Virus record (IMG/VR): IMGVR_UViG_3300036846_000887
Span: 1-52,373 of that record
DNA: 52,373 bases
Source: a virus
Direction: 5' to 3' (one strand)
Both the position numbers and the translations under genes were made by a program. Positions 1-52,373 of the stretch are shown one piece after another (position 1 is the first letter of the stretch; each line of letters begins with the position of its first letter). The notes under the pieces are model-generated. The model ran no database searches and was not told the DNA's origin. It saw only the letters and a list, made by a program, of their open reading frames with translations.

Positions 1-195
1 GTCCGCCGGGCCGTCGGCTGGATGTCGGAGAACATCGACGAGGACGGCCAGCACGCGGTTCGGATCACTGTCCACAACTACGACACCAGCCAGCCGGTCA
101 CCGAGCACGAGTACATCCCCGAACCGGTCGACGAGGAGCGAGAGCGTGACCAGCGGGCCGCCGACTTCCTGCGGGACGTCTTCGATGGCCAGTGA
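1..195 (+). CDS. Hypothetical protein, 5' truncated by window edge
   Basis: Frame 1 is open from the first base to a TGA at 193-195, giving 64 residues with no start inside the window. The visible part is hydrophilic and acidic at its C-terminus (EPVDEERERDQR). No domain is recognised. Its last 11 bases overlap the start of the next gene, which suggests translational coupling in the early operon. Function unknown. Confidence 0.7.
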   Translation, partial: VRRAVGWMSENIDEDGQHAVRITVHNYDTSQPVTEHEYIPEPVDEERERDQRAADFLRDVFDGQ

Positions 196-370
196 CCGCT
201 ACCTCATCTACCAGATGAACCCGGCCGATCACATCATGGCGGCCGAAGCCTACGCTGCGGCCGCCGATCGCTCCGAGGCGGAGGACGGCTGGCGGCAGTG
301 GAACGCCACCCTGGCTCTCGCGCACGCCCAGATCGCGCTGGCCCAGATGACCGGCAGCCAGCGCGCCTAG
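185..370 (+). CDS. Small hypothetical protein (61 aa)
   Basis: Start chosen at ATG 185, inside the end of the preceding gene (overlap ATGGCCAGTGA), rather than an upstream in-frame start at 146 that would overlap more. The product is alanine-rich and probably helical (AAEAYAAAADRSEAEDG). No family recognised. The stop TAG (368-370) lies inside the first dispersed operator (366-379). Confidence 0.65.
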   Translation: MASDRYLIYQMNPADHIMAAEAYAAAADRSEAEDGWRQWNATLALAHAQIALAQMTGSQRA

Positions 371-379
371 TCCACTAAG
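366..379 (+). promoter_or_regulatory. Dispersed operator 1
   Basis: CCTAGTCCACTAAG, centre CC. Supplies the TAG of the gene ending at 370 and precedes the start at 413. Confidence 0.85.
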
Positions 380-412
380 CACCACCAACCCTCAACGAAC
401 GGAGCACGAGCA

Positions 413-757
413 ATGCGAACCATCGAACTCACCGAGGCGGCGCACGCCGACTTCCACCACGACTCCCGGCTGCCGGCACCGTCGCGGCTGTGCGTGATCT
501 GCACGCCGGACCAGGCGCTGGACGACTGGACCGAGGCGGTCGCGTTCCTGCGTACCGCGGTCAACTCCGGCAGCGACGTCGCCGTCGTGATCGGCCGCTG
601 GTGGGTGGCCGCGCTGTGGACCGAGGACAAGCTGGCCCCGCATGTCACCGACGACCGGCTGCCGTGCGCCTGGTGCGGGCAGACCGTGGCCGACTCCGAC
701 GAGACGGCCCGGCACACCGACGACTGCGCGTGGCTGAACTGGCTGACCGCGCCCTAG
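413..757 (+). CDS. Hypothetical protein with two Cys clusters, possible zinc finger
   Basis: 114 residues. ATG 413 follows the motif ACGGAGCA, the ribosome-binding signal used repeatedly in this phage, and an operator at 366-379. The C-terminal part shows a CAWCG cluster (CxxC) followed by H and C residues (ARHTDDCAW), fitting a zinc-binding C2HC finger. An N-terminal CVIC is a second possible ligand pair. The phage role is unknown; small zinc proteins of this sort are very common in actinophage early regions. Confidence 0.75.
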   Translation: MRTIELTEAAHADFHHDSRLPAPSRLCVICTPDQALDDWTEAVAFLRTAVNSGSDVAVVIGRWWVAALWTEDKLAPHVTDDRLPCAWCGQTVADSDETARHTDDCAWLNWLTAP

Positions 758-771
758 TCCTGTGAACCGAC

Positions 772-825
772 TTGACAAACAGGGACAAAAGGTGTATAAT
801 GGAAGGGTAGGGCAAGCCATGCCCT
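772..825 (+). promoter_or_regulatory. Early promoter P1 with 5' hairpin
   Basis: Perfect consensus TTGACA (772-777), 17-base spacer, TATAAT (795-800). GTGAACCG (762-769) lies two bases upstream of the -35. The expected start is near 807. An AGGGCA/TGCCCT hairpin (809-814/820-825) begins near +3 and is followed by operator 839-852. It drives the genes from 870. Confidence 0.9.
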
Positions 826-838
826 GCCACCACAGCGG

Positions 839-852
839 CTTAGTCCACTAAG
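839..852 (+). promoter_or_regulatory. Dispersed operator 2
   Basis: CTTAGTCCACTAAG within the longer palindrome GGCTTAGTCCACTAAGCC (837-854), centre CC. In the P1 leader before the gene at 870. Confidence 0.9.
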
Positions 853-869
853 CCAGAAACGGAGCAACC

Positions 870-1127
870 ATGACCTACCTCAACGTCGGCGCCAGCCACG
901 CCGCGGACGGCCGGATCCGCACCAAGAAGGAACTGAAGGCACTGCTGGCGGCCGACCCGGCCACGGTCGTCTTCGACCGCACCAGCCCAGAGACGCCGGG
1001 GCCGAACGTCACCGGCGACGCGATCCCGCTCGGCGTCAAGCTGTCGGTGGTCGGGCCCGACCCTTTCACCTCACGCAGGTGGTACGCCACCGTGGCGCGG
1101 CACGGGGACCGCATCACGGTCCAGTGA
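870..1127 (+). CDS. Hypothetical protein (85 aa), first gene after promoter P1
   Basis: ATG 870 is preceded by ACGGAGCAACC. It is the first gene of the transcript from the consensus promoter at 772-800, with an operator (839-852) in its leader. The product is a small basic protein (KKELKALL near residue 21) ending in a probable beta-strand region (SRRWYATVARHGDRITVQ). No family recognised. A long hairpin (1135-1209) follows its stop. Confidence 0.75.
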   Translation: MTYLNVGASHAADGRIRTKKELKALLAADPATVVFDRTSPETPGPNVTGDAIPLGVKLSVVGPDPFTSRRWYATVARHGDRITVQ

Positions 1128-1134
1128 AGGAAAC

Positions 1135-1209
1135 GCCTACCGGCCCGCGCCGGGCGCCGGCGCGCCTCTCCCCCGTTGCGCGCCCGGTGACCCGAGCGGG
1201 CCGGTAGGC
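1135..1209 (+). terminator. Large hairpin upstream of operator 3
   Basis: Perfect 14-bp stem GCCTACCGGCCCGC (1135-1148) with GCGGGCCGGTAGGC (1196-1209). The loop itself holds GC-rich complementary segments. There is no U tract, so it may be an attenuator, processing site or structured leader rather than a simple terminator. Confidence 0.6.
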
Positions 1210-1214
1210 CCCGG

Positions 1215-1228
1215 CTTAGTCCACTAAG
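1215..1228 (+). promoter_or_regulatory. Dispersed operator 3
   Basis: CTTAGTCCACTAAG, centre CC, six bases after the 1135-1209 hairpin and before the micro-protein start 1256. Confidence 0.9.
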
Positions 1229-1255
1229 CCCCCATCGAGAGAAGGAGAACGGAGC

Positions 1256-1348
1256 ATGTGCGAACACGAAGACCGACCCTGCCCCGGCACGAGCTGCCGG
1301 TGCGAGTGCATGAACTGCCCCGACGACAGCGAGGAGGAGGACGAGTGA
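1256..1348 (+). CDS. 30-residue cysteine-rich micro-protein
   Basis: ATG 1256 directly follows GAACGGAGC, so the start is well supported. The 30-residue product has cysteines at 2, 9, 14, 16, 18 and 21 (C-P-G-T-S-C-R-C-E-C-M-N-C) and an acidic tail of DDSEEEDE. Six cysteines in 20 residues suggest metal binding. The stop TGA overlaps the GTG start of the next gene (GTGA). Function unknown. The operator at 1215-1228 lies just upstream. Confidence 0.65.
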   Translation: MCEHEDRPCPGTSCRCECMNCPDDSEEEDE

Positions 1349-1578
1349 GCGCGAAGTACCTGGCCCGGCCGATCGTGGCGGGCCTGCCCGTCAACGGCGA
1401 CGGCGGCCAGATCAAGGCACGCAGCCTCACGGCGCTGCTGGCCGCGGTCGCCAACCAGGGCACCGTGCCGGAGTACCAGCTGTACAAGGTCACCCAGTAC
1501 GGCGAGCTGGTCAGCCTCGGGAAGGGCGCGTCGGTCCGCCGGCGTGGTCAGCATGGCAAGCCCAGTCGTCAACGGTGA
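1345..1578 (+). CDS. Hypothetical protein (77 aa)
   Basis: GTG 1345 overlaps the stop of the micro-protein by four bases (GTGA). The product is basic at the C-terminus (RRRGQHGKPSRQR) with a helical middle (ARSLTALLAAVANQG). No family recognised. The 3' end overlaps the next gene by 26 bases in another frame. Confidence 0.6.
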   Translation: MSAKYLARPIVAGLPVNGDGGQIKARSLTALLAAVANQGTVPEYQLYKVTQYGELVSLGKGASVRRRGQHGKPSRQR

Positions 1579-1753
1579 GGTCATCACCGCGACCGAGATC
1601 GCCGAGCTGGCCGGCGTGAGCATCTCGGCGGTGTCGAACTGGCGCAAGCGGTACCACTCGTTCCCCGAGCCGGTGATGGACCGGCCGGGCGCGACCCTGT
1701 TCGACCGGGCCGCGGTGACCCGATGGCTGCGCTCGACCGGACGCATCCACTAA
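1553..1753 (+). CDS. Excisionase/MerR-like helix-turn-helix protein
   Basis: 66 residues from ATG 1553; an in-frame GTG at 1544 is an alternative. The sequence ITATEIAELAGVSISAVSNW is a clear helix-turn-helix, followed by a wing-like region and FDRAAVTRWLRS, the layout of AlpA/excisionase-type or MerR-like DNA-binding domains. It could be a recombination directionality factor, a Cro-like regulator or another small DNA-binding protein. No integrase is present in the window, so an Xis role is unsupported. The gene is followed by an operator at 1777-1790. Confidence 0.75.
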   Translation: MASPVVNGEVITATEIAELAGVSISAVSNWRKRYHSFPEPVMDRPGATLFDRAAVTRWLRSTGRIH

Positions 1754-1776
1754 CCACAGTCAATGAACCGAGGCCG

Positions 1777-1790
1777 CTTAGTGAACTAAG
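1777..1790. promoter_or_regulatory. Dispersed operator 4
   Basis: CTTAGTGAACTAAG, centre GA. Contains GTGAACTA, the box also found upstream of the P2 and P4 -35 elements. Precedes the gene at 1815. Confidence 0.85.
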
Positions 1791-1814
1791 CGGAGAAAGC
1801 GAACGGAGCAGTCA

Positions 1815-2141
1815 ATGAACATGCAATGGCTCAACGACGACCCGGTGGTCGGCGACATCCCGCCGGTGCCACCCCCGACCCTCAGTCAAAGCTGGCAGGT
1901 CGGTGACACGCCGGAGGCGATCGCGGTCTGCCGGCCCTGGCTGGTCATCATGGTGCTGGCCGGCACCGTGCTGGCCGCGGTCTCGGTGGTGGTGGTGTGG
2001 CGGGCCGGCAACGATCCGGGCCCGCCGCGGCGGCCGCGGCCGATCGTGACCGAGCAGCCGTTTAGGCCGCACGCCCCGGTGTACCCGGTCGCGCCGACCG
2101 GCACGCCGGACGAGACGCTGTCACCGGCGGCGTCCCGGTGA
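1815..2141 (+). CDS. Single-pass membrane protein, proline-rich
   Basis: 108 residues. ATG 1815 follows GAACGGAGCAGTCA. The N-terminal ~40 residues are hydrophilic, residues ~43-62 (PWLVIMVLAGTVLAAVSVVV) form one transmembrane helix, and the remainder is proline/arginine-rich and probably extended. No signal-peptidase site is obvious. Function unknown; possible roles include host-envelope modification or superinfection exclusion, but nothing in the sequence proves either. Confidence 0.7.
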   Translation: MNMQWLNDDPVVGDIPPVPPPTLSQSWQVGDTPEAIAVCRPWLVIMVLAGTVLAAVSVVVVWRAGNDPGPPRRPRPIVTEQPFRPHAPVYPVAPTGTPDETLSPAASR

Positions 2142-2578
2142 GCCGGCCTAGTCCACTAAGCGACCGGCCGAGGCACGCCAGCGTCAGCGAGGTCCAGGCG
2201 CTGACCAACCAGTGGTCGCCGGGCATCCTGGAGTGCCGGGCGTACGGGCATCAGTGGCGGCCGAGCCGGGTGATCTACAACAAGGTCGACCGGTTCTACG
2301 CCATCTACCAGAGCTGCCCGCGGTGCGAGTGCGAGCGGTATCAGGAGATGACGGTCGCCGGGCATGTGGTGGCCAGCTACATCCACTACGCGCCGGGCTA
2401 CCTGGCCGAGGGTTCGGGCCGGATCATCGGCGAGGCGAAGGACGCGGTCCGGGTCGCGGCGGTCACCCGGGTGTGGACGGTGGAGCAGCCGTCCGCGGCG
2501 GTCGCCCGGGCCGACCATCCGCCGCGGTCGCTGGCGATGCGTCGCGAACTTGGCCTCGTCACTGAAGGGAGCGAATGA
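2138..2578 (+). CDS. Hypothetical zinc-binding protein (146 aa)
   Basis: GTG 2138 overlaps the preceding TGA (GTGA). An operator (2147-2160) lies inside the first codons and encodes residues 4-8, an unusual position. C-AYGHQW followed by CPRCECER gives a CH...CxxC zinc-ribbon-like arrangement near residues 33-67. The remainder has no recognised domain. Related small proteins are frequent in actinophages and have no assigned function. Its stop overlaps the next start as ATGA. Confidence 0.7.
   Translation: MSRPSPLSDRPRHASVSEVQALTNQWSPGILECRAYGHQWRPSRVIYNKVDRFYAIYQSCPRCECERYQEMTVAGHVVASYIHYAPGYLAEGSGRIIGEAKDAVRVAAVTRVWTVEQPSAAVARADHPPRSLAMRRELGLVTEGSE
2147..2160 (+). promoter_or_regulatory. 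Dispersed operator 5 (inside coding start)
   Basis: CCTAGTCCACTAAG, centre CC, inside the first codons of the gene at 2138. Confidence 0.8.
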
Positions 2579-3267
2579 TGGCACGCGAGGTTGTCCTCGT
2601 CGAATGGTGCGACGTCTGCCTGGCCGACGCCTCGCACACCGAGGCGCACTGGACGTCGGTGATCCGGATCGGCGACGTCGAGCGCGAGCTGATGCTGTGC
2701 GAGCCGCACTTCGAGCAGCTCATCGGCGAGCTGCCGCTGGTGCTGGAGAAGGTGGGCACCAGAGTCGAGGTGCCGGCGCCGCACACCCGCAAGCGGCGCG
2801 AGCCGGGTGAGCCGAAGCAGAAAAAGAACTCGGCGCGGGACTGCCCGATCTGCGGCACCACCCGGTCGTCCGGGCCGACGATCGCGGTGCACATCTTCCG
2901 CGACCACCTGGGCGGCTCACGCCCGGTCGCGCCGACGAACTGCCCGGACTGCGACTGGGTGCCGAAACCGGACGCGAAGAACCGGATGTCGGCGATCGGC
3001 AAGCACCGGCAGGTCATGCACGGCTTCGACCCGATCGCGGAGGCGATGGCCGCCTACGACGCGGCGCAGCACCCGTACGACGTGCCGGTCACCCGCAAGC
3101 CGGAGCTGCTCAGCCAGGTGGAGGCGGCGGAGCGGGCCGGGGTGAACAAGGACGTGATCCACGGCTGCGTGCGGCGCGGCACGCTGGCCTCGACGCACAC
3201 CGAGGACGGCCACGTCCGGATCAGCTCGGCCGACCTGGAGAAGTGGATGGCGAGCCGCGTCACCTAG
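2575..3267 (+). CDS. Multi-zinc-finger protein with C-terminal excisionase-like DNA-binding domain
   Basis: 230 residues; ATG 2575 (or 2578) overlaps the upstream stop. An N-terminal zinc site (WCDVC...CEPHF) is followed by a basic linker (HTRKRREPGEPKQKK), two C2H2-type fingers (CPICG...HIFRDH and CPDCDW...KHRQVMH) and a MerR/excisionase-like helix-turn-helix (QVEAAERAGVNKDVIHGCV, then HVRISSADLEKWM). This combination points to a nucleic-acid-binding regulator. Its stop TAG is inside the reverse-oriented operator 3263-3276, immediately upstream of promoter P2. Confidence 0.8.
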   Translation: MMAREVVLVEWCDVCLADASHTEAHWTSVIRIGDVERELMLCEPHFEQLIGELPLVLEKVGTRVEVPAPHTRKRREPGEPKQKKNSARDCPICGTTRSSGPTIAVHIFRDHLGGSRPVAPTNCPDCDWVPKPDAKNRMSAIGKHRQVMHGFDPIAEAMAAYDAAQHPYDVPVTRKPELLSQVEAAERAGVNKDVIHGCVRRGTLASTHTEDGHVRISSADLEKWMASRVT

Positions 3268-3276
3268 TGGACTAAG
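3263..3276 (-). promoter_or_regulatory. Dispersed operator 6
   Basis: CCTAGTGGACTAAG, centre GG (reverse polarity). Supplies the TAG of the gene ending at 3267 and abuts promoter P2. Confidence 0.85.
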
Positions 3277-3289
3277 CGTGTGAACTACC

Positions 3290-3319
3290 TTGCCAATCTA
3301 TGTAGTTGTGTTGTATAGT
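3290..3319 (+). promoter_or_regulatory. Early promoter P2
   Basis: TTGCCA (3290-3295), 18-base spacer, TATAGT (3314-3319). GTGAACTA (3280-3287) is two bases upstream of the -35, exactly as in P1 and P4. An operator (3263-3276) of reverse polarity lies just upstream rather than downstream. It drives the genes from 3364. Confidence 0.8.
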
Positions 3320-3363
3320 GTGTCCATGTTGTACCAATTCGTCCCCACCAGAACGGAGCACAG

Positions 3364-3621
3364 ATGAACGACAACGTCATCCTCTTCCCCGGCAAGCCGG
3401 CACCGGAGCAGATCGAGGCCGCGAAAGCCCACCACCCGGCCAGCACGACGCAGCCGGCCGGCGGCGAGCTGGACATCGCGTTCGTGCAGAACTCCTGTCT
3501 CGTCCTGATGCCGGTGCTGGACGAGCTGCTGGTCGCCTGCCAGCTGCTGGACCGGGAGCGGGCCAACGAGATCATCGGCGCGGTCCGGCGCCAGGTGCTC
3601 AGTTGGCCCGACACGGTGTGA
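3364..3621 (+). CDS. Hypothetical protein (85 aa), first gene of P2 transcript
   Basis: ATG 3364 follows GAACGGAGCACAG. It is the first gene downstream of promoter P2 (3290-3319). The product starts MNDNVILFPGKPAPEQ and has a helical, leucine-rich second half (VLMPVLDELLVACQLLDRERA). No known family assigned. Stop and next start overlap (GTGA). Confidence 0.75.
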   Translation: MNDNVILFPGKPAPEQIEAAKAHHPASTTQPAGGELDIAFVQNSCLVLMPVLDELLVACQLLDRERANEIIGAVRRQVLSWPDTV

Positions 3622-3794
3622 CCTACAAGGTCCACTTCGGGCGCACGGATGAGCCCGCCTGCGGCAACCACGACATCCACCTGGCCAGCACCGACCCGTT
3701 CCAGGTCACCTGCCGGGCCTGCCTGAAGTCACACCACTACAAGGACGCGCTCGCGTCCAAGCTCGACACGCCGCAGCGGAAGGGGAGCCGATGA
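3618..3794 (+). CDS. Small actinophage-type Cys/His protein (58 aa)
   Basis: GTG 3618 overlaps the upstream TGA. The product contains ACGN near residue 15, then VTCRACLKSHHYKD, so C...CxxC...HH may bind zinc. A similar pattern (a CG-N motif followed by VTCxxCL) is familiar in many actinophage hypothetical proteins of about 60 residues. Function unknown. The operator 3798-3811 follows. Confidence 0.7.
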   Translation: MTYKVHFGRTDEPACGNHDIHLASTDPFQVTCRACLKSHHYKDALASKLDTPQRKGSR

Positions 3795-3797
3795 CGG

Positions 3798-3811
3798 CCT
3801 AGTCCACTAAG
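3798..3811 (+). promoter_or_regulatory. Dispersed operator 7
   Basis: CCTAGTCCACTAAG, centre CC, just after the gene ending at 3794 and before the start at 3855. Confidence 0.85.
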
Positions 3812-3854
3812 CACCACAACCAGCACCACCAACCCAAGGAAAGGCAACGGAGCA

Positions 3855-4145
3855 ATGGCACAGAACACGAGGCTGTGGAACATGATCCACAGCGGACTGG
3901 AGCAGAACATCTCACCGGAGATGCTGTACGCCGCGATCGTCCGGCACGAGGACGAGGCGTTGGACTACATCCGGCTGAAGGCCGCGGAGCACGGGCTGTT
4001 CCCGGCGATCGTCGGCAAGGTGCTGATGGAGACCGGGCTCGGCTCCTGGCTGAGCCCGGAGGAGATGACGCAGCTGGCCACCCAGGAGGCGCAGCAGCAG
4101 GCCACCCTGGCCGAGATGATGCGCCAGCTCGGCGGTGAACTGTGA
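3855..4145 (+). CDS. Hypothetical helical protein (96 aa)
   Basis: ATG 3855 lies directly after ACGGAGCA. The product is predicted all-helical with a glutamine-rich C-terminus (TQEAQQQATLAEMMRQL) that could form a coiled coil. It has no recognised domain. Its stop overlaps the next GTG (GTGA), so it is probably co-translated with the following coiled-coil gene. Confidence 0.7.
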   Translation: MAQNTRLWNMIHSGLEQNISPEMLYAAIVRHEDEALDYIRLKAAEHGLFPAIVGKVLMETGLGSWLSPEEMTQLATQEAQQQATLAEMMRQLGGEL

Positions 4146-4795
4146 CCGCCGTGGAGGAGACCCGCGCCGTCGTTGCGCTGGGCCAGGTGTGGCAGGCGAA
4201 TCATTCGCCGTCGACCACCATCGTCCTCATCGACGTCCCCGACGGCGACGAGGTGTCCTACCTGTACTGCGAGACGGACGACGGCACCGTGAACCGGGTC
4301 GGCACCTGCCGGCCGGACGTGTTCACCAACACCGACGGCGGCTACCGGCTGCTGCCCGTGTCCGAGCAGGACACCTGGATGCGGACCGCGGTCACCGCCG
4401 GGGACCTGCTCCGGGAGGAGCGGCAGCAACGGAAGGAGATCCAAGCCCGGCTGACCACGACCGGGGAGCGGCTGGCGGAGGCGCAGCGGCAGCATGAGCG
4501 GCGGCTCGAAGCGATCACCGAGGTGCTGCACCGGGAGGCGAACTCGCGCCAGTATTGCGGCGAGTTCGACGAGGTGATGGAGGAGATGGGGCTGCGGCCG
4601 CGGGAGCGCGACTTCGACGTCACGGTGTACGTACGGCTGGAGCGGACGATCACGGTGTCGGCGACCAGTGAGGACGCCGCCTACGAGCAGGCGGGGGGCG
4701 TGGCGTCGGCGCAGATCGGCGGCCGCGCCAACCGGGTCCAGGTCGGCAACCTCGACGGCTGGTACCTGCAGGAGGTGACCACCAGCGAGGACTGA
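4142..4795 (+). CDS. Hypothetical coiled-coil protein (217 aa)
   Basis: GTG 4142. The N-terminal ~75 residues look like a small beta-rich domain (VALGQVWQANHSPSTTIVLI). Residues ~85-145 form a long charged helix or coiled coil (LREERQQRKEIQARLTTTGE). The C-terminal ~60 residues are again beta-rich (FDVTVYVRLERTITVSATSE). No family identified. It ends a transcription block: a perfect 13-bp hairpin follows at 4817-4852. Confidence 0.7.
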   Translation: MTAVEETRAVVALGQVWQANHSPSTTIVLIDVPDGDEVSYLYCETDDGTVNRVGTCRPDVFTNTDGGYRLLPVSEQDTWMRTAVTAGDLLREERQQRKEIQARLTTTGERLAEAQRQHERRLEAITEVLHREANSRQYCGEFDEVMEEMGLRPRERDFDVTVYVRLERTITVSATSEDAAYEQAGGVASAQIGGRANRVQVGNLDGWYLQEVTTSED

Positions 4796-4816
4796 GCAGC
4801 CAGTCCGATAAGACGT

Positions 4817-4852
4817 GGGTGACCGGCGGGATGGGGATGCCGCCGGTCACCC
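4817..4852 (+). terminator. 13-bp hairpin upstream of operator 8
   Basis: GGGTGACCGGCGG (4817-4829) pairs perfectly with CCGCCGGTCACCC (4840-4852), 10-base loop, no U tract. It follows the gene ending at 4795. Confidence 0.65.
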
Positions 4853-4853
4853 G

Positions 4854-4867
4854 CCTAGTGAACTAAG
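4854..4867. promoter_or_regulatory. Dispersed operator 8
   Basis: CCTAGTGAACTAAG, centre GA, two bases after the 4817-4852 hairpin; precedes the gene at 4888. Confidence 0.85.
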
Positions 4868-4887
4868 CGACAAGGAGAGAGACACAG

Positions 4888-5043
4888 ATGGATGACGGCG
4901 CGTTCGTGACGATCTTGGCAGTCGTGTGCATCGGGCTGGGCTGGGCGTTGCTGTACGCCCACGCCAACTACGTGCACCGGGAAAGGATGGAACGGTTGGA
5001 GGAGAAGCAGTGGCGCGCGTTCTGGGGTGAGGAGGTCGACTGA
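4888..5043 (+). CDS. Small single-pass membrane protein (51 aa)
   Basis: ATG 4888 is preceded by AAGGAGAGAGACACAG, a good ribosome site. Residues ~6-24 (FVTILAVVCIGLGWALLYA) form a transmembrane helix, followed by a charged cytoplasmic helix (HRERMERLEEKQW). The operator 4854-4867 lies upstream. Role unknown. Confidence 0.65.
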   Translation: MDDGAFVTILAVVCIGLGWALLYAHANYVHRERMERLEEKQWRAFWGEEVD

Positions 5044-5044
5044 G

Positions 5045-5323
5045 ATGCCCTACAACGAGGACGGGACGTATCGCGAGCCCGACAACACCGACCGGGCCGG
5101 CTGGGCGCGGGAGGCGGTGCAGACCTTCGCCGACAGCACTCGGTCCACACCGGGTGACCGGGACCTGACCGACGAGGAGAACCTGCACGAGGTGGCCGGT
5201 GACCTGCTCGGCGACCTGCTGCACCTGCTCGGGGAGGAGGCGTTCGCGAACTGCCTGGAGCGTGCCCGCGGCTACTACGCCGACGAGCTGGCCGACGAGG
5301 AGGAGGTTGCCGACCTACACTAA
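5045..5323 (+). CDS. Hypothetical acidic protein (92 aa)
   Basis: ATG 5045 begins one base after the preceding stop (TGAGATG). The product is strongly acidic (DEENLHEVAGDLLGDLLHLL, ending ADELADEEEVADLH) and mostly helical. No domain recognised. Its last codons contain the -35 element of the putative promoter P3 (5307-5336), so coding sequence and promoter overlap. Confidence 0.7.
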   Translation: MPYNEDGTYREPDNTDRAGWAREAVQTFADSTRSTPGDRDLTDEENLHEVAGDLLGDLLHLLGEEAFANCLERARGYYADELADEEEVADLH

Positions 5324-5336
5324 ACTATGGTATGAT
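5307..5336 (+). promoter_or_regulatory. Putative promoter P3
   Basis: TTGCCG (5307-5312) inside the end of the preceding gene, 18-base spacer, TATGAT (5331-5336). It lacks the GTGAAC box. Operator 5367-5380 lies 31 bases downstream. It would drive the gene at 5403 up to the terminator at 5750. Confidence 0.65.
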
Positions 5337-5366
5337 ACAGGACATTCCACCCAACACTACACACGG

Positions 5367-5380
5367 CTTAGTTGACTAAG
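5367..5380. promoter_or_regulatory. Dispersed operator 9
   Basis: CTTAGTTGACTAAG, centre TG, in GGCTTAGTTGACTAAGCC. In the P3 leader before the gene at 5403. Confidence 0.85.
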
Positions 5381-5402
5381 CCACACCGAACGGAGCAGCA
5401 CC

Positions 5403-5741
5403 ATGCAGGACAGCATCAACAACACCGTCCGCCAGGCCGTCGGCCCGGTCCCGCCCGGCTACGGCGAGATCGTCACCGACGCCATCGCGGCGCTGGAGAA
5501 GCGGGAGCAGGCCATCGTCGACGAGCTGGCCGAGCGGGCGGCACGAGAGGGCCTCTCCGCCACCCTCGTGACCGAGGCGCTGCGGGACGCCGGCCTGAGC
5601 GCTGGCCCGGAACAGGCCAACGGCTACGACGAGGCGATCCGGTTGATGAACCAGGCCAACCGGCTCATCGAGCAGGCCAACACGGCGATGACGAAGCAGC
5701 GCGAGGACGACGCCGCCAGGCTCTCAGAACAACCGTTCTAG
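5403..5741 (+). CDS. Hypothetical helical protein (112 aa)
   Basis: ATG 5403 follows GAACGGAGCAGCACC and an operator (5367-5380). The product is helical throughout with alanine/glutamate runs and a repeated asparagine motif (MNQANRLIEQANTAM). No family recognised. It is followed within ten bases by the best rho-independent terminator in the window (5750-5796), so it is probably a monocistronic transcript from P3. Confidence 0.7.
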   Translation: MQDSINNTVRQAVGPVPPGYGEIVTDAIAALEKREQAIVDELAERAAREGLSATLVTEALRDAGLSAGPEQANGYDEAIRLMNQANRLIEQANTAMTKQREDDAARLSEQPF

Positions 5742-5749
5742 GACCCACA

Positions 5750-5796
5750 CAGGCACGGCACCGGACCCACCCCGGTGTCGTGCCTGTCCGTGTTTT
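5750..5796 (+). terminator. Rho-independent terminator
   Basis: CAGGCACGGCACCGG (5750-5764) pairs with CCGGTGTCGTGCCTG (5772-5786) with one G-U pair, 7-base loop, then TCCGTGTTTT. It ends the transcript of the gene 5403-5741. Confidence 0.8.
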
Positions 5797-5819
5797 CAAC
5801 CTCACCCCGGAGGGCAGTA

Positions 5820-6137
5820 GTGACCAAACCAGAGTTAGTGTTCCGCGACCCGCCGCCGTGGCGGCGTGCCGCCAAGACCGACTGGGCGTCGGTCGCCAGG
5901 CAGTTGATGGACAACCCCGGCCGATGGGCGATGGTGCTGGAGTCGGCGCCGTTCTCCACCTTCAGCGCGCTGCGCAACCAGGACATCAACGCGCTGAAGC
6001 GCGCCCGCGGGTTCTCCTACGTCACCCGTCGTAACAAGGTGGGCAGCGACGGGCGCCGGTACTGCGACATATACATCAGGTTCGACCCGCCTACACAGGA
6101 AGACGAGGACGGCCATGCTCCCCAAGATAACGGTTGA
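5820..6137 (+). CDS. Hypothetical protein preceding SSB (105 aa)
   Basis: GTG 5820 is preceded by CGGAGGGCAGTA, a strong Shine-Dalgarno site, so it is favoured over the in-frame start 5775, which lies inside the terminator stem. The product is basic; ALKRARGFSYVTRRNKVG suggests nucleic-acid contact. It overlaps ssb by 23 bases and is probably coupled to it. Small proteins with a similar YVTRR-type core occur next to replication genes in actinophages; function unknown. Confidence 0.7.
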   Translation: MTKPELVFRDPPPWRRAAKTDWASVARQLMDNPGRWAMVLESAPFSTFSALRNQDINALKRARGFSYVTRRNKVGSDGRRYCDIYIRFDPPTQEDEDGHAPQDNG

Positions 6138-6615
6138 GGGCCGCATCACCGCCGACCCGGAACTTCGCTTCACTCAGTCGGGCGACGCGGTAGCGTCGTT
6201 CACCGTCGTGAGCCAGGACCGGAAGAAGGGAGATGACGGTAAGTGGATCGACGCCGGTGAGGCGATGTTCCTGCGGGTGAGCGTCTGGCGCCAGTACGCG
6301 GAGAACGTCGCCGAGTCATTACTGAAGGGCGACTCGGTGGTCGTCACCGGCAAGCTCGGGCAGCGTTCCTACACCGACCGGGAGGGCAACAAGCGGACCA
6401 GCTTCGAGATCCAGGCGGACGAGATCGCGGTGCCGTTGCGGTTCCGCACGGTGCGTCATGGTGAGGGACGGGCGGAGCGGGGCAGTCAGCAGCGGCAGGC
6501 ACCGGCCGACGACCCGTGGGCGTCGGTGCCGGCGGGCGGCGGAAGCGGTGACCCGTGGGCGTCGGACGAGCCACCGTTCCACCATGACCCGGCAATGAAC
6601 GGCTTAGTCAACTAA
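6115..6615 (+). CDS. ssb: Single-stranded DNA-binding protein
   Basis: 166 residues. The N-terminal OB fold is typical of bacterial SSB: ITVEGRITADPELRF, then ASFTVVSQDRK, FLRVSVWRQYAENVAESLLK and GDSVVVTGKL. A disordered linker follows (residues ~115-150). SSB proteins normally end in an acidic tip; here DEPPF is present but is followed by 11 extra residues, the last four of which (GLVN and stop) are encoded by the operator 6603-6616. It coats ssDNA during phage replication and recombination. Confidence 0.95.
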   Translation: MLPKITVEGRITADPELRFTQSGDAVASFTVVSQDRKKGDDGKWIDAGEAMFLRVSVWRQYAENVAESLLKGDSVVVTGKLGQRSYTDREGNKRTSFEIQADEIAVPLRFRTVRHGEGRAERGSQQRQAPADDPWASVPAGGGSGDPWASDEPPFHHDPAMNGLVN

Positions 6616-6616
6616 G
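6603..6616. promoter_or_regulatory. Dispersed operator 10
   Basis: CTTAGTCAACTAAG, centre CA. Encodes the last residues and TAA stop of ssb. Confidence 0.85.
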
Positions 6617-6665
6617 CAACCACACCCAGATAAGCGAGACATCTCAACCGGAGGAACAGCCCCAC

Positions 6666-6935
6666 ATGACGACCACACAACTCTCCGAGGCCGAGAAGGT
6701 CCGGCAGTCCAACGAACGCCGCGCCGCGTACTCGGAGGCGACCACCAAGCTGCGCCAGAACCACATCACCGAGTTCAACAAGCTGATGAAGGAAGGCTGC
6801 GCTGAGCGCGGCATCGAGTGGTCTCCGAAGCCGTCGGCGGTGGACCGGGCGCGGCAGCAGATCACGGAGCTGCTGAGTGAGTACCCGGAGCTGCAGGACC
6901 AGTTCGGGCCGGCCGAGGACGAGCCGGAGGAGTGA
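6666..6935 (+). CDS. Hypothetical helical protein (89 aa)
   Basis: ATG 6666 has GGAGG at suitable distance (CCGGAGGAACAGCCCCAC). The product is helical, charged and ends in a glutamate-rich tail (GPAEDEPEE). No domain recognised. It sits between ssb and the replication initiator and may belong to the replication module. Confidence 0.65.
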   Translation: MTTTQLSEAEKVRQSNERRAAYSEATTKLRQNHITEFNKLMKEGCAERGIEWSPKPSAVDRARQQITELLSEYPELQDQFGPAEDEPEE

Positions 6936-6938
6936 AGC

Positions 6939-7100
6939 ATGAGAGTGCCGGCGGCATCGCTTGCAAGGCTTTGCCACCGGCGCTCGATGCCACCGCCAGG
7001 GTACGGAGCAACGCCCCTCATGCGCTGGCGCCACAAGGGTATCGAAGCCACGCAGGTGGTGGGAGGATGCCTTGATACACAAGACGATCGCCCCGGCTAG
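6939..7100 (+). CDS. Possible small protein, weakly supported
   Basis: An open frame of 53 codons from ATG 6939, four bases after the preceding stop. An internal ATG at 7019 is preceded by ACGGAGCA, the phage's start-associated motif, and would give a 27-residue product (MRWRHKGIEATQ...). The stop lies in the loop of a hairpin (7086-7116). Codon use is not convincing and the region could be a non-coding RNA or leader instead. Confidence 0.25.
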   Translation: MRVPAASLARLCHRRSMPPPGYGATPLMRWRHKGIEATQVVGGCLDTQDDRPG

Positions 7101-7116
7101 CAGGGCCGAGGCGATC
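7086..7116 (+). terminator. Hairpin before replication initiator
   Basis: Arms 7086-7097 and 7105-7116 pair with one mismatch (GATCGCC/GGCGATC plus CGGC/GCCG), 7-base loop. No U tract. Lies 87 bases before the initiator gene. Confidence 0.45.
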
Positions 7117-7203
7117 TAACGACTGGATTGGTGGTCCGGTGCGCCGTCGCTATGCAACTTTACAGCAAGCGGCCGGGTCCCCTCCAGAGATCGAGGGGAA
7201 CGC

Positions 7204-7839
7204 ATGAGTAACAAACTGCTCACCGAGGTTCTGGACAGCGCGCCGTTCGGCGGCACGAAGCTGCTGACGCTGGTGGTGCTCGCCGACTTCGCCAACGACG
7301 ACGGCGAGTGCTGGCCCTCGATCGACACCCTCGCGGCCCGCGCGAGGGTGGGTCGGCGTTGGGTGCTCCGGATCCTCGACGAGCTGGAGGCTGACGGCTG
7401 GGTGGTCCGCAAACCGCGGCGCGGACGAGCGACCGTCTACTTCGTCTCACCCGTCGCAGGGGGTGGCCTACAGACCACGGGTGGCGTGCAGGCCACGGGT
7501 GGCCTACAGACCACAGGAGGGGTGGCCTACAGACCACGGGGGGGTGGCCTACAGACCACCCAGAACCCAAAGGAACCTAGAACCAGCAGCAGCGCGCGTG
7601 CGCGCGAGGCCGACGGGTTGGTCACCAAGTGGCGGACCGACGCCGCCAAGTGGATCGACCGGTACACCGCCGTCCCCACCGAGGCGTTCCTCGACGAGTT
7701 CGAGATCAAGATGCGGGAGCGCCGCGAGCAGCCGAGCACCTCGATGGCGATCAACTGGGCGAAGCGGGAGCAGGAGAACCTGGCCCAGCATCCGCAGCCG
7801 TCGGCGCTGCACCATCCCGGCTGGGAGTTCGGTCAGTGA
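7204..7839 (+). CDS. Replication initiator-like protein with internal iterons
   Basis: 211 residues; ATG 7204 follows GAGGGGAACGC. The N-terminal ~90 residues form a winged helix: DDGECWPSIDTLAARARVG is typical of phage replisome organisers, then WVLRILDELEADGWV. A glycine/threonine-rich repeat section (~87-122) is the translation of five DNA iterons (7462-7559). The C-terminal ~90 residues (WRTDAAKWIDRYTAVPTEAF) probably contact the helicase. It is coupled to the helicase gene by GTGA. A lambda O-like or primosomal initiator role is inferred from domain, iterons and neighbour. Confidence 0.8.
   Translation: MSNKLLTEVLDSAPFGGTKLLTLVVLADFANDDGECWPSIDTLAARARVGRRWVLRILDELEADGWVVRKPRRGRATVYFVSPVAGGGLQTTGGVQATGGLQTTGGVAYRPRGGGLQTTQNPKEPRTSSSARAREADGLVTKWRTDAAKWIDRYTAVPTEAFLDEFEIKMRERREQPSTSMAINWAKREQENLAQHPQPSALHHPGWEFGQ
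7462..7559. repeat. Five iterons, candidate replication origin
   Basis: GGTGGCCTACAGACCAC at 7462-7478, 7498-7514, 7521-7537 and 7543-7559, with a variant (GGTGGCGTGCAGGCCAC) at 7480-7496. Each unit is also an imperfect palindrome (GTGGCCT AC AGACCAC). Spacings are 18, 18, 23 and 22 bases. They lie inside the initiator gene, like lambda ori inside O. Confidence 0.8.
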
Positions 7840-9098
7840 CCACACCGCGCGAGCCCGGCTCGGAGTCCTACGTCCTGTCGGCGATGCTGCACTCCGAGGC
7901 CGCCTGCCGGATCGGGGTGCGGCAGCTATCCGCGGACGACTTCTACGAACAGCGCAACGCGCTGGTGTTCACCACGATCGCCGGGCTGGTGGATCGCGGT
8001 GCGCCGGTGGACCCGGTCAGCGTGGAGCAGACCGCCCGGTTGCAGCTGCGCAAGTTCGGCGGGGCCGTCGTCATCGCCGACCTGATCGGCGCGGCACCGA
8101 CCGCGGTGAACGTCGAGTGGCACATCGACATGCTGCGGCACGCCTCGCAGCGCAGGCAGCTGCTGCAGGTCAGCGAACGGCTGCATCAGGTCGCGCTCGG
8201 CGAGACGGCCGACCTCACCGACCGGATCGCCGAGTCGGAGCAGGAGCTGGGCTACATCCGCACGGCCTCCCTCGGTGACGGCCCGGTGCCGGGACTGTCC
8301 CTCATCGACGACTGGCTCGGCGACGCGGACGAGGCCGAGGACTGGGTGGTGCCGGGCCTGATCGCACCGGCCGACGTCATGCTGCTGCTCGCCCCGCCCG
8401 GCATCGGCAAGTCGGTGCTGTCCCGCCAGCTGGTGATGAGCTTGGCTGCCGGCGTACACCCACTGCGGCCGGAGCTTCGGATCGAGCCGCGCACCGCGAT
8501 GCTGGTCGACCTGGAGAATCCGTCCCGCGACGCCCGTGCCGACACCCGCAAGCTGCGGGTGCAGCTGTCCCTGATCGGTGAGTGGGTACCGCAGCGGGCG
8601 GTCATCCTGTACCGGCCGGAGGGTCTGGACCTGCGCAGGCCGCGCTTCGCCGACGAGTTCGAGCGGGCGATCGAGCAGCACCGCCCGGCGCTGGTGTGCC
8701 TGGGCTCGCTCTACAAGGCGGCGCCGAAGGGGCGCGACGACTGGGACACCGCGGCCGACGAGGCGCGGGCGGTGTTCGACCGGCTGCGCTCGGACTATGG
8801 CTTCGCGCTGTGGCTGGAGCACCACATGAACAAGCTCACCCAGTACGACCCGGCGATGGGGTCGCCGTACGGCTCCTCGATCTGGGAGCGGTGGCCGTCC
8901 TACGGCCGGGTGCTGCGCCGGATCGACGACACGAACTACGAGCTGTCCAAGCCGTTCCGCGGTGACCGGGCGGAGCGGGAGATCCCGGCCGGTCTGCACC
9001 GGGGCGGCCTGCTGCCGTGGTCACCGATCTGGGACCGGGAGGAGGTGGAGATCCACAAGGAACGGGCCAGGCCCCGCACCCCCAAGCCTGTGAACTAG
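7836..9098 (+). CDS. Replicative DnaB/RepA-type helicase
   Basis: 420 residues from GTG 7836, overlapping the initiator stop. The N-terminal ~130 residues match the DnaB N-terminal helical domain (ESYVLSAMLHSEAACRIGVR, then DDFYEQRNALVFTTIAGLVD). The C-terminal RecA-like ATPase has Walker A APPGIGKS (~residue 187), a probable Walker B-type strand (PALVCLGSLY) and WLEHHMNK as a sensor segment. It unwinds phage DNA at the fork. The C-terminal half resembles RepA/AAA_25 more than classical DnaB. Its stop codon overlaps the GTGAACTA box of promoter P4. Confidence 0.85.
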   Translation: MTTPREPGSESYVLSAMLHSEAACRIGVRQLSADDFYEQRNALVFTTIAGLVDRGAPVDPVSVEQTARLQLRKFGGAVVIADLIGAAPTAVNVEWHIDMLRHASQRRQLLQVSERLHQVALGETADLTDRIAESEQELGYIRTASLGDGPVPGLSLIDDWLGDADEAEDWVVPGLIAPADVMLLLAPPGIGKSVLSRQLVMSLAAGVHPLRPELRIEPRTAMLVDLENPSRDARADTRKLRVQLSLIGEWVPQRAVILYRPEGLDLRRPRFADEFERAIEQHRPALVCLGSLYKAAPKGRDDWDTAADEARAVFDRLRSDYGFALWLEHHMNKLTQYDPAMGSPYGSSIWERWPSYGRVLRRIDDTNYELSKPFRGDRAEREIPAGLHRGGLLPWSPIWDREEVEIHKERARPRTPKPVN

Positions 9099-9099
9099 C

Positions 9100-9153
9100 T
9101 TGACAAATGACTAGAAGTGTGGTATAATAGATGGGTAGGGACAGAACTGTCCC
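9100..9153 (+). promoter_or_regulatory. Early promoter P4 with 5' hairpin
   Basis: Perfect TTGACA (9100-9105), 17-base spacer, TATAAT (9123-9128). GTGAACTA (9090-9097) is two bases upstream of the -35 and overlaps the helicase stop codon. Hairpin GGGACA/TGTCCC (9138-9143/9148-9153) begins near +3; operator 9162-9175 follows. The layout is the same as P1. Confidence 0.9.
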
Positions 9154-9161
9154 GAAAGCCG

Positions 9162-9175
9162 CTTAGTCCACTAAG
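9162..9175 (+). promoter_or_regulatory. Dispersed operator 11
   Basis: CTTAGTCCACTAAG, centre CC, in the P4 leader between the 5' hairpin and the start at 9194. Confidence 0.9.
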
Positions 9176-9193
9176 CGAGAAACGGAGCGAGAG

Positions 9194-9892
9194 ATGACCA
9201 GAACCTGGCAGGACAACGCCGACGAGTGCAGGCAGCTCGACGACGGGGAGGGCTGGCCGTTCGCACGGCTGGTCGCCTGCTCCGTCTGCGGAGACGCCCG
9301 CAAGGGCAAGACCAGCCCGGCCGAGTTCGCCAAGCGGTGGGGCACCACCCCGGACCGGGTGCTGCGCTACCTCAACGGCTGGCGGGCAGCAGCCAAGCTG
9401 AGGCTGGTGGCCGACCCGGACACCCTCACCCCGGACGACGTGCTGACGCCCTACCCGACCGGCCCGGAGCACAGCTGGATGCTGGTCAACGGCTCACACC
9501 GCTACGCCGACACCAGCAAGGCCGGCGGTCGGCCGCGGGACAGCAGGCCCTCCGACGCGGTCACCATCATCGGCCGCCGCGGGGTGCCGGCGGTGGTCGC
9601 CGAGATGCCCACCGCCACCAAGCTGGAGATGCTGCAGGCGCTGACCGACTCGCTGGAGTCCGACCCGGTGGGCGATGAGTTCACCCGCCGGCGGATGCAG
9701 CACCAGCGGGAACAGGCCGCCCACCCGAACACACTGCTCGGCCACACGGCCACCGCCCGGCTGGCGATCGACGCGCTCGCCAAGGTCGGCGCGTACGACC
9801 AGGTCCAGCTGGTACTGGACTACGCGGTCGGCGTGCTGGCCGCCCGGCAGGCGCAGGAGCTGACACCGGAGATGTTCGATGACCGGCGCTAG
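9194..9892 (+). CDS. Hypothetical DNA-binding protein (232 aa), first gene of P4 transcript
   Basis: ATG 9194 follows ACGGAGCGAG and operator 9162-9175, under promoter P4. SPAEFAKRWGTTPDRVLRYL near residue 41 looks like a helix-turn-helix. The N-terminus has CSVCGDARKGK. The C-terminal half is helical. It overlaps the next gene by 14 bases. It could be a transcriptional regulator or replication accessory protein. Many actinophages carry such a protein after the helicase, function unproven. Confidence 0.75.
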   Translation: MTRTWQDNADECRQLDDGEGWPFARLVACSVCGDARKGKTSPAEFAKRWGTTPDRVLRYLNGWRAAAKLRLVADPDTLTPDDVLTPYPTGPEHSWMLVNGSHRYADTSKAGGRPRDSRPSDAVTIIGRRGVPAVVAEMPTATKLEMLQALTDSLESDPVGDEFTRRRMQHQREQAAHPNTLLGHTATARLAIDALAKVGAYDQVQLVLDYAVGVLAARQAQELTPEMFDDRR

Positions 9893-10400
9893 CGGCTACG
9901 GCATCCTGCGGATCAAGGCCAGGCGGCTGGCGAAGTTCCTGATCGCCTACCCGGAGCAGGGCGCCACCCGCGAGCAGCTGGCCCGGCAGTGCTCGCTGCC
10001 GGGGGTGAGCTACAGCCCGGCCTCGATCACGAACATGTGGCCGCTGGTGGAGTCCTACGTCAAGGCGCTGTCCGGGCTGTACGCCAACCGGCCGATCGCC
10101 CAGACCGGCTACCTGTGCTTCGCCAGCAGTCAGCCGTGGGTGGCCGCGCTGGTGCAGGTGCAGCGGGAGAAGAACGTCGTGACCCGGTTGGTGAACGACG
10201 TCGAGCAGGGCGCGGCGCTGGGTCAGCTGATCGACCACGCACCGCGCGACATCGCGATCGCAATGGCGCTGCGCAAGGCGCGCGGCGAGACCTACCTGGC
10301 CTCGCAGCGCAGCCAGGCGCAGGACCTGGACGCGGCCGAGCGGCAGATGATCGGTCACATCACCGCGATCGCCCGCATCCCGGCCACCGCCCGACCGTGA
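9879..10400 (+). CDS. Hypothetical protein (173 aa)
   Basis: ATG 9879 overlaps the previous gene by 14 bases. ILRIKARRLAKFLIAYPEQG and ATREQLARQCSLPGVSYSPA suggest a helical N-terminus with possible DNA-binding character. No family assigned. A 12-bp hairpin (10406-10438) follows directly and then an operator, so this probably ends the P4 transcript. Confidence 0.7.
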   Translation: MTGASGYGILRIKARRLAKFLIAYPEQGATREQLARQCSLPGVSYSPASITNMWPLVESYVKALSGLYANRPIAQTGYLCFASSQPWVAALVQVQREKNVVTRLVNDVEQGAALGQLIDHAPRDIAIAMALRKARGETYLASQRSQAQDLDAAERQMIGHITAIARIPATARP

Positions 10401-10405
10401 CAGCC

Positions 10406-10438
10406 GGAGCCGCCCGGGCCGGACAGCCGGGCGGCTCC
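10406..10438 (+). terminator. 12-bp hairpin adjoining operator 12
   Basis: GGAGCCGCCCGG (10406-10417) pairs with CCGGGCGGCTCC (10427-10438), 9-base loop, followed directly by CTTAG of the operator. Probably ends the P4 transcript. Confidence 0.65.
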
Positions 10439-10452
10439 CTTAGTCCACTAAG
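10439..10452 (+). promoter_or_regulatory. Dispersed operator 12
   Basis: CTTAGTCCACTAAG, centre CC, immediately adjacent to the 10406-10438 hairpin; precedes the DUF4314 gene. Confidence 0.9.
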
Positions 10453-10470
10453 CGAAACGGAGCACACACC

Positions 10471-10692
10471 ATGAACCAAGCCGAGTTCTTCCAGCGGCTG
10501 AGCCAGCCGTGCCCGCACCCGGAGGGCACCCGCATCAGGCTGATCCAGATGGGCGACGACCCGGACGCGATCCCACCGGGCGCGCTCGGCGCCATCGTCG
10601 GCGGCAGTGGCGCGCAGCTGTGGATGCGGTGGGACGACGGCCGGACGCTGCACCTGATCATCGGCGTCGACCAGTACGAGGTGCTGTCGTGA
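10471..10692 (+). CDS. DUF4314 family protein
   Basis: 73 residues; ATG 10471 follows ACGGAGCACACACC. The core TRIRLIQMGDDPDAIPPGAL, then WMRWDDGRTLHLIIGVDQY, is the signature of DUF4314, a small beta-barrel-like family common in actinobacterial phages and plasmids with no known function. Its stop overlaps the GTG of the next gene. Confidence 0.85.
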   Translation: MNQAEFFQRLSQPCPHPEGTRIRLIQMGDDPDAIPPGALGAIVGGSGAQLWMRWDDGRTLHLIIGVDQYEVLS

Positions 10693-10889
10693 AAGCGCCG
10701 ACCGGGTTCGAGGCGTCCGCGGAAGTGGTGCGCTCGGCAGCGGACACGCTGCTCACCGCGGTGGCCGCGATGGCGGTGGTCCAGGGCATCGAGCCGACTG
10801 TCTCCGCGGTGCGCAAGACCGCGATCGCCGCCCTGGACGGGGTCATCGCCGAGACCGCCAGCAACCTCGCCGGGCTGGCCAAGCCGTGA
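10689..10889 (+). CDS. Small alanine-rich helical protein (66 aa)
   Basis: GTG 10689 overlaps the DUF4314 stop (GTGA). The product is almost entirely helical and rich in alanine and valine (ADTLLTAVAAMAVVQGIEPT). It has no transmembrane-grade stretch and no recognised domain. It is coupled to the following gene by another GTGA. Confidence 0.65.
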   Translation: MKAPTGFEASAEVVRSAADTLLTAVAAMAVVQGIEPTVSAVRKTAIAALDGVIAETASNLAGLAKP

Positions 10890-11203
10890 CCGGCGACGAC
10901 TGGGCCGACGACCCGCGGGCCAAGCGCTGGATCGCCGGGGTGCGCCGCGACCTGGTGCCGATGATCGAGGGCTCGGCGTACGTGATGAGCCTGGTGCCCG
11001 ACAGCGACCAGCTGGACATCAAGTTCTCGGTCGAACTGGGGGTGGCGATCATGCTGGACAAGCCGATCATCGCGGTGGTCATCGACAACCGGACGGTGCC
11101 GCCGAAGCTCGCCAGGGTGTGCGACGCGGTCATCGAGTGGACCGACGACAAGGCGGAGATGATGCGCCGGATCGAGGCAGTGACGTCGGGGCGGTCCCGA
11201 TGA
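10886..11203 (+). CDS. Rossmann-like protein resembling nucleoside deoxyribosyltransferase/TIR-type folds
   Basis: 105 residues from GTG 10886. A helix-rich N-terminus is followed by SAYVMSLVPDSDQLDIKFSV, ELGVAIMLDKPIIAVVIDNR and CDAVIEWTDDKAEMMRRI. The order strand, acidic/glutamate helix (ELGVAIMLDKP), strand (IIAVVI) recalls nucleoside 2-deoxyribosyltransferases and related SLOG/TIR-like folds, where such a glutamate is catalytic. The protein is shorter than typical enzymes (~150 residues). Role inferred only by pattern. Confidence 0.6.
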   Translation: MTGDDWADDPRAKRWIAGVRRDLVPMIEGSAYVMSLVPDSDQLDIKFSVELGVAIMLDKPIIAVVIDNRTVPPKLARVCDAVIEWTDDKAEMMRRIEAVTSGRSR

Positions 11204-11811
11204 CGATGCCGGTGGAGGAGGCGCTGGCCATGATCGAGTCCGACCCGCTGGCCTGCGCGCTGCTGATGTCGCTGGCCAAGCTGGAGGAGACGCTGACCGA
11301 GCTGGGCTGGGACCAGCCGCCGCGGCTGATGTCGGTGATGCGACATCTGCCCGAGGGCAGCGACGAGCCGTACACGCTGGCGATCGACGAAGTGCCGGAC
11401 GTGCTGCCGATCGGTGGTGGCCCGCAGATCGCGCAGCGGTTGCACAACATGGCGGACGCGATCACCAGGCGGCGGCAGCGGGATCAGAGCTGGGACCGGG
11501 TGAACGTGCACGCCTGGGTGCTGTGCACCGAGGGCTGGACCGCGTCGGCGGACTGGGACGACGAGGCGGCCCGGCAGCAGCTGATCCGCGACGGCGAGCG
11601 GCATCGGGTCAACACCCGGCCGGACCGGATCGAGGTCCGGCTGCTGACCGCGGTGGACCGCTCCGGCATGTCGATGCAGGTGGTCCGGTTCCGCGACGGC
11701 GAGTTGGCCGCGACCGTGCAGCAGACGATGCCCACCATCCAGCAGGGCGCGACCGGCTTCCGCGGCTCCGTGCCGGAGGCGTTGGCCGCGCTGATGGAGG
11801 CGTGCCAATGA
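11200..11811 (+). CDS. Hypothetical protein (203 aa)
   Basis: ATG 11200 overlaps the preceding TGA (ATGA). N-terminal helices (AMIESDPLACALLMSLAKLE) lead into a mixed domain with VNVHAWVLCTEGWTAS and probable strands such as RPDRIEVRLLTAVDRSG. No family identified. It ends in overlap with the next zinc protein gene (ATGA). Confidence 0.65.
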   Translation: MTMPVEEALAMIESDPLACALLMSLAKLEETLTELGWDQPPRLMSVMRHLPEGSDEPYTLAIDEVPDVLPIGGGPQIAQRLHNMADAITRRRQRDQSWDRVNVHAWVLCTEGWTASADWDDEAARQQLIRDGERHRVNTRPDRIEVRLLTAVDRSGMSMQVVRFRDGELAATVQQTMPTIQQGATGFRGSVPEALAALMEACQ

Positions 11812-12173
11812 CCGACTGCGCGAGCTGTGGCCGCACCCTGCGGCGGGACCACGAGCTGATGGCCGGCCGGCCGATGTGGTTCGACCGGCAGCTGCGGCCG
11901 ATCTGCGTGTCGTGCGCCAACGCCCTGCTCGGTGACGGCCCGGCCCGCCGGATCGCGTTCACGAAGATCGGTCGGTACGAGGTGTGCACCGACCACCTGG
12001 TCCTCGATCACCACTGGGACGACGGGCCACCGATCTGCTTCGAGACGATGATCTTCGCCGAGGATCACGCGGACCCGCTGCACACCCAGTGCTGGCGCTA
12101 CCCGACCGAGGCGGCGGCGCTGGCCGGGCACGACCAGGTGCTGGCGATGCTGCGCGAGTCGGTGCCGTCGTGA
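11808..12173 (+). CDS. Zinc-ribbon protein (121 aa)
   Basis: ATG 11808 overlaps the preceding stop. CASCG at residues 4-8 and CVSCA near 33-37 make a four-cysteine ribbon at the N-terminus. A second set (CTDHLVLDHH..C..H) may bind another ion. It is the first of four consecutive small Cys/His genes (11808-12831) coupled by overlaps. Function unknown. Confidence 0.7.
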   Translation: MTDCASCGRTLRRDHELMAGRPMWFDRQLRPICVSCANALLGDGPARRIAFTKIGRYEVCTDHLVLDHHWDDGPPICFETMIFAEDHADPLHTQCWRYPTEAAALAGHDQVLAMLRESVPS

Positions 12174-12337
12174 TCCCGCTCAACGACTGCCCGCACGACG
12201 CGCAGCTGCTGGCCGAGTGCGAGGGCTATGAGAACCCGACCGAGCCGCTGTCGATCCGGGTCACCTGCCCGCTCTGCAACGGTCACCTGACGGTGATCGT
12301 CGAGGACGTGGCGCTGCTGCAATGGGAGGAGGACTGA
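12170..12337 (+). CDS. Zinc-ribbon micro-protein (55 aa)
   Basis: GTG 12170 overlaps the upstream TGA (GTGA). Contains CPH near residue 7, a later cysteine, and CPLCNGHL, consistent with one zinc site. No family assigned. Stop and next start overlap as TGATG. Confidence 0.65.
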   Translation: MIPLNDCPHDAQLLAECEGYENPTEPLSIRVTCPLCNGHLTVIVEDVALLQWEED

Positions 12338-12549
12338 TGACCGGGCCGGCGCACCACTTCATCTGCCAGCTGTGCGCTCGCAGGTTCCACAGCCATGTTC
12401 CGATCGAGGAGGTTGTCGCCGAGGCCGAGGCGAACTTCGGGCCGCTGCCCGAGGACAACTCCCTGGTCGTATCGGTGTGCGACGACTGCTACCAGCAGGT
12501 GATGGCCTGGGCCAAGACCGAGGGCCTGCCGAAACGGTGGGAGGAGTAG
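12337..12549 (+). CDS. Zinc-finger-like small protein (70 aa)
   Basis: ATG 12337 overlaps the preceding stop (TGATG). FICQLCARRFHSH and CDDCYQ give two CxxC pairs plus histidines, a classical zinc ribbon or finger arrangement. Ends directly before the next ATG at 12550. Function unknown. Confidence 0.65.
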   Translation: MTGPAHHFICQLCARRFHSHVPIEEVVAEAEANFGPLPEDNSLVVSVCDDCYQQVMAWAKTEGLPKRWEE

Positions 12550-12831
12550 ATGGTGCACGACTACCACGACGCGCTGCCCGGCTACCACCCCTCACAGATC
12601 CTCTACGACGGCTGCGGCGAGTGTGAGGCACGCGGCGCCGACGTGGAGTCCGCGCTGGCGCACCTGGACCCGGCCCGGTTCCTGCATGCCTGGAACCGTG
12701 CGGTGCTGATGCGCTTCGGCATCCTGACCAACTGCTCGGTGGCGGAGGCGCCGCTGCTGCGGGTGCTCGGCGCGGTGCAGTTGCAGGCGGCGCGGGTGCA
12801 CATCCTGTCGGTGATGGAGCCGCTGGAATGA
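12550..12831 (+). CDS. Hypothetical protein of actinophage type (93 aa)
   Basis: ATG 12550 immediately follows the preceding TAG and is preceded by GGGAGGAG. The start MVHDYHDALPGYHPSQILYD with GCGECEARG and later RFLHAWNRAVLMRFG is a pattern seen often in actinophage early regions, where it is uncharacterised. Possible CxxC metal site. Its stop overlaps the next ATG (ATGA). Confidence 0.75.
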   Translation: MVHDYHDALPGYHPSQILYDGCGECEARGADVESALAHLDPARFLHAWNRAVLMRFGILTNCSVAEAPLLRVLGAVQLQAARVHILSVMEPLE

Positions 12832-13010
12832 GCGAGTACCTGGACGGTGACCCGGATGAGGACTACGAGGACAACGAACAGGTCATCGAGCGGATCATCG
12901 TCCGGCTCGGCCGGGTCACCCCGACCCGCTACCTCGTTGCCTACCTTCCCGGCGACAAGGAGGAGATGAGCGAGACCCAGCAGAAGATCGAGAACATCAC
13001 CAACGCTTAG
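12828..13010 (+). CDS. Small acidic protein (60 aa)
   Basis: ATG 12828 overlaps the preceding stop. The N-terminus is very acidic (YLDGDPDEDYEDNEQVIER) and the remainder helical. The stop TAG (13008-13010) lies inside the operator 13006-13019, which has reverse polarity (centre GG). Function unknown. Confidence 0.65.
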   Translation: MSEYLDGDPDEDYEDNEQVIERIIVRLGRVTPTRYLVAYLPGDKEEMSETQQKIENITNA

Positions 13011-13019
13011 TGGACTAGG
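13006..13019 (-). promoter_or_regulatory. Dispersed operator 13
   Basis: CTTAGTGGACTAGG, centre GG (reverse polarity). Supplies the TAG of the gene ending at 13010. Confidence 0.85.
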
Positions 13020-13036
13020 TGAACGGAGCAAACAGG

Positions 13037-13537
13037 ATGAGCGGGTTCATGGAGTTCGACTCCTTCGACGACATGGTCGAGTTCATGCGGACTAACACCG
13101 AGCAGGCCAACGCGGGCCTGGCGCCGGAGCAGCAGGCACTGACCTGGGGCTCGACCTGGGTGCGATTCGATCAGGTGTTCGACGAGAACATCGTCTTCGG
13201 CCGGTGCTATGAACGCGAGGAGGCCAAGCAGAAGGAACGCGACGCGACCGTCCGGATGGGCGACCGGGTCGACGAGTACGAGATCGCCGACACCGACCGG
13301 CGGCTGGCGGCCGCGCTGGAGGACGGCTACCTGTTCGGTGTCGCGGCCTCCCGGCACTTCCCCGACCCGGAGATCGGCTCGACGCACCGGGCCAACGCCT
13401 GGCCGATCAGCGACCGGCTGTTCCAGACGATGGAGCAGCTGGGCTTCGACTACCAGAAGCTGACCGACCCGGTGCTGCGGGAGGAGCTGGAGGACGCCTA
13501 CCGGGAATGGCGCGAGCACGAGATGACCCGGCGGTGA
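13037..13537 (+). CDS. Hypothetical protein (166 aa)
   Basis: ATG 13037 follows GAACGGAGCAAACAGG, so it is preferred to the in-frame GTG 13019, which lies in the operator. The N-terminus is acidic and helical (FMEFDSFDDMVEFMRTNTEQ) and the middle charged (EREEAKQKERDATVRMGDRV). No domain recognised. It overlaps the next GTG (GTGA). Confidence 0.7.
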   Translation: MSGFMEFDSFDDMVEFMRTNTEQANAGLAPEQQALTWGSTWVRFDQVFDENIVFGRCYEREEAKQKERDATVRMGDRVDEYEIADTDRRLAAALEDGYLFGVAASRHFPDPEIGSTHRANAWPISDRLFQTMEQLGFDYQKLTDPVLREELEDAYREWREHEMTRR

Positions 13538-14574
13538 AACGCGCCGAGGAGCTGCTGGCGCGCCAGCGGGACCTGGTGCAGCGGCTGGCGGTGCCGCAGT
13601 TCCGCCGCTACGTCGGCATCTCCACCGCGCTGCACCGGGCCAACGTGCACGTCGGTGACAGCCACGAGGTGGACGAGCGGACCCGGCAGGTGATGGACGG
13701 CCCGCAGCCGGAGATGTACGCCGCGCACCTGGAGTCGGTCGCCCGCGGCGCCTACCTGTACCAGGTCACCGAGGACATGTGCATGGTGGTGCAGCACGCC
13801 GCGTCGGCGCTGGCCGAGCTGGACCGGTTCCACCGGGACGAGGAGCCGACCGGCTGCGGGATGGTGTACTTCGAGCGGCCGATGCCGATCGCCGAGGTGC
13901 GCGGCCGGACCATGCTGGGGCACTGGCTGATCTGGGGTCCGGCATACGACGGCGACTACGAGGGCGCCGGCACCGCGATGTACTGGCTCAACGACACCCT
14001 GGACGAGGCCGACGACGTGGCCCAGGACGCGCTGGCCGAGTACGACCGCACCGAGCGGCGCGAGCTGTACGAGATGCTGGGCCGGTGGGGTCCGATCGGC
14101 TGCGACTTCGCGGTGGACGGGATGCGGATGGGGCCGCCAATCCTGCACCCGGACGCCGAGGTGCAGGCGCAGATGATCGCCGCCGGCACCATCCCCTCCG
14201 ACGCCACCAACACGGCGCGCTACGCCAAGGCGCTGTTCTTCCTGCTGGGCCAGACGCTGGTGGCCACCCACGAGCCCCACCTGCGCCGCACAGCGGCCAG
14301 GGCGTCCCGGCGGATGAACCTGCCCGGCCGGGTCACCGTGATCGACCTGCGGCGATCTGAGGGCTCCCGGCGCGACGGTGAGTCCAACGTGGAGTGGGCG
14401 CACCGCTGGATCGTGCGCGGCCATCCGGCGTGGCGGAAGTGCTCCGAGGACAACCCGCACGCCGAACGCTACGAAAAAGGCTGGCGAGTGCGTGTCTACA
14501 TCGCTCCATTCGAGAAAGGGCCGGAGAATAAACCGCTGGTCGTCACCGACAAGCTGTACCGCCTACGCCGATGA
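13534..14574 (+). CDS. Conserved actinobacterial/phage hypothetical protein (346 aa)
   Basis: GTG 13534, overlapping the upstream stop. The C-terminal part, VEWAHRWIVRGHPAWRKC followed by VYIAPFEKGPENKPLVV and a final K-LYRLRR, resembles a recurrent C-terminus in actinobacterial plasmid and phage hypotheticals. The N-terminal ~200 residues are helical and charged. The reaction is unknown. An RNA/DNA-binding role is possible because of the basic C-terminus but not shown. Confidence 0.75.
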   Translation: MKRAEELLARQRDLVQRLAVPQFRRYVGISTALHRANVHVGDSHEVDERTRQVMDGPQPEMYAAHLESVARGAYLYQVTEDMCMVVQHAASALAELDRFHRDEEPTGCGMVYFERPMPIAEVRGRTMLGHWLIWGPAYDGDYEGAGTAMYWLNDTLDEADDVAQDALAEYDRTERRELYEMLGRWGPIGCDFAVDGMRMGPPILHPDAEVQAQMIAAGTIPSDATNTARYAKALFFLLGQTLVATHEPHLRRTAARASRRMNLPGRVTVIDLRRSEGSRRDGESNVEWAHRWIVRGHPAWRKCSEDNPHAERYEKGWRVRVYIAPFEKGPENKPLVVTDKLYRLRR

Positions 14575-14837
14575 AGGGGCGCCGGAACATGCTGAGCCTG
14601 ACCGCCACCCAATGGATCCTGTGGTCACAGCGGCAGCGCGGCGAAGCGGACGTGATCCGCCGCCGGATGATCCGCGAGGCGGAGAAGGCCAGCCAGATGG
14701 TCAGTGAACTGAAATGCCCCGGCTGCGACGTGAGCATCACGCTGGCGACCGCGGGCTCCGGGGCGGTGAAGTTCGAGACGCCGATGGTGACGCACTCGCT
14801 GCTGTGCACCGCGGTGCATCCGGATGTCGCGCGCTGA
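14571..14837 (+). CDS. Hypothetical protein with CxxC (88 aa)
   Basis: ATG 14571 overlaps the preceding TGA (ATGA); ATG 14589 is an alternative. Helical N-terminus (QWILWSQRQRGEADVIRRRM), then KCPGCDVSITL and a terminal H-S-L-L-C, a possible zinc site. It overlaps the HNH gene by 14 bases. Confidence 0.65.
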   Translation: MKGRRNMLSLTATQWILWSQRQRGEADVIRRRMIREAEKASQMVSELKCPGCDVSITLATAGSGAVKFETPMVTHSLLCTAVHPDVAR

Positions 14838-15159
14838 GCCGATTCCGGACGAGGCTCGCGACATCGTCCGCAACCGGGACGGTTCGCGGTGCGTGCGCTG
14901 CAGGTCCTACGTGCCGTTCGGGCACTGGCACCACCGGCGAACCCGCACCGTGCGCGACGGCAGCGAGCACTCGCCGACGAACGGGATCTGGCTGTGCCCG
15001 ACCTGCCACTCGTGGGTACATGCTCATCCGTCGGAGGCGCAGACCCACGGCTGGATCGTCAGCCGGTGGGCCGACCCGGCGAAGGTCCCGATCGAGCACG
15101 CCCGGTTCGGAACGGTATTGCTCACTCCGCACGGCGGAGTGATCGACTTAGTGGACTAA
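14824..15159 (+). CDS. HNH endonuclease
   Basis: 111 residues. CVRC (23-26) and CPTC (58-61) form the structural zinc site. HWHHRRTR (H36, H37), N53 in SPTNGIWLC and H66 in HSWVHAHP form the His-Asn-His catalytic set. HNH proteins cut DNA using a metal bound in a beta-beta-alpha fold. Here it is in the early region, not next to terminase, so a replication/recombination or homing role is more likely than packaging. Its last codons (LVD and stop) are encoded by the operator 15147-15160. Confidence 0.85.
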   Translation: MSRAEPIPDEARDIVRNRDGSRCVRCRSYVPFGHWHHRRTRTVRDGSEHSPTNGIWLCPTCHSWVHAHPSEAQTHGWIVSRWADPAKVPIEHARFGTVLLTPHGGVIDLVD

Positions 15160-15160
15160 G
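15147..15160 (-). promoter_or_regulatory. Dispersed operator 14
   Basis: CTTAGTGGACTAAG, centre GG (reverse polarity). Encodes the LVD-stop end of the HNH gene and precedes the gene at 15178. Confidence 0.85.
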
Positions 15161-15177
15161 GAAACGGAGCGCAACGA

Positions 15178-15417
15178 ATGACGAAACTGTCCACCAGCTT
15201 CAGGCTGATGTTCCTGCGGCACATGCTGAAACTCACCATCGACTACCTGGCCAAGCTGATCGAACGGCTTGCGGTCGCGGCGATCGACCGGGTCACCGAC
15301 TGGCTGGTCGAGGCCAGCCGCAAGTCCGACCGGAGCCAGATCGAGGACGTCGCGGTCGCGGTCGCCGAACCGGTCGCACAGCTGGTCACCGAAGTGCTGC
15401 CGGCGAGGCGACGGTGA
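15178..15417 (+). CDS. Amphipathic helical protein (79 aa)
   Basis: ATG 15178 follows AACGGAGCGCAACGA. The N-terminal half is a basic, hydrophobic helix (TSFRLMFLRHMLKLTIDYLA) that may associate with membrane; the rest is helical and charged. No family recognised. Stop overlaps the next start (TGATG). Confidence 0.65.
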   Translation: MTKLSTSFRLMFLRHMLKLTIDYLAKLIERLAVAAIDRVTDWLVEASRKSDRSQIEDVAVAVAEPVAQLVTEVLPARRR

Positions 15418-15665
15418 TGCCCGGGGTGATGTACGCCGGGCCGGACATCGTCACTGAGTGCTGCAGCGCCCCGGTGCAGGTGACCCGGGTGGTGCACGAC
15501 GTGTGCGAGTACGACCCGGTCGAGCTGGCCCCGGCGGCGGACGGCCGGCCGGTGACACTGCACGTCAAGTACAACGGCCGGAACAACCCGCTGGACTCCG
15601 ACGGCTACGAGGCACACTGCGAGGGCTGCCTGCGGCCGCTCGACATCGAGATCGAGGAGGACTAG
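15417..15665 (+). CDS. Zinc-ribbon-like small protein (82 aa)
   Basis: ATG 15417 overlaps the upstream stop (TGATG). Cysteine pairs ECCSAPV near residue 14, a central cysteine and HCEGCLRPLDIE at the C-terminus fit a split zinc ribbon. Function unknown. The next gene begins three bases after its TAG. Confidence 0.65.
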   Translation: MPGVMYAGPDIVTECCSAPVQVTRVVHDVCEYDPVELAPAADGRPVTLHVKYNGRNNPLDSDGYEAHCEGCLRPLDIEIEED

Positions 15666-15668
15666 GCG

Positions 15669-16055
15669 ATGGCCGTCGACAAGGCGAGCGGCTGCCCGTT
15701 CTGCGAACTGGTCGCAAGCGGCGCATGGGATGCCGACCAGATCGACATCGGGAGCGCCGTCGTCTATCGGATCGAACCGCTGAATCCGGTGGTGCCCGGT
15801 CATATGCTGTTCGTCCCCCAGGAGCATGTTGCATCCGCTTCGGAAGACCACGACATCACCGGCCGGGTATTCGGCGCCGCCGCCCGGTGGGCCAGCTATC
15901 AGGACCCTGCCTACAACCTCATCACCAGCGCGGGCAGCGCGGCGACCCAGACCGTGCCACATCTGCACGTTCACTATGTGCCGCGTTGTCACGGTGACGG
16001 CTTGCATCTGCCCTGGACCGGCCAACTGATGAACGGAGCAAACGATGCTGACTGA
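15669..16055 (+). CDS. HIT family nucleotide hydrolase/transferase
   Basis: 128 residues. CPFCE at 9-13 and the catalytic histidine triad H98-L-H100-V-H102 (PHLHVHYVPR) are both present, with the conserved NPVVPGHMLFVPQEHV strand-helix. HIT proteins hydrolyse or transfer nucleotidyl groups from dinucleotides or nucleotide conjugates. Host counterparts exist in all bacteria; a phage copy may reshape nucleotide signals or salvage. Base composition here is less GC-extreme than its neighbours (CATATGCTG, GTTCACTATG), consistent with recent acquisition. Confidence 0.9.
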   Translation: MAVDKASGCPFCELVASGAWDADQIDIGSAVVYRIEPLNPVVPGHMLFVPQEHVASASEDHDITGRVFGAAARWASYQDPAYNLITSAGSAATQTVPHLHVHYVPRCHGDGLHLPWTGQLMNGANDAD

Positions 16056-16533
16056 GCAACACGCGCAGTATGCGGGCTGGGTGCTGGGGATCGCGCGGCG
16101 CAACGCGGTGCCGGTCGCCGCCGTCACCGACGAGAACGGCGACTACACCAACGAGCTGCTGCTGTGCCTGCCGAACTGGGAGCCGCGGATCACGGTGGTG
16201 GTGCCCGAGCCGCCGGCCGACTGGGAGCTGCCGAAGACTCAGCGGTCACCGATGACGCCCGCGGTGCAGGCGATGCTGACCGACAACCACGCGCCGACGG
16301 CGCCGCTGGATGAGTTCCTCGCCGCCTACACGGAGGACGACAACCTGTGGTGGCGGATCTCCGACGGGCACCGGCTGAACCTGTTCGAGGCCGCGGTCGA
16401 GTGGGCGGTCGAGGTGAAGCAGCAGGGCTGGGCTCCGCTCGGCACCCATGTCGACTGCTCGCATCAGCTGGAGTTCGGCGAGGAGGTCGACGAGGGCGGC
16501 CTGCCGAAGTGGGAGCGGGTCAGCCGTGACTGA
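16045..16533 (+). CDS. Hypothetical protein (162 aa)
   Basis: ATG 16045 follows GAACGGAGCAAACG, itself coding for the HIT protein's last residues (11-base overlap). No operator accompanies this start signal. The product has a mixed N-terminal domain and an acidic C-terminus (HQLEFGEEVDEGGLPKWERV). No family recognised. Confidence 0.65.
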   Translation: MLTEQHAQYAGWVLGIARRNAVPVAAVTDENGDYTNELLLCLPNWEPRITVVVPEPPADWELPKTQRSPMTPAVQAMLTDNHAPTAPLDEFLAAYTEDDNLWWRISDGHRLNLFEAAVEWAVEVKQQGWAPLGTHVDCSHQLEFGEEVDEGGLPKWERVSRD

Positions 16534-16759
16534 CAAGCACTACTACTGGGCGACCATCACCAAGCCGCAGCTCGGCTTCGGCGTCGTGGTCGAGGACAAC
16601 ATCGTCACCGAGATCGGCGAGCCGATGGTCCAGTACCTGGAGGGCTGGTGGTGGAACCGGGCGCGCTTCCACCTGCGCCGCCGCGGGCTGAGATACGTCG
16701 AGGTGCCGCGCCATGAGATCGAGATTCAGCTGACGCAGAAGGAGGAACTTCATGACTAA
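16526..16759 (+). CDS. Hypothetical protein (77 aa)
   Basis: GTG 16526 overlaps the preceding gene by eight bases. Aromatic-rich (KHYYWATITKP, EGWWWNRARFHLRRRGL), beta-strand-like N-terminus and basic centre. No known domain. It overlaps the next start by eight bases. Confidence 0.6.
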   Translation: MTDKHYYWATITKPQLGFGVVVEDNIVTEIGEPMVQYLEGWWWNRARFHLRRRGLRYVEVPRHEIEIQLTQKEELHD

Positions 16760-17381
16760 GGTGCCGCCGCCGATCGCCGCGCTGCCGGTGAACAAGGCCG
16801 GTTACCCGATCCCGTGGTTCGTCGACCGGGACGCCGACGTCGACGGCGAGCCCGACTTCCGGATCGCCGACTCGCGCAAGCTGCGCGACGCGATCCGGTT
16901 CCGCCGGTGCTGGGTGTGCGGGCGGACCCGCGGTGTGTTCGGCAGCTTCGTGATCGGGCCGATGTGCGCGATCAACCGGACCTCCGCCGAGCCGCCGTGC
17001 CACCACGACTGCGCGGTGTACTCGGCGATGCACTGCCCGTTCCTGACCCGGCCCGAGATGCACCGGCGGGACCGGCACCTGCCGGAGGACCACGTCGATC
17101 CGGCCGGCATCATGCTGCTGCGCAACCCGGGCGTCGCGCTGGTATGGACCTCGCGCACGTTCGCCACCTTCCGGATCGGTGGCGGCATCCTGTTCGACAT
17201 CGGCAATCCGGTCACCACCGAGTGGTACGCCGAGGGCCGGGCGGCCACGGCCGCGGAGATCCGGGCCAGCATCGACTCCGGGCTGCCCGCGCTGATGGAT
17301 GTCGCCGAGGAGGAGGGGGCGGACGCGGTGGCCGAGCTGACCCGGCGCTACGACACCGTGGTCGCGCAGTGGGCCAGCTGA
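16752..17381 (+). CDS. Cys/His-rich hypothetical protein (209 aa)
   Basis: ATG 16752. A central cluster comprising CWVCGRTRG, MCAINRTS, CHHDCAVYSAMHCPFL contains at least six cysteines and several histidines, probably binding two metals. It is followed by VALVWTSRTFATFRIGGG and a helical C-terminus. The spacing recalls uncharacterised actinobacterial phage/plasmid proteins. It may act on nucleic acid or as a structural zinc protein; no catalytic motif is identifiable. Confidence 0.7.
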   Translation: MTKVPPPIAALPVNKAGYPIPWFVDRDADVDGEPDFRIADSRKLRDAIRFRRCWVCGRTRGVFGSFVIGPMCAINRTSAEPPCHHDCAVYSAMHCPFLTRPEMHRRDRHLPEDHVDPAGIMLLRNPGVALVWTSRTFATFRIGGGILFDIGNPVTTEWYAEGRAATAAEIRASIDSGLPALMDVAEEEGADAVAELTRRYDTVVAQWAS

Positions 17382-17449
17382 GGCAGGTGTCGGAAACCGC
17401 TCAGCGGGGGATACTCCAGGTGCATCGCTCTCCGGAGAGGGGGCCGATC

Positions 17450-17638
17450 ATGTTGCTGCGCGCTCTGTGCATCATCGCCGCGGTGGTGTTCCTGATGCTG
17501 GCCGCGTTCGAGGTCACCAACGACACCGTCAACTTCCTCTACCTGGGACTCGCCCTGTGGGCGGCGAGCTTCCTGCCGTTCGAGGAGTACACCACCACGA
17601 CCACCGGACGACGGAGAGTTGTTGAGCGCGTCGAGTGA
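17450..17638 (+). CDS. Two-helix membrane protein (62 aa)
   Basis: ATG 17450 is preceded by GGAGAGGGGGCCGATC. Residues ~4-20 (RALCIIAAVVFLMLAAF) and ~28-43 (NFLYLGLALWAASFL) form two transmembrane helices joined by a short loop; the tail is threonine- and arginine-rich. Size and topology fit a holin or envelope-effector, but the early position is unusual for a holin. Function open. Confidence 0.65.
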   Translation: MLLRALCIIAAVVFLMLAAFEVTNDTVNFLYLGLALWAASFLPFEEYTTTTTGRRRVVERVE

Positions 17639-18050
17639 GCCTCGGGAAACCGAGGACCAGTTCGTCTCCCGCATCATCGACTACGCCCGCTGGCGCGGCT
17701 GCGTCGCCTACCACCAACGGCCTGCCCGGATGGTTGACGGTAGGTGGCGCACCGCGCTGGTGGGTGACAAGGGTTTCCCCGACGTGGTAGTGGCCCGCGG
17801 TGGGAAGTGCCTGTTCTTCGAGGCGAAAGTCGATCGGAACAGAGCCAGCCCGGAGCAGCAGCGCTGGCTGGAGGCGCTGCCCAACGCCTACCTGGTGACC
17901 CCCCGGGACTGGCCACAGATCGTCGGGCTCATCAACGCGCTGGCCAAGGCCGCCTCAACCCCGCCCGTCGTTCCACCGAACCTGCCGGCCGCGCCGCTCG
18001 TTCGCGTGCCGGGTCGAGGCCATGATGACCTTCCGGCTGTGCAGCCCTAA
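17619..18050 (+). CDS. VRR-NUC type nuclease
   Basis: 143 residues, probably from TTG 17619 or 17622 (ACGGAGAG just upstream), overlapping the membrane-protein gene. GDKGFPDVVVARGG (D55), FFEAK (E68, K70) and SPEQQRWLEAL match the PD-(D/E)xK core of VRR-NUC domains, used for Holliday-junction or flap cleavage in phages. The last ~45 residues are proline-rich and overlap the antisense gene 17955-18215 tail to tail. Confidence 0.8.
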   Translation: MLSASSEPRETEDQFVSRIIDYARWRGCVAYHQRPARMVDGRWRTALVGDKGFPDVVVARGGKCLFFEAKVDRNRASPEQQRWLEALPNAYLVTPRDWPQIVGLINALAKAASTPPVVPPNLPAAPLVRVPGRGHDDLPAVQP

Positions 18051-18215
18051 CGCCAGCGCCTCGTCCAGGCGCTGCTGCAGCCGCGCCTCGAAGTAGGCGT
18101 CCTCGATCGCCACCCATAGTTGCGCGTTCAACTGCTGTCGCACGTCGAGCAGGAACTTGACTCGTTCCAGAGGGTCATGCGGAGCCTGCTGCCTGACTAT
18201 GCTCATGTCCGTCAT
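17955..18215 (-). CDS. Antisense small regulator-like protein (86 aa)
   Basis: A minus-strand gene inside the otherwise plus-strand early region, overlapping the VRR-NUC 3' end by 96 bases. The composition is protein-like, unlike the arginine/proline-rich shadow frames elsewhere. It is helical (ERVKFLLDVRQQLNAQLWVA), with a likely helix-turn-helix or basic helical segment (ALALGLHSRKVIMASTRHAN). ATG 18215 sits six bases after a TAGTAT -10 box, suggesting leaderless mRNA. Position and divergent orientation make it a candidate Cro- or repressor-type regulator. No homologue is certain. Confidence 0.65.
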   Translation of the reverse strand: MTDMSIVRQQAPHDPLERVKFLLDVRQQLNAQLWVAIEDAYFEARLQQRLDEALALGLHSRKVIMASTRHANERRGRQVRWNDGRG

Positions 18216-18221
18216 GGGTCT

Positions 18222-18250
18222 ATACTAGATCCGGGCCAGTTTGTACGACA
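18222..18250 (-). promoter_or_regulatory. Putative leaderless promoter of antisense gene
   Basis: On the minus strand TAGTAT (18227-18222) is followed by AGACCC and then ATG 18215, so the predicted transcript start coincides with the start codon. A weak -35 TGTCGT lies at 18250-18245 with 17-base spacing. Confidence 0.5.
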
Positions 18251-18293
18251 GGATGGAACTGTCACACCGCCGTCCTAGCCTCTGGTCCACCGG

Positions 18294-18307
18294 CTTAGTC
18301 CACTAAG
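18294..18307 (+). promoter_or_regulatory. Dispersed operator 15
   Basis: CTTAGTCCACTAAG, centre CC, before the Rad52-like gene; also upstream of the divergent antisense gene. Confidence 0.9.
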
Positions 18308-18322
18308 CGAACGGAGCAGAGC

Positions 18323-19012
18323 ATGACCGAGACCGTCGAGCGCACCGTCCCCGTCCAGTACGACCAGCTGCTGGCGCCGATCCAGTACCAGCTGCTGCTG
18401 ATGCCGCCACCGGCGAACCGGATCGAGCAGATCCAGGGCAACGACTACCTGCCGCACGAGGAGGCCCGAGCCGCGCTGTGCCGCATCTTCGGCCCCGGCA
18501 ACTGGGACTCCCAGGTCATCGACGTCGCCCTGCTCTACGACGAGGACTTCCACGACAAGGACAACCAGGGCAAGGACCGCACCCGCCGCCGGGTCGCCTA
18601 CCGGGTCGGGGTGAAACTGCGGATCCGCAACCTGGTCGGCGTCGAGGTCGCCACCTTCGTCGAGTACCACGTCGATGAGAAGCTGCACCCGTCCCGCGGT
18701 GAGGCGCACGCCGGTGCCGTCACCTCTGCCGCCTCCTACGCATTCCGCCGCTGCGCGATCGGTCTCGGCGACGCACTCGGCCTGTCGCTCTACACCGGCG
18801 AGGGTCCGATCAAACTCATCAACGGCACCATCGCGCTGGACCGGGACCGGGAACGGATGGAGCACGCCCTGTCGCCCAACGGCTACCGGGCAGCTACGGC
18901 ACCCGTCTCACCCGCCGAAGCCGCCGCAGCACTGGCCGAGGTCACCGGCGCCCTCGGCGCCACCGAGATCGGCGAGGAGAACCAGGACACCGGCACCGGG
19001 GAACCGGCATGA
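18323..19012 (+). CDS. Rad52-like single-strand annealing protein
   Basis: 229 residues; ATG 18323 follows GAACGGAGCAGAGC and operator 18294-18307. The core EAHAGAVTSAASYAFRRCAI, continuing GLGDALGLSLY (~127-157), is the Rad52/Rad22 superfamily signature; the N-terminal YLPHEEARAALCRIFGPGNW also fits. The C-terminal ~70 residues are low-complexity. Such proteins anneal ssDNA and work with an exonuclease, here encoded next with an ATGA overlap. Confidence 0.9.
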   Translation: MTETVERTVPVQYDQLLAPIQYQLLLMPPPANRIEQIQGNDYLPHEEARAALCRIFGPGNWDSQVIDVALLYDEDFHDKDNQGKDRTRRRVAYRVGVKLRIRNLVGVEVATFVEYHVDEKLHPSRGEAHAGAVTSAASYAFRRCAIGLGDALGLSLYTGEGPIKLINGTIALDRDRERMEHALSPNGYRAATAPVSPAEAAAALAEVTGALGATEIGEENQDTGTGEPA

Positions 19013-19941
19013 ACCCCGACGAGCAGGCCATCGCCGACGACCTGTACTCGGCGCTGAACACCTACACCGACGCGCTGCCACGGACCGTGCAGTCCGCGAA
19101 GTTCCAGGTCGGCATCTCCGACCTGGGCTTCTGCTCCGAACGGACCCGGCGGATGATCGCCGAGATCCCCAAGGCCGACCCGGAGGACAACCTGAAGTCC
19201 TTCATCGGCCACGCCGTCGGCGACTGGCTGGAACGGGTCGCGCTGACCGTCTGGCCCGACGCCTACACCCAGGCCGAGGTGGCGCTGGTGCTCGCCGGTG
19301 ACGGCGGCGAATACTACGTCACCGGACACCCGGACCTGATCCGCCCGGACTGGGGCGTCATCGACGTCAAGACCGACTACGGCCTGGATGTGATCGCCCG
19401 CACCGGCCCCACCATGCAGCAGATGTTCCAGCGGCACTGCTACGCCAAAGCCGCTTACGAGAAGGGGCTGTTCACCATCCCGCTGGAGCAGGTCAAGACC
19501 GCCAACGTGTGGCTGGACCGGTCCGGGCAGGAGCAGCGGCTGCACAGCCACGTCGACGACTACGACCCGTGGATCGTGGCGCAGGCCGCGGCCTGGCTGG
19601 ACGACGTGGTGTACGCCCACGCCTACTCGCAGGAGGCCCGCAAGGAACCGCCGCGGGAGATGTGCGCCAAGGTGTGCGGGCACTTCTCCACCTGCCGCGC
19701 GCTGGACACCGACGCCACCGGGCTGCTCACCGACGACGAGGTGCTGGCCGCGATCGACGTGATCCGCGAGGCACGCCGGATGAAGCGGGAGGCCGACCGG
19801 ATGCAGAAAGCGGCGTCGGCGAAACTCACCGGCATCAACGGCAGCACCGGTAAGTTCTCGGTCCGCTGGGTGTGGGTCAACGACGGCGACGTGGCCTACC
19901 ACCGCGACGGCTACTACAAGCTCGACATCAGGGAGATGTGA
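19009..19941 (+). CDS. Cas4/RecB-like exonuclease with Fe-S cysteines
   Basis: 310 residues; ATG 19009 overlaps the annealing gene. VTGHPDLIRPDWGVIDVKTD (D109, D119, K121) is the PD-(D/E)xK core. Cysteines C42 and C219-x3-C223-x5-C229 (MCAKVCGHFSTC) form the Cas4/AddB-type 4Fe-4S set. The C-terminal tail is helical and basic, then beta-rich. It should resect duplex ends to load the Rad52-like partner for phage recombination. No CRISPR array or cas1 is present, so a CRISPR role is not indicated. Confidence 0.88.
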   Translation: MNPDEQAIADDLYSALNTYTDALPRTVQSAKFQVGISDLGFCSERTRRMIAEIPKADPEDNLKSFIGHAVGDWLERVALTVWPDAYTQAEVALVLAGDGGEYYVTGHPDLIRPDWGVIDVKTDYGLDVIARTGPTMQQMFQRHCYAKAAYEKGLFTIPLEQVKTANVWLDRSGQEQRLHSHVDDYDPWIVAQAAAWLDDVVYAHAYSQEARKEPPREMCAKVCGHFSTCRALDTDATGLLTDDEVLAAIDVIREARRMKREADRMQKAASAKLTGINGSTGKFSVRWVWVNDGDVAYHRDGYYKLDIREM

Positions 19942-20303
19942 TGGCACGCAAGCCCTACGCGATGGAGCAGCTGCTCACCGAGGCGCAGACCATCGCGGGC
20001 GACATCCCCAAGGCCGTGCTCGCCGGTGAGGACGGCTTCGGCGTGTACCGCGACGTGCTGTTCACCCCGCCGCTCGCGCAGAAGATGTTCGATCTGCTGG
20101 AGATCGCCAATGACGAGCGGGTGTGGGGCGTGGTGGCGGAGACGGACGGCTCGGTGCGGGTGCAGTTCGTCGGCGACAACCGCGCCGATGACCGGACCCC
20201 GTTCTACCTCGACGCCGCCGACGCGGTCCTCAATGAGGAGCAGGACGACGACGAGGACGACGGGGGCGACAGCGATCCGGAGCCCGAGCCCGAGGATGGA
20301 TAA
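19941..20303 (+). CDS. Acidic-tail hypothetical protein (120 aa)
   Basis: ATG 19941 overlaps the exonuclease stop (TGATG). A globular N-terminal ~95 residues (MARKPYAMEQLLTEAQTIAG) is followed by a highly acidic tail (QDDDEDDGGDSDPEPEPEDG) reminiscent of DNA mimics or SSB-like protein-interaction tails. It may interact with recombination proteins; this is inference. Overlaps the next gene by eight bases. Confidence 0.65.
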   Translation: MARKPYAMEQLLTEAQTIAGDIPKAVLAGEDGFGVYRDVLFTPPLAQKMFDLLEIANDERVWGVVAETDGSVRVQFVGDNRADDRTPFYLDAADAVLNEEQDDDEDDGGDSDPEPEPEDG

Positions 20304-20628
20304 CAAGTTCGCTCTCGGCATCCGTGCCGACGAGCGGCTCGGCATCTGGATCTGGCCGTACGTCACCTTCCCGTACGAGCACGCCCCGATCCGCAGCCCG
20401 GAGTATTACGCCATCGCCGCGCTCGGCCTGATGGTGATCGTCGACGACGACCCGATGGTGAACACCCGGCTGAACAACATGCTCGACATGCTGCTGGTGA
20501 ACAACCCGCTGCACCTGCACGGCAACGCGGTGATCGCCGCGCGCAGCGACGAGCAGTACATGGAGCTGGCACCACAGGTGATCGCCGAACTGGTCAGCAT
20601 GGCGCTGTGGCCGGGCCCGCCCGCTTAG
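20296..20628 (+). CDS. Hypothetical protein (110 aa), last early gene
   Basis: ATG 20296 overlaps the upstream stop. Contains a moderately hydrophobic middle (YYAIAALGLMVIVDDDPMVN) that is probably a buried helix rather than a membrane span. No family recognised. The TAG stop is inside operator 20624-20637, only 13 bases from the stop of the converging late operon. Confidence 0.65.
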   Translation: MDNKFALGIRADERLGIWIWPYVTFPYEHAPIRSPEYYAIAALGLMVIVDDDPMVNTRLNNMLDMLLVNNPLHLHGNAVIAARSDEQYMELAPQVIAELVSMALWPGPPA

Positions 20629-20637
20629 TCCACTAGG
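20624..20637 (+). promoter_or_regulatory. Dispersed operator 16 at operon convergence
   Basis: CTTAGTCCACTAGG, centre CC. Supplies the TAG of the last early gene and fills most of the gap between the converging early and late operons. Confidence 0.85.
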
Positions 20638-20641
20638 CGGC

Positions 20642-20728
20642 TCACCGGTTGCGGATGAAGAACACCGCCAGCGTGAGGGCCAGCAGGATGACCACACAGG
20701 CCAGCGCGAAGACCTCGCCCCGGCTCAC
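20642..20728 (-). CDS. 28-residue single-pass membrane micro-protein
   Basis: GTG start at 20728 overlaps the TAG of the upstream gene (TAGTG). A single transmembrane helix (FALACVVILLALTLAVFFI) is flanked by charged ends (SRGE, RNR). It is the last gene of the late operon and partners the 58-residue membrane protein upstream. A holin/antiholin-like pair is plausible; nothing proves it. Confidence 0.55.
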   Translation of the reverse strand: MSRGEVFALACVVILLALTLAVFFIRNR

Positions 20729-20904
20729 TACTTCCCGTTGCTGGACGGCAACGACACCACCACGATCGCCAGTCCACCCAGCAGGCCGATCGTGGCCAAC
20801 AGCCTGGTGTCGGCGTTGCGGGCGGTGACCAACACGATGATTGCCAACACCAGCACGCCGACCCCGAGCAGGATCAGAATCGCGATCCGCTTGGCGTGGC
20901 TCAC
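20728..20904 (-). CDS. Small two-helix membrane protein, holin candidate
   Basis: 58 residues. GTG 20904 overlaps the TAG of the tail gene upstream (TAGTG). Two transmembrane helices: ~6-25 (RIAILILLGVGVLVLAIIVL) and ~33-51 (RLLATIGLLGGLAIVVVSL). Small size, two spans and end-of-late-operon position fit a class II holin. The probable lytic peptidase is about 21 kb away at 41754-42587, so there is no compact lysis cassette. Confidence 0.65.
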   Translation of the reverse strand: MSHAKRIAILILLGVGVLVLAIIVLVTARNADTRLLATIGLLGGLAIVVVSLPSSNGK

Positions 20905-21830
20905 TAGTACAGTCTGGCGGCGACCGACAGCGTCACGGCCAGCGACGTCGCCGGCGTGCCGATACCGGCCTGGTACACGGTGGCCACCACCTGGTTCGGG
21001 TTCGGGCCGGTGGTGGTGGAGATGTTCACGATCAGGCCGGGGCTGGCGCTGTTCACCGCGACCACCTGGCAGTCCAGCACCCCGTTCGCCGAGGTCAGGT
21101 CGGTCGCGCTCAGCAGCACGATCTGGCCGTTGCCGTCGGTGGTGCCGGTCACCAGCTTGGTGATGCCCTGGACCGGCGCCTCCGCCGTGTACGGCCCGGT
21201 GATCGCGAACAGCTGCCCGGACGCGGTCTGCTTCGTCACCACGTTCAGCGGGTGCCACGCGGTGCCGTCGTACCAGGACACCACACCAGGCACCGAGGAG
21301 ATGGTGGACAGGTCGTTCAGCAGCGGCGCCGGGTTCGCCGCGGAGCCGCGGGTCGGCGCGTCCGCGAACTGGCGGACCAGCAGATGCCGGGTGGTGGCGT
21401 TCAGCGCGACACCCGTGCCCGATACCGCCAGCTCGGTGTCCGGCACCACCTTCAACTGGTTGCCGGATGAGCCGTCGCCGGTCAGCGAGGAGTCGTGGCT
21501 GATCGCACCGGCCGGCGCGGTGGTCGGCGGCACCATCGCGAACGTGCCCCCGGCCTGCCGGGCGACCACGTAGCCGACGGTGGTGTTGGTGGTGTCCAGG
21601 TCCAGCAGGTTCGTCATCCGCACCGTGGCGGCCGCGGAGATCGTGAACGGGTCGGCCGAGGTGCCGGTGCCGGTCATGGTCATGTTGATGGTGGGGGTGT
21701 CCTGCACCATCATCGCGCCGGACGTGGCGGTCAGCACGAACGGGTCGGCGGGGGTGCCAGATCCGGTGACCGTCATCCCGGTGCCGGCGGTGAGCTGGCA
21801 GCTACAGGTACTTCCGCAGCATCGTGGCAT
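20904..21830 (-). CDS. Minor tail/fibre protein with N-terminal Cys cluster
   Basis: 308 residues; ATG 21830 has GGAGGGACTGCC upstream. It opens MPRCCGSTCSCQLTAG followed by repeats of the form TGSGTPADPFVLTA and TGTGTSADPFTISA, typical of actinophage tail-tip/fibre proteins. The rest is Ser/Thr/Gly/Val-rich, beta-structured. It probably forms a distal tail appendage contacting the host. Confidence 0.75.
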   Translation of the reverse strand: MPRCCGSTCSCQLTAGTGMTVTGSGTPADPFVLTATSGAMMVQDTPTINMTMTGTGTSADPFTISAAATVRMTNLLDLDTTNTTVGYVVARQAGGTFAMVPPTTAPAGAISHDSSLTGDGSSGNQLKVVPDTELAVSGTGVALNATTRHLLVRQFADAPTRGSAANPAPLLNDLSTISSVPGVVSWYDGTAWHPLNVVTKQTASGQLFAITGPYTAEAPVQGITKLVTGTTDGNGQIVLLSATDLTSANGVLDCQVVAVNSASPGLIVNISTTTGPNPNQVVATVYQAGIGTPATSLAVTLSVAARLY

Positions 21831-21906
21831 GGCAGTCCCTCCGGGTTCGCACCGTCAGTGGCTCCGGCGTCGTGGCGCTGGCCGTCGTGCTGGGCAGAGC
21901 GTAACG

Positions 21907-21920
21907 CTTAGTGGACTAGG
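21907..21920 (-). promoter_or_regulatory. Dispersed operator 17
   Basis: Sense-strand CCTAGTCCACTAAG (CC in the direction of transcription). Supplies the TAG of the gene 21916-22209. Confidence 0.85.
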
Positions 21921-22209
21921 CGGGCGGGTGCAGATCAGACACCCGCTGCCAGGCGGCCTGCGCCTCGGCCAGGATCATCTGGTCCGGCACGGCGTCGCTG
22001 CCGCCGCCGGTGAAGGCGTCGATGACCTGCTGGCTGCTGGAGACGATCGGCATGAACCACGCGACACCGTCGGTGGGCGAGATCAGTATCTGATGGCCCA
22101 ACGGGTCATCGGGTGGCCGGGTGACGGCAGCCTCCTGCGTGATGCACGCCTGCAGCCGCCGCTGGAAGTCGCCGTCATAGGCAAGGTTCGCCTGGTCGGT
22201 GTACGACAT
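21916..22209 (-). CDS. Hypothetical protein within tail operon (97 aa)
   Basis: ATG 22209 follows a GACAGGAGAG ribosome site. The product begins MSYTDQANLAYDGDFQRRLQ, which resembles a small family found beside actinophage tail-fibre genes, and ends in operator 21907-21920, which supplies its TAG. Helical with proline-rich tail. Role in fibre assembly or attachment is inferred from position. Confidence 0.65.
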   Translation of the reverse strand: MSYTDQANLAYDGDFQRRLQACITQEAAVTRPPDDPLGHQILISPTDGVAWFMPIVSSSQQVIDAFTGGGSDAVPDQMILAEAQAAWQRVSDLHPPA

Positions 22210-22223
22210 TGTCGACTCTCCTG

Positions 22224-24464
22224 TCAGGTTTGCAGCGTGGCGGGGGTGACGTCGGTGCAGGTGATCCAGGTCGTCGCGGACAGGTTCCAGGTCGCCGTGC
22301 TGTTGCCCCGGATCTGCATGTTCACCACGTCGCCGGCGTTGACCACCAGGACCAGCGTGCCGCAGACCTGATAGAACCCACCGCCCGTCGACGTGCCCTG
22401 GAACGCGAACGAACTCGGTGACTGCATCGCACCGCCGAGGAAGTTCATCTGCCCCCAGCCGGCACCGTTGCCGCCGGTCCAGTTGGACATCACCGCCAGC
22501 AGGCACGGCTTGATGAAGGTCAGCGTCGTCAGCGAGCCGCTGGTGTAGGACCCGTTGTAATACTCGGTGTTCGCGGGCAGCCCCACGTCGCAGTAGCCAG
22601 CCGCCGCGATGCCGTTGGCGGTGCGGGAGACCTTATACCGCGACGACCGGGGGAACCCGGCGCCCGTGGTGACCCAGCCCGAGTCGTAGTCGGTACCGGA
22701 GTTCTTGGTGAGCACCTGACCGGCGCTGCCACCGGCGGGCACTCCCTGACCAGCCGGTCCGGTGGGGCCGGTCGGCCCGGTGGCACCGGTCGGCCCGGTC
22801 GGACCAGCCGGTCCAGGCACTGTCGAGGTGGGCCCGGTCGGACCCGTCGGGCCGGTCGGACCCTGCGGTCCGGTCGCCCCCGGCGGGCCGGGGACGGTCG
22901 AGCCGGGCCCGGTCGGACCAGCCGGCCCGATCGGCCCGGTTGCACCGGGCGGCCCAGGCACGGTTGAGTCCGCGCCCTTCGGTCCCGGCGGCCCGGTCGG
23001 TGCCGCTTCGAGGTCGACCGGCCAACGCAGGATCATCGACACGTAGGCGTTGGTGCCGCCGGACAGGAAGCCCTGGAAGGACAGCGCTCCGTCGATCATG
23101 ACGTCGATGCGGCAGGTCACGTTCGCGCTGGCACCGTTGACCGACAGCAGTTCATACCGCGGTGCCACCCCCGGGTTCGGGAAGCTGCCGGAAGCCACGA
23201 ACGAGGTCGGGATCGTGCTGGTGCCGCCCTTGATGAGTCCCCGGGTCGCGGCGACGCCGAACCGGTTCTGGCAGTGCTGCGGCGGTGCGAAGACGGTGCC
23301 GTAGGGCACCCAGGAGTTGGTCAGGGCCAGGGTGCCCCAGGTGCCGCTCGGGTTGGAGATGACGATCCCGTCGAGGTTGACCGCCGTGTTGCTGCCGCCG
23401 TTGGCGTAGCCGACGACGAACAGGTTGCCGCTGGGGTCCAGGTCGATCCGCGCGGTCCCGCCGCCGCTGATAGCCCCAGCAGCGACCGTGTAGAGGGTCT
23501 GGTTGTTGCCGGTCGAGTACAGCCCGGCGGGCAGCGTGGTGATGGGGTTCGCGACGTTGATCCCGCCGCCGGCGATCCGGCCGGACAGGTGCACGTCACC
23601 GGCGGCGTCGACGTAGTAGCGGGCCGGTGCGTAGCCGGCCACGTTCGACCAGCCGCCGCCCGGCGTGAACGACGTCCAGGTCGGCGGTGAGGCGGAGTCC
23701 TCGGCCATGTACTGGCAGTTGTGGAACGCGAGCGTCAGGGAGACGTTGCCGTTGTTGCCGTTGTAGAACACGTCGCCGTTGGGGTTGATGAGGATGCTGC
23801 CGGTGATCCCGCCACCGCACTGACCGGTGAAGACTTCGGGGTACGCGGGCCGGAACCCCGACGGCAGGGTGAAGGCCGGCGCCGTCGTCGAGGGCACCTG
23901 AGCAGCGATGAACACGTCCAGCCAGACCTGCCCGACGCCGTCGCGTCTGATCCGGCCCCGGCTGAACCCAGTCCCCGCGCTGGCGTAGGACGTGGTGGGC
24001 GCGTTGTAGAAGATGCCGCCCTGAACTCCGAAGTACAGCCAGCCGGTGTCCAGCGACCCGGAACCACCACCGCCGCCACCACCGCCGGAGCCGCCGGCCG
24101 CCTTCCACGGCTCGTACAGCCTCACCCCGTTGGTCGCGTCGTAGTAGAAGCGCCGCTGGTACTCCCGCTGCGTCCCGGCGTCGGTGTAGGAGTAAACGTG
24201 CTGGATGCCGTTCTGGCCGTCGGAGGACTCGGTGAACCCCACCCACGGCACCGTGTCGTCGGGGGAGTCGGCGACCTGGCCGCCGATCGTCTGGTAGGAA
24301 CCGGTCAGGCATGCCTGGTCGTCGTTCCAGGTGTTGACGGTGGTGGACACCGGCTCGAAGCCGGCCGCCGGGACGCTGGTGGGTTGCCGGTTCAGGATGC
24401 CGATGTTGCGTTCCACGGTCCGCATCCAGTCGGACATGGTGATGTTCTGGGTGCCGGTCTGCAC
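22224..24464 (-). CDS. Collagen-like tail fibre protein
   Basis: 746 residues from GTG 24464. The N-terminus ([20 protein letters not shown]) is a typical tail-attachment helix. A poly-glycine linker occurs near residue 130. Residues ~488-575 are Gly-X-Y repeats ([11 protein letters not shown]) that should form a collagen-like triple helix. The C-terminal ~150 residues are a beta-rich head. Such fibres are trimeric and bind the host surface. The GC-rich repeat could vary in length between isolates. Confidence 0.85.
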
Positions 24465-24475
24465 AGCCCGCCCTC

Positions 24476-24489
24476 CTTAGTCGACTAAG
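24476..24489. promoter_or_regulatory. Dispersed operator 18
   Basis: CTTAGTCGACTAAG, a perfect palindrome. Supplies the TAG of the hub gene and precedes the fibre gene. Confidence 0.85.
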
Positions 24490-27376
24490 CGTCGAGCGTG
24501 CCGATGTCGTCCGGGTTCACGCCCGCGCCGGGCGCCGGCGACATCACCACGGTGACCTGCTCGCCGGTGTCGTCCTCGCGGACTGCCATCGAGTCCAGCT
24601 TCTGCCACTGGGTCACCACCCGGCAGGTGGCGCCGGAGGACAGCGGCAGCCACACCCCCGGCACGATCATCTGGATGTCGAGCGCGACATCCGGGCTCAG
24701 GGCGGTGTTGTCCGGTATCCGCACCACCAGCGGCGCCGGGTTCCGGCTGGAGCTGTTGCGTTCGGCCTGGCTGGTCAGGGCACGCTGCAGCGAGACCACC
24801 GACGCCGGGGTCGAGTTCGCGTCGGTGCTGGTCGAGGACTCCGAGTAGCTGGAGTCCAGCTGCTCCACCCAGCCGTAGTAGGGGTCCTTGCCGCCGACCG
24901 CGCCCCAGACACCCTGGTTGTTGGTGGCGGCGAAGTAGGTGCCCAGGTCCATCCCGTACTCGGTGACGACGGCATTGTTGGCGAAGTCGGAGTCCTGCAG
25001 CAGCGGCAGCCGGCCGATCGGACGGTTGGTGTCCCACAGCAGGATCCGCCGGCCGACCACCACGTAGTCCAGCCCGGCCATCGCCGCCATGTCGTCCACC
25101 TCCTCCCAGGCGGTCACCTGGTAGGGGTAGCGAACCCGCGCCTCCTGCGCATCGTCGGGGTAGTTGATCTGGGTCAGGTAGGCCAGCACGTTCGGGTCGT
25201 CGCGGGCCAGCGCGTCGATGATGATGCTCGCCGCCCGCTGCACCACCGTGATCGAGTAGGTGCCGGTGTCGTTGTAACCGGCCCGCATGATCCGCCGGTA
25301 CACGTACTGCATCACGTCCTTGGCCTCGATCTCGACGTGGTCGCGGAAGTAGCCGACCCGGGTGATCGGTCCCTCCCAGACCCGCACCCCGTTGCGGAAG
25401 ATGACGATCTCGTGGCGCATCGAGCGGACCGCAGACAGCAGCTCGCAGCAGTCGGAGTCGAAGCCGGTGGTGGTGATGTTGGCGACCGAGATGTCATCGC
25501 GCGCCCGGTTCCAGGACACGATCGCCAGCGGGGTGACCTCACCGATCCGCTTCTGCGCGCCCCGGTCGTAGATGAACACCCGGTGCTCGCCGCAGCCGAG
25601 CGCGCCCTGCTCGTAGGTGATCGGGATGTCCGGCGCACCGGCCGCGCCACCGGGGGTGTAGATGGTGTAGAACTCCAGGCTCGCCGACCAGGAGGACTGC
25701 TGGGAGGTGGAGTCATAGGTGCGGACCTGCCACTCGACGTGCAGGTTCGGCTGGAAGGTGTTGGCCGGCACCGTCCAGGACTGCCCGTTGGTGGCGATGC
25801 CGGGGATGACGTTCCAGGTCGCGGTGCCCACCTCCCGCCACTGGAAGTCGGCCTTGGTCTGATGGTCACCGGGGTTGGGGTCGCGGAACTTCCAGGTGAC
25901 CGTGTTGGCCTGGTCGCACAGGAACGCGACCTGGCTCTTCGGGGTCAGCCCGATCGGCGCCTGGGTGGCGCCGGTGGTGGTGAACGAGCGGATCTCCGAC
26001 GCGGGTGAGGCGAGCCCCGCCTTGTCGAAGGTGCGGACCCGCCACTGGTAGGAGGTGCCGACCAGGAAGATGTTCGCCGGCGCGGCCCAGTTGTTGGCGG
26101 TGCCGGCGATCTGCTGACTGACCCAGCTACTGGTGCCGACCCGGCGGTAGTCGACGAACGCGCCGTTCTGCGCGTCGTGGCTGCCGTCCGGATCCTTGAA
26201 CACCCAGGACAGCGTGTTGACCACGGTCGGGTTGAGAACCGCACCATCGGCCGGTGCGTACAGCCCCGGCGTCAGCGGGGTGAAGTCGGAGTAGAAGGAG
26301 TACAGCGTGTAGCTGGTGGAGAAGAGCCCGTGCGAGTCCTGGCTGTAGGCCCGCACCCAGTACAACCGGTCCGGTATCACCGCGTACCGGACGGTGGACG
26401 GCTGGTTGGACAGCACATAGGCGCCGTAGACGTCGGTGTGATAGCTGAACGCCTTGTCGGTGGAGATCCGGAACATGGCCCGCACCGGGCCGCCGTCCGG
26501 GTCCGACGGGTACGCCTGCAGCACCACCGAGTCGGTGGCCAGGGTGCGCGAGCCGTTGGCCGGCTTGCAGTTCGCGAGCAGCGGTGCCAGCGGCGGCCGG
26601 TTCGGCGTCGCCGGGTCATCCCAGTCCAGCTGCACACCGCCCGCCCCGGTGCCGCCGGTGCCCTGCCCGTCCGTGCCGCCGGTCATCGAGCCGCGGTAGT
26701 TGATGCCACCACCACCGCCGCCGGCGGTCTGCACACCGTTCACACCACCGACGCCGCCGCCACCACCCCACTGCCCGGCGCCCCCACCACCGCCGCCGGG
26801 ACCGCTGAAACCGGACGGCACACGCCCGCCCGCGCCGCCGTAACCCTGGATGCCGTCGCCGCCCACCAGCCCGGTGCCCTGCGTCCCGGCGCCGCCGTCA
26901 CCGCCCTTGGTCGAGGTGGCGCCCTTGCCGCCGAACAGCGGCTGCGGAGCGCCGTCCTGACCGCTGGTCGAGGTGCCGCCCATGCCGCCGAGCGCGGCAG
27001 CCGTGGTGCCCACCTTGCCCGCGGTGCCACCGGCGCCACCGGCCAGCCCGAGCAGGGTGCCGCTGGAGGCGTTCAACCGGACCGCGGAGTAGCCGGCACC
27101 GCCCCAGCCGCCGGAGTAGCCGGCCGAGCCGTTGCCACCGGCGCCGCCCTGCGGCACCCCGCCACGGCCACCGGTCGACCCGGACGGCGCGCCGCCGCCG
27201 CCGGCGACCATGACGTAGAGCTTGCTGCCCTTGGCGAGGGAGACCATGCCCGAGCACCCGCCGCCGCGGACGCCGTTGCTGGCACCGCCGGAGATGGTGA
27301 GGAACACCTGCGTCACGCCGGCCGGCAGGCTCCACACCTGCCAGCCGCCGGTGTAGTAGAAGTGCGCGGTCGCCAT
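24485..27376 (-). CDS. Tail-tip hub protein with glycine-rich and Fn3-like domains
   Basis: 963 residues; ATG 27376. Residues ~1-250 are a glycine-rich domain (FLTISGGASNGVRGGG) of the phage tip type. Residues ~255-560 contain Fn3-like segments (YSDFTPLTPGLYAPADG, YQWRVRTFDKAG). The C-terminal ~350 residues (ARDDISVANITTTGFDSDCC, then GPITRVGYFRDHVEIEAKDV) match the actinophage baseplate-hub/minor-tail family (gp37-like). It likely closes the tube and holds receptor-binding parts. The stop is inside operator 24476-24489. Confidence 0.82.
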   Translation of the reverse strand: MATAHFYYTGGWQVWSLPAGVTQVFLTISGGASNGVRGGGCSGMVSLAKGSKLYVMVAGGGGAPSGSTGGRGGVPQGGAGGNGSAGYSGGWGGAGYSAVRLNASSGTLLGLAGGAGGTAGKVGTTAAALGGMGGTSTSGQDGAPQPLFGGKGATSTKGGDGGAGTQGTGLVGGDGIQGYGGAGGRVPSGFSGPGGGGGGAGQWGGGGGVGGVNGVQTAGGGGGGINYRGSMTGGTDGQGTGGTGAGGVQLDWDDPATPNRPPLAPLLANCKPANGSRTLATDSVVLQAYPSDPDGGPVRAMFRISTDKAFSYHTDVYGAYVLSNQPSTVRYAVIPDRLYWVRAYSQDSHGLFSTSYTLYSFYSDFTPLTPGLYAPADGAVLNPTVVNTLSWVFKDPDGSHDAQNGAFVDYRRVGTSSWVSQQIAGTANNWAAPANIFLVGTSYQWRVRTFDKAGLASPASEIRSFTTTGATQAPIGLTPKSQVAFLCDQANTVTWKFRDPNPGDHQTKADFQWREVGTATWNVIPGIATNGQSWTVPANTFQPNLHVEWQVRTYDSTSQQSSWSASLEFYTIYTPGGAAGAPDIPITYEQGALGCGEHRVFIYDRGAQKRIGEVTPLAIVSWNRARDDISVANITTTGFDSDCCELLSAVRSMRHEIVIFRNGVRVWEGPITRVGYFRDHVEIEAKDVMQYVYRRIMRAGYNDTGTYSITVVQRAASIIIDALARDDPNVLAYLTQINYPDDAQEARVRYPYQVTAWEEVDDMAAMAGLDYVVVGRRILLWDTNRPIGRLPLLQDSDFANNAVVTEYGMDLGTYFAATNNQGVWGAVGGKDPYYGWVEQLDSSYSESSTSTDANSTPASVVSLQRALTSQAERNSSSRNPAPLVVRIPDNTALSPDVALDIQMIVPGVWLPLSSGATCRVVTQWQKLDSMAVREDDTGEQVTVVMSPAPGAGVNPDDIGTLDA

Positions 27377-27386
27377 CGGTCGCCTG

Positions 27387-27400
27387 CTTAGTGGACTAAG
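27387..27400 (-). promoter_or_regulatory. Dispersed operator 19
   Basis: Sense CTTAGTCCACTAAG. Supplies the TAG of the Dit-like gene and precedes the hub gene. Confidence 0.9.
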
Positions 27401-29735
27401 CCGCTTTGGTCAGCACGGTCAGGTCGACCGCGGGCGCGTGCACGGCCGGTGGGCAGTCGATCGTCATGATGTAGCTGTAGCCGCAGGACATCTCCGGCCA
27501 GCTGAACGGTCCGCCGCTGGAGGAGAACACCAGCTGGCTGGCGTTGCGGTCGATCGCGCCGGTCACGATCCGCACCGTCTGCCGGGCGCCGTCGATGGTG
27601 AGCACCGCCTGGTCCGGCAGGTAGGTCACCAGGAACTCGCCGATGAACGCGCACGGGTCCATCCCACCCACGTCGAAGTCGTTGTCGGTGTCGGCGAAGA
27701 ACCGCAGCCGCACCCAGCGCGACTCGCCCTGGGCGGTCAGTGTTATCACCGGTACGACGTGCCGCCAGGCCGGCACCAGGTTCGCCGGGATCTCCGCGGC
27801 GTAGCGGATCCAGCTCTTCGGCGGTGCGAAGCAGGCGGCGGCCACCACCGGCGCCGGCGGCGGCGGCACCACGGTGATGCAGGTCGGGTCGTTGATCGGG
27901 GTGAACGTCGGCACCGGGCACGGCACGTCGGTCAGCTGCGAGCCGTGGTCGTCGAACCTGCCGCCGGCCGGGTTGATCGGCGCGGTCGACACCGTCACCA
28001 GGTGCTGGGACTGGGAGCCGTTCACCGCACCCAGCCAGCGGCACGAGGAGGACGAGCCGTCGAAGTAGGTCCCCCCGACGGAGGAGTCCTCGATCAGGAC
28101 GTTGTCGAGGTACACCGTCTCGCCGCCAAGCGCGACCGCGCTGCCGTAGGACAGCTCTATCCAGTGGTTGGTGCCGATCGCGGTGAAGGTCAGGTAGATG
28201 GTGTCCCACACGTCGTACAGGGTGGAGAAGACGCCGTTGCTGGCGAACAGGCCGTGCTGGAGCGCGATCCATTGCACCGGCAGTGACCCCGACGGGACCT
28301 TCACCCGCCCCGTCACGGTGTAGGTGTGCCCGATGATGGTGGGCAGGTTGAAGTACACGCCGGGCAGCAGCGGGGCGAGCGACACGTCGGTGTTGTCCAG
28401 GAACGCCAGCAGCCCCGGTGAGGTCGCGACCGTGGTGGACAGCTGCAGCTGGTGGCTGGTGGCGGTCGCGGTGAAGCCCACCTGGATGCGGGTGTAGATG
28501 TTCTTCACCGAGGTCGCGGAGCCCGGTGTCATGCCGCTGATGCCGAGCCGCACGTCGGGTGACCCGGCGGGCACGAACACCCAGACCGACGCGACGTAGC
28601 TGTTGCCGACGACCAGGCCGGTGACGGTCAGGTTCGCGGTCGGGCCGGTCGCGTTCGCCCACGCCACCTGCAGGCATTTCGTGCCAGCGGACTGTGGATG
28701 CAGCGTCGAGTTGGTGAGGGTGGGCGCGGTGCCGGTGACCGCGGCGCCGGTCCAGCCGCCGACGGTGCCACCCTCGAAGGTGGCTGAGTCGCCGGCGACC
28801 AGGTTCGGGGACCGCTGCCACACGCACTGCATGGACCGGGTCGGGTCCGGCAGGATGACGGGGTTGCCGTAGCGGTCGTAGGGGACGTTCGAGCCGCCGG
28901 AGCTGACCCCGCCGATGGCCTGCGCGATCGAGGTCCCGGGGGTGCCGGTGGACTGCCAGCCGGTGATGCCGGTCTGGAAGTTCGGGTTGGTGCACAGGTT
29001 GGTGCGGTCGGCGACCTGGGCGGTGGAACCGGTCTTGAACATTCCAGCCATCACCGGCTGCTCGATGCCGAACACCGCGGGCGCGCCGGAGCTGGAGGTG
29101 AACTCGACCTCCCAGTACGCCCCGCTGCCGGCGGAGATGGAGTGCTTGGACAGGATGTGCGGACCGTCGACGAAGGTGGTCTTGTACAGGCAGCGCCAGT
29201 AGTCGGGGATGCAGCCGGCCGGGTAGTTCGGGTCGGACGGGTCGACGTCGGGCAGCGCCGACAGGAACTCCAGCTCCGCGCCGCCGCAGTTGGTGGCCGC
29301 GGAGGTCGAGCCGCACTGGCCGAGCAGCGCGTACTTCAGCCACTCGAAGCCGGCGTTGCACGCCGCGTCGGAGTCGCCCAGCAGCAGGACGTGGAACACC
29401 GCGCTGCGGGTCTGGTTGCGGATCCGCCCGACGGTGCCGCCGTCGGAGGTGCCCTCGGTGATCGCGGCGGTCCTGGTGGAGTCGTCCAGCCCGGTGATCT
29501 CGATCGGCAGCAGCCCGTAGAAGTGCCAGGTGTCCGGGTCGTCCGGGTCGAACCACGGCGGGGTGTCCTGCAGCGGCGTGTCGTAGGGGTCGTCACCCAG
29601 CAGCGGGGCGATGTCGGCGACGTCGGAGCGCTCCGGGTTCTTCACCCACCCGGCGCCCATGTGCTTGGCGTAGGCGACGGTGCGCTGGGTGTTCAGGATC
29701 TCGGTGTCGTCGTACTGAAAGAACCCGTCGTACAT
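27396..29735 (-). CDS. Distal tail-type minor tail protein with carbohydrate-binding-like inserts
   Basis: 779 residues; ATG 29735 follows GGAGGGAGAGGCG. N- and C-terminal parts (LPIEITGLDDSTRTAAITEG; FLVTYLPDQAVLTIDG) fit a distal tail protein. Between them, roughly residues 240-600, are jelly-roll modules (TNLCTNPNFQTGITGWQSTG; LQVAWANATGPTANLTVTGL) like carbohydrate-binding domains common in siphophage tips. Many cysteines. It lies directly after the tape measure, as Dit genes do. Confidence 0.8.
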   Translation of the reverse strand: MYDGFFQYDDTEILNTQRTVAYAKHMGAGWVKNPERSDVADIAPLLGDDPYDTPLQDTPPWFDPDDPDTWHFYGLLPIEITGLDDSTRTAAITEGTSDGGTVGRIRNQTRSAVFHVLLLGDSDAACNAGFEWLKYALLGQCGSTSAATNCGGAELEFLSALPDVDPSDPNYPAGCIPDYWRCLYKTTFVDGPHILSKHSISAGSGAYWEVEFTSSSGAPAVFGIEQPVMAGMFKTGSTAQVADRTNLCTNPNFQTGITGWQSTGTPGTSIAQAIGGVSSGGSNVPYDRYGNPVILPDPTRSMQCVWQRSPNLVAGDSATFEGGTVGGWTGAAVTGTAPTLTNSTLHPQSAGTKCLQVAWANATGPTANLTVTGLVVGNSYVASVWVFVPAGSPDVRLGISGMTPGSATSVKNIYTRIQVGFTATATSHQLQLSTTVATSPGLLAFLDNTDVSLAPLLPGVYFNLPTIIGHTYTVTGRVKVPSGSLPVQWIALQHGLFASNGVFSTLYDVWDTIYLTFTAIGTNHWIELSYGSAVALGGETVYLDNVLIEDSSVGGTYFDGSSSSCRWLGAVNGSQSQHLVTVSTAPINPAGGRFDDHGSQLTDVPCPVPTFTPINDPTCITVVPPPPAPVVAAACFAPPKSWIRYAAEIPANLVPAWRHVVPVITLTAQGESRWVRLRFFADTDNDFDVGGMDPCAFIGEFLVTYLPDQAVLTIDGARQTVRIVTGAIDRNASQLVFSSSGGPFSWPEMSCGYSYIMTIDCPPAVHAPAVDLTVLTKAA

Positions 29736-29749
29736 CGCCTCTCCCTCCG

Positions 29750-29763
29750 CTTAGTGGACTAAG
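29750..29763 (-). promoter_or_regulatory. Dispersed operator 20
   Basis: Sense CTTAGTCCACTAAG between the tape measure stop and the Dit-like gene start. Confidence 0.9.
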
Positions 29764-29768
29764 CCGGC

Positions 29769-32700
29769 TCAGCTGTAGCCCGCCGACACCAGCCGGTTCA
29801 GCACCTGCTGCGCAACGACGACGGTGTCGTTGACCGGCGTGGTCACCTCGATCTTGGCCACGTTCAACTGCTTGGCCACGTACGTGCCGCCGGAGAACTG
29901 GGCCGGCAGTGCGCTCACGTTCTCCGGCAACGCCTTGCCCTGCGCCAGCGCGGACAGTGCCCGCACCGCCGGGTCCACCATCGACAGCGGCTGGTCCAGC
30001 GGCACCACCGCCTCCGGGCCCGCCTCGCCGAGCAGCCGCACCTGCGGACCGAGGAACAACCCGCCGGTCGCCGTGCCCGGGATGCCGACGGCATGCAGGA
30101 TGGACTTCGCGATCCCGGCGCCGGGCAGCCTGTTCAGCGCACCGAGAATCTGCCCCACCCAGTAGCTGACCGCCTGGTAGGCGTTGCCGAGCCAGCCGGT
30201 GATGGAGGACCAGATGCCCTCGAAGGCGCTGCTGACGCCGCTAACCACGCCACCGAACGCACCGCTGATGTCGCCGGCGATCCGCTGCGCACCGGACAGG
30301 GCGGCGCCCGCGGCGCTGGCCAGCGCACCGCCGACCGCACCGGGGATGCCGCCGAGCGCCCTAGCGACGTCACCGGGGATCCTGCCGACCCAGGTCAGGA
30401 TGTCGTTCCAGATCCGGTTGGCCCAGGTGTAGGCGGCGCCGGCGGCAGCGGCCAGTGCGTTGCCGACCGTGCCGGGCACCCCGGACATCGCCCGAGCAAC
30501 GTCACCGGGGATGCGGCTGACCCAGTTGAGGATGTCGTTCCAGATCCGGTTGGCCCAGGTGTAGGCAGTGCCCGCGGCGCTGATGAGCGGGCCGGCTACC
30601 GCGCCCGGCACGCCGGCCAGCGCGTGGGCGATCTTGCCGGGCAGCCCGCCGAACCAGCTCACGATCCCGTTCACCAGGTCGGGGATCAGCGAGTGGCCGA
30701 GCAGGAAGTCATACGCGGTGACGAACGGCCACTCGATCCAGTGCAGGATGTCCTTGCCCCAGCCCTCGATCACCTTCGCCAGGTAGTTCACGTCGAAGTA
30801 GTGGGCGAATCCCATGAACGCCTTGTCGACGTCGTCGAACGCCTTCTTCAACCCGCCGACCACCCCCGGGAAGGCCCGGATGATGCCGAACAGAACCCGG
30901 GCCGGGGTGGTGGCCACCTGGAGCGCGGTGGGCAGGATCTTCAGGCCGCCGTTGAGGATGGTGAAGAACGTCTGCAGGTTCTTGCGGGACTGCGGTGAGT
31001 CCAGGTAGTCGAACAGCGCGACGATGTCTTTCAGGATCGGGCCGAGGTCGTGGATGACCTGCTTGGCCTCACCGAACCACTTGGTCAGCGCCTCCCGGCC
31101 CTGCGGTGACTTCAGGTACTTGTCGAGGTTGGCCAGCGAGGAGTTGATCGAGTCCAGGAAACCGCCGCCGGTCTTGACCGCGGCGGGATTGAAGAACACA
31201 TCGCCGATGACCTTGCCCAGGTTGACGATGATGTCCCACAGCTTCTTCGCGTCCTGCCACGCGGTGGACAGGAAGTTGTGGATCGCGCTCTGCCCCTTGG
31301 CCGAGTCGGCCCAGTTGCTGAACTTGGTCGCGATGGTGTCGATCGCACCGGCCAGCCGCTGCCCGTACGGCAGCATCGCCTGGAACATCCGGCCGAAGCC
31401 GTCACCGAACTTCACCGCCGAATCGCCCAGGCTGACGATCATCGCGGGCAGGTCCTTGCCGAGCAGCTTGATGAAGTTCAGGAAGTCGGGGTCCTTGCTG
31501 GCCTTGGCGAACCCGTCGACCACCTTGCCGATCGCGTCGGCGATACCGGCGACCAGGCCGAGCAGCGGCCCGAACGCCGTCGAGAAGTCCTTGGCGTCCT
31601 GCTTGGCGTTGGCGAACAGGTGCTGCTGGGCGACGGTGCGGGCCTGGGTGACGAAGTTGGTGAGCGGTTTGGCCAGGGTGGCCAGGTCGGAGTTGACCGT
31701 CGCCTGCGCCTTGTGCTGCGCGGCGAGCGAGGTGTTTAGGTTGTCGACCGCGTTCTTGTAGGCGGTGGTGCCCGGCTTGGCCGCGGCGACCGCCTTCTGG
31801 TAGGTGGCGACCTGCTTGTTGATGGTGTTCAGGTTCGACTGCGCGGTCTTGGACGCCTGTGACTGTCCGGAGATCGCGAGGAACAGCACCCCGAAGCCGG
31901 CGGCGGCGGCGAGCAGCAGCGGCGCGATCCCGGCCAGCGCGCCGATCAGGCCGGTCGCGACCGCGCCGGTCAGTGCCACCAGCGCCCCGACCAGCCCCCA
32001 GACCAGTGACACCAGCGGGCCGACGAGAATTATCAGGCCCTCGATCAGGACCGAGACCCCGATGATGCCGCCGATGCCGGTGCCGCCCAGCTGCGCCAGT
32101 TTCGGCAGGATCCCGCTGACGGAGCTGGTCATGTTCGACGCCTCGTCGGAGGCATCGCCCATCTTCGACGCCAGGCCGGCGACGCCCTCGGCGGCCTTGG
32201 GTAGCAGGCCGGTCAGGCCGACCAGGTTGCCGATCGAGGAGCCGATGATGTTGAAGAAGTTGTTCCGGCTGCCGGCACCGAACGCCTTGCCGATCGAGGT
32301 GGCGAACTTGTCGATCCCGGTGGCCGCGTCCTTGCTCCACTTCACGACGCTGCCCAGCGTGCCGGTTCTGTTGTCCGAGTCCGCGCTCTTGTTGTCCTTG
32401 TCCAGCTTCGCCTTCAGCTCGTTGTAGGTGTTGTGCAGCGCGTGCAGCGCCTTCTCGGCGTTGTTGGCGCCCATCGTCCACTCGGGCAGCTGCGGCCCGA
32501 TGAACTCCTTGTTCAGCGCGTCCAGCGCCCTGGCCGCGCTGGAGACCCCCTCGGCCCACTTCGGCAGGTCCGGGCCGTGCATGAACGAGTTCATCTTCTC
32601 CAGCTCGGCGGCCATCTTCTCCATCTCGGCCCGGGCCGCCTTCTCCGCGTTCAGCAGCGGGCCGCGCAGGTCGGCGGTGAACTGCCGGGTGCCGTCGTCA

Positions 32701-33101
32701 AGCTGGGTGAAGCTGAGCGCGCCGCGCTTGGCCATCTCGTCCAGGTTGGTTTCCAGGTTGCGGGCCAGCGCGTCGATGAACTCCGGTGACTCACCGGTCA
32801 TCTGCTTGTTCAGCCGGTCCCGCAGCGCGCTGCCGAGGTCGTCGCCGAGCAGCGAGCCGGCCGCGCTGATCTTGCCCTTGTCCCGTTCGACGGCGTTGAC
32901 GATGGCCTCGCCGAGATTGGCGTTCTTCTCCAGCTCATCCTTGAAGCCCTTGTTGTACCGGGTGGCGCCCTGCTGGCCCGCCTTCTCCATCGCCTCGGCC
33001 TCGGCCGCGAGCTGCGCCTCGATGTCCTTCTTGCTGCTGGCGAAGTTGGTGCGGATCTCGACGTACGCCTCGCCCACCCGGGGGCCGCGCGGAAGGGTCA
33101 T
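29769..33101 (-). CDS. Tape measure protein
   Basis: 1110 residues; ATG 33101. The N-terminus (VGEAYVEIRTNFASSKKDIE) and a long helical region are typical. A hydrophobic section (VSVLIEGLIILVGPLVSLVW onward) gives transmembrane-grade helices in the middle. Residues ~830-960 hold two clear 44-residue tandem repeats around AYTWANRIWNDIL and a degenerate third. The end has GLFLGPQVRLLGEAGPEAVV, a common actinophage motif. It sets tail length; at the usual ~0.15 nm per residue the tail would be near 165 nm. Confidence 0.95.
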   Translation of the reverse strand: MTLPRGPRVGEAYVEIRTNFASSKKDIEAQLAAEAEAMEKAGQQGATRYNKGFKDELEKNANLGEAIVNAVERDKGKISAAGSLLGDDLGSALRDRLNKQMTGESPEFIDALARNLETNLDEMAKRGALSFTQLDDGTRQFTADLRGPLLNAEKAARAEMEKMAAELEKMNSFMHGPDLPKWAEGVSSAARALDALNKEFIGPQLPEWTMGANNAEKALHALHNTYNELKAKLDKDNKSADSDNRTGTLGSVVKWSKDAATGIDKFATSIGKAFGAGSRNNFFNIIGSSIGNLVGLTGLLPKAAEGVAGLASKMGDASDEASNMTSSVSGILPKLAQLGGTGIGGIIGVSVLIEGLIILVGPLVSLVWGLVGALVALTGAVATGLIGALAGIAPLLLAAAAGFGVLFLAISGQSQASKTAQSNLNTINKQVATYQKAVAAAKPGTTAYKNAVDNLNTSLAAQHKAQATVNSDLATLAKPLTNFVTQARTVAQQHLFANAKQDAKDFSTAFGPLLGLVAGIADAIGKVVDGFAKASKDPDFLNFIKLLGKDLPAMIVSLGDSAVKFGDGFGRMFQAMLPYGQRLAGAIDTIATKFSNWADSAKGQSAIHNFLSTAWQDAKKLWDIIVNLGKVIGDVFFNPAAVKTGGGFLDSINSSLANLDKYLKSPQGREALTKWFGEAKQVIHDLGPILKDIVALFDYLDSPQSRKNLQTFFTILNGGLKILPTALQVATTPARVLFGIIRAFPGVVGGLKKAFDDVDKAFMGFAHYFDVNYLAKVIEGWGKDILHWIEWPFVTAYDFLLGHSLIPDLVNGIVSWFGGLPGKIAHALAGVPGAVAGPLISAAGTAYTWANRIWNDILNWVSRIPGDVARAMSGVPGTVGNALAAAAGAAYTWANRIWNDILTWVGRIPGDVARALGGIPGAVGGALASAAGAALSGAQRIAGDISGAFGGVVSGVSSAFEGIWSSITGWLGNAYQAVSYWVGQILGALNRLPGAGIAKSILHAVGIPGTATGGLFLGPQVRLLGEAGPEAVVPLDQPLSMVDPAVRALSALAQGKALPENVSALPAQFSGGTYVAKQLNVAKIEVTTPVNDTVVVAQQVLNRLVSAGYS
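30369..30632 (-). repeat. 132-bp tandem repeats in tape measure gene
   Basis: Units starting at about 30369 and 30501 share long identical stretches (both contain GGATGTCGTTCCAGATCCGG) and encode the 44-residue repeat around YTWANRIWNDIL. A third unit is degenerate. Unequal exchange here would change tail length in fixed steps. Confidence 0.7.
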
Positions 33102-33112
33102 GTCCTCACCTG

Positions 33113-33126
33113 CCTAGTGGACTAAG
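33113..33126 (-). promoter_or_regulatory. Dispersed operator 21
   Basis: Sense CTTAGTCCACTAGG. Supplies the TAG of the frameshifted chaperone and precedes the tape measure gene. Confidence 0.9.
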
Positions 33127-33720
33127 CGCCGACTCGGGCGCCGGGCGGCGCGGAGCTGAACGCGGCCATGAACGACTCGCCCTCCTGCTCCTCGGTGAAG
33201 TGCTCAGGGTTGCCCTCCTCGTCGACGAGCAGCGCGTCGAAACGCTCCCGGTCCTCCACTCGTTTCACCATCCAGGCGTAGATCAGGTTGCAGAACCGAT
33301 CGACCCGGAGACCGAACGGATCGACTCCGACCGCCGCGCACTCGCCGTCGATTTCCGCCCACCGTTCGCGTGCGAGGGCGAGGAGTCGGATGGCGGTGTG
33401 AAAGGGCGGCCGGTCCATTCCTCCATCAGGTAGCTGAGGATCTCGGTGACCTGGGCCAGCTCGAACGGGTCGTCGCGGGCCAGCAGCCGCCGTTGCAGCA
33501 CGGCGGCGGACTCGGGGTCCAGCATCCCGAAGAAGTAGTCGATGGTGCCGGCGACCCGTTCGGTGATGGTGGTGTACTCGGCGAACGCCGACATAATCAT
33601 CACCGTCTGGCCGGGGGTGGGTTCCAGCGACCGGTACACCTCGCCGTCGAGGGAGAACTCGATGAACCTCTCGGACTCTTCATCCGTGGCGGCTCGGGCC
33701 GCGGTGGCGAACTCCTTCAT
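33122..33720 (-). CDS. Tail assembly chaperone, -1 frameshift product (G-T type)
   Basis: The downstream frame (33122-33418) has no independent ribosome site and is entered by -1 frameshifting from the upstream chaperone at slippery CCCTTTC (33406 to 33400 on the minus strand, zero frame C CCT TTC). The product would be about 199 residues: 107 from the first frame then HTAIRLLALARERWAEIDGE onward. This G/GT arrangement directly upstream of the tape measure is conserved in siphophages. The stop is inside operator 33113-33126. Confidence 0.85.
33283..33720 (-). CDS. Tail assembly chaperone (unshifted)
   Basis: 145 residues, ATG 33720 (AACGGAGCGGGTA upstream). The N-terminus is helical with RFIEFSLDGEVYRSLEPTPG, typical of actinophage chaperone G. 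Residues after ~107 (SDSSPSHANGGRKSTASARR) are low-complexity and come from the frame not used by the fusion. It binds the tape measure protein and helps tail tube assembly. Confidence 0.88.
   Translation of the reverse strand: MKEFATAARAATDEESERFIEFSLDGEVYRSLEPTPGQTVMIMSAFAEYTTITERVAGTIDYFFGMLDPESAAVLQRRLLARDDPFELAQVTEILSYLMEEWTGRPFTPPSDSSPSHANGGRKSTASARRSESIRSVSGSIGSAT
33400..33406 (-). other. -1 ribosomal frameshift slippery site
   Basis: Minus-strand CCCTTTC read in zero frame as C CCT TTC, a canonical X XXY YYZ heptamer. It joins the chaperone frame 33720-33283 to the frame ending at 33122. Confidence 0.85.
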
Positions 33721-33771
33721 TACCCGCTCCGTTTCTTTCCCAGGTCTGGGTCAGAAAGGACGCTACCGCAG

Positions 33772-34170
33772 CTAGTGCAGCGAATCCATCTCCCGCACCA
33801 GGGCGCGCTCCATCCACGGGTTGCCGTGCTGACCGGCGACCGAGCGCCGGCTGGTGTACCGCAGGTAGTGCGAGTGCGGGTGCGGGCGCACCACGAGGTA
33901 CTTCCCGTGCGGCCAGATTTCCTCGGGGGTGCCTTCGTGCACATAGGCCGCGTAGGCGGCGTGGTTCTTCACGTAGCCGGCGGTGCCGAAGTGGTTGGTG
34001 CCGACCGAGAAGTCGTGCGAGAAAGCCAGGAACGAGGTCCGCCTCGGGCATTCCCGCATCGAGCGGTCCATCACCCGGATCGCCAGGTCGCGGGTCCAGC
34101 GGTGCACGCTGCCGCCCGGCTCGAACAGCTCCTGGATCCGCGAGTCGTACACCTGCACCCGGATCGTCAC
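33772..34170 (-). CDS. Tail completion/neck protein (HK97 gp10-like)
   Basis: 132 residues from GTG 34170, overlapping the upstream stop (GTGA). LFEPGGSVHRWTRDLAIRVM, then YAAYVHEGTPEEIWPHGKYL and a final GNPWMERALVREMDSLH, match the gp10-like neck family, whose 'Y-x-x-Y-V-H-x-G' core is diagnostic. It joins the head to the tail tube. Confidence 0.8.
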   Translation of the reverse strand: MTIRVQVYDSRIQELFEPGGSVHRWTRDLAIRVMDRSMRECPRRTSFLAFSHDFSVGTNHFGTAGYVKNHAAYAAYVHEGTPEEIWPHGKYLVVRPHPHSHYLRYTSRRSVAGQHGNPWMERALVREMDSLH

Positions 34171-34676
34171 AGCACCCACCCGGTGCACAGCGCCGAGCCG
34201 CCGACGACGGCACCCGCGCCGTTGACCGGCAGGTAGTCGCCGAGCAGCGCGAGGTCGTCGAAGCAGCACACCGACGCCAGCCGGATCGCCTGCATGTCCA
34301 GCATCTGCAGCTGCGCCGCGGCCAGCATGTCATCCACCGACATCGCCCGGCCGCGCGAGTCCGGCACCGGCCCGCACCGGGCGATGCCCACCTCGACCTC
34401 CATCGCGAACATCGGCCCGCACGCCCGCGGCACGATGTTGGGCACCCCGAGCGCGCTGGCGTCGTAGGCGCGGTTCAGCCGCACCCAGCCCTGCCCGCAC
34501 TTGCCACCGTTGCCGGTGCACAGCTCCAGGTCCAGCACCACCGCGTCGCCCGGCACCACCCCGCACCGGCACAGCGACGGCAGCCCCAGGTCGTCCACCT
34601 GCTGGCACAGGCACGCCGCCAGGTCCACCAGCCGGTCGAACACCAGGGTGCTGCCCAGCGGCGTCGTCGTCGTCAC
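34167..34676 (-). CDS. Head-tail connector (stopper-type), 169 aa
   Basis: GTG 34676 overlaps the adaptor stop (GTGA). Cys-rich (LAACLCQQVDDLGLPSLCRC); the remainder (GWVRLNRAYDASALGVPN, SVDDMLAAAQLQMLDMQAIR) is like actinophage head-tail connector proteins lying between adaptor and gp10-like genes. Exact connector type is inferred from order. Confidence 0.7.
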   Translation of the reverse strand: MTTTTPLGSTLVFDRLVDLAACLCQQVDDLGLPSLCRCGVVPGDAVVLDLELCTGNGGKCGQGWVRLNRAYDASALGVPNIVPRACGPMFAMEVEVGIARCGPVPDSRGRAMSVDDMLAAAQLQMLDMQAIRLASVCCFDDLALLGDYLPVNGAGAVVGGSALCTGWVL

Positions 34677-35479
34677 AGGGTCTGCACCCGCGGCAGCTGC
34701 CGGCCCGGCCACCACACCTGCGGCGCCTGCTTCAGCCCGTTCGGGTTCCACAGCATGATCCAGGCGTCGACGTCGGCGATGCCAGTGACGCCGCCCGGGA
34801 ACGCGCCGGGCGCGATGGTGTAGCTGACGCCCTGCCGGACCAGCGCGGTCACCCCGACCGGCAACCGGCAGGTGTCGCCGACGCAGGCGGCGGCGTACTC
34901 GGCGGCCAGTGTCCCGGCGGCCGCGGCGGCGAGGCCGTCCGGCGGGTAGCCGTTGAGGTAGGTGACCGCGAAGGTGTCGACCTCGGTGACCGCGGCGGTC
35001 ATGTCCTGGCAGCGCGGCCAGCCGTCGCCGGTGCCGAGGTAGACCAGCTTGTTGCCGTTGTCCACCCGGTAGGAGCCGGCGTCGAGCACCACGCCGTCCA
35101 GACTGACCTCGTCGACCCGGCCGACCGGCGGCGGCAGCTCCACCTCGATCACGGTGTCGCAGCTGCAGTCGGCGTAGCCGCAGCCGCAGCCGCAGTTGAT
35201 CCAGTTGCCCATCGTGTCGATCGAGGGCCAGAAGCTGGCGCCGTACCAGGCGTACCAGGCGTACCAGCCCGGGTAGGGCAGGCAGCCGTCGGCGCAGCCT
35301 TTTCGGCACGGGCGGACCGTTACCGGGCAGCCCCCCACCCGGTAACCCGACAAGCGGCGCAGCGTCGTTACTGCCAGCGCCTCCGCCCGTGCCTGCACTG
35401 TGGGGTCGAGGTCGGCGTAGTTCGGGTAGCAGCTGGTGTCAACCGGCCAGCACAGGTCGGGCAACGCGGGTGTGGTCAT
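34673..35479 (-). CDS. Head-to-tail adaptor, Cys-rich (268 aa)
   Basis: ATG 35479 has GGAGGGAGGCGACGCACG upstream. The N-terminus (LDPTVQARAEALAVTTLRRL) is the helical gp6-like adaptor core. The middle (NCGCGCGYADCSCD) and other positions add about a dozen cysteines, unusual for this family. A short WYAWYAWYG repeat comes from a 12-base DNA repeat. It binds the portal and connects to the stopper. Confidence 0.78.
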   Translation of the reverse strand: MTTPALPDLCWPVDTSCYPNYADLDPTVQARAEALAVTTLRRLSGYRVGGCPVTVRPCRKGCADGCLPYPGWYAWYAWYGASFWPSIDTMGNWINCGCGCGYADCSCDTVIEVELPPPVGRVDEVSLDGVVLDAGSYRVDNGNKLVYLGTGDGWPRCQDMTAAVTEVDTFAVTYLNGYPPDGLAAAAAGTLAAEYAAACVGDTCRLPVGVTALVRQGVSYTIAPGAFPGGVTGIADVDAWIMLWNPNGLKQAPQVWWPGRQLPRVQTL

Positions 35480-35509
35480 CGTGCGTCGCCTCCCTCGACC
35501 CTGACTTAC

Positions 35510-36403
35510 TTACGGTGCCATCCCGGCAGCCCAGGCGGTACCGGTCCAGTGCGCGTCGGAACCGTCGCCGAGCACCACGTACTGGCCGGTGGTCCACGCG
35601 GTGGTCGGGCTGGCGGTGAGGCTGGTCGCGTCGGCCAGGGTCTGCGGGCCGTAGCTGTTCGCCGGCGTGTAGCTGCCGGGAGTGCCCGCGGTCGCACCGG
35701 TCGCGGCGGTCCCGAGCGGACCAGCACCACAGGTCGGGGTCGGCGGCGGCACGTCGGTCAGCTGCAGGTTCAGGTGGTCGTCCGGGTCCAGCGGGTCCAG
35801 CAGCGGCCCCGCGCCGGAGGCGCCGGTGACCACGTCATACGGCCCGGCCCCCCAGCCATTGCCGTCCTTGGTGGTGGCGCCGGTGATGGTGGTGGACAGC
35901 GCCGCGTTCTCGATCGTGAAGTCGCCGAAATAGCCGCCCTGCACGAACGGCAGCAGGGTGTAGCCGTACTGCTTGCCGCCGCCGCCGGTGGAGCACACCG
36001 CGCCGGGCACGTCGGACCACATCTCAATGGCGTAGCCGTAGCCGTCCTGCGCGACCTGGGAGTTCATCCGGAAGCCGACCGGGTTGCCGTTGTTGTCGGC
36101 GACCACCTTCTGGTTGGTGGTCAGGTTCACCATCGTCGGGTCCACCTCGCACAGCGTGATGACCACGTTGTAGCCGAGGAACTTCACCGCCGGTACGTCG
36201 TGCACGCACCGGTCGCCGTTGGCATTGGTGACGTCGATGGCGGTGCCGGTGTCGGTCTGTGCGGTCAGCGCCACCGAGATGAACCCCTTGGTGGTGACCT
36301 GCGACTCCGCGCCCGGCGCCGGCAGGCCGCAGGCGTCGAGTCGGGTGATCCGCATGACCTTGCCCCGGATCAGGGAGAAGCACTGGGCGACGGGTGCGGT
36401 CAT
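35510..36403 (-). CDS. Major tail protein
   Basis: 297 residues; ATG 36403. GKVMRITRLDACGLPAPG followed by VTTKGFISVALTAQ, ITLCEVDPTMVNLTTNQKVV and NNGNPVGFRMNSQVAQDGYG is the actinophage major tail protein pattern (tube subunit). The C-terminal ~50 residues (GTPGSYTPANSYGPQ to WTGTAWAAGMAP) look like an added surface domain. No other tube candidate exists before the chaperones. It lies upstream of the connector genes rather than after them, a less common order. Confidence 0.8.
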   Translation of the reverse strand: MTAPVAQCFSLIRGKVMRITRLDACGLPAPGAESQVTTKGFISVALTAQTDTGTAIDVTNANGDRCVHDVPAVKFLGYNVVITLCEVDPTMVNLTTNQKVVADNNGNPVGFRMNSQVAQDGYGYAIEMWSDVPGAVCSTGGGGKQYGYTLLPFVQGGYFGDFTIENAALSTTITGATTKDGNGWGAGPYDVVTGASGAGPLLDPLDPDDHLNLQLTDVPPPTPTCGAGPLGTAATGATAGTPGSYTPANSYGPQTLADATSLTASPTTAWTTGQYVVLGDGSDAHWTGTAWAAGMAP

Positions 36404-36406
36404 GGC

Positions 36407-36643
36407 TCAGCCCTCCGGCTTGTCCTGCTGCTTGTCCTGGGGCTTGTCCTCTGCTGCGTCGCCGCGTACCGGCGGCTTCTGACCCTTGGGCCAGTCCGCC
36501 TTCTTGTACACGTCCTTGGGCACCACGAACCCGTCGTCGGAGGTGCGGACCACGCCGGGGTCCAGCCCCAGCTTCTCCGCCGCCTCCAGCAGGATCGTCG
36601 CGATCTCCGAGGTCTTGCCCTCGACTTCGACGTCGTCGGCCAT
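36407..36643 (-). CDS. Small protein with charged C-terminal tail (78 aa)
   Basis: ATG 36643 overlaps the upstream TGA (TGATG). EIATILLEAAEKLGLDPGVV is a helical core; the last ~20 residues are lysine/aspartate-rich (AAEDKPQDKQQDKPEG). It lies between the second head protein and major tail protein and may be a small structural or assembly protein. No family assigned. Confidence 0.65.
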   Translation of the reverse strand: MADDVEVEGKTSEIATILLEAAEKLGLDPGVVRTSDDGFVVPKDVYKKADWPKGQKPPVRGDAAEDKPQDKQQDKPEG

Positions 36644-37785
36644 CAGGTCACCTTCACTCTCACCGCGCTGATGTAGCAGTCGAATGCTGCCTGGTAGAAC
36701 CGTTCGAGGAGCACGTACTGGTCGTTGGTGGACCGGTCGATCGACTCGACCTGCTGCAGCGGGCCGCGCTCCACGACCACCTCGCCGGTGGCGTACATCC
36801 ACATCTCGCCGGCCGCCGGCGCGCTGCCGGTCGGCCCCTTGTTGGCGGCGATGTAGCCACCGCCGGAGGCAACCTTCGCGCCCTGCCAGGAGTAGAACTT
36901 GCCGGCTATCGCCTGCATGGCGAAGCGGGCGAACAGCAGGGTGGTGATGCTGCGCGGCGAGTGGATGGTGGGGATGCCCGCGTAGTGCACCGCGGCATCG
37001 CCCTCCAGGATGCCGAGCCCCACCTCGGGCTCCACCGCGCCGCCGGTCGGCGTCAGGTCGGGGCAGCTGGAGGTGGCGAAGCTCTGCGCCATCAGCGCCG
37101 CCTCGACGCCGATGGTCTCCTTCGCCTCATAGGCCGCGGTGATGTCCGGGCGAGCCTGCTCGAAGGAGAAGCCGGGCGCCTTGCAGGTGACCCCGCCGTA
37201 CACGCCGAACAGGATGCCGTTCTGGTACACCGGCGCCGAGAAGGTCTTCTGCACCGACACGGTCGCCGAGTTGGCGGTCGGCGGCTTCTTGGTGCCGGGT
37301 GCGACCCCGCCGTTGTCGACGTAGTTGGTGCCCGCGGTGGTGGCCAGGAATGTCTCCGAACCGGCCGCGCCGCCGATCGCGGTGCGGTAGACGTTGTAGC
37401 TGGTCGCGCCGGAGATCGCGGCCCAGGTCGGGGTCAGGGTCAGGTTGGTGGTGGCGGTGGTGCCGGTCACCTCGTTGGAGGCGACCGTCTCGCCGCGGCC
37501 GTTGACCGCGGTGACCACGTAGCGGTACGCCCCGGCGGGCAGCGTGCCGCCAGCCGAGGCCGCAGCCCCGGACACCACCGGGGCTGCCAGCTGCACCGGC
37601 GGGCAGGGCATCTGCGCGTTGGTGCCCAGCGACAGGCAGTTGAAGGTCTGGAACACGCCGGTCGCGTCCGGCGGCATGAAGTCGTGCGGGCCGCGGTCGG
37701 TGACCGACGCGGCGTCGAGCAGGGTGCCCGACGGTCGGACCGCCGTCGGTGCGGCGGGGTAGCGGATCTGCAGGATCGTCGTCAC
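36643..37785 (-). CDS. Second head protein with Ig/Fn3-like insertion
   Basis: 380 residues from GTG 37785 (GGAAGGTGACCG upstream). Residues ~66-165 (GAYRYVVTAVNGRGETVASN and ISGATSYNVYRTA) are an Fn3-like module inserted in an otherwise capsid-like protein (SFEQARPDITAAYEAKETIG, ITTLLFARFAMQAIAGKFYS, MYATGEVVVERGP). Position immediately after the major capsid gene and the C-terminal pattern suggest a vertex-, decoration- or second HK97-like capsid protein. This is inference from layout. Confidence 0.6.
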   Translation of the reverse strand: MTTILQIRYPAAPTAVRPSGTLLDAASVTDRGPHDFMPPDATGVFQTFNCLSLGTNAQMPCPPVQLAAPVVSGAAASAGGTLPAGAYRYVVTAVNGRGETVASNEVTGTTATTNLTLTPTWAAISGATSYNVYRTAIGGAAGSETFLATTAGTNYVDNGGVAPGTKKPPTANSATVSVQKTFSAPVYQNGILFGVYGGVTCKAPGFSFEQARPDITAAYEAKETIGVEAALMAQSFATSSCPDLTPTGGAVEPEVGLGILEGDAAVHYAGIPTIHSPRSITTLLFARFAMQAIAGKFYSWQGAKVASGGGYIAANKGPTGSAPAAGEMWMYATGEVVVERGPLQQVESIDRSTNDQYVLLERFYQAAFDCYISAVRVKVT

Positions 37786-37814
37786 CGGTCACCTTCCTCT
37801 CTGACGGACCGGCT

Positions 37815-37848
37815 GGCCCGGCCGCTTAGTGGACTAAGCAACCGGGCC
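37815..37848 (-). terminator. Hairpin with operator in the stem
   Basis: GGCCCGG (37815-37821) and CCGGGCC (37842-37848) flank operator 22; both elements fold into one interrupted stem. It lies between the major capsid and second head protein genes, where a partial terminator or RNA-processing site could set expression ratios. Confidence 0.5.
37825..37838 (-). promoter_or_regulatory. Dispersed operator 22 within a hairpin
   Basis: Sense CTTAGTCCACTAAG flanked by GGCCCGG/CCGGGCC arms (37815-37848), after the major capsid gene. Confidence 0.9.
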
Positions 37849-37857
37849 GGAATCTCA

Positions 37858-39540
37858 TCAGGAGGTCATGCAGGCGGCGACGTTCGCCGTGCCGGTGTGG
37901 CCGGAGGAGCAGACCGGGACGGTGACCGCGAACGCCTTGTAGCACATCTGCGCGATCAGGATGCCCTGCTCGTAGAACAGCGCCGTGTAGATGTTGGTCA
38001 CCAGCGACGCCGCGTCGTAGACCGCGTTGAGGTTGATGACGTCGGCGGTGCCCTTGACGAACGTGCCGGCCGGGTAGACCAGCGCGGTGAACGTGGTCGG
38101 GTAGTGCAGCGCACCCAGCGTCAGGTCCTGCCAGTCGTAGACGAAGGACACGTTCAGGTGCCGGTTGGCGAACTCGGCCGCGATGTCGGCGTCGGTGACG
38201 GCCGCAGTGTCGCGACCCATCCGGATCGCCAGGTCGGAGCGGATCGCGCCCTTGACCCAGAACGGCACGACCACCTCCATCGTGGAGGTGATGCCGAAGC
38301 GGTAGTTGTCGCGGACGCCGTCGGCGATCAGCTCCAGGTAGCCGAGGGTGTTCTGCGCGGTGGAGGTCAGGTCGGTCGGCGCGAGCGCGGCACCGGCCGC
38401 CGTCACCATCGCGTTAAGCACCTTGGCGTTCATCTTGTGCTGGTGGGCGATCATGCCGCCGGTGACCCAGCGTTGCACCAGCTCCGGGTAGGCGGCGTTG
38501 GTGAGGATCGGCGCCTTGATGCACAGCCCGCAGGCGTCGAGGCGGATGTCGGTGAAGTTCGGGCAGGGCACCTCGTAGCAGGTCTTGGCGGTGCCGGAGA
38601 TCGCCTGCGCCTCGGTCTGGCAGAAGCCGACGTTGGAGTAGATCGAGGAGAAGTCCGGCCCGGAGGTGAACTTGATACCACCGCGGGTGACGTTCACCTC
38701 GGGAATGGACAGGATGCCCTCCAGCGTCTCGCCAGAGCAGAAGCCGTACATGACCTCGCTCGGCGCGCACCAGCCGCCGGAGGCGGTCAGCGACTTGCCG
38801 GGCAGCCGGCTCTCATCGCCGGCGTGCCGCAGGATCTCCAGCGCCCGGTCGGTGTCGGCCACGTCGATGGTGAGGTCTTCGGGGTAGTCCACCCGGAAGC
38901 TGGCCACGCCGTAGTGGCGCAGATCCTCTGACATCCCGTCGCCGTTGGGCGGCCGGAAGTTCTTCATCCGGTTGATGAGCGCCTTGGTGACCCCGCGCAG
39001 GTCGGGGATGTCGGAGCCGGTGGCGAACTCGGGCACGTCGGCGGCCGCGGTGATCGCCACCCGCGGCTGGTTTGTCGGCACCTCGGGCCGGGGTACATGG
39101 ATGTCGACGGAGAACTTGCGGCGCTGCTCGGGTGCCGGCGGCGGCTCGGGCGGCGGGTCGGGCTGCGGCTCGGTCGACGCGGCGACGCTCTTGGCCGAGC
39201 CGGGCTTGGCCTCTTCGACGTCGTTGGACGGCTCGCCTTCCTGCTCCTCGTCGTTGTTGGTGTCGTCGTTCGGGTTGGACCCGCGGACCGGGGTGTTGCT
39301 GAACCGGTCGCGCAGTCTGCCCACCCGGCTGTTCAGGGCGGCGGCTGCGGCGCCGCGGCTGGTGACTTCGTTCTCGACCCGGTCGAGCTGCACCGCGAGT
39401 GCTTCGGCTTCCTCGACCTGGGGGATGGTGGGGTTCTCCGCGTTGACCAGCTCGGACAGCGCCTGGCGCACCTGCTGGTGCAGTTCGGCCAGCTGCTCGT
39501 CACTGAGGTCGGCGAAGGATTCGGGGATCTCGATGTCCAC
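37858..39540 (-). CDS. Major capsid protein with N-terminal scaffold-like domain
   Basis: 560 residues from GTG 39540 (AACGAGGAGACCATC upstream; further upstream frame lacks a ribosome site). Residues ~1-110 are acidic/coiled-coil (ADLSDEQLAELHQQVRQALS), like a delta scaffold domain removed by the maturation protease, followed by a proline-rich linker. The HK97-like core starts near 165 and includes KSLTASGGWCAPSEVMYGF and RGGIKFTSGPDFSSIYSNV. The core carries many cysteines (CYEVPCPNF, LDACGLCIKAP). Hexamers and pentamers form the shell. Confidence 0.88.
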   Translation of the reverse strand: MDIEIPESFADLSDEQLAELHQQVRQALSELVNAENPTIPQVEEAEALAVQLDRVENEVTSRGAAAAALNSRVGRLRDRFSNTPVRGSNPNDDTNNDEEQEGEPSNDVEEAKPGSAKSVAASTEPQPDPPPEPPPAPEQRRKFSVDIHVPRPEVPTNQPRVAITAAADVPEFATGSDIPDLRGVTKALINRMKNFRPPNGDGMSEDLRHYGVASFRVDYPEDLTIDVADTDRALEILRHAGDESRLPGKSLTASGGWCAPSEVMYGFCSGETLEGILSIPEVNVTRGGIKFTSGPDFSSIYSNVGFCQTEAQAISGTAKTCYEVPCPNFTDIRLDACGLCIKAPILTNAAYPELVQRWVTGGMIAHQHKMNAKVLNAMVTAAGAALAPTDLTSTAQNTLGYLELIADGVRDNYRFGITSTMEVVVPFWVKGAIRSDLAIRMGRDTAAVTDADIAAEFANRHLNVSFVYDWQDLTLGALHYPTTFTALVYPAGTFVKGTADVINLNAVYDAASLVTNIYTALFYEQGILIAQMCYKAFAVTVPVCSSGHTGTANVAACMTS

Positions 39541-39655
39541 GATGGTCTCCTCGTTCCGGTGCGGACGCGCGTAGCACAGTCCTGTCACCGGTGCCTAGAC
39601 CAGTGGACGATTCCTGTGGCGGAGGCTACGCCGATCCGCGGCAGGCGGGAAGCGG

Positions 39656-41374
39656 TCAGGCCGGTGCGATGACGGTCTCGGTGCCGCTGCCGCCGCGGAA
39701 CCGCAGCTCGCCGTCGGCGACGTAGAGCAGACCGCCGCCGATCGGGTACGCCTGCTGGGTGTTCCAGCCGGTGCCGTCCCAGATCAGGTCGGTGTTCGCG
39801 CCGACCAGGGTGGTGTCATACAGCTTGGCGTCCACCCCGTACCAGGTGGCGTTGAAGTCCGAGTTCGGCGGGTTCACCGCGTAGGAGCCGTTGTAGAACT
39901 GGCCGTTCCAGTGCGCGGCCCCGGGGGTGCCCTGGCTCTGCGGGAAGACCAGCCCGGCAGCACCGGAGGGCGCTGCCAGGTCGGCGTTGGCGAACAGCAT
40001 CGCCGTCGCCGAGTACAGGCCGCCCGGCTGGTGCACCGCGATGACGTAGAACATGCCCGGTGTCAGCGCGTAGTCGGCGAGCAGGTTGATCTCCGCCCAA
40101 CCCGGGGTGTTGGGGGTGTTGCCCAGGTTGGGGAAGTAGGCCACCGGCGTCTGGGCCAGCAGGTTGTGCGCGTAGCCGTTGGCCTGGACGTCCCAGAGCG
40201 AGAACATCAGCCCGACCGAGGTGAGCTTGGCGGTCGGCGCGGCCCGGTCCACCCAGAACCGGCCGCCGCGCAACGACTGACCGGAACGCGAGGTCGTGAA
40301 CACCGTGCCGAGCACGTAGTCGGCGGTGTCACCGGCACCCTCGAAGGTGATGCTCGGCGGACCGGAGTCCCAGCCCGAGTACACCGCCGGTCCGGCGGAG
40401 ACGAACTGCCGCCACTCGTCGTAGGGCGCCAGTGCCACACCGGTGACCGAATGCGGGTTGGTCGGCCCGACGAAGCGCTTGTTCCTGCCGCTGGTGTCGC
40501 CCAGCAGCGACGACGGCTGGTAGCTGCTGCCGGTCCAGTTGAAGTCGATGACGCCCTCGGCGACACCACCGCTGCCACCGCCGTTGAGCTGGGTCCAGGG
40601 CGTCCAGCCGCCCGGTGCGGCGTAGGTCGCCCGGCTCCAGACGTCACCGGTCGTCAGGTCGGTCCACAGCTGGGACTGCAGCTGGGCGTTGCCGGTCACG
40701 TCCTGCTGGGCGATCGACACCACCAGGGTGCCTGAATGGGATGGGCCGGGTCCGTTGGTGACGTTGCCGGAGGCGTAGAAGGTCCCGGCGAGGTCGAGCA
40801 CATCGAAGTCGGCGATGTAGCTCAGCGGGACGTAGTACGCCGGTCGCCAGATCGAGAAGTTCCAGTAGACGTTGTCGCTGGAGTAGCCGGAGCGCTGCCA
40901 GACCTCGGCCCAGGAATCACCGGACGCCGGCAGCCAGGTCTGACTGACGTCCCACTCGGACGCCGACGGCCGGTGGATCACGTAGACCTGCAGGATGCCG
41001 GAGTCGTCATCCACCGTCGAGCCGGTCTCGGCAGCGGCGTAGTCGATCCCGGCCTGGGTCGCGGTGAGGTAGTACAGCCCGGAGCTGGTCGCGTCGTCGG
41101 CGGTGTTGGCTGTGCCGGTCCAGTCGACGGCGTCGGGGAAACCGACCCCGGTGCCGGGCGGCCCGGCAGGACCCGTCGGACCGGCGGGCCCAGCTGGTCC
41201 GGTTGGCCCCTGCGGTCCGGTCGGACCCGGTGGACCGCCGAACGTCACCGTGGCTTGCGGGGTCAGCGGGGTGACCTGCACCTGTTTGATCGACGCGGTG
41301 ACCGCGCCGACGGTGGGCCTGGCCGGCAGCGAGACGCTCGCCTGCAGCGGCGGCTCGAACGACGGCTCGGTCAT
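39656..41374 (-). CDS. Collagen-like virion fibre, probably head-associated
   Basis: 572 residues; ATG 41374 overlaps the upstream stop (ATGA). Residues ~46-76 are Gly-X-Y repeats ([19 protein letters not shown]). After that come beta-rich domains (YYLTATQAGIDYAAAE, SQTWLPASGDSWAEVWQRSG, LRFRGGSGTETVIAP). It sits between the peptidase and major capsid genes rather than with the tail fibres, so it may be a capsid fibre. Function inferred. Confidence 0.75.
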   Translation of the reverse strand: MTEPSFEPPLQASVSLPARPTVGAVTASIKQVQVTPLTPQATVTFGGPPGPTGPQGPTGPAGPAGPTGPAGPPGTGVGFPDAVDWTGTANTADDATSSGLYYLTATQAGIDYAAAETGSTVDDDSGILQVYVIHRPSASEWDVSQTWLPASGDSWAEVWQRSGYSSDNVYWNFSIWRPAYYVPLSYIADFDVLDLAGTFYASGNVTNGPGPSHSGTLVVSIAQQDVTGNAQLQSQLWTDLTTGDVWSRATYAAPGGWTPWTQLNGGGSGGVAEGVIDFNWTGSSYQPSSLLGDTSGRNKRFVGPTNPHSVTGVALAPYDEWRQFVSAGPAVYSGWDSGPPSITFEGAGDTADYVLGTVFTTSRSGQSLRGGRFWVDRAAPTAKLTSVGLMFSLWDVQANGYAHNLLAQTPVAYFPNLGNTPNTPGWAEINLLADYALTPGMFYVIAVHQPGGLYSATAMLFANADLAAPSGAAGLVFPQSQGTPGAAHWNGQFYNGSYAVNPPNSDFNATWYGVDAKLYDTTLVGANTDLIWDGTGWNTQQAYPIGGGLLYVADGELRFRGGSGTETVIAPA

Positions 41375-41751
41375 GGCCGGGTGACATCCCCGGACATCGT
41401 CACCGTGCCCGCGGCCAGTGTGGTGATGTCGGGGGTGGCGACCTGGCAGTCCCACACCGCGGGGCCGGTCAGCTGCTGGGAGGCCGTCGAGGCCAGGTGC
41501 AGGCGGATCACGTTGCCGGTGATGGTGGCGACGAAGGCGGCCAGCGGCGGGTCGGGGTCGGTGGCCTTGGCCCGGACCTGCGCGGTGGCCACCGCGGTGG
41601 ACAGGTCGGCGGCGGTGCCGTCCGGGTTGGTGACGGTCAGGTCCAGGTAGAAGTCGTCGCCGGCGTAGAGGTCCAGGTTGACCGTCATCGGCAGCGCCGT
41701 GATGGTCGTCGCGGCCGCCTTGCCGACCCGGACCGCTGGAGCGGTGTTCAT
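41371..41751 (-). CDS. Beta-sandwich virion protein, BppU-like (126 aa)
   Basis: ATG 41751, two bases after the preceding stop. The layout VNLDLYAGDDFYLDLTVTNP, GTAADLSTAVATAQVRAKA, VATITGNVIRLHLASTAS, PAVWDCQVATP matches the small beta-sandwich common at the N-terminus of baseplate upper proteins. It probably anchors the collagen-like fibre encoded next. No ATG closer to a ribosome site exists. Confidence 0.7.
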   Translation of the reverse strand: MNTAPAVRVGKAAATTITALPMTVNLDLYAGDDFYLDLTVTNPDGTAADLSTAVATAQVRAKATDPDPPLAAFVATITGNVIRLHLASTASQQLTGPAVWDCQVATPDITTLAAGTVTMSGDVTRP

Positions 41752-41753
41752 GG

Positions 41754-42587
41754 TCAGTCGTTGTGGGAGTGCGAGCCGTCCCCGGAGCCGCCGGCTGGGG
41801 CTTCCAGCGCGTCGATCGCGGCGAGGATGTCCAGGCAGTATTGCCGGACCACCTTCAGGTTCCACGGGTGGGTGTCACTGCCCGGTGCGACATCCTTGCC
41901 ATCGCCGAACATCAGCATGTTCTGCATGGCGCTGACCTGGCCCTTCAGCGCGTTGTTCTGGTTGACGATGCTCTGCGCGGTCCCCAGGATCGCCTGGTTG
42001 GTCCCGGCCCAGTTCTTCTGGCCGGACGCGGTGCCCTCGTTGAGCACCGAACGCACCGCCGTCTTCAGGTCTTCCGTCGTTGCCATGTCGAACCAATCCC
42101 CTCCGCTGGGCGGCGGGCTGCCGCCGCCGGTGATGACCTGGGCGATGCCGTCGAGAGCGCCCGCATCGGTGGCGTACTTGCGCAGGATCGACAGGTGGAT
42201 GTGCCACAGGTGGCTGTCGTCCGAGGTGACGGCGTAGCCGCCGTAGTAGTCCCAGCCGCAGACGGTGCGCCCGTCGGTGGAACCGTAGAACTCCCGGCAG
42301 GCCGACATCCGCGAGTCGTTCTTGGCGGCGAGCAGCCGCTGGCTGACGGTGTACTGCCAGGACGCATCCGACCAGGACAGGTCCAGCGCGCTGGCCGCCT
42401 CGCCGTCACCCGCCCGGTCCTCGGCCAGCTGCACCGAGTAGTCCGAGGACGGCACGTAGTTGCGGCCCCGGTGGTAGCCGTAGGTGTGGGCGGCGTCGCC
42501 GAGGATGCCGCCCATCAGCGCCTGTGGGATGGCGGCGTGGATGGAGTTGAACAGCCCCTGGATCGCCGCTGGCGCATATTCGGTCAC
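41754..42587 (-). CDS. M15-like peptidase / candidate endolysin (277 aa)
   Basis: GTG 42587, one base after the upstream stop. AHTYGYHRGRNYV (H34/H39), AASALDLSWSDA (D69) and SHLWHIHLSI (H129-x-H131) resemble the zinc-ligand pattern of M15/VanY-like D,D-peptidases. The C-terminal ~110 residues are helical (VNQNNALKGQVSAMQNMLM) and may bind wall. No other lysin is visible, so it may be the endolysin. An alternative is a virion peptidase, given the head-gene location. Confidence 0.7.
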   Translation of the reverse strand: MTEYAPAAIQGLFNSIHAAIPQALMGGILGDAAHTYGYHRGRNYVPSSDYSVQLAEDRAGDGEAASALDLSWSDASWQYTVSQRLLAAKNDSRMSACREFYGSTDGRTVCGWDYYGGYAVTSDDSHLWHIHLSILRKYATDAGALDGIAQVITGGGSPPPSGGDWFDMATTEDLKTAVRSVLNEGTASGQKNWAGTNQAILGTAQSIVNQNNALKGQVSAMQNMLMFGDGKDVAPGSDTHPWNLKVVRQYCLDILAAIDALEAPAGGSGDGSHSHND

Positions 42588-42588
42588 G

Positions 42589-42747
42589 TCAGTCGTCCGT
42601 CCCGTTCTCCGAATCGGTGTCCGGCTGCTCGTCCTCACGCAACCGGCGGCCCGGCTCCGGCCCGTCCAGGCTGAGGAACCAGTCCGGCGGCTTCAGCCGG
42701 TGCACGTCGCCCGGGTCGCGCTGTTCCGGGCGCTGCTCGTCGGTCAT
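42589..42747 (-). CDS. Small acidic protein (52 aa)
   Basis: ATG 42747 overlaps the preceding TGA (ATGA). Proline/acid-rich (MTDEQRPEQRDPGDVHRLK, ending EQPDTDSENGTDD) with PPDWFLSLDGP in the middle. No known family; lies in the head operon just before the peptidase. Confidence 0.55.
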   Translation of the reverse strand: MTDEQRPEQRDPGDVHRLKPPDWFLSLDGPEPGRRLREDEQPDTDSENGTDD

Positions 42748-42905
42748 CGCGCACTCGCCGCGGTGGTGTAGGAGCCGCCGCCGCGCAGCACCGCGGCCTT
42801 CGCCTCGATCTCGGTCCGGTACACCGTGGTCCGGCCCGCCGCGTTGGTGTACACGTAGGTCAGCGTCCCGGTCTTGGTACCCCCACAGCCACAGCCGATG
42901 ACAAT
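42744..42905 (-). CDS. CGCG-motif small protein with non-canonical start (53 aa)
   Basis: The frame ends at TGA 42744-42746, overlapping the next ATG. The peptide VIGCGCGGTKTGTLTYVYT, then YRTEIEAKAAVLRGGG, resembles a widespread small actinophage head-region protein that starts with a CGCG motif. No ATG/GTG/TTG starts the frame; ATT 42905 is closest to AAAGGGGGCG and is the best candidate, with the ATC at 42899 an alternative. The operator 42927-42940 and GGAACGGAG lie just upstream. Confidence 0.5.
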   Translation of the reverse strand: MVIGCGCGGTKTGTLTYVYTNAAGRTTVYRTEIEAKAAVLRGGGSYTTAASAR

Positions 42906-42926
42906 CGCCCCCTTTACTCCGTTCCG

Positions 42927-42940
42927 CTTAGTGGACTAAG
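42927..42940 (-). promoter_or_regulatory. Dispersed operator 23
   Basis: Sense CTTAGTCCACTAAG. Supplies the TAG of the MuF-protease gene; followed by GGAACGGAG before the CGCG-motif gene. Confidence 0.9.
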
Positions 42941-45821
42941 CCAGTCTTCCAGCCAGTGCGGCCATCCGGTCCGCCGCGGTGGTGTGGGTGGCGGCGGCCA
43001 GTTCGCGCATCCGGGCCCGCCGGTCCAGCGCCTGGATCGCCAGGCTCACCAGCATGTCCACGGTCGGCGGCTCGGCCGGGATGCCGGCCGCGACCAGGGA
43101 CACCTGGCGGCCGTTGACGACACCGATCCGCGGGTTCGGGAAGCCGGGCACGTTCACCGCGGCGGCGGCCATCAGCTCCCAGTCGCCGCCGATCTCGCGC
43201 CAGTCGCCGGACAGCTTGGAGGCCAGCAGCTCCTGCCGCTGTTCGGCGGTGGTGGTGGGGCGCATCCCGCCGGAGTACCAGATCCCGATGTCGTCCTCGC
43301 CGACGGTGATGTCGGCGACCGCGGTGGCGACGTTGTCGTAGTGGGCCAGCGCCGCCCGGAAACCGAGGTCGCCGTTGGCGTGCCCGCCGCCGAGCGAGAC
43401 CACCCCCGACGGCAGGTAGCCGCCGGCGTCGGTGGGCGCCAGCCCGAGCAGGAAGTAGGCGTAGCCGGAGGCCGAGTGCGGCGGGCTGACGCACATCTTC
43501 GGGAACGCCACATGGCAGGAGTCCCACTTGCACAGGTGGCCGAAGATCCGGTCGTCGTCGGTGATCGTCATCGGGGTGTAGACGTCCAGCTGCGGGTTGC
43601 CGAAGAACTCCGCCGGGTAGGTCCAGGCGGCGGACGCGGTCAGGCTGACCGCCGAGGAGGACACCCCCTCGCGGATCATCTTGCGGTGGGTGGACGGCCA
43701 GAAGCCGAGCGCGTCGTGGTGCCACTGGGCGCAGATTTGGTTGATGAAGCGCAGCTTCGCGGGTGAGGACTCGCCGATCTCCTCGCCGACCTGCTCGCGG
43801 CAGCGGTTGAAGTCGCCGCCCCTGCCCCAGCCGATCTTGTCCCCGCCCGGGTGACCGGGCATCCAGTAGTCGTGGATGCGCTTGGTCGCCTTCGGGTCGG
43901 TGACCCAGCCCGGTCCCCGGTCGAACGCCTCGGCCTCGGCCTCCTCGGCGGACATCGCGATCGAGTCCGGCGGCGTCTCGCCCAGCTGCTTGTACAGTCC
44001 GCGCAGCGCCGCCTTCGCCGAGGACTTCTCCGACGCGGGCGCGTCCACCCCGCCGCGGCCACCGGCCAGCGCGGATGCGGCGGCGTGCACCCCGGCCCGG
44101 TTGATCGTGCCGGCCGGGGTGCGGACCGGCAGCTTGCAGTCCGCCTTGTTGGTGGGGTCACCGGAGTGCAGGTGGATCAGGCAGGCATCGTGCCACTGCT
44201 GCGGGCTGTAGTCGGACTCGGAGTAGTTCGACCACGGCTTCTCGTCGATGGTCGCGAACTCCGGCCCGTCGCACGGGCAGCCGGCGGCGACCATCGCGGC
44301 CGAGTCCGCCCAGGAGCCGAGCGCGATGAACGCCTCGGTGAACGCCGGGATCGCCACGATCGAGGCGGAGGAGATCCGGGCGTCGGAGAAGGTGACCTGG
44401 CCGGTCTCCTCGTCCAGGTCGAAGGTGGCGTCGTCCAGGTCGACCGACACTCCCATCTTGCCCATCTCGGCGCACATCCCGATCACCTGGTCGGCCTCGG
44501 GCACCGACTGCAGGAAGTGCCCGTCGGCCTTGATGAGGTCGCCGTCGCGGGCGATGTTCTCGATCTGGGCGACGGTGATCGCGCCGCCGTGCCGGTCGGC
44601 GGTGGCCGGCTGCCAGGTCAGCGGCAGCGGCAGGTCGCGGTTGCGCAGCGCGCCGGCGGCGAACCGGCGCTTGTCGCCGGAGGCGACGCCCTCCGGTGCC
44701 AGCACGCCGTGCCACGGGATCGGGTCGGGGACGGTGATCGGCGGCTGCTGCTGCTCGGTCTCGGCTGCTGCTGCGGTGGGCATGGTCGCCTCCAGCGGGT
44801 ACTCGGTCTGCTCGGCACCGTTCCACAGCGCCAGCCGGTCGAAGCCGATCTGCCCCGGCGGGTCGCCGGTGGCCGGTGCCTGCGGGTAGCCGAGGGTGAC
44901 GTGCGGGATCCAGGTGGGGAACTGCTCGGCGGCCTGATGCAGCCCGGCGAGCGCCGGCTGGGCCAACAGGGCGGCCCGGACCTCGGCCAGGTGCTGGGCG
45001 TCCAGCATGACGACGTCGGCCTGGTCGGCGCCCAGGGTGCCGCGCCCGTTCACCGGGTCGGCGAACGGGGCCAGCCGCTGCGCGGCGGTGCCCAGTTCGC
45101 CCTGCGCGGCGGACAGCTGGTCCGGCGCCGGGTCGATGCCGAGGTAGAGCAGGGTGGCGTGCGCGGCCGGTTCGGAGGACACCTGGTTCACCGGGTCGTC
45201 GGCTGCCGGCAGCGCCACCACGACGCAGGGTTTGCCACCGTCGGCGGCGGCCAGCAGCGCGGCGTTGCCGACCAGGTCGGGCCGGGCCAGGCAGCGGCAG
45301 TTGATCCACAGCGCCGGGTCGCCCACCGGGAAACCCGGGTAGGGCATCTGCTGCCCGCCGACGGTGAACTCCTGCCCGGCCGGCACCCGCTGGCCGTCCA
45401 CCTCGGCGTGGGTCTCGCGCACCTTGTCGTCGTGCATGGTGACCCACTCCAGCACCATGTCCTTCTCCTCCACGGTGGCGGCGAAGGTGGTGGCGGCGTT
45501 GACGGCGGAGGTGGCCACCATCCGGGTGACCGCGGCCTGGGTGGTGTCGGTGGGTTCGCTGTCGACCTTGGCCAGGTTGCGGATCAGCGCGGTGCGGTAG
45601 CCGCTGATCTGCTCGTCCAGGTTCGGGTGGTCCGGGCCGCCGTGCTCGTCGCGGAAGGTGTCGCGGTACAGGGTGGTGGCGGCGTCGATGATGGGCAGTG
45701 TCCAGCCGCGCGCCGGCCAGCGGTCCAGGCCGCGCTTGACCGCGTCGGCGACCTGTGACTCGGCCCGGTCCAGCACCGGCTTGCGGTCGGCGGCGAAGGC
45801 GAGCCGTTCTGAGATCCTCAT
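42936..45821 (-). CDS. MuF head morphogenesis - 2H phosphoesterase - maturation protease fusion
   Basis: 961 residues; ATG 45821 overlaps the portal stop (ATGA). Residues ~95-180 are a MuF-like domain (HAEVDGQRVPAGQEF, NCRCL). Residues ~195-345 hold two HxT motifs, H221-A-T223 (AAHATLLYLG) and H307-V-T309 (WIPHVTLGYP), of a 2H phosphoesterase/LigT fold. Residues ~365-505 fit the phage prohead protease (GKMGVSVDLDDATF, SSASIVAIPAFTEAFIAL). Residues ~540-600 carry DCKLPVRTPAGTINRAGVHA, often found on actinophage proteases. The C-terminal ~300 residues are conserved but unnamed. The stop is inside operator 42927-42940. Confidence 0.85.
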   Translation of the reverse strand: MRISERLAFAADRKPVLDRAESQVADAVKRGLDRWPARGWTLPIIDAATTLYRDTFRDEHGGPDHPNLDEQISGYRTALIRNLAKVDSEPTDTTQAAVTRMVATSAVNAATTFAATVEEKDMVLEWVTMHDDKVRETHAEVDGQRVPAGQEFTVGGQQMPYPGFPVGDPALWINCRCLARPDLVGNAALLAAADGGKPCVVVALPAADDPVNQVSSEPAAHATLLYLGIDPAPDQLSAAQGELGTAAQRLAPFADPVNGRGTLGADQADVVMLDAQHLAEVRAALLAQPALAGLHQAAEQFPTWIPHVTLGYPQAPATGDPPGQIGFDRLALWNGAEQTEYPLEATMPTAAAAETEQQQPPITVPDPIPWHGVLAPEGVASGDKRRFAAGALRNRDLPLPLTWQPATADRHGGAITVAQIENIARDGDLIKADGHFLQSVPEADQVIGMCAEMGKMGVSVDLDDATFDLDEETGQVTFSDARISSASIVAIPAFTEAFIALGSWADSAAMVAAGCPCDGPEFATIDEKPWSNYSESDYSPQQWHDACLIHLHSGDPTNKADCKLPVRTPAGTINRAGVHAAASALAGGRGGVDAPASEKSSAKAALRGLYKQLGETPPDSIAMSAEEAEAEAFDRGPGWVTDPKATKRIHDYWMPGHPGGDKIGWGRGGDFNRCREQVGEEIGESSPAKLRFINQICAQWHHDALGFWPSTHRKMIREGVSSSAVSLTASAAWTYPAEFFGNPQLDVYTPMTITDDDRIFGHLCKWDSCHVAFPKMCVSPPHSASGYAYFLLGLAPTDAGGYLPSGVVSLGGGHANGDLGFRAALAHYDNVATAVADITVGEDDIGIWYSGGMRPTTTAEQRQELLASKLSGDWREIGGDWELMAAAAVNVPGFPNPRIGVVNGRQVSLVAAGIPAEPPTVDMLVSLAIQALDRRARMRELAAATHTTAADRMAALAGRLA

Positions 45822-51542: not shown

Positions 51543-52373
51543 ATGTCTACTGGCAACCCTAAGAAGGACAGCTTTGCCTTGTCTTTCGCCAAGCTCGAAA
51601 GCTTCGCTCATGTCTATCCGACGCCCGAGCAGGCTCTTACGGCGCAGTTGAAGCTCACTGACAAGCTGGCATCGGTCGCGCGTACCGGTGCTGTCATGTC
51701 CTCCGCTATGGCCTACGGTGCGGTACGTAACGGCATCCTTGGCAAAGCTGCGCAGAAAGGTCCCGACGGTAAGCCTGTCGCGGGTACCGGCGCCAAAGGC
51801 ACCATGACGCAGGGTGAGTATGCCGATGCGGTCGGTCTGTCCAAGGGTTCGATCGGGATCTACATCCCGTGCGGGCAGGCGCTTGTCATGTTCGGCGTTC
51901 GACCCGAGTCGGCGGAGGAGATCCTGCCCGCGCGGTCCGAGGTCGCGGGTGATGCCCCGGTGACGCATGCGCGTCTGTGGAATCTGCTGTTCGGCCAGAC
52001 CATCGGCGCGGACGCCGAGGTTACGGCGTGGTTGCGTGCGAACGCCAACGCTACCGACATCCGGTCGCTTGCTGTGCTGGTCCGGTCGGTGCAGGATGCG
52101 CGGGACGCCAAGGCTGCAGCGGAGGCCGCTGAGGCCAAGGCTGCAGCGGAGGCGCTGCAGGCGGTTCGGGACGCAGGCGGTACCCCGCCTGCACCTCCGG
52201 CGGATGACGCCAAGCCTGTTGAAGCTGACAAGCCTGCGGCGATCCTGAAGCGTCTCGAACGTGAGGCGCGGGTGATCGCTGCGACCATCGCATCCGGCGC
52301 CTATGCGGATGAGAAAGCACGCACGGCGTTACTCGGCATGTTGGACGGTATGGCGTCCCGAGTGCGCAACGTC
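51543..52373 (+). CDS. Helix-turn-helix / coiled-coil protein, 3' truncated by window edge
   Basis: ATG 51543 follows CGGAACGGAGCACCATC. The frame is open for 277 codons to the window end. MTQGEYADAVGLSKGSIGIY (residues ~94-113) resembles a helix-turn-helix. Residues ~180-210 are an alanine/glutamate/lysine coiled coil with an internal duplication (AKAAAEAAE). Codons ending in T are much more frequent than in neighbours. It could be a regulator, including the unidentified operator-binding protein, but this is untested. Confidence 0.75.
   Translation, partial: MSTGNPKKDSFALSFAKLESFAHVYPTPEQALTAQLKLTDKLASVARTGAVMSSAMAYGAVRNGILGKAAQKGPDGKPVAGTGAKGTMTQGEYADAVGLSKGSIGIYIPCGQALVMFGVRPESAEEILPARSEVAGDAPVTHARLWNLLFGQTIGADAEVTAWLRANANATDIRSLAVLVRSVQDARDAKAAAEAAEAKAAAEALQAVRDAGGTPPAPPADDAKPVEADKPAAILKRLEREARVIAATIASGAYADEKARTALLGMLDGMASRVRNV

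Follow-up and report, generated by a model that had tools for sequence, protein, structure and literature searches.

What purpose does a cluster of nearly identical repeats serve inside the coding sequence of a phage replication initiator, and is it the DNA or the encoded peptide that accounts for its presence? The window, i.e. the whole stretch of DNA analysed, is the entire IMG/VR record IMGVR_UViG_3300036846_000887 (52,373 bases), and its source, judged from the capsid, portal and terminase genes, is an uncultured actinobacterial tailed phage. The initial annotation had taken the locus for a probable origin following lambda O/ori logic. In our reading it is very probably an origin of the lambda O/ori type, situated inside the initiator gene and driving a phage-encoded DnaB-like helicase, for which we infer initiator binding, melting, helicase recruitment and origin activity.

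The initial description of five near-identical 17-bp repeats in 98 bases (7462-7559) of the initiator ORF was confirmed: four are identical and one has 3 mismatches, the shared core being 16 bp and the unit 17 bp when the preceding G is counted. Tandem Repeats Finder and the repeat finder agreed on start-to-start spacings of 18, 18, 23 and 22. A pattern search of the whole record gave 6 matches, one site being counted on each strand, whereas shuffled sequences gave 0.59 +/- 0.78 and none of the 100 shuffles reached 6; no further copy was found outside the array in the 52,373-base record. Read as an inverted repeat, the iteron of the window (GTGGCCT.AC.AGACCAC) pairs at 6 of 7 arm positions, with p = 0.21 when compared with shuffled sequences. 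Of two paired iteron patterns used on the viral and genome contigs searched, the first had no match elsewhere and the second found only one unrelated intergenic palindrome pair. No Rfam family matched at the array or at the leader preceding the gene. A change of GC skew at the array had also been suggested as a check, but no change of sign was seen near 7.5 kb.

The spacings of 23 and 22 place copy 4 in another reading frame and return copy 5 to the original one, so that GGLQTT is encoded three times, GGVQAT once (by the diverged copy) and VAYRPR once. The unit is free of stop codons in all three forward frames, as had been noticed from the VAYRPR reading. Since a selected peptide would not tolerate such a shift in copy 4, the iterons appear to be selected as DNA and not as peptide.

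The protein encoded around the array agrees with the assignment proposed at the outset, a winged-helix initiator with a Gly/Thr linker next to a helicase. Besides phrog_391 it matches further replication PHROG families, and an AlphaFold2 model built with 29 homologs shows a confident N-terminal winged helix, whereas the iteron-encoded residues 87-118 are mostly disordered. Foldseek related the model to MarR-type winged helices and to the plasmid initiators 4pt7/5kbj (RepA structures), and among viral models the best match was annotated as replication protein O. In the Pfam scan only HTH_36 and a weak GntR match were obtained, with none to RepA_N (PF06970). The N-terminal winged helix and the adjoining helicase gene are features of O-like initiators, and the iteron cluster within the coding sequence is a lambda-type feature. 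The likeness to lambda O/ori thus stood in the O-like assignment and, by comparative evidence, in the in-gene iterons; it did not extend to the loader, since the gene downstream is not a P-type loader of host DnaB but itself a DnaB_N/AAA helicase. The Walker A sequence of this helicase is APPGIGKS, and its GTG start overlaps the stop codon of the initiator (GTGA). The features of the region are collected in the table.

Table. Features of the proposed origin and its surroundings, in window coordinates
Feature	Position	Strand	Evidence or remark
SSB gene (single-strand DNA-binding protein)	6115..6615	+	Pfam SSB 1e-26, phrog_44 7e-41; replication region, upstream of initiator
Structured non-coding leader, 268 bases	6936..7203	+	folding z-score -3.35; upstream of initiator
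Initiator gene, O-like winged-helix, 211 aa	7204..7839	+	Pfam HTH_36 8.9e-11; phrog_391 'replication initiation O-like' 8.4e-17
Winged-helix DNA-binding domain, aa 1-81, proposed iteron reader	7204..7446	+	pLDDT 93-98; Foldseek
Iteron 1, GTGGCCTACAGACCAC	7463..7478	+	exact copy
Iteron 2, GTGGCGTGCAGGCCAC, 3 mismatches	7481..7496	+	repeat match
Iteron 3, GTGGCCTACAGACCAC	7499..7514	+	exact copy
Iteron 4, GTGGCCTACAGACCAC, other frame (VAYRPR)	7522..7537	+	exact copy
Iteron 5, GTGGCCTACAGACCAC, nearest the A-rich tract	7544..7559	+	exact copy
Putative unwinding stretch	7551..7590	+	among the least stable 1.7% of the record's 40-mers
Second element, AACC x3 (AACCCAAAGGAACCTAGAACC), three frames	7564..7584	+	degenerate relative of the AACCRTCA triplet of homologs
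C-terminal three-helix domain, aa 132-195, putative helicase contact	7597..7788	+	pLDDT 70-83
DnaB-like helicase gene	7836..9098	+	DnaB_N 3.1e-16, AAA_25 9.6e-21, phrog_19 8.3e-21

Several other elements were observed in the window. The leader contains a 12-pair hairpin at 7086-7116 and may represent an RNA that regulates replication. Directly 3' of the helicase gene a perfect sigma-70-like promoter, TTGACA-N17-TATAAT, is found at 9100-9128, and a sequence resembling it lies at about 770-809. Each of these promoter-like sequences is followed by a copy of the 16-bp palindrome GCTTAGTNNACTAAGC, at 9161 and 838, respectively. The palindrome has 27 copies between 365 and 51436, against 0.3 expected (e.g. 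also at 6602, 27386, 29749 and 42926), mostly shortly upstream of gene starts; its centre is mostly CC in the plus strand gene block and GG in the minus strand block, i.e. its orientation follows transcription, and the sites resemble start-associated or stoperator-type sites of actinophages. On the minus strand, antisense to the early gene block, ARAGORN placed a possibly spurious tRNA-Val (gac) at 5380-5468. A 1132-aa ORF (42936-46334, minus strand) has matches to portal, to head morphogenesis and to head maturation protease-like families and is a possible fusion.

How would such a locus work? The 98 bases would form the initiator-binding half of a theta-type origin located within the gene of its own initiator. 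The winged helix would bind the five near-palindromic iterons, 18-bp-spaced and then 22-23-bp-spaced, into a complex similar to the 'O-some' of lambda, and the strain on the adjoining A-rich, T-poor stretch 7560-7590 (AACC x3) would open the duplex. The C-terminal helical domain would then deliver the phage DnaB-like helicase to the exposed strand, which SSB would subsequently hold. The iteron DNA could be read in two frames because the peptide that it encodes would be a mere flexible linker.

The tract next to the last iteron is extremely strand-asymmetric: 7560-7609 contains 15 A and 2 T, and only 0.34% of comparable 50-mers rank as high in AT skew. With 64% GC it is not AT-rich in the lambda sense, though its duplex is weak for this genome. 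In lambdoid origins the iterons, each of them an inverted repeat, and an AT-rich tract lie inside O (PMC7466680), and the lambda tract has been described as 'highly strand asymmetric' (PMC4488673). The same A-rich, T-poor asymmetry was present in the lambda tract and in 52 of the 56 genes of the AACC set considered below.

In order to place the array among its relatives, the window gene was compared with 37 related or positionally equivalent initiators, lambda O serving as the positive control. Arrays were detected as groups of 16-mers within each gene, up to 3 mismatches being allowed, a single threshold at which diverged copies are missed, and clustering at 50% identity gave 27 groups besides lambda, that of the window counted. 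An array of at least three copies was present in the same linker in 20 of the 27 non-redundant groups, and 18 of these arrays occupy two or three frames; in the controls three copies were reached by 1 of 133 other ORFs of the same loci and by none of 780 codon-shuffled genes. The same code recovered the annotated lambda iterons at 39034, 39054, 39078 and 39101 (39034-39118), which lie in three frames with spacings of 20, 24 and 23. By the 16-mer test no array was seen in L013, L016, L023, L038, L042 and L044. The iteron sequences of different groups are unrelated (TGCCAATTTGGCA in L031, GCAGAATCTGC in L021, CCCCGGCACCAGATGC in L049, TGGGGAAATCCCCCA in L051), and so are the peptides encoded at this position. 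Of 21 consensus iterons examined for palindromy, that of lambda among them, just 7 reached p < 0.05, and palindromy was dropped as main evidence and as a general proof.

Searching viral contigs with the helicase gave no close relatives, and no relative was confirmed in bacterial genomes. The capsid, on the other hand, identified two contigs of the same species, G001 and G002 (about 99% identity), whose alignments stop at 4.7 kb and 10.5 kb of the window, so that neither contig spans the iteron region; the remaining capsid relatives mostly have different replication modules. In G001 (L089 4541-7689) the two window ends are connected through about 3.1 kb. Since it joins both ends, the genome is probably circularly permuted and about 55.5 kb long, with 3.1 kb absent from the window. 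The tape measure gene carries a 132-bp tandem repeat in 2-3 copies at 30300-30672, and same-species contigs also align there.

Many homologs have a second element directly 3' of the iterons, AACCRTCA, in two or three copies at 10-12 bp steps, and its copies are translated as EPS, NHQ/NRH or TIK according to the frame. The linkers contain the relaxed motif A[AT]CC[AGT]T[CA]A at 3.82 per kb, 25 times the density of 0.15 per kb seen elsewhere. When IMG/VR was scanned with the AACCRTCA triplet alone, iterons being disregarded in the selection, at least 120 matches were obtained, against about 0.1 expected by chance over the collection by our own estimate. Eighty loci among the matches were listed, in 58 of which the motif is preceded by 80 or more codons of an untruncated ORF; the counts describe this sample. 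Among the matches listed, 53 of the 58 interpretable loci encode winged-helix O-like initiators, as identified with an HMM from the first gene set. In the non-redundant set of the matches listed, an iteron array accompanies the triplet in 37 of 42 genes; 36 of the 37 arrays lie 5' of the motif, mostly 1-20 bp away, and 34 occupy more than one frame. In 39 of these 42 listed genes the AACC copies themselves are spread over two or three frames. The window tract has no AACCRTCA-type match; its AACC x3, without RTCA, starts 4 bp 3' of the last iteron and is the sole such triplet in 52 kb (0.03 expected). Other repeats stand in some initiators where AACCRTCA would be, CCCGACCCGACCC in L037, L039, L040 and L042, GGGAA in L041 and L044, and AGAGAC in L038. 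Such short-period repeats in initiators of Gordonia and Arthrobacter phages give rise to peptide runs such as TRPDPTRPD and GKGREGKG.

The repeats might be in-gene operators, bound by the initiator only to repress its own operon, with the origin elsewhere, e.g. in the leader or in the AT-rich promoter region 9092-9131. Many winged-helix proteins are indeed repressors and the fold of the initiator is MarR-like, the leader is strongly structured, and no 40-mer of the whole record is less stable than 9092-9131. However, the array is found some 260 bp into the gene and not at a promoter, the iterons of the homologs are paired with a weak, strand-asymmetric 3' tract for which an operator has no need, and the arrays at the same place in lambda and pSK41 are origins (PMC7466680, PMC5703833). 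We therefore consider pure operators improbable.

The spacing of the iterons bears on the question whether they arose by neutral slippage or duplication, the peptide being tolerated and the DNA having no function. The layout was analysed in 56 arrays with 199 spacings, the window and lambda being left out. The distribution is bimodal, with 44 of the 199 spacings at 16-18 bp, 105 at 21-23 bp and a single one at 19-20 bp, and several others (34, 39, 44, 45) correspond to two such steps added together, as would result from a diverged copy in between. Short spacings precede long ones in 19 of the 21 arrays that have both classes (order shuffles: mean 5.0, maximum 13 in 20,000 trials), and 35 of the 56 arrays end, beside the second element, with a spacing of 22. 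The 18,18,23,22 of the window fits this layout exactly, and unrelated phages show similar series (16,17,23,22 in L049; 18,18,22,23 in L147; 17,17,22,22 in L141). Low-complexity linkers expand easily and the encoded segment is predicted to be disordered, as slippage would have it, but repeats within ORFs then keep spacings divisible by 3, as 53 of 65 did in the control ORFs and only 10 of 65 in the initiators. Neither the two classes near 17 and 22 nor the recurrence of unrelated iterons in the same linker in the same order agrees with slippage, which we regard as very improbable. Selection on a protein-level repeat, GGLQTT acting for instance as a helicase-binding or oligomerisation motif, is hardly credible in spite of the one frame shared by 4 of the 5 copies here, because copy 4 reads VAYRPR and the homologous peptides are unrelated. 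The homolog arrays, the mixed frames and the shared spacing support the earlier suggestion that the DNA, rather than the protein sequence, is under selection, and the origin inside the initiator gene stays the preferred explanation.

In a comparison of about 70 related viral genes the site sequences are unrelated, yet their spacing and the short 3' motif seem to keep to a common layout. A wider proposal, to which we give roughly even chances, is that phages with winged-helix O-like initiators have in common a sequence-independent origin layout, placed inside the initiator gene in any frame: 17-bp-spaced iterons, 22-bp-spaced iterons and finally AACCRTCA at 10-12 bp steps, a conserved A/C-rich element that would act as a strand-opening or helicase-loading signal. 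The letters of the iterons would change freely with the initiator while geometry and second element stay, and the window would be an actinophage case with a degenerate second element. The odd low-complexity linkers (EPS/NHQ/TIK, GGLQTT/VAYRPR) would then be translated origin DNA. Neither the 17/22 order of spacings nor an AACCRTCA element was found described in the open literature searched, with subscription journals mostly outside it.

In-gene origins have so far been recognised case by case. They are established for lambda and the Stx phages (PMC7466680, PMC4488673) and for RepA_N plasmids (PMC5703833); for P1 oriL the evidence is good, synonymous changes in the AT2 tract lowering activity (PMC9948254); and for mycobacteriophage RepA an in-gene origin was considered, the repeats not being found there (PMC7157519). 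The present evidence would turn these cases into a rule usable on uncultured viruses, by which an origin could be read from sequence iteron by iteron, spacing and AACCRTCA predicting the arrangement for DNA opening and helicase loading.

Among the known systems, lambda O/ori-lambda and the O/ori of Stx phages share with the window the origin in the initiator gene and the iterons, in several frames, in the linker that follows the N-terminal DNA-binding domain; in lambda a strand-asymmetric A-rich tract also lies 3' of the last iteron. Unlike the window, lambda has four iterons at its own spacings and of unrelated sequence, and uses loader P with host DnaB where the window has a coupled DnaB-like helicase gene; the GC content of the window tract is a further difference. 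The RepA_N plasmid pSK41 likewise has a winged-helix initiator, with an ori of four Rep boxes central in rep and an ori-encoded linker that is dispensable (PMC5703833), and RepA structures were among the Foldseek matches; the window protein, however, has no RepA_N Pfam match, the C-terminal domain of the pSK41 protein contacts DnaG primase, and the family belongs to Gram-positive plasmids. P1 repL/oriL is also a lytic origin inside an initiator gene, but the protein is different and the origin is defined by an AT-rich tract, not by an iteron array. In the Ruthgordonvirinae Gordonia phages (Schmidt, Catfish, Vendetta, Dardanus, Gsput1, TinaLin) the initiator is again followed by a DnaB-like helicase, four of these phages have 22-bp-spaced in-gene repeats in 2-3 copies, and several have a short-period element after them; their N-terminal domain is different, the second element consists of CCCGACCCGACCC or GGGAA repeats, and their SSB lies downstream whereas that of the window is upstream. 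The window itself would thus be a variant of the known in-gene origins, whereas what may be new is the shared layout.
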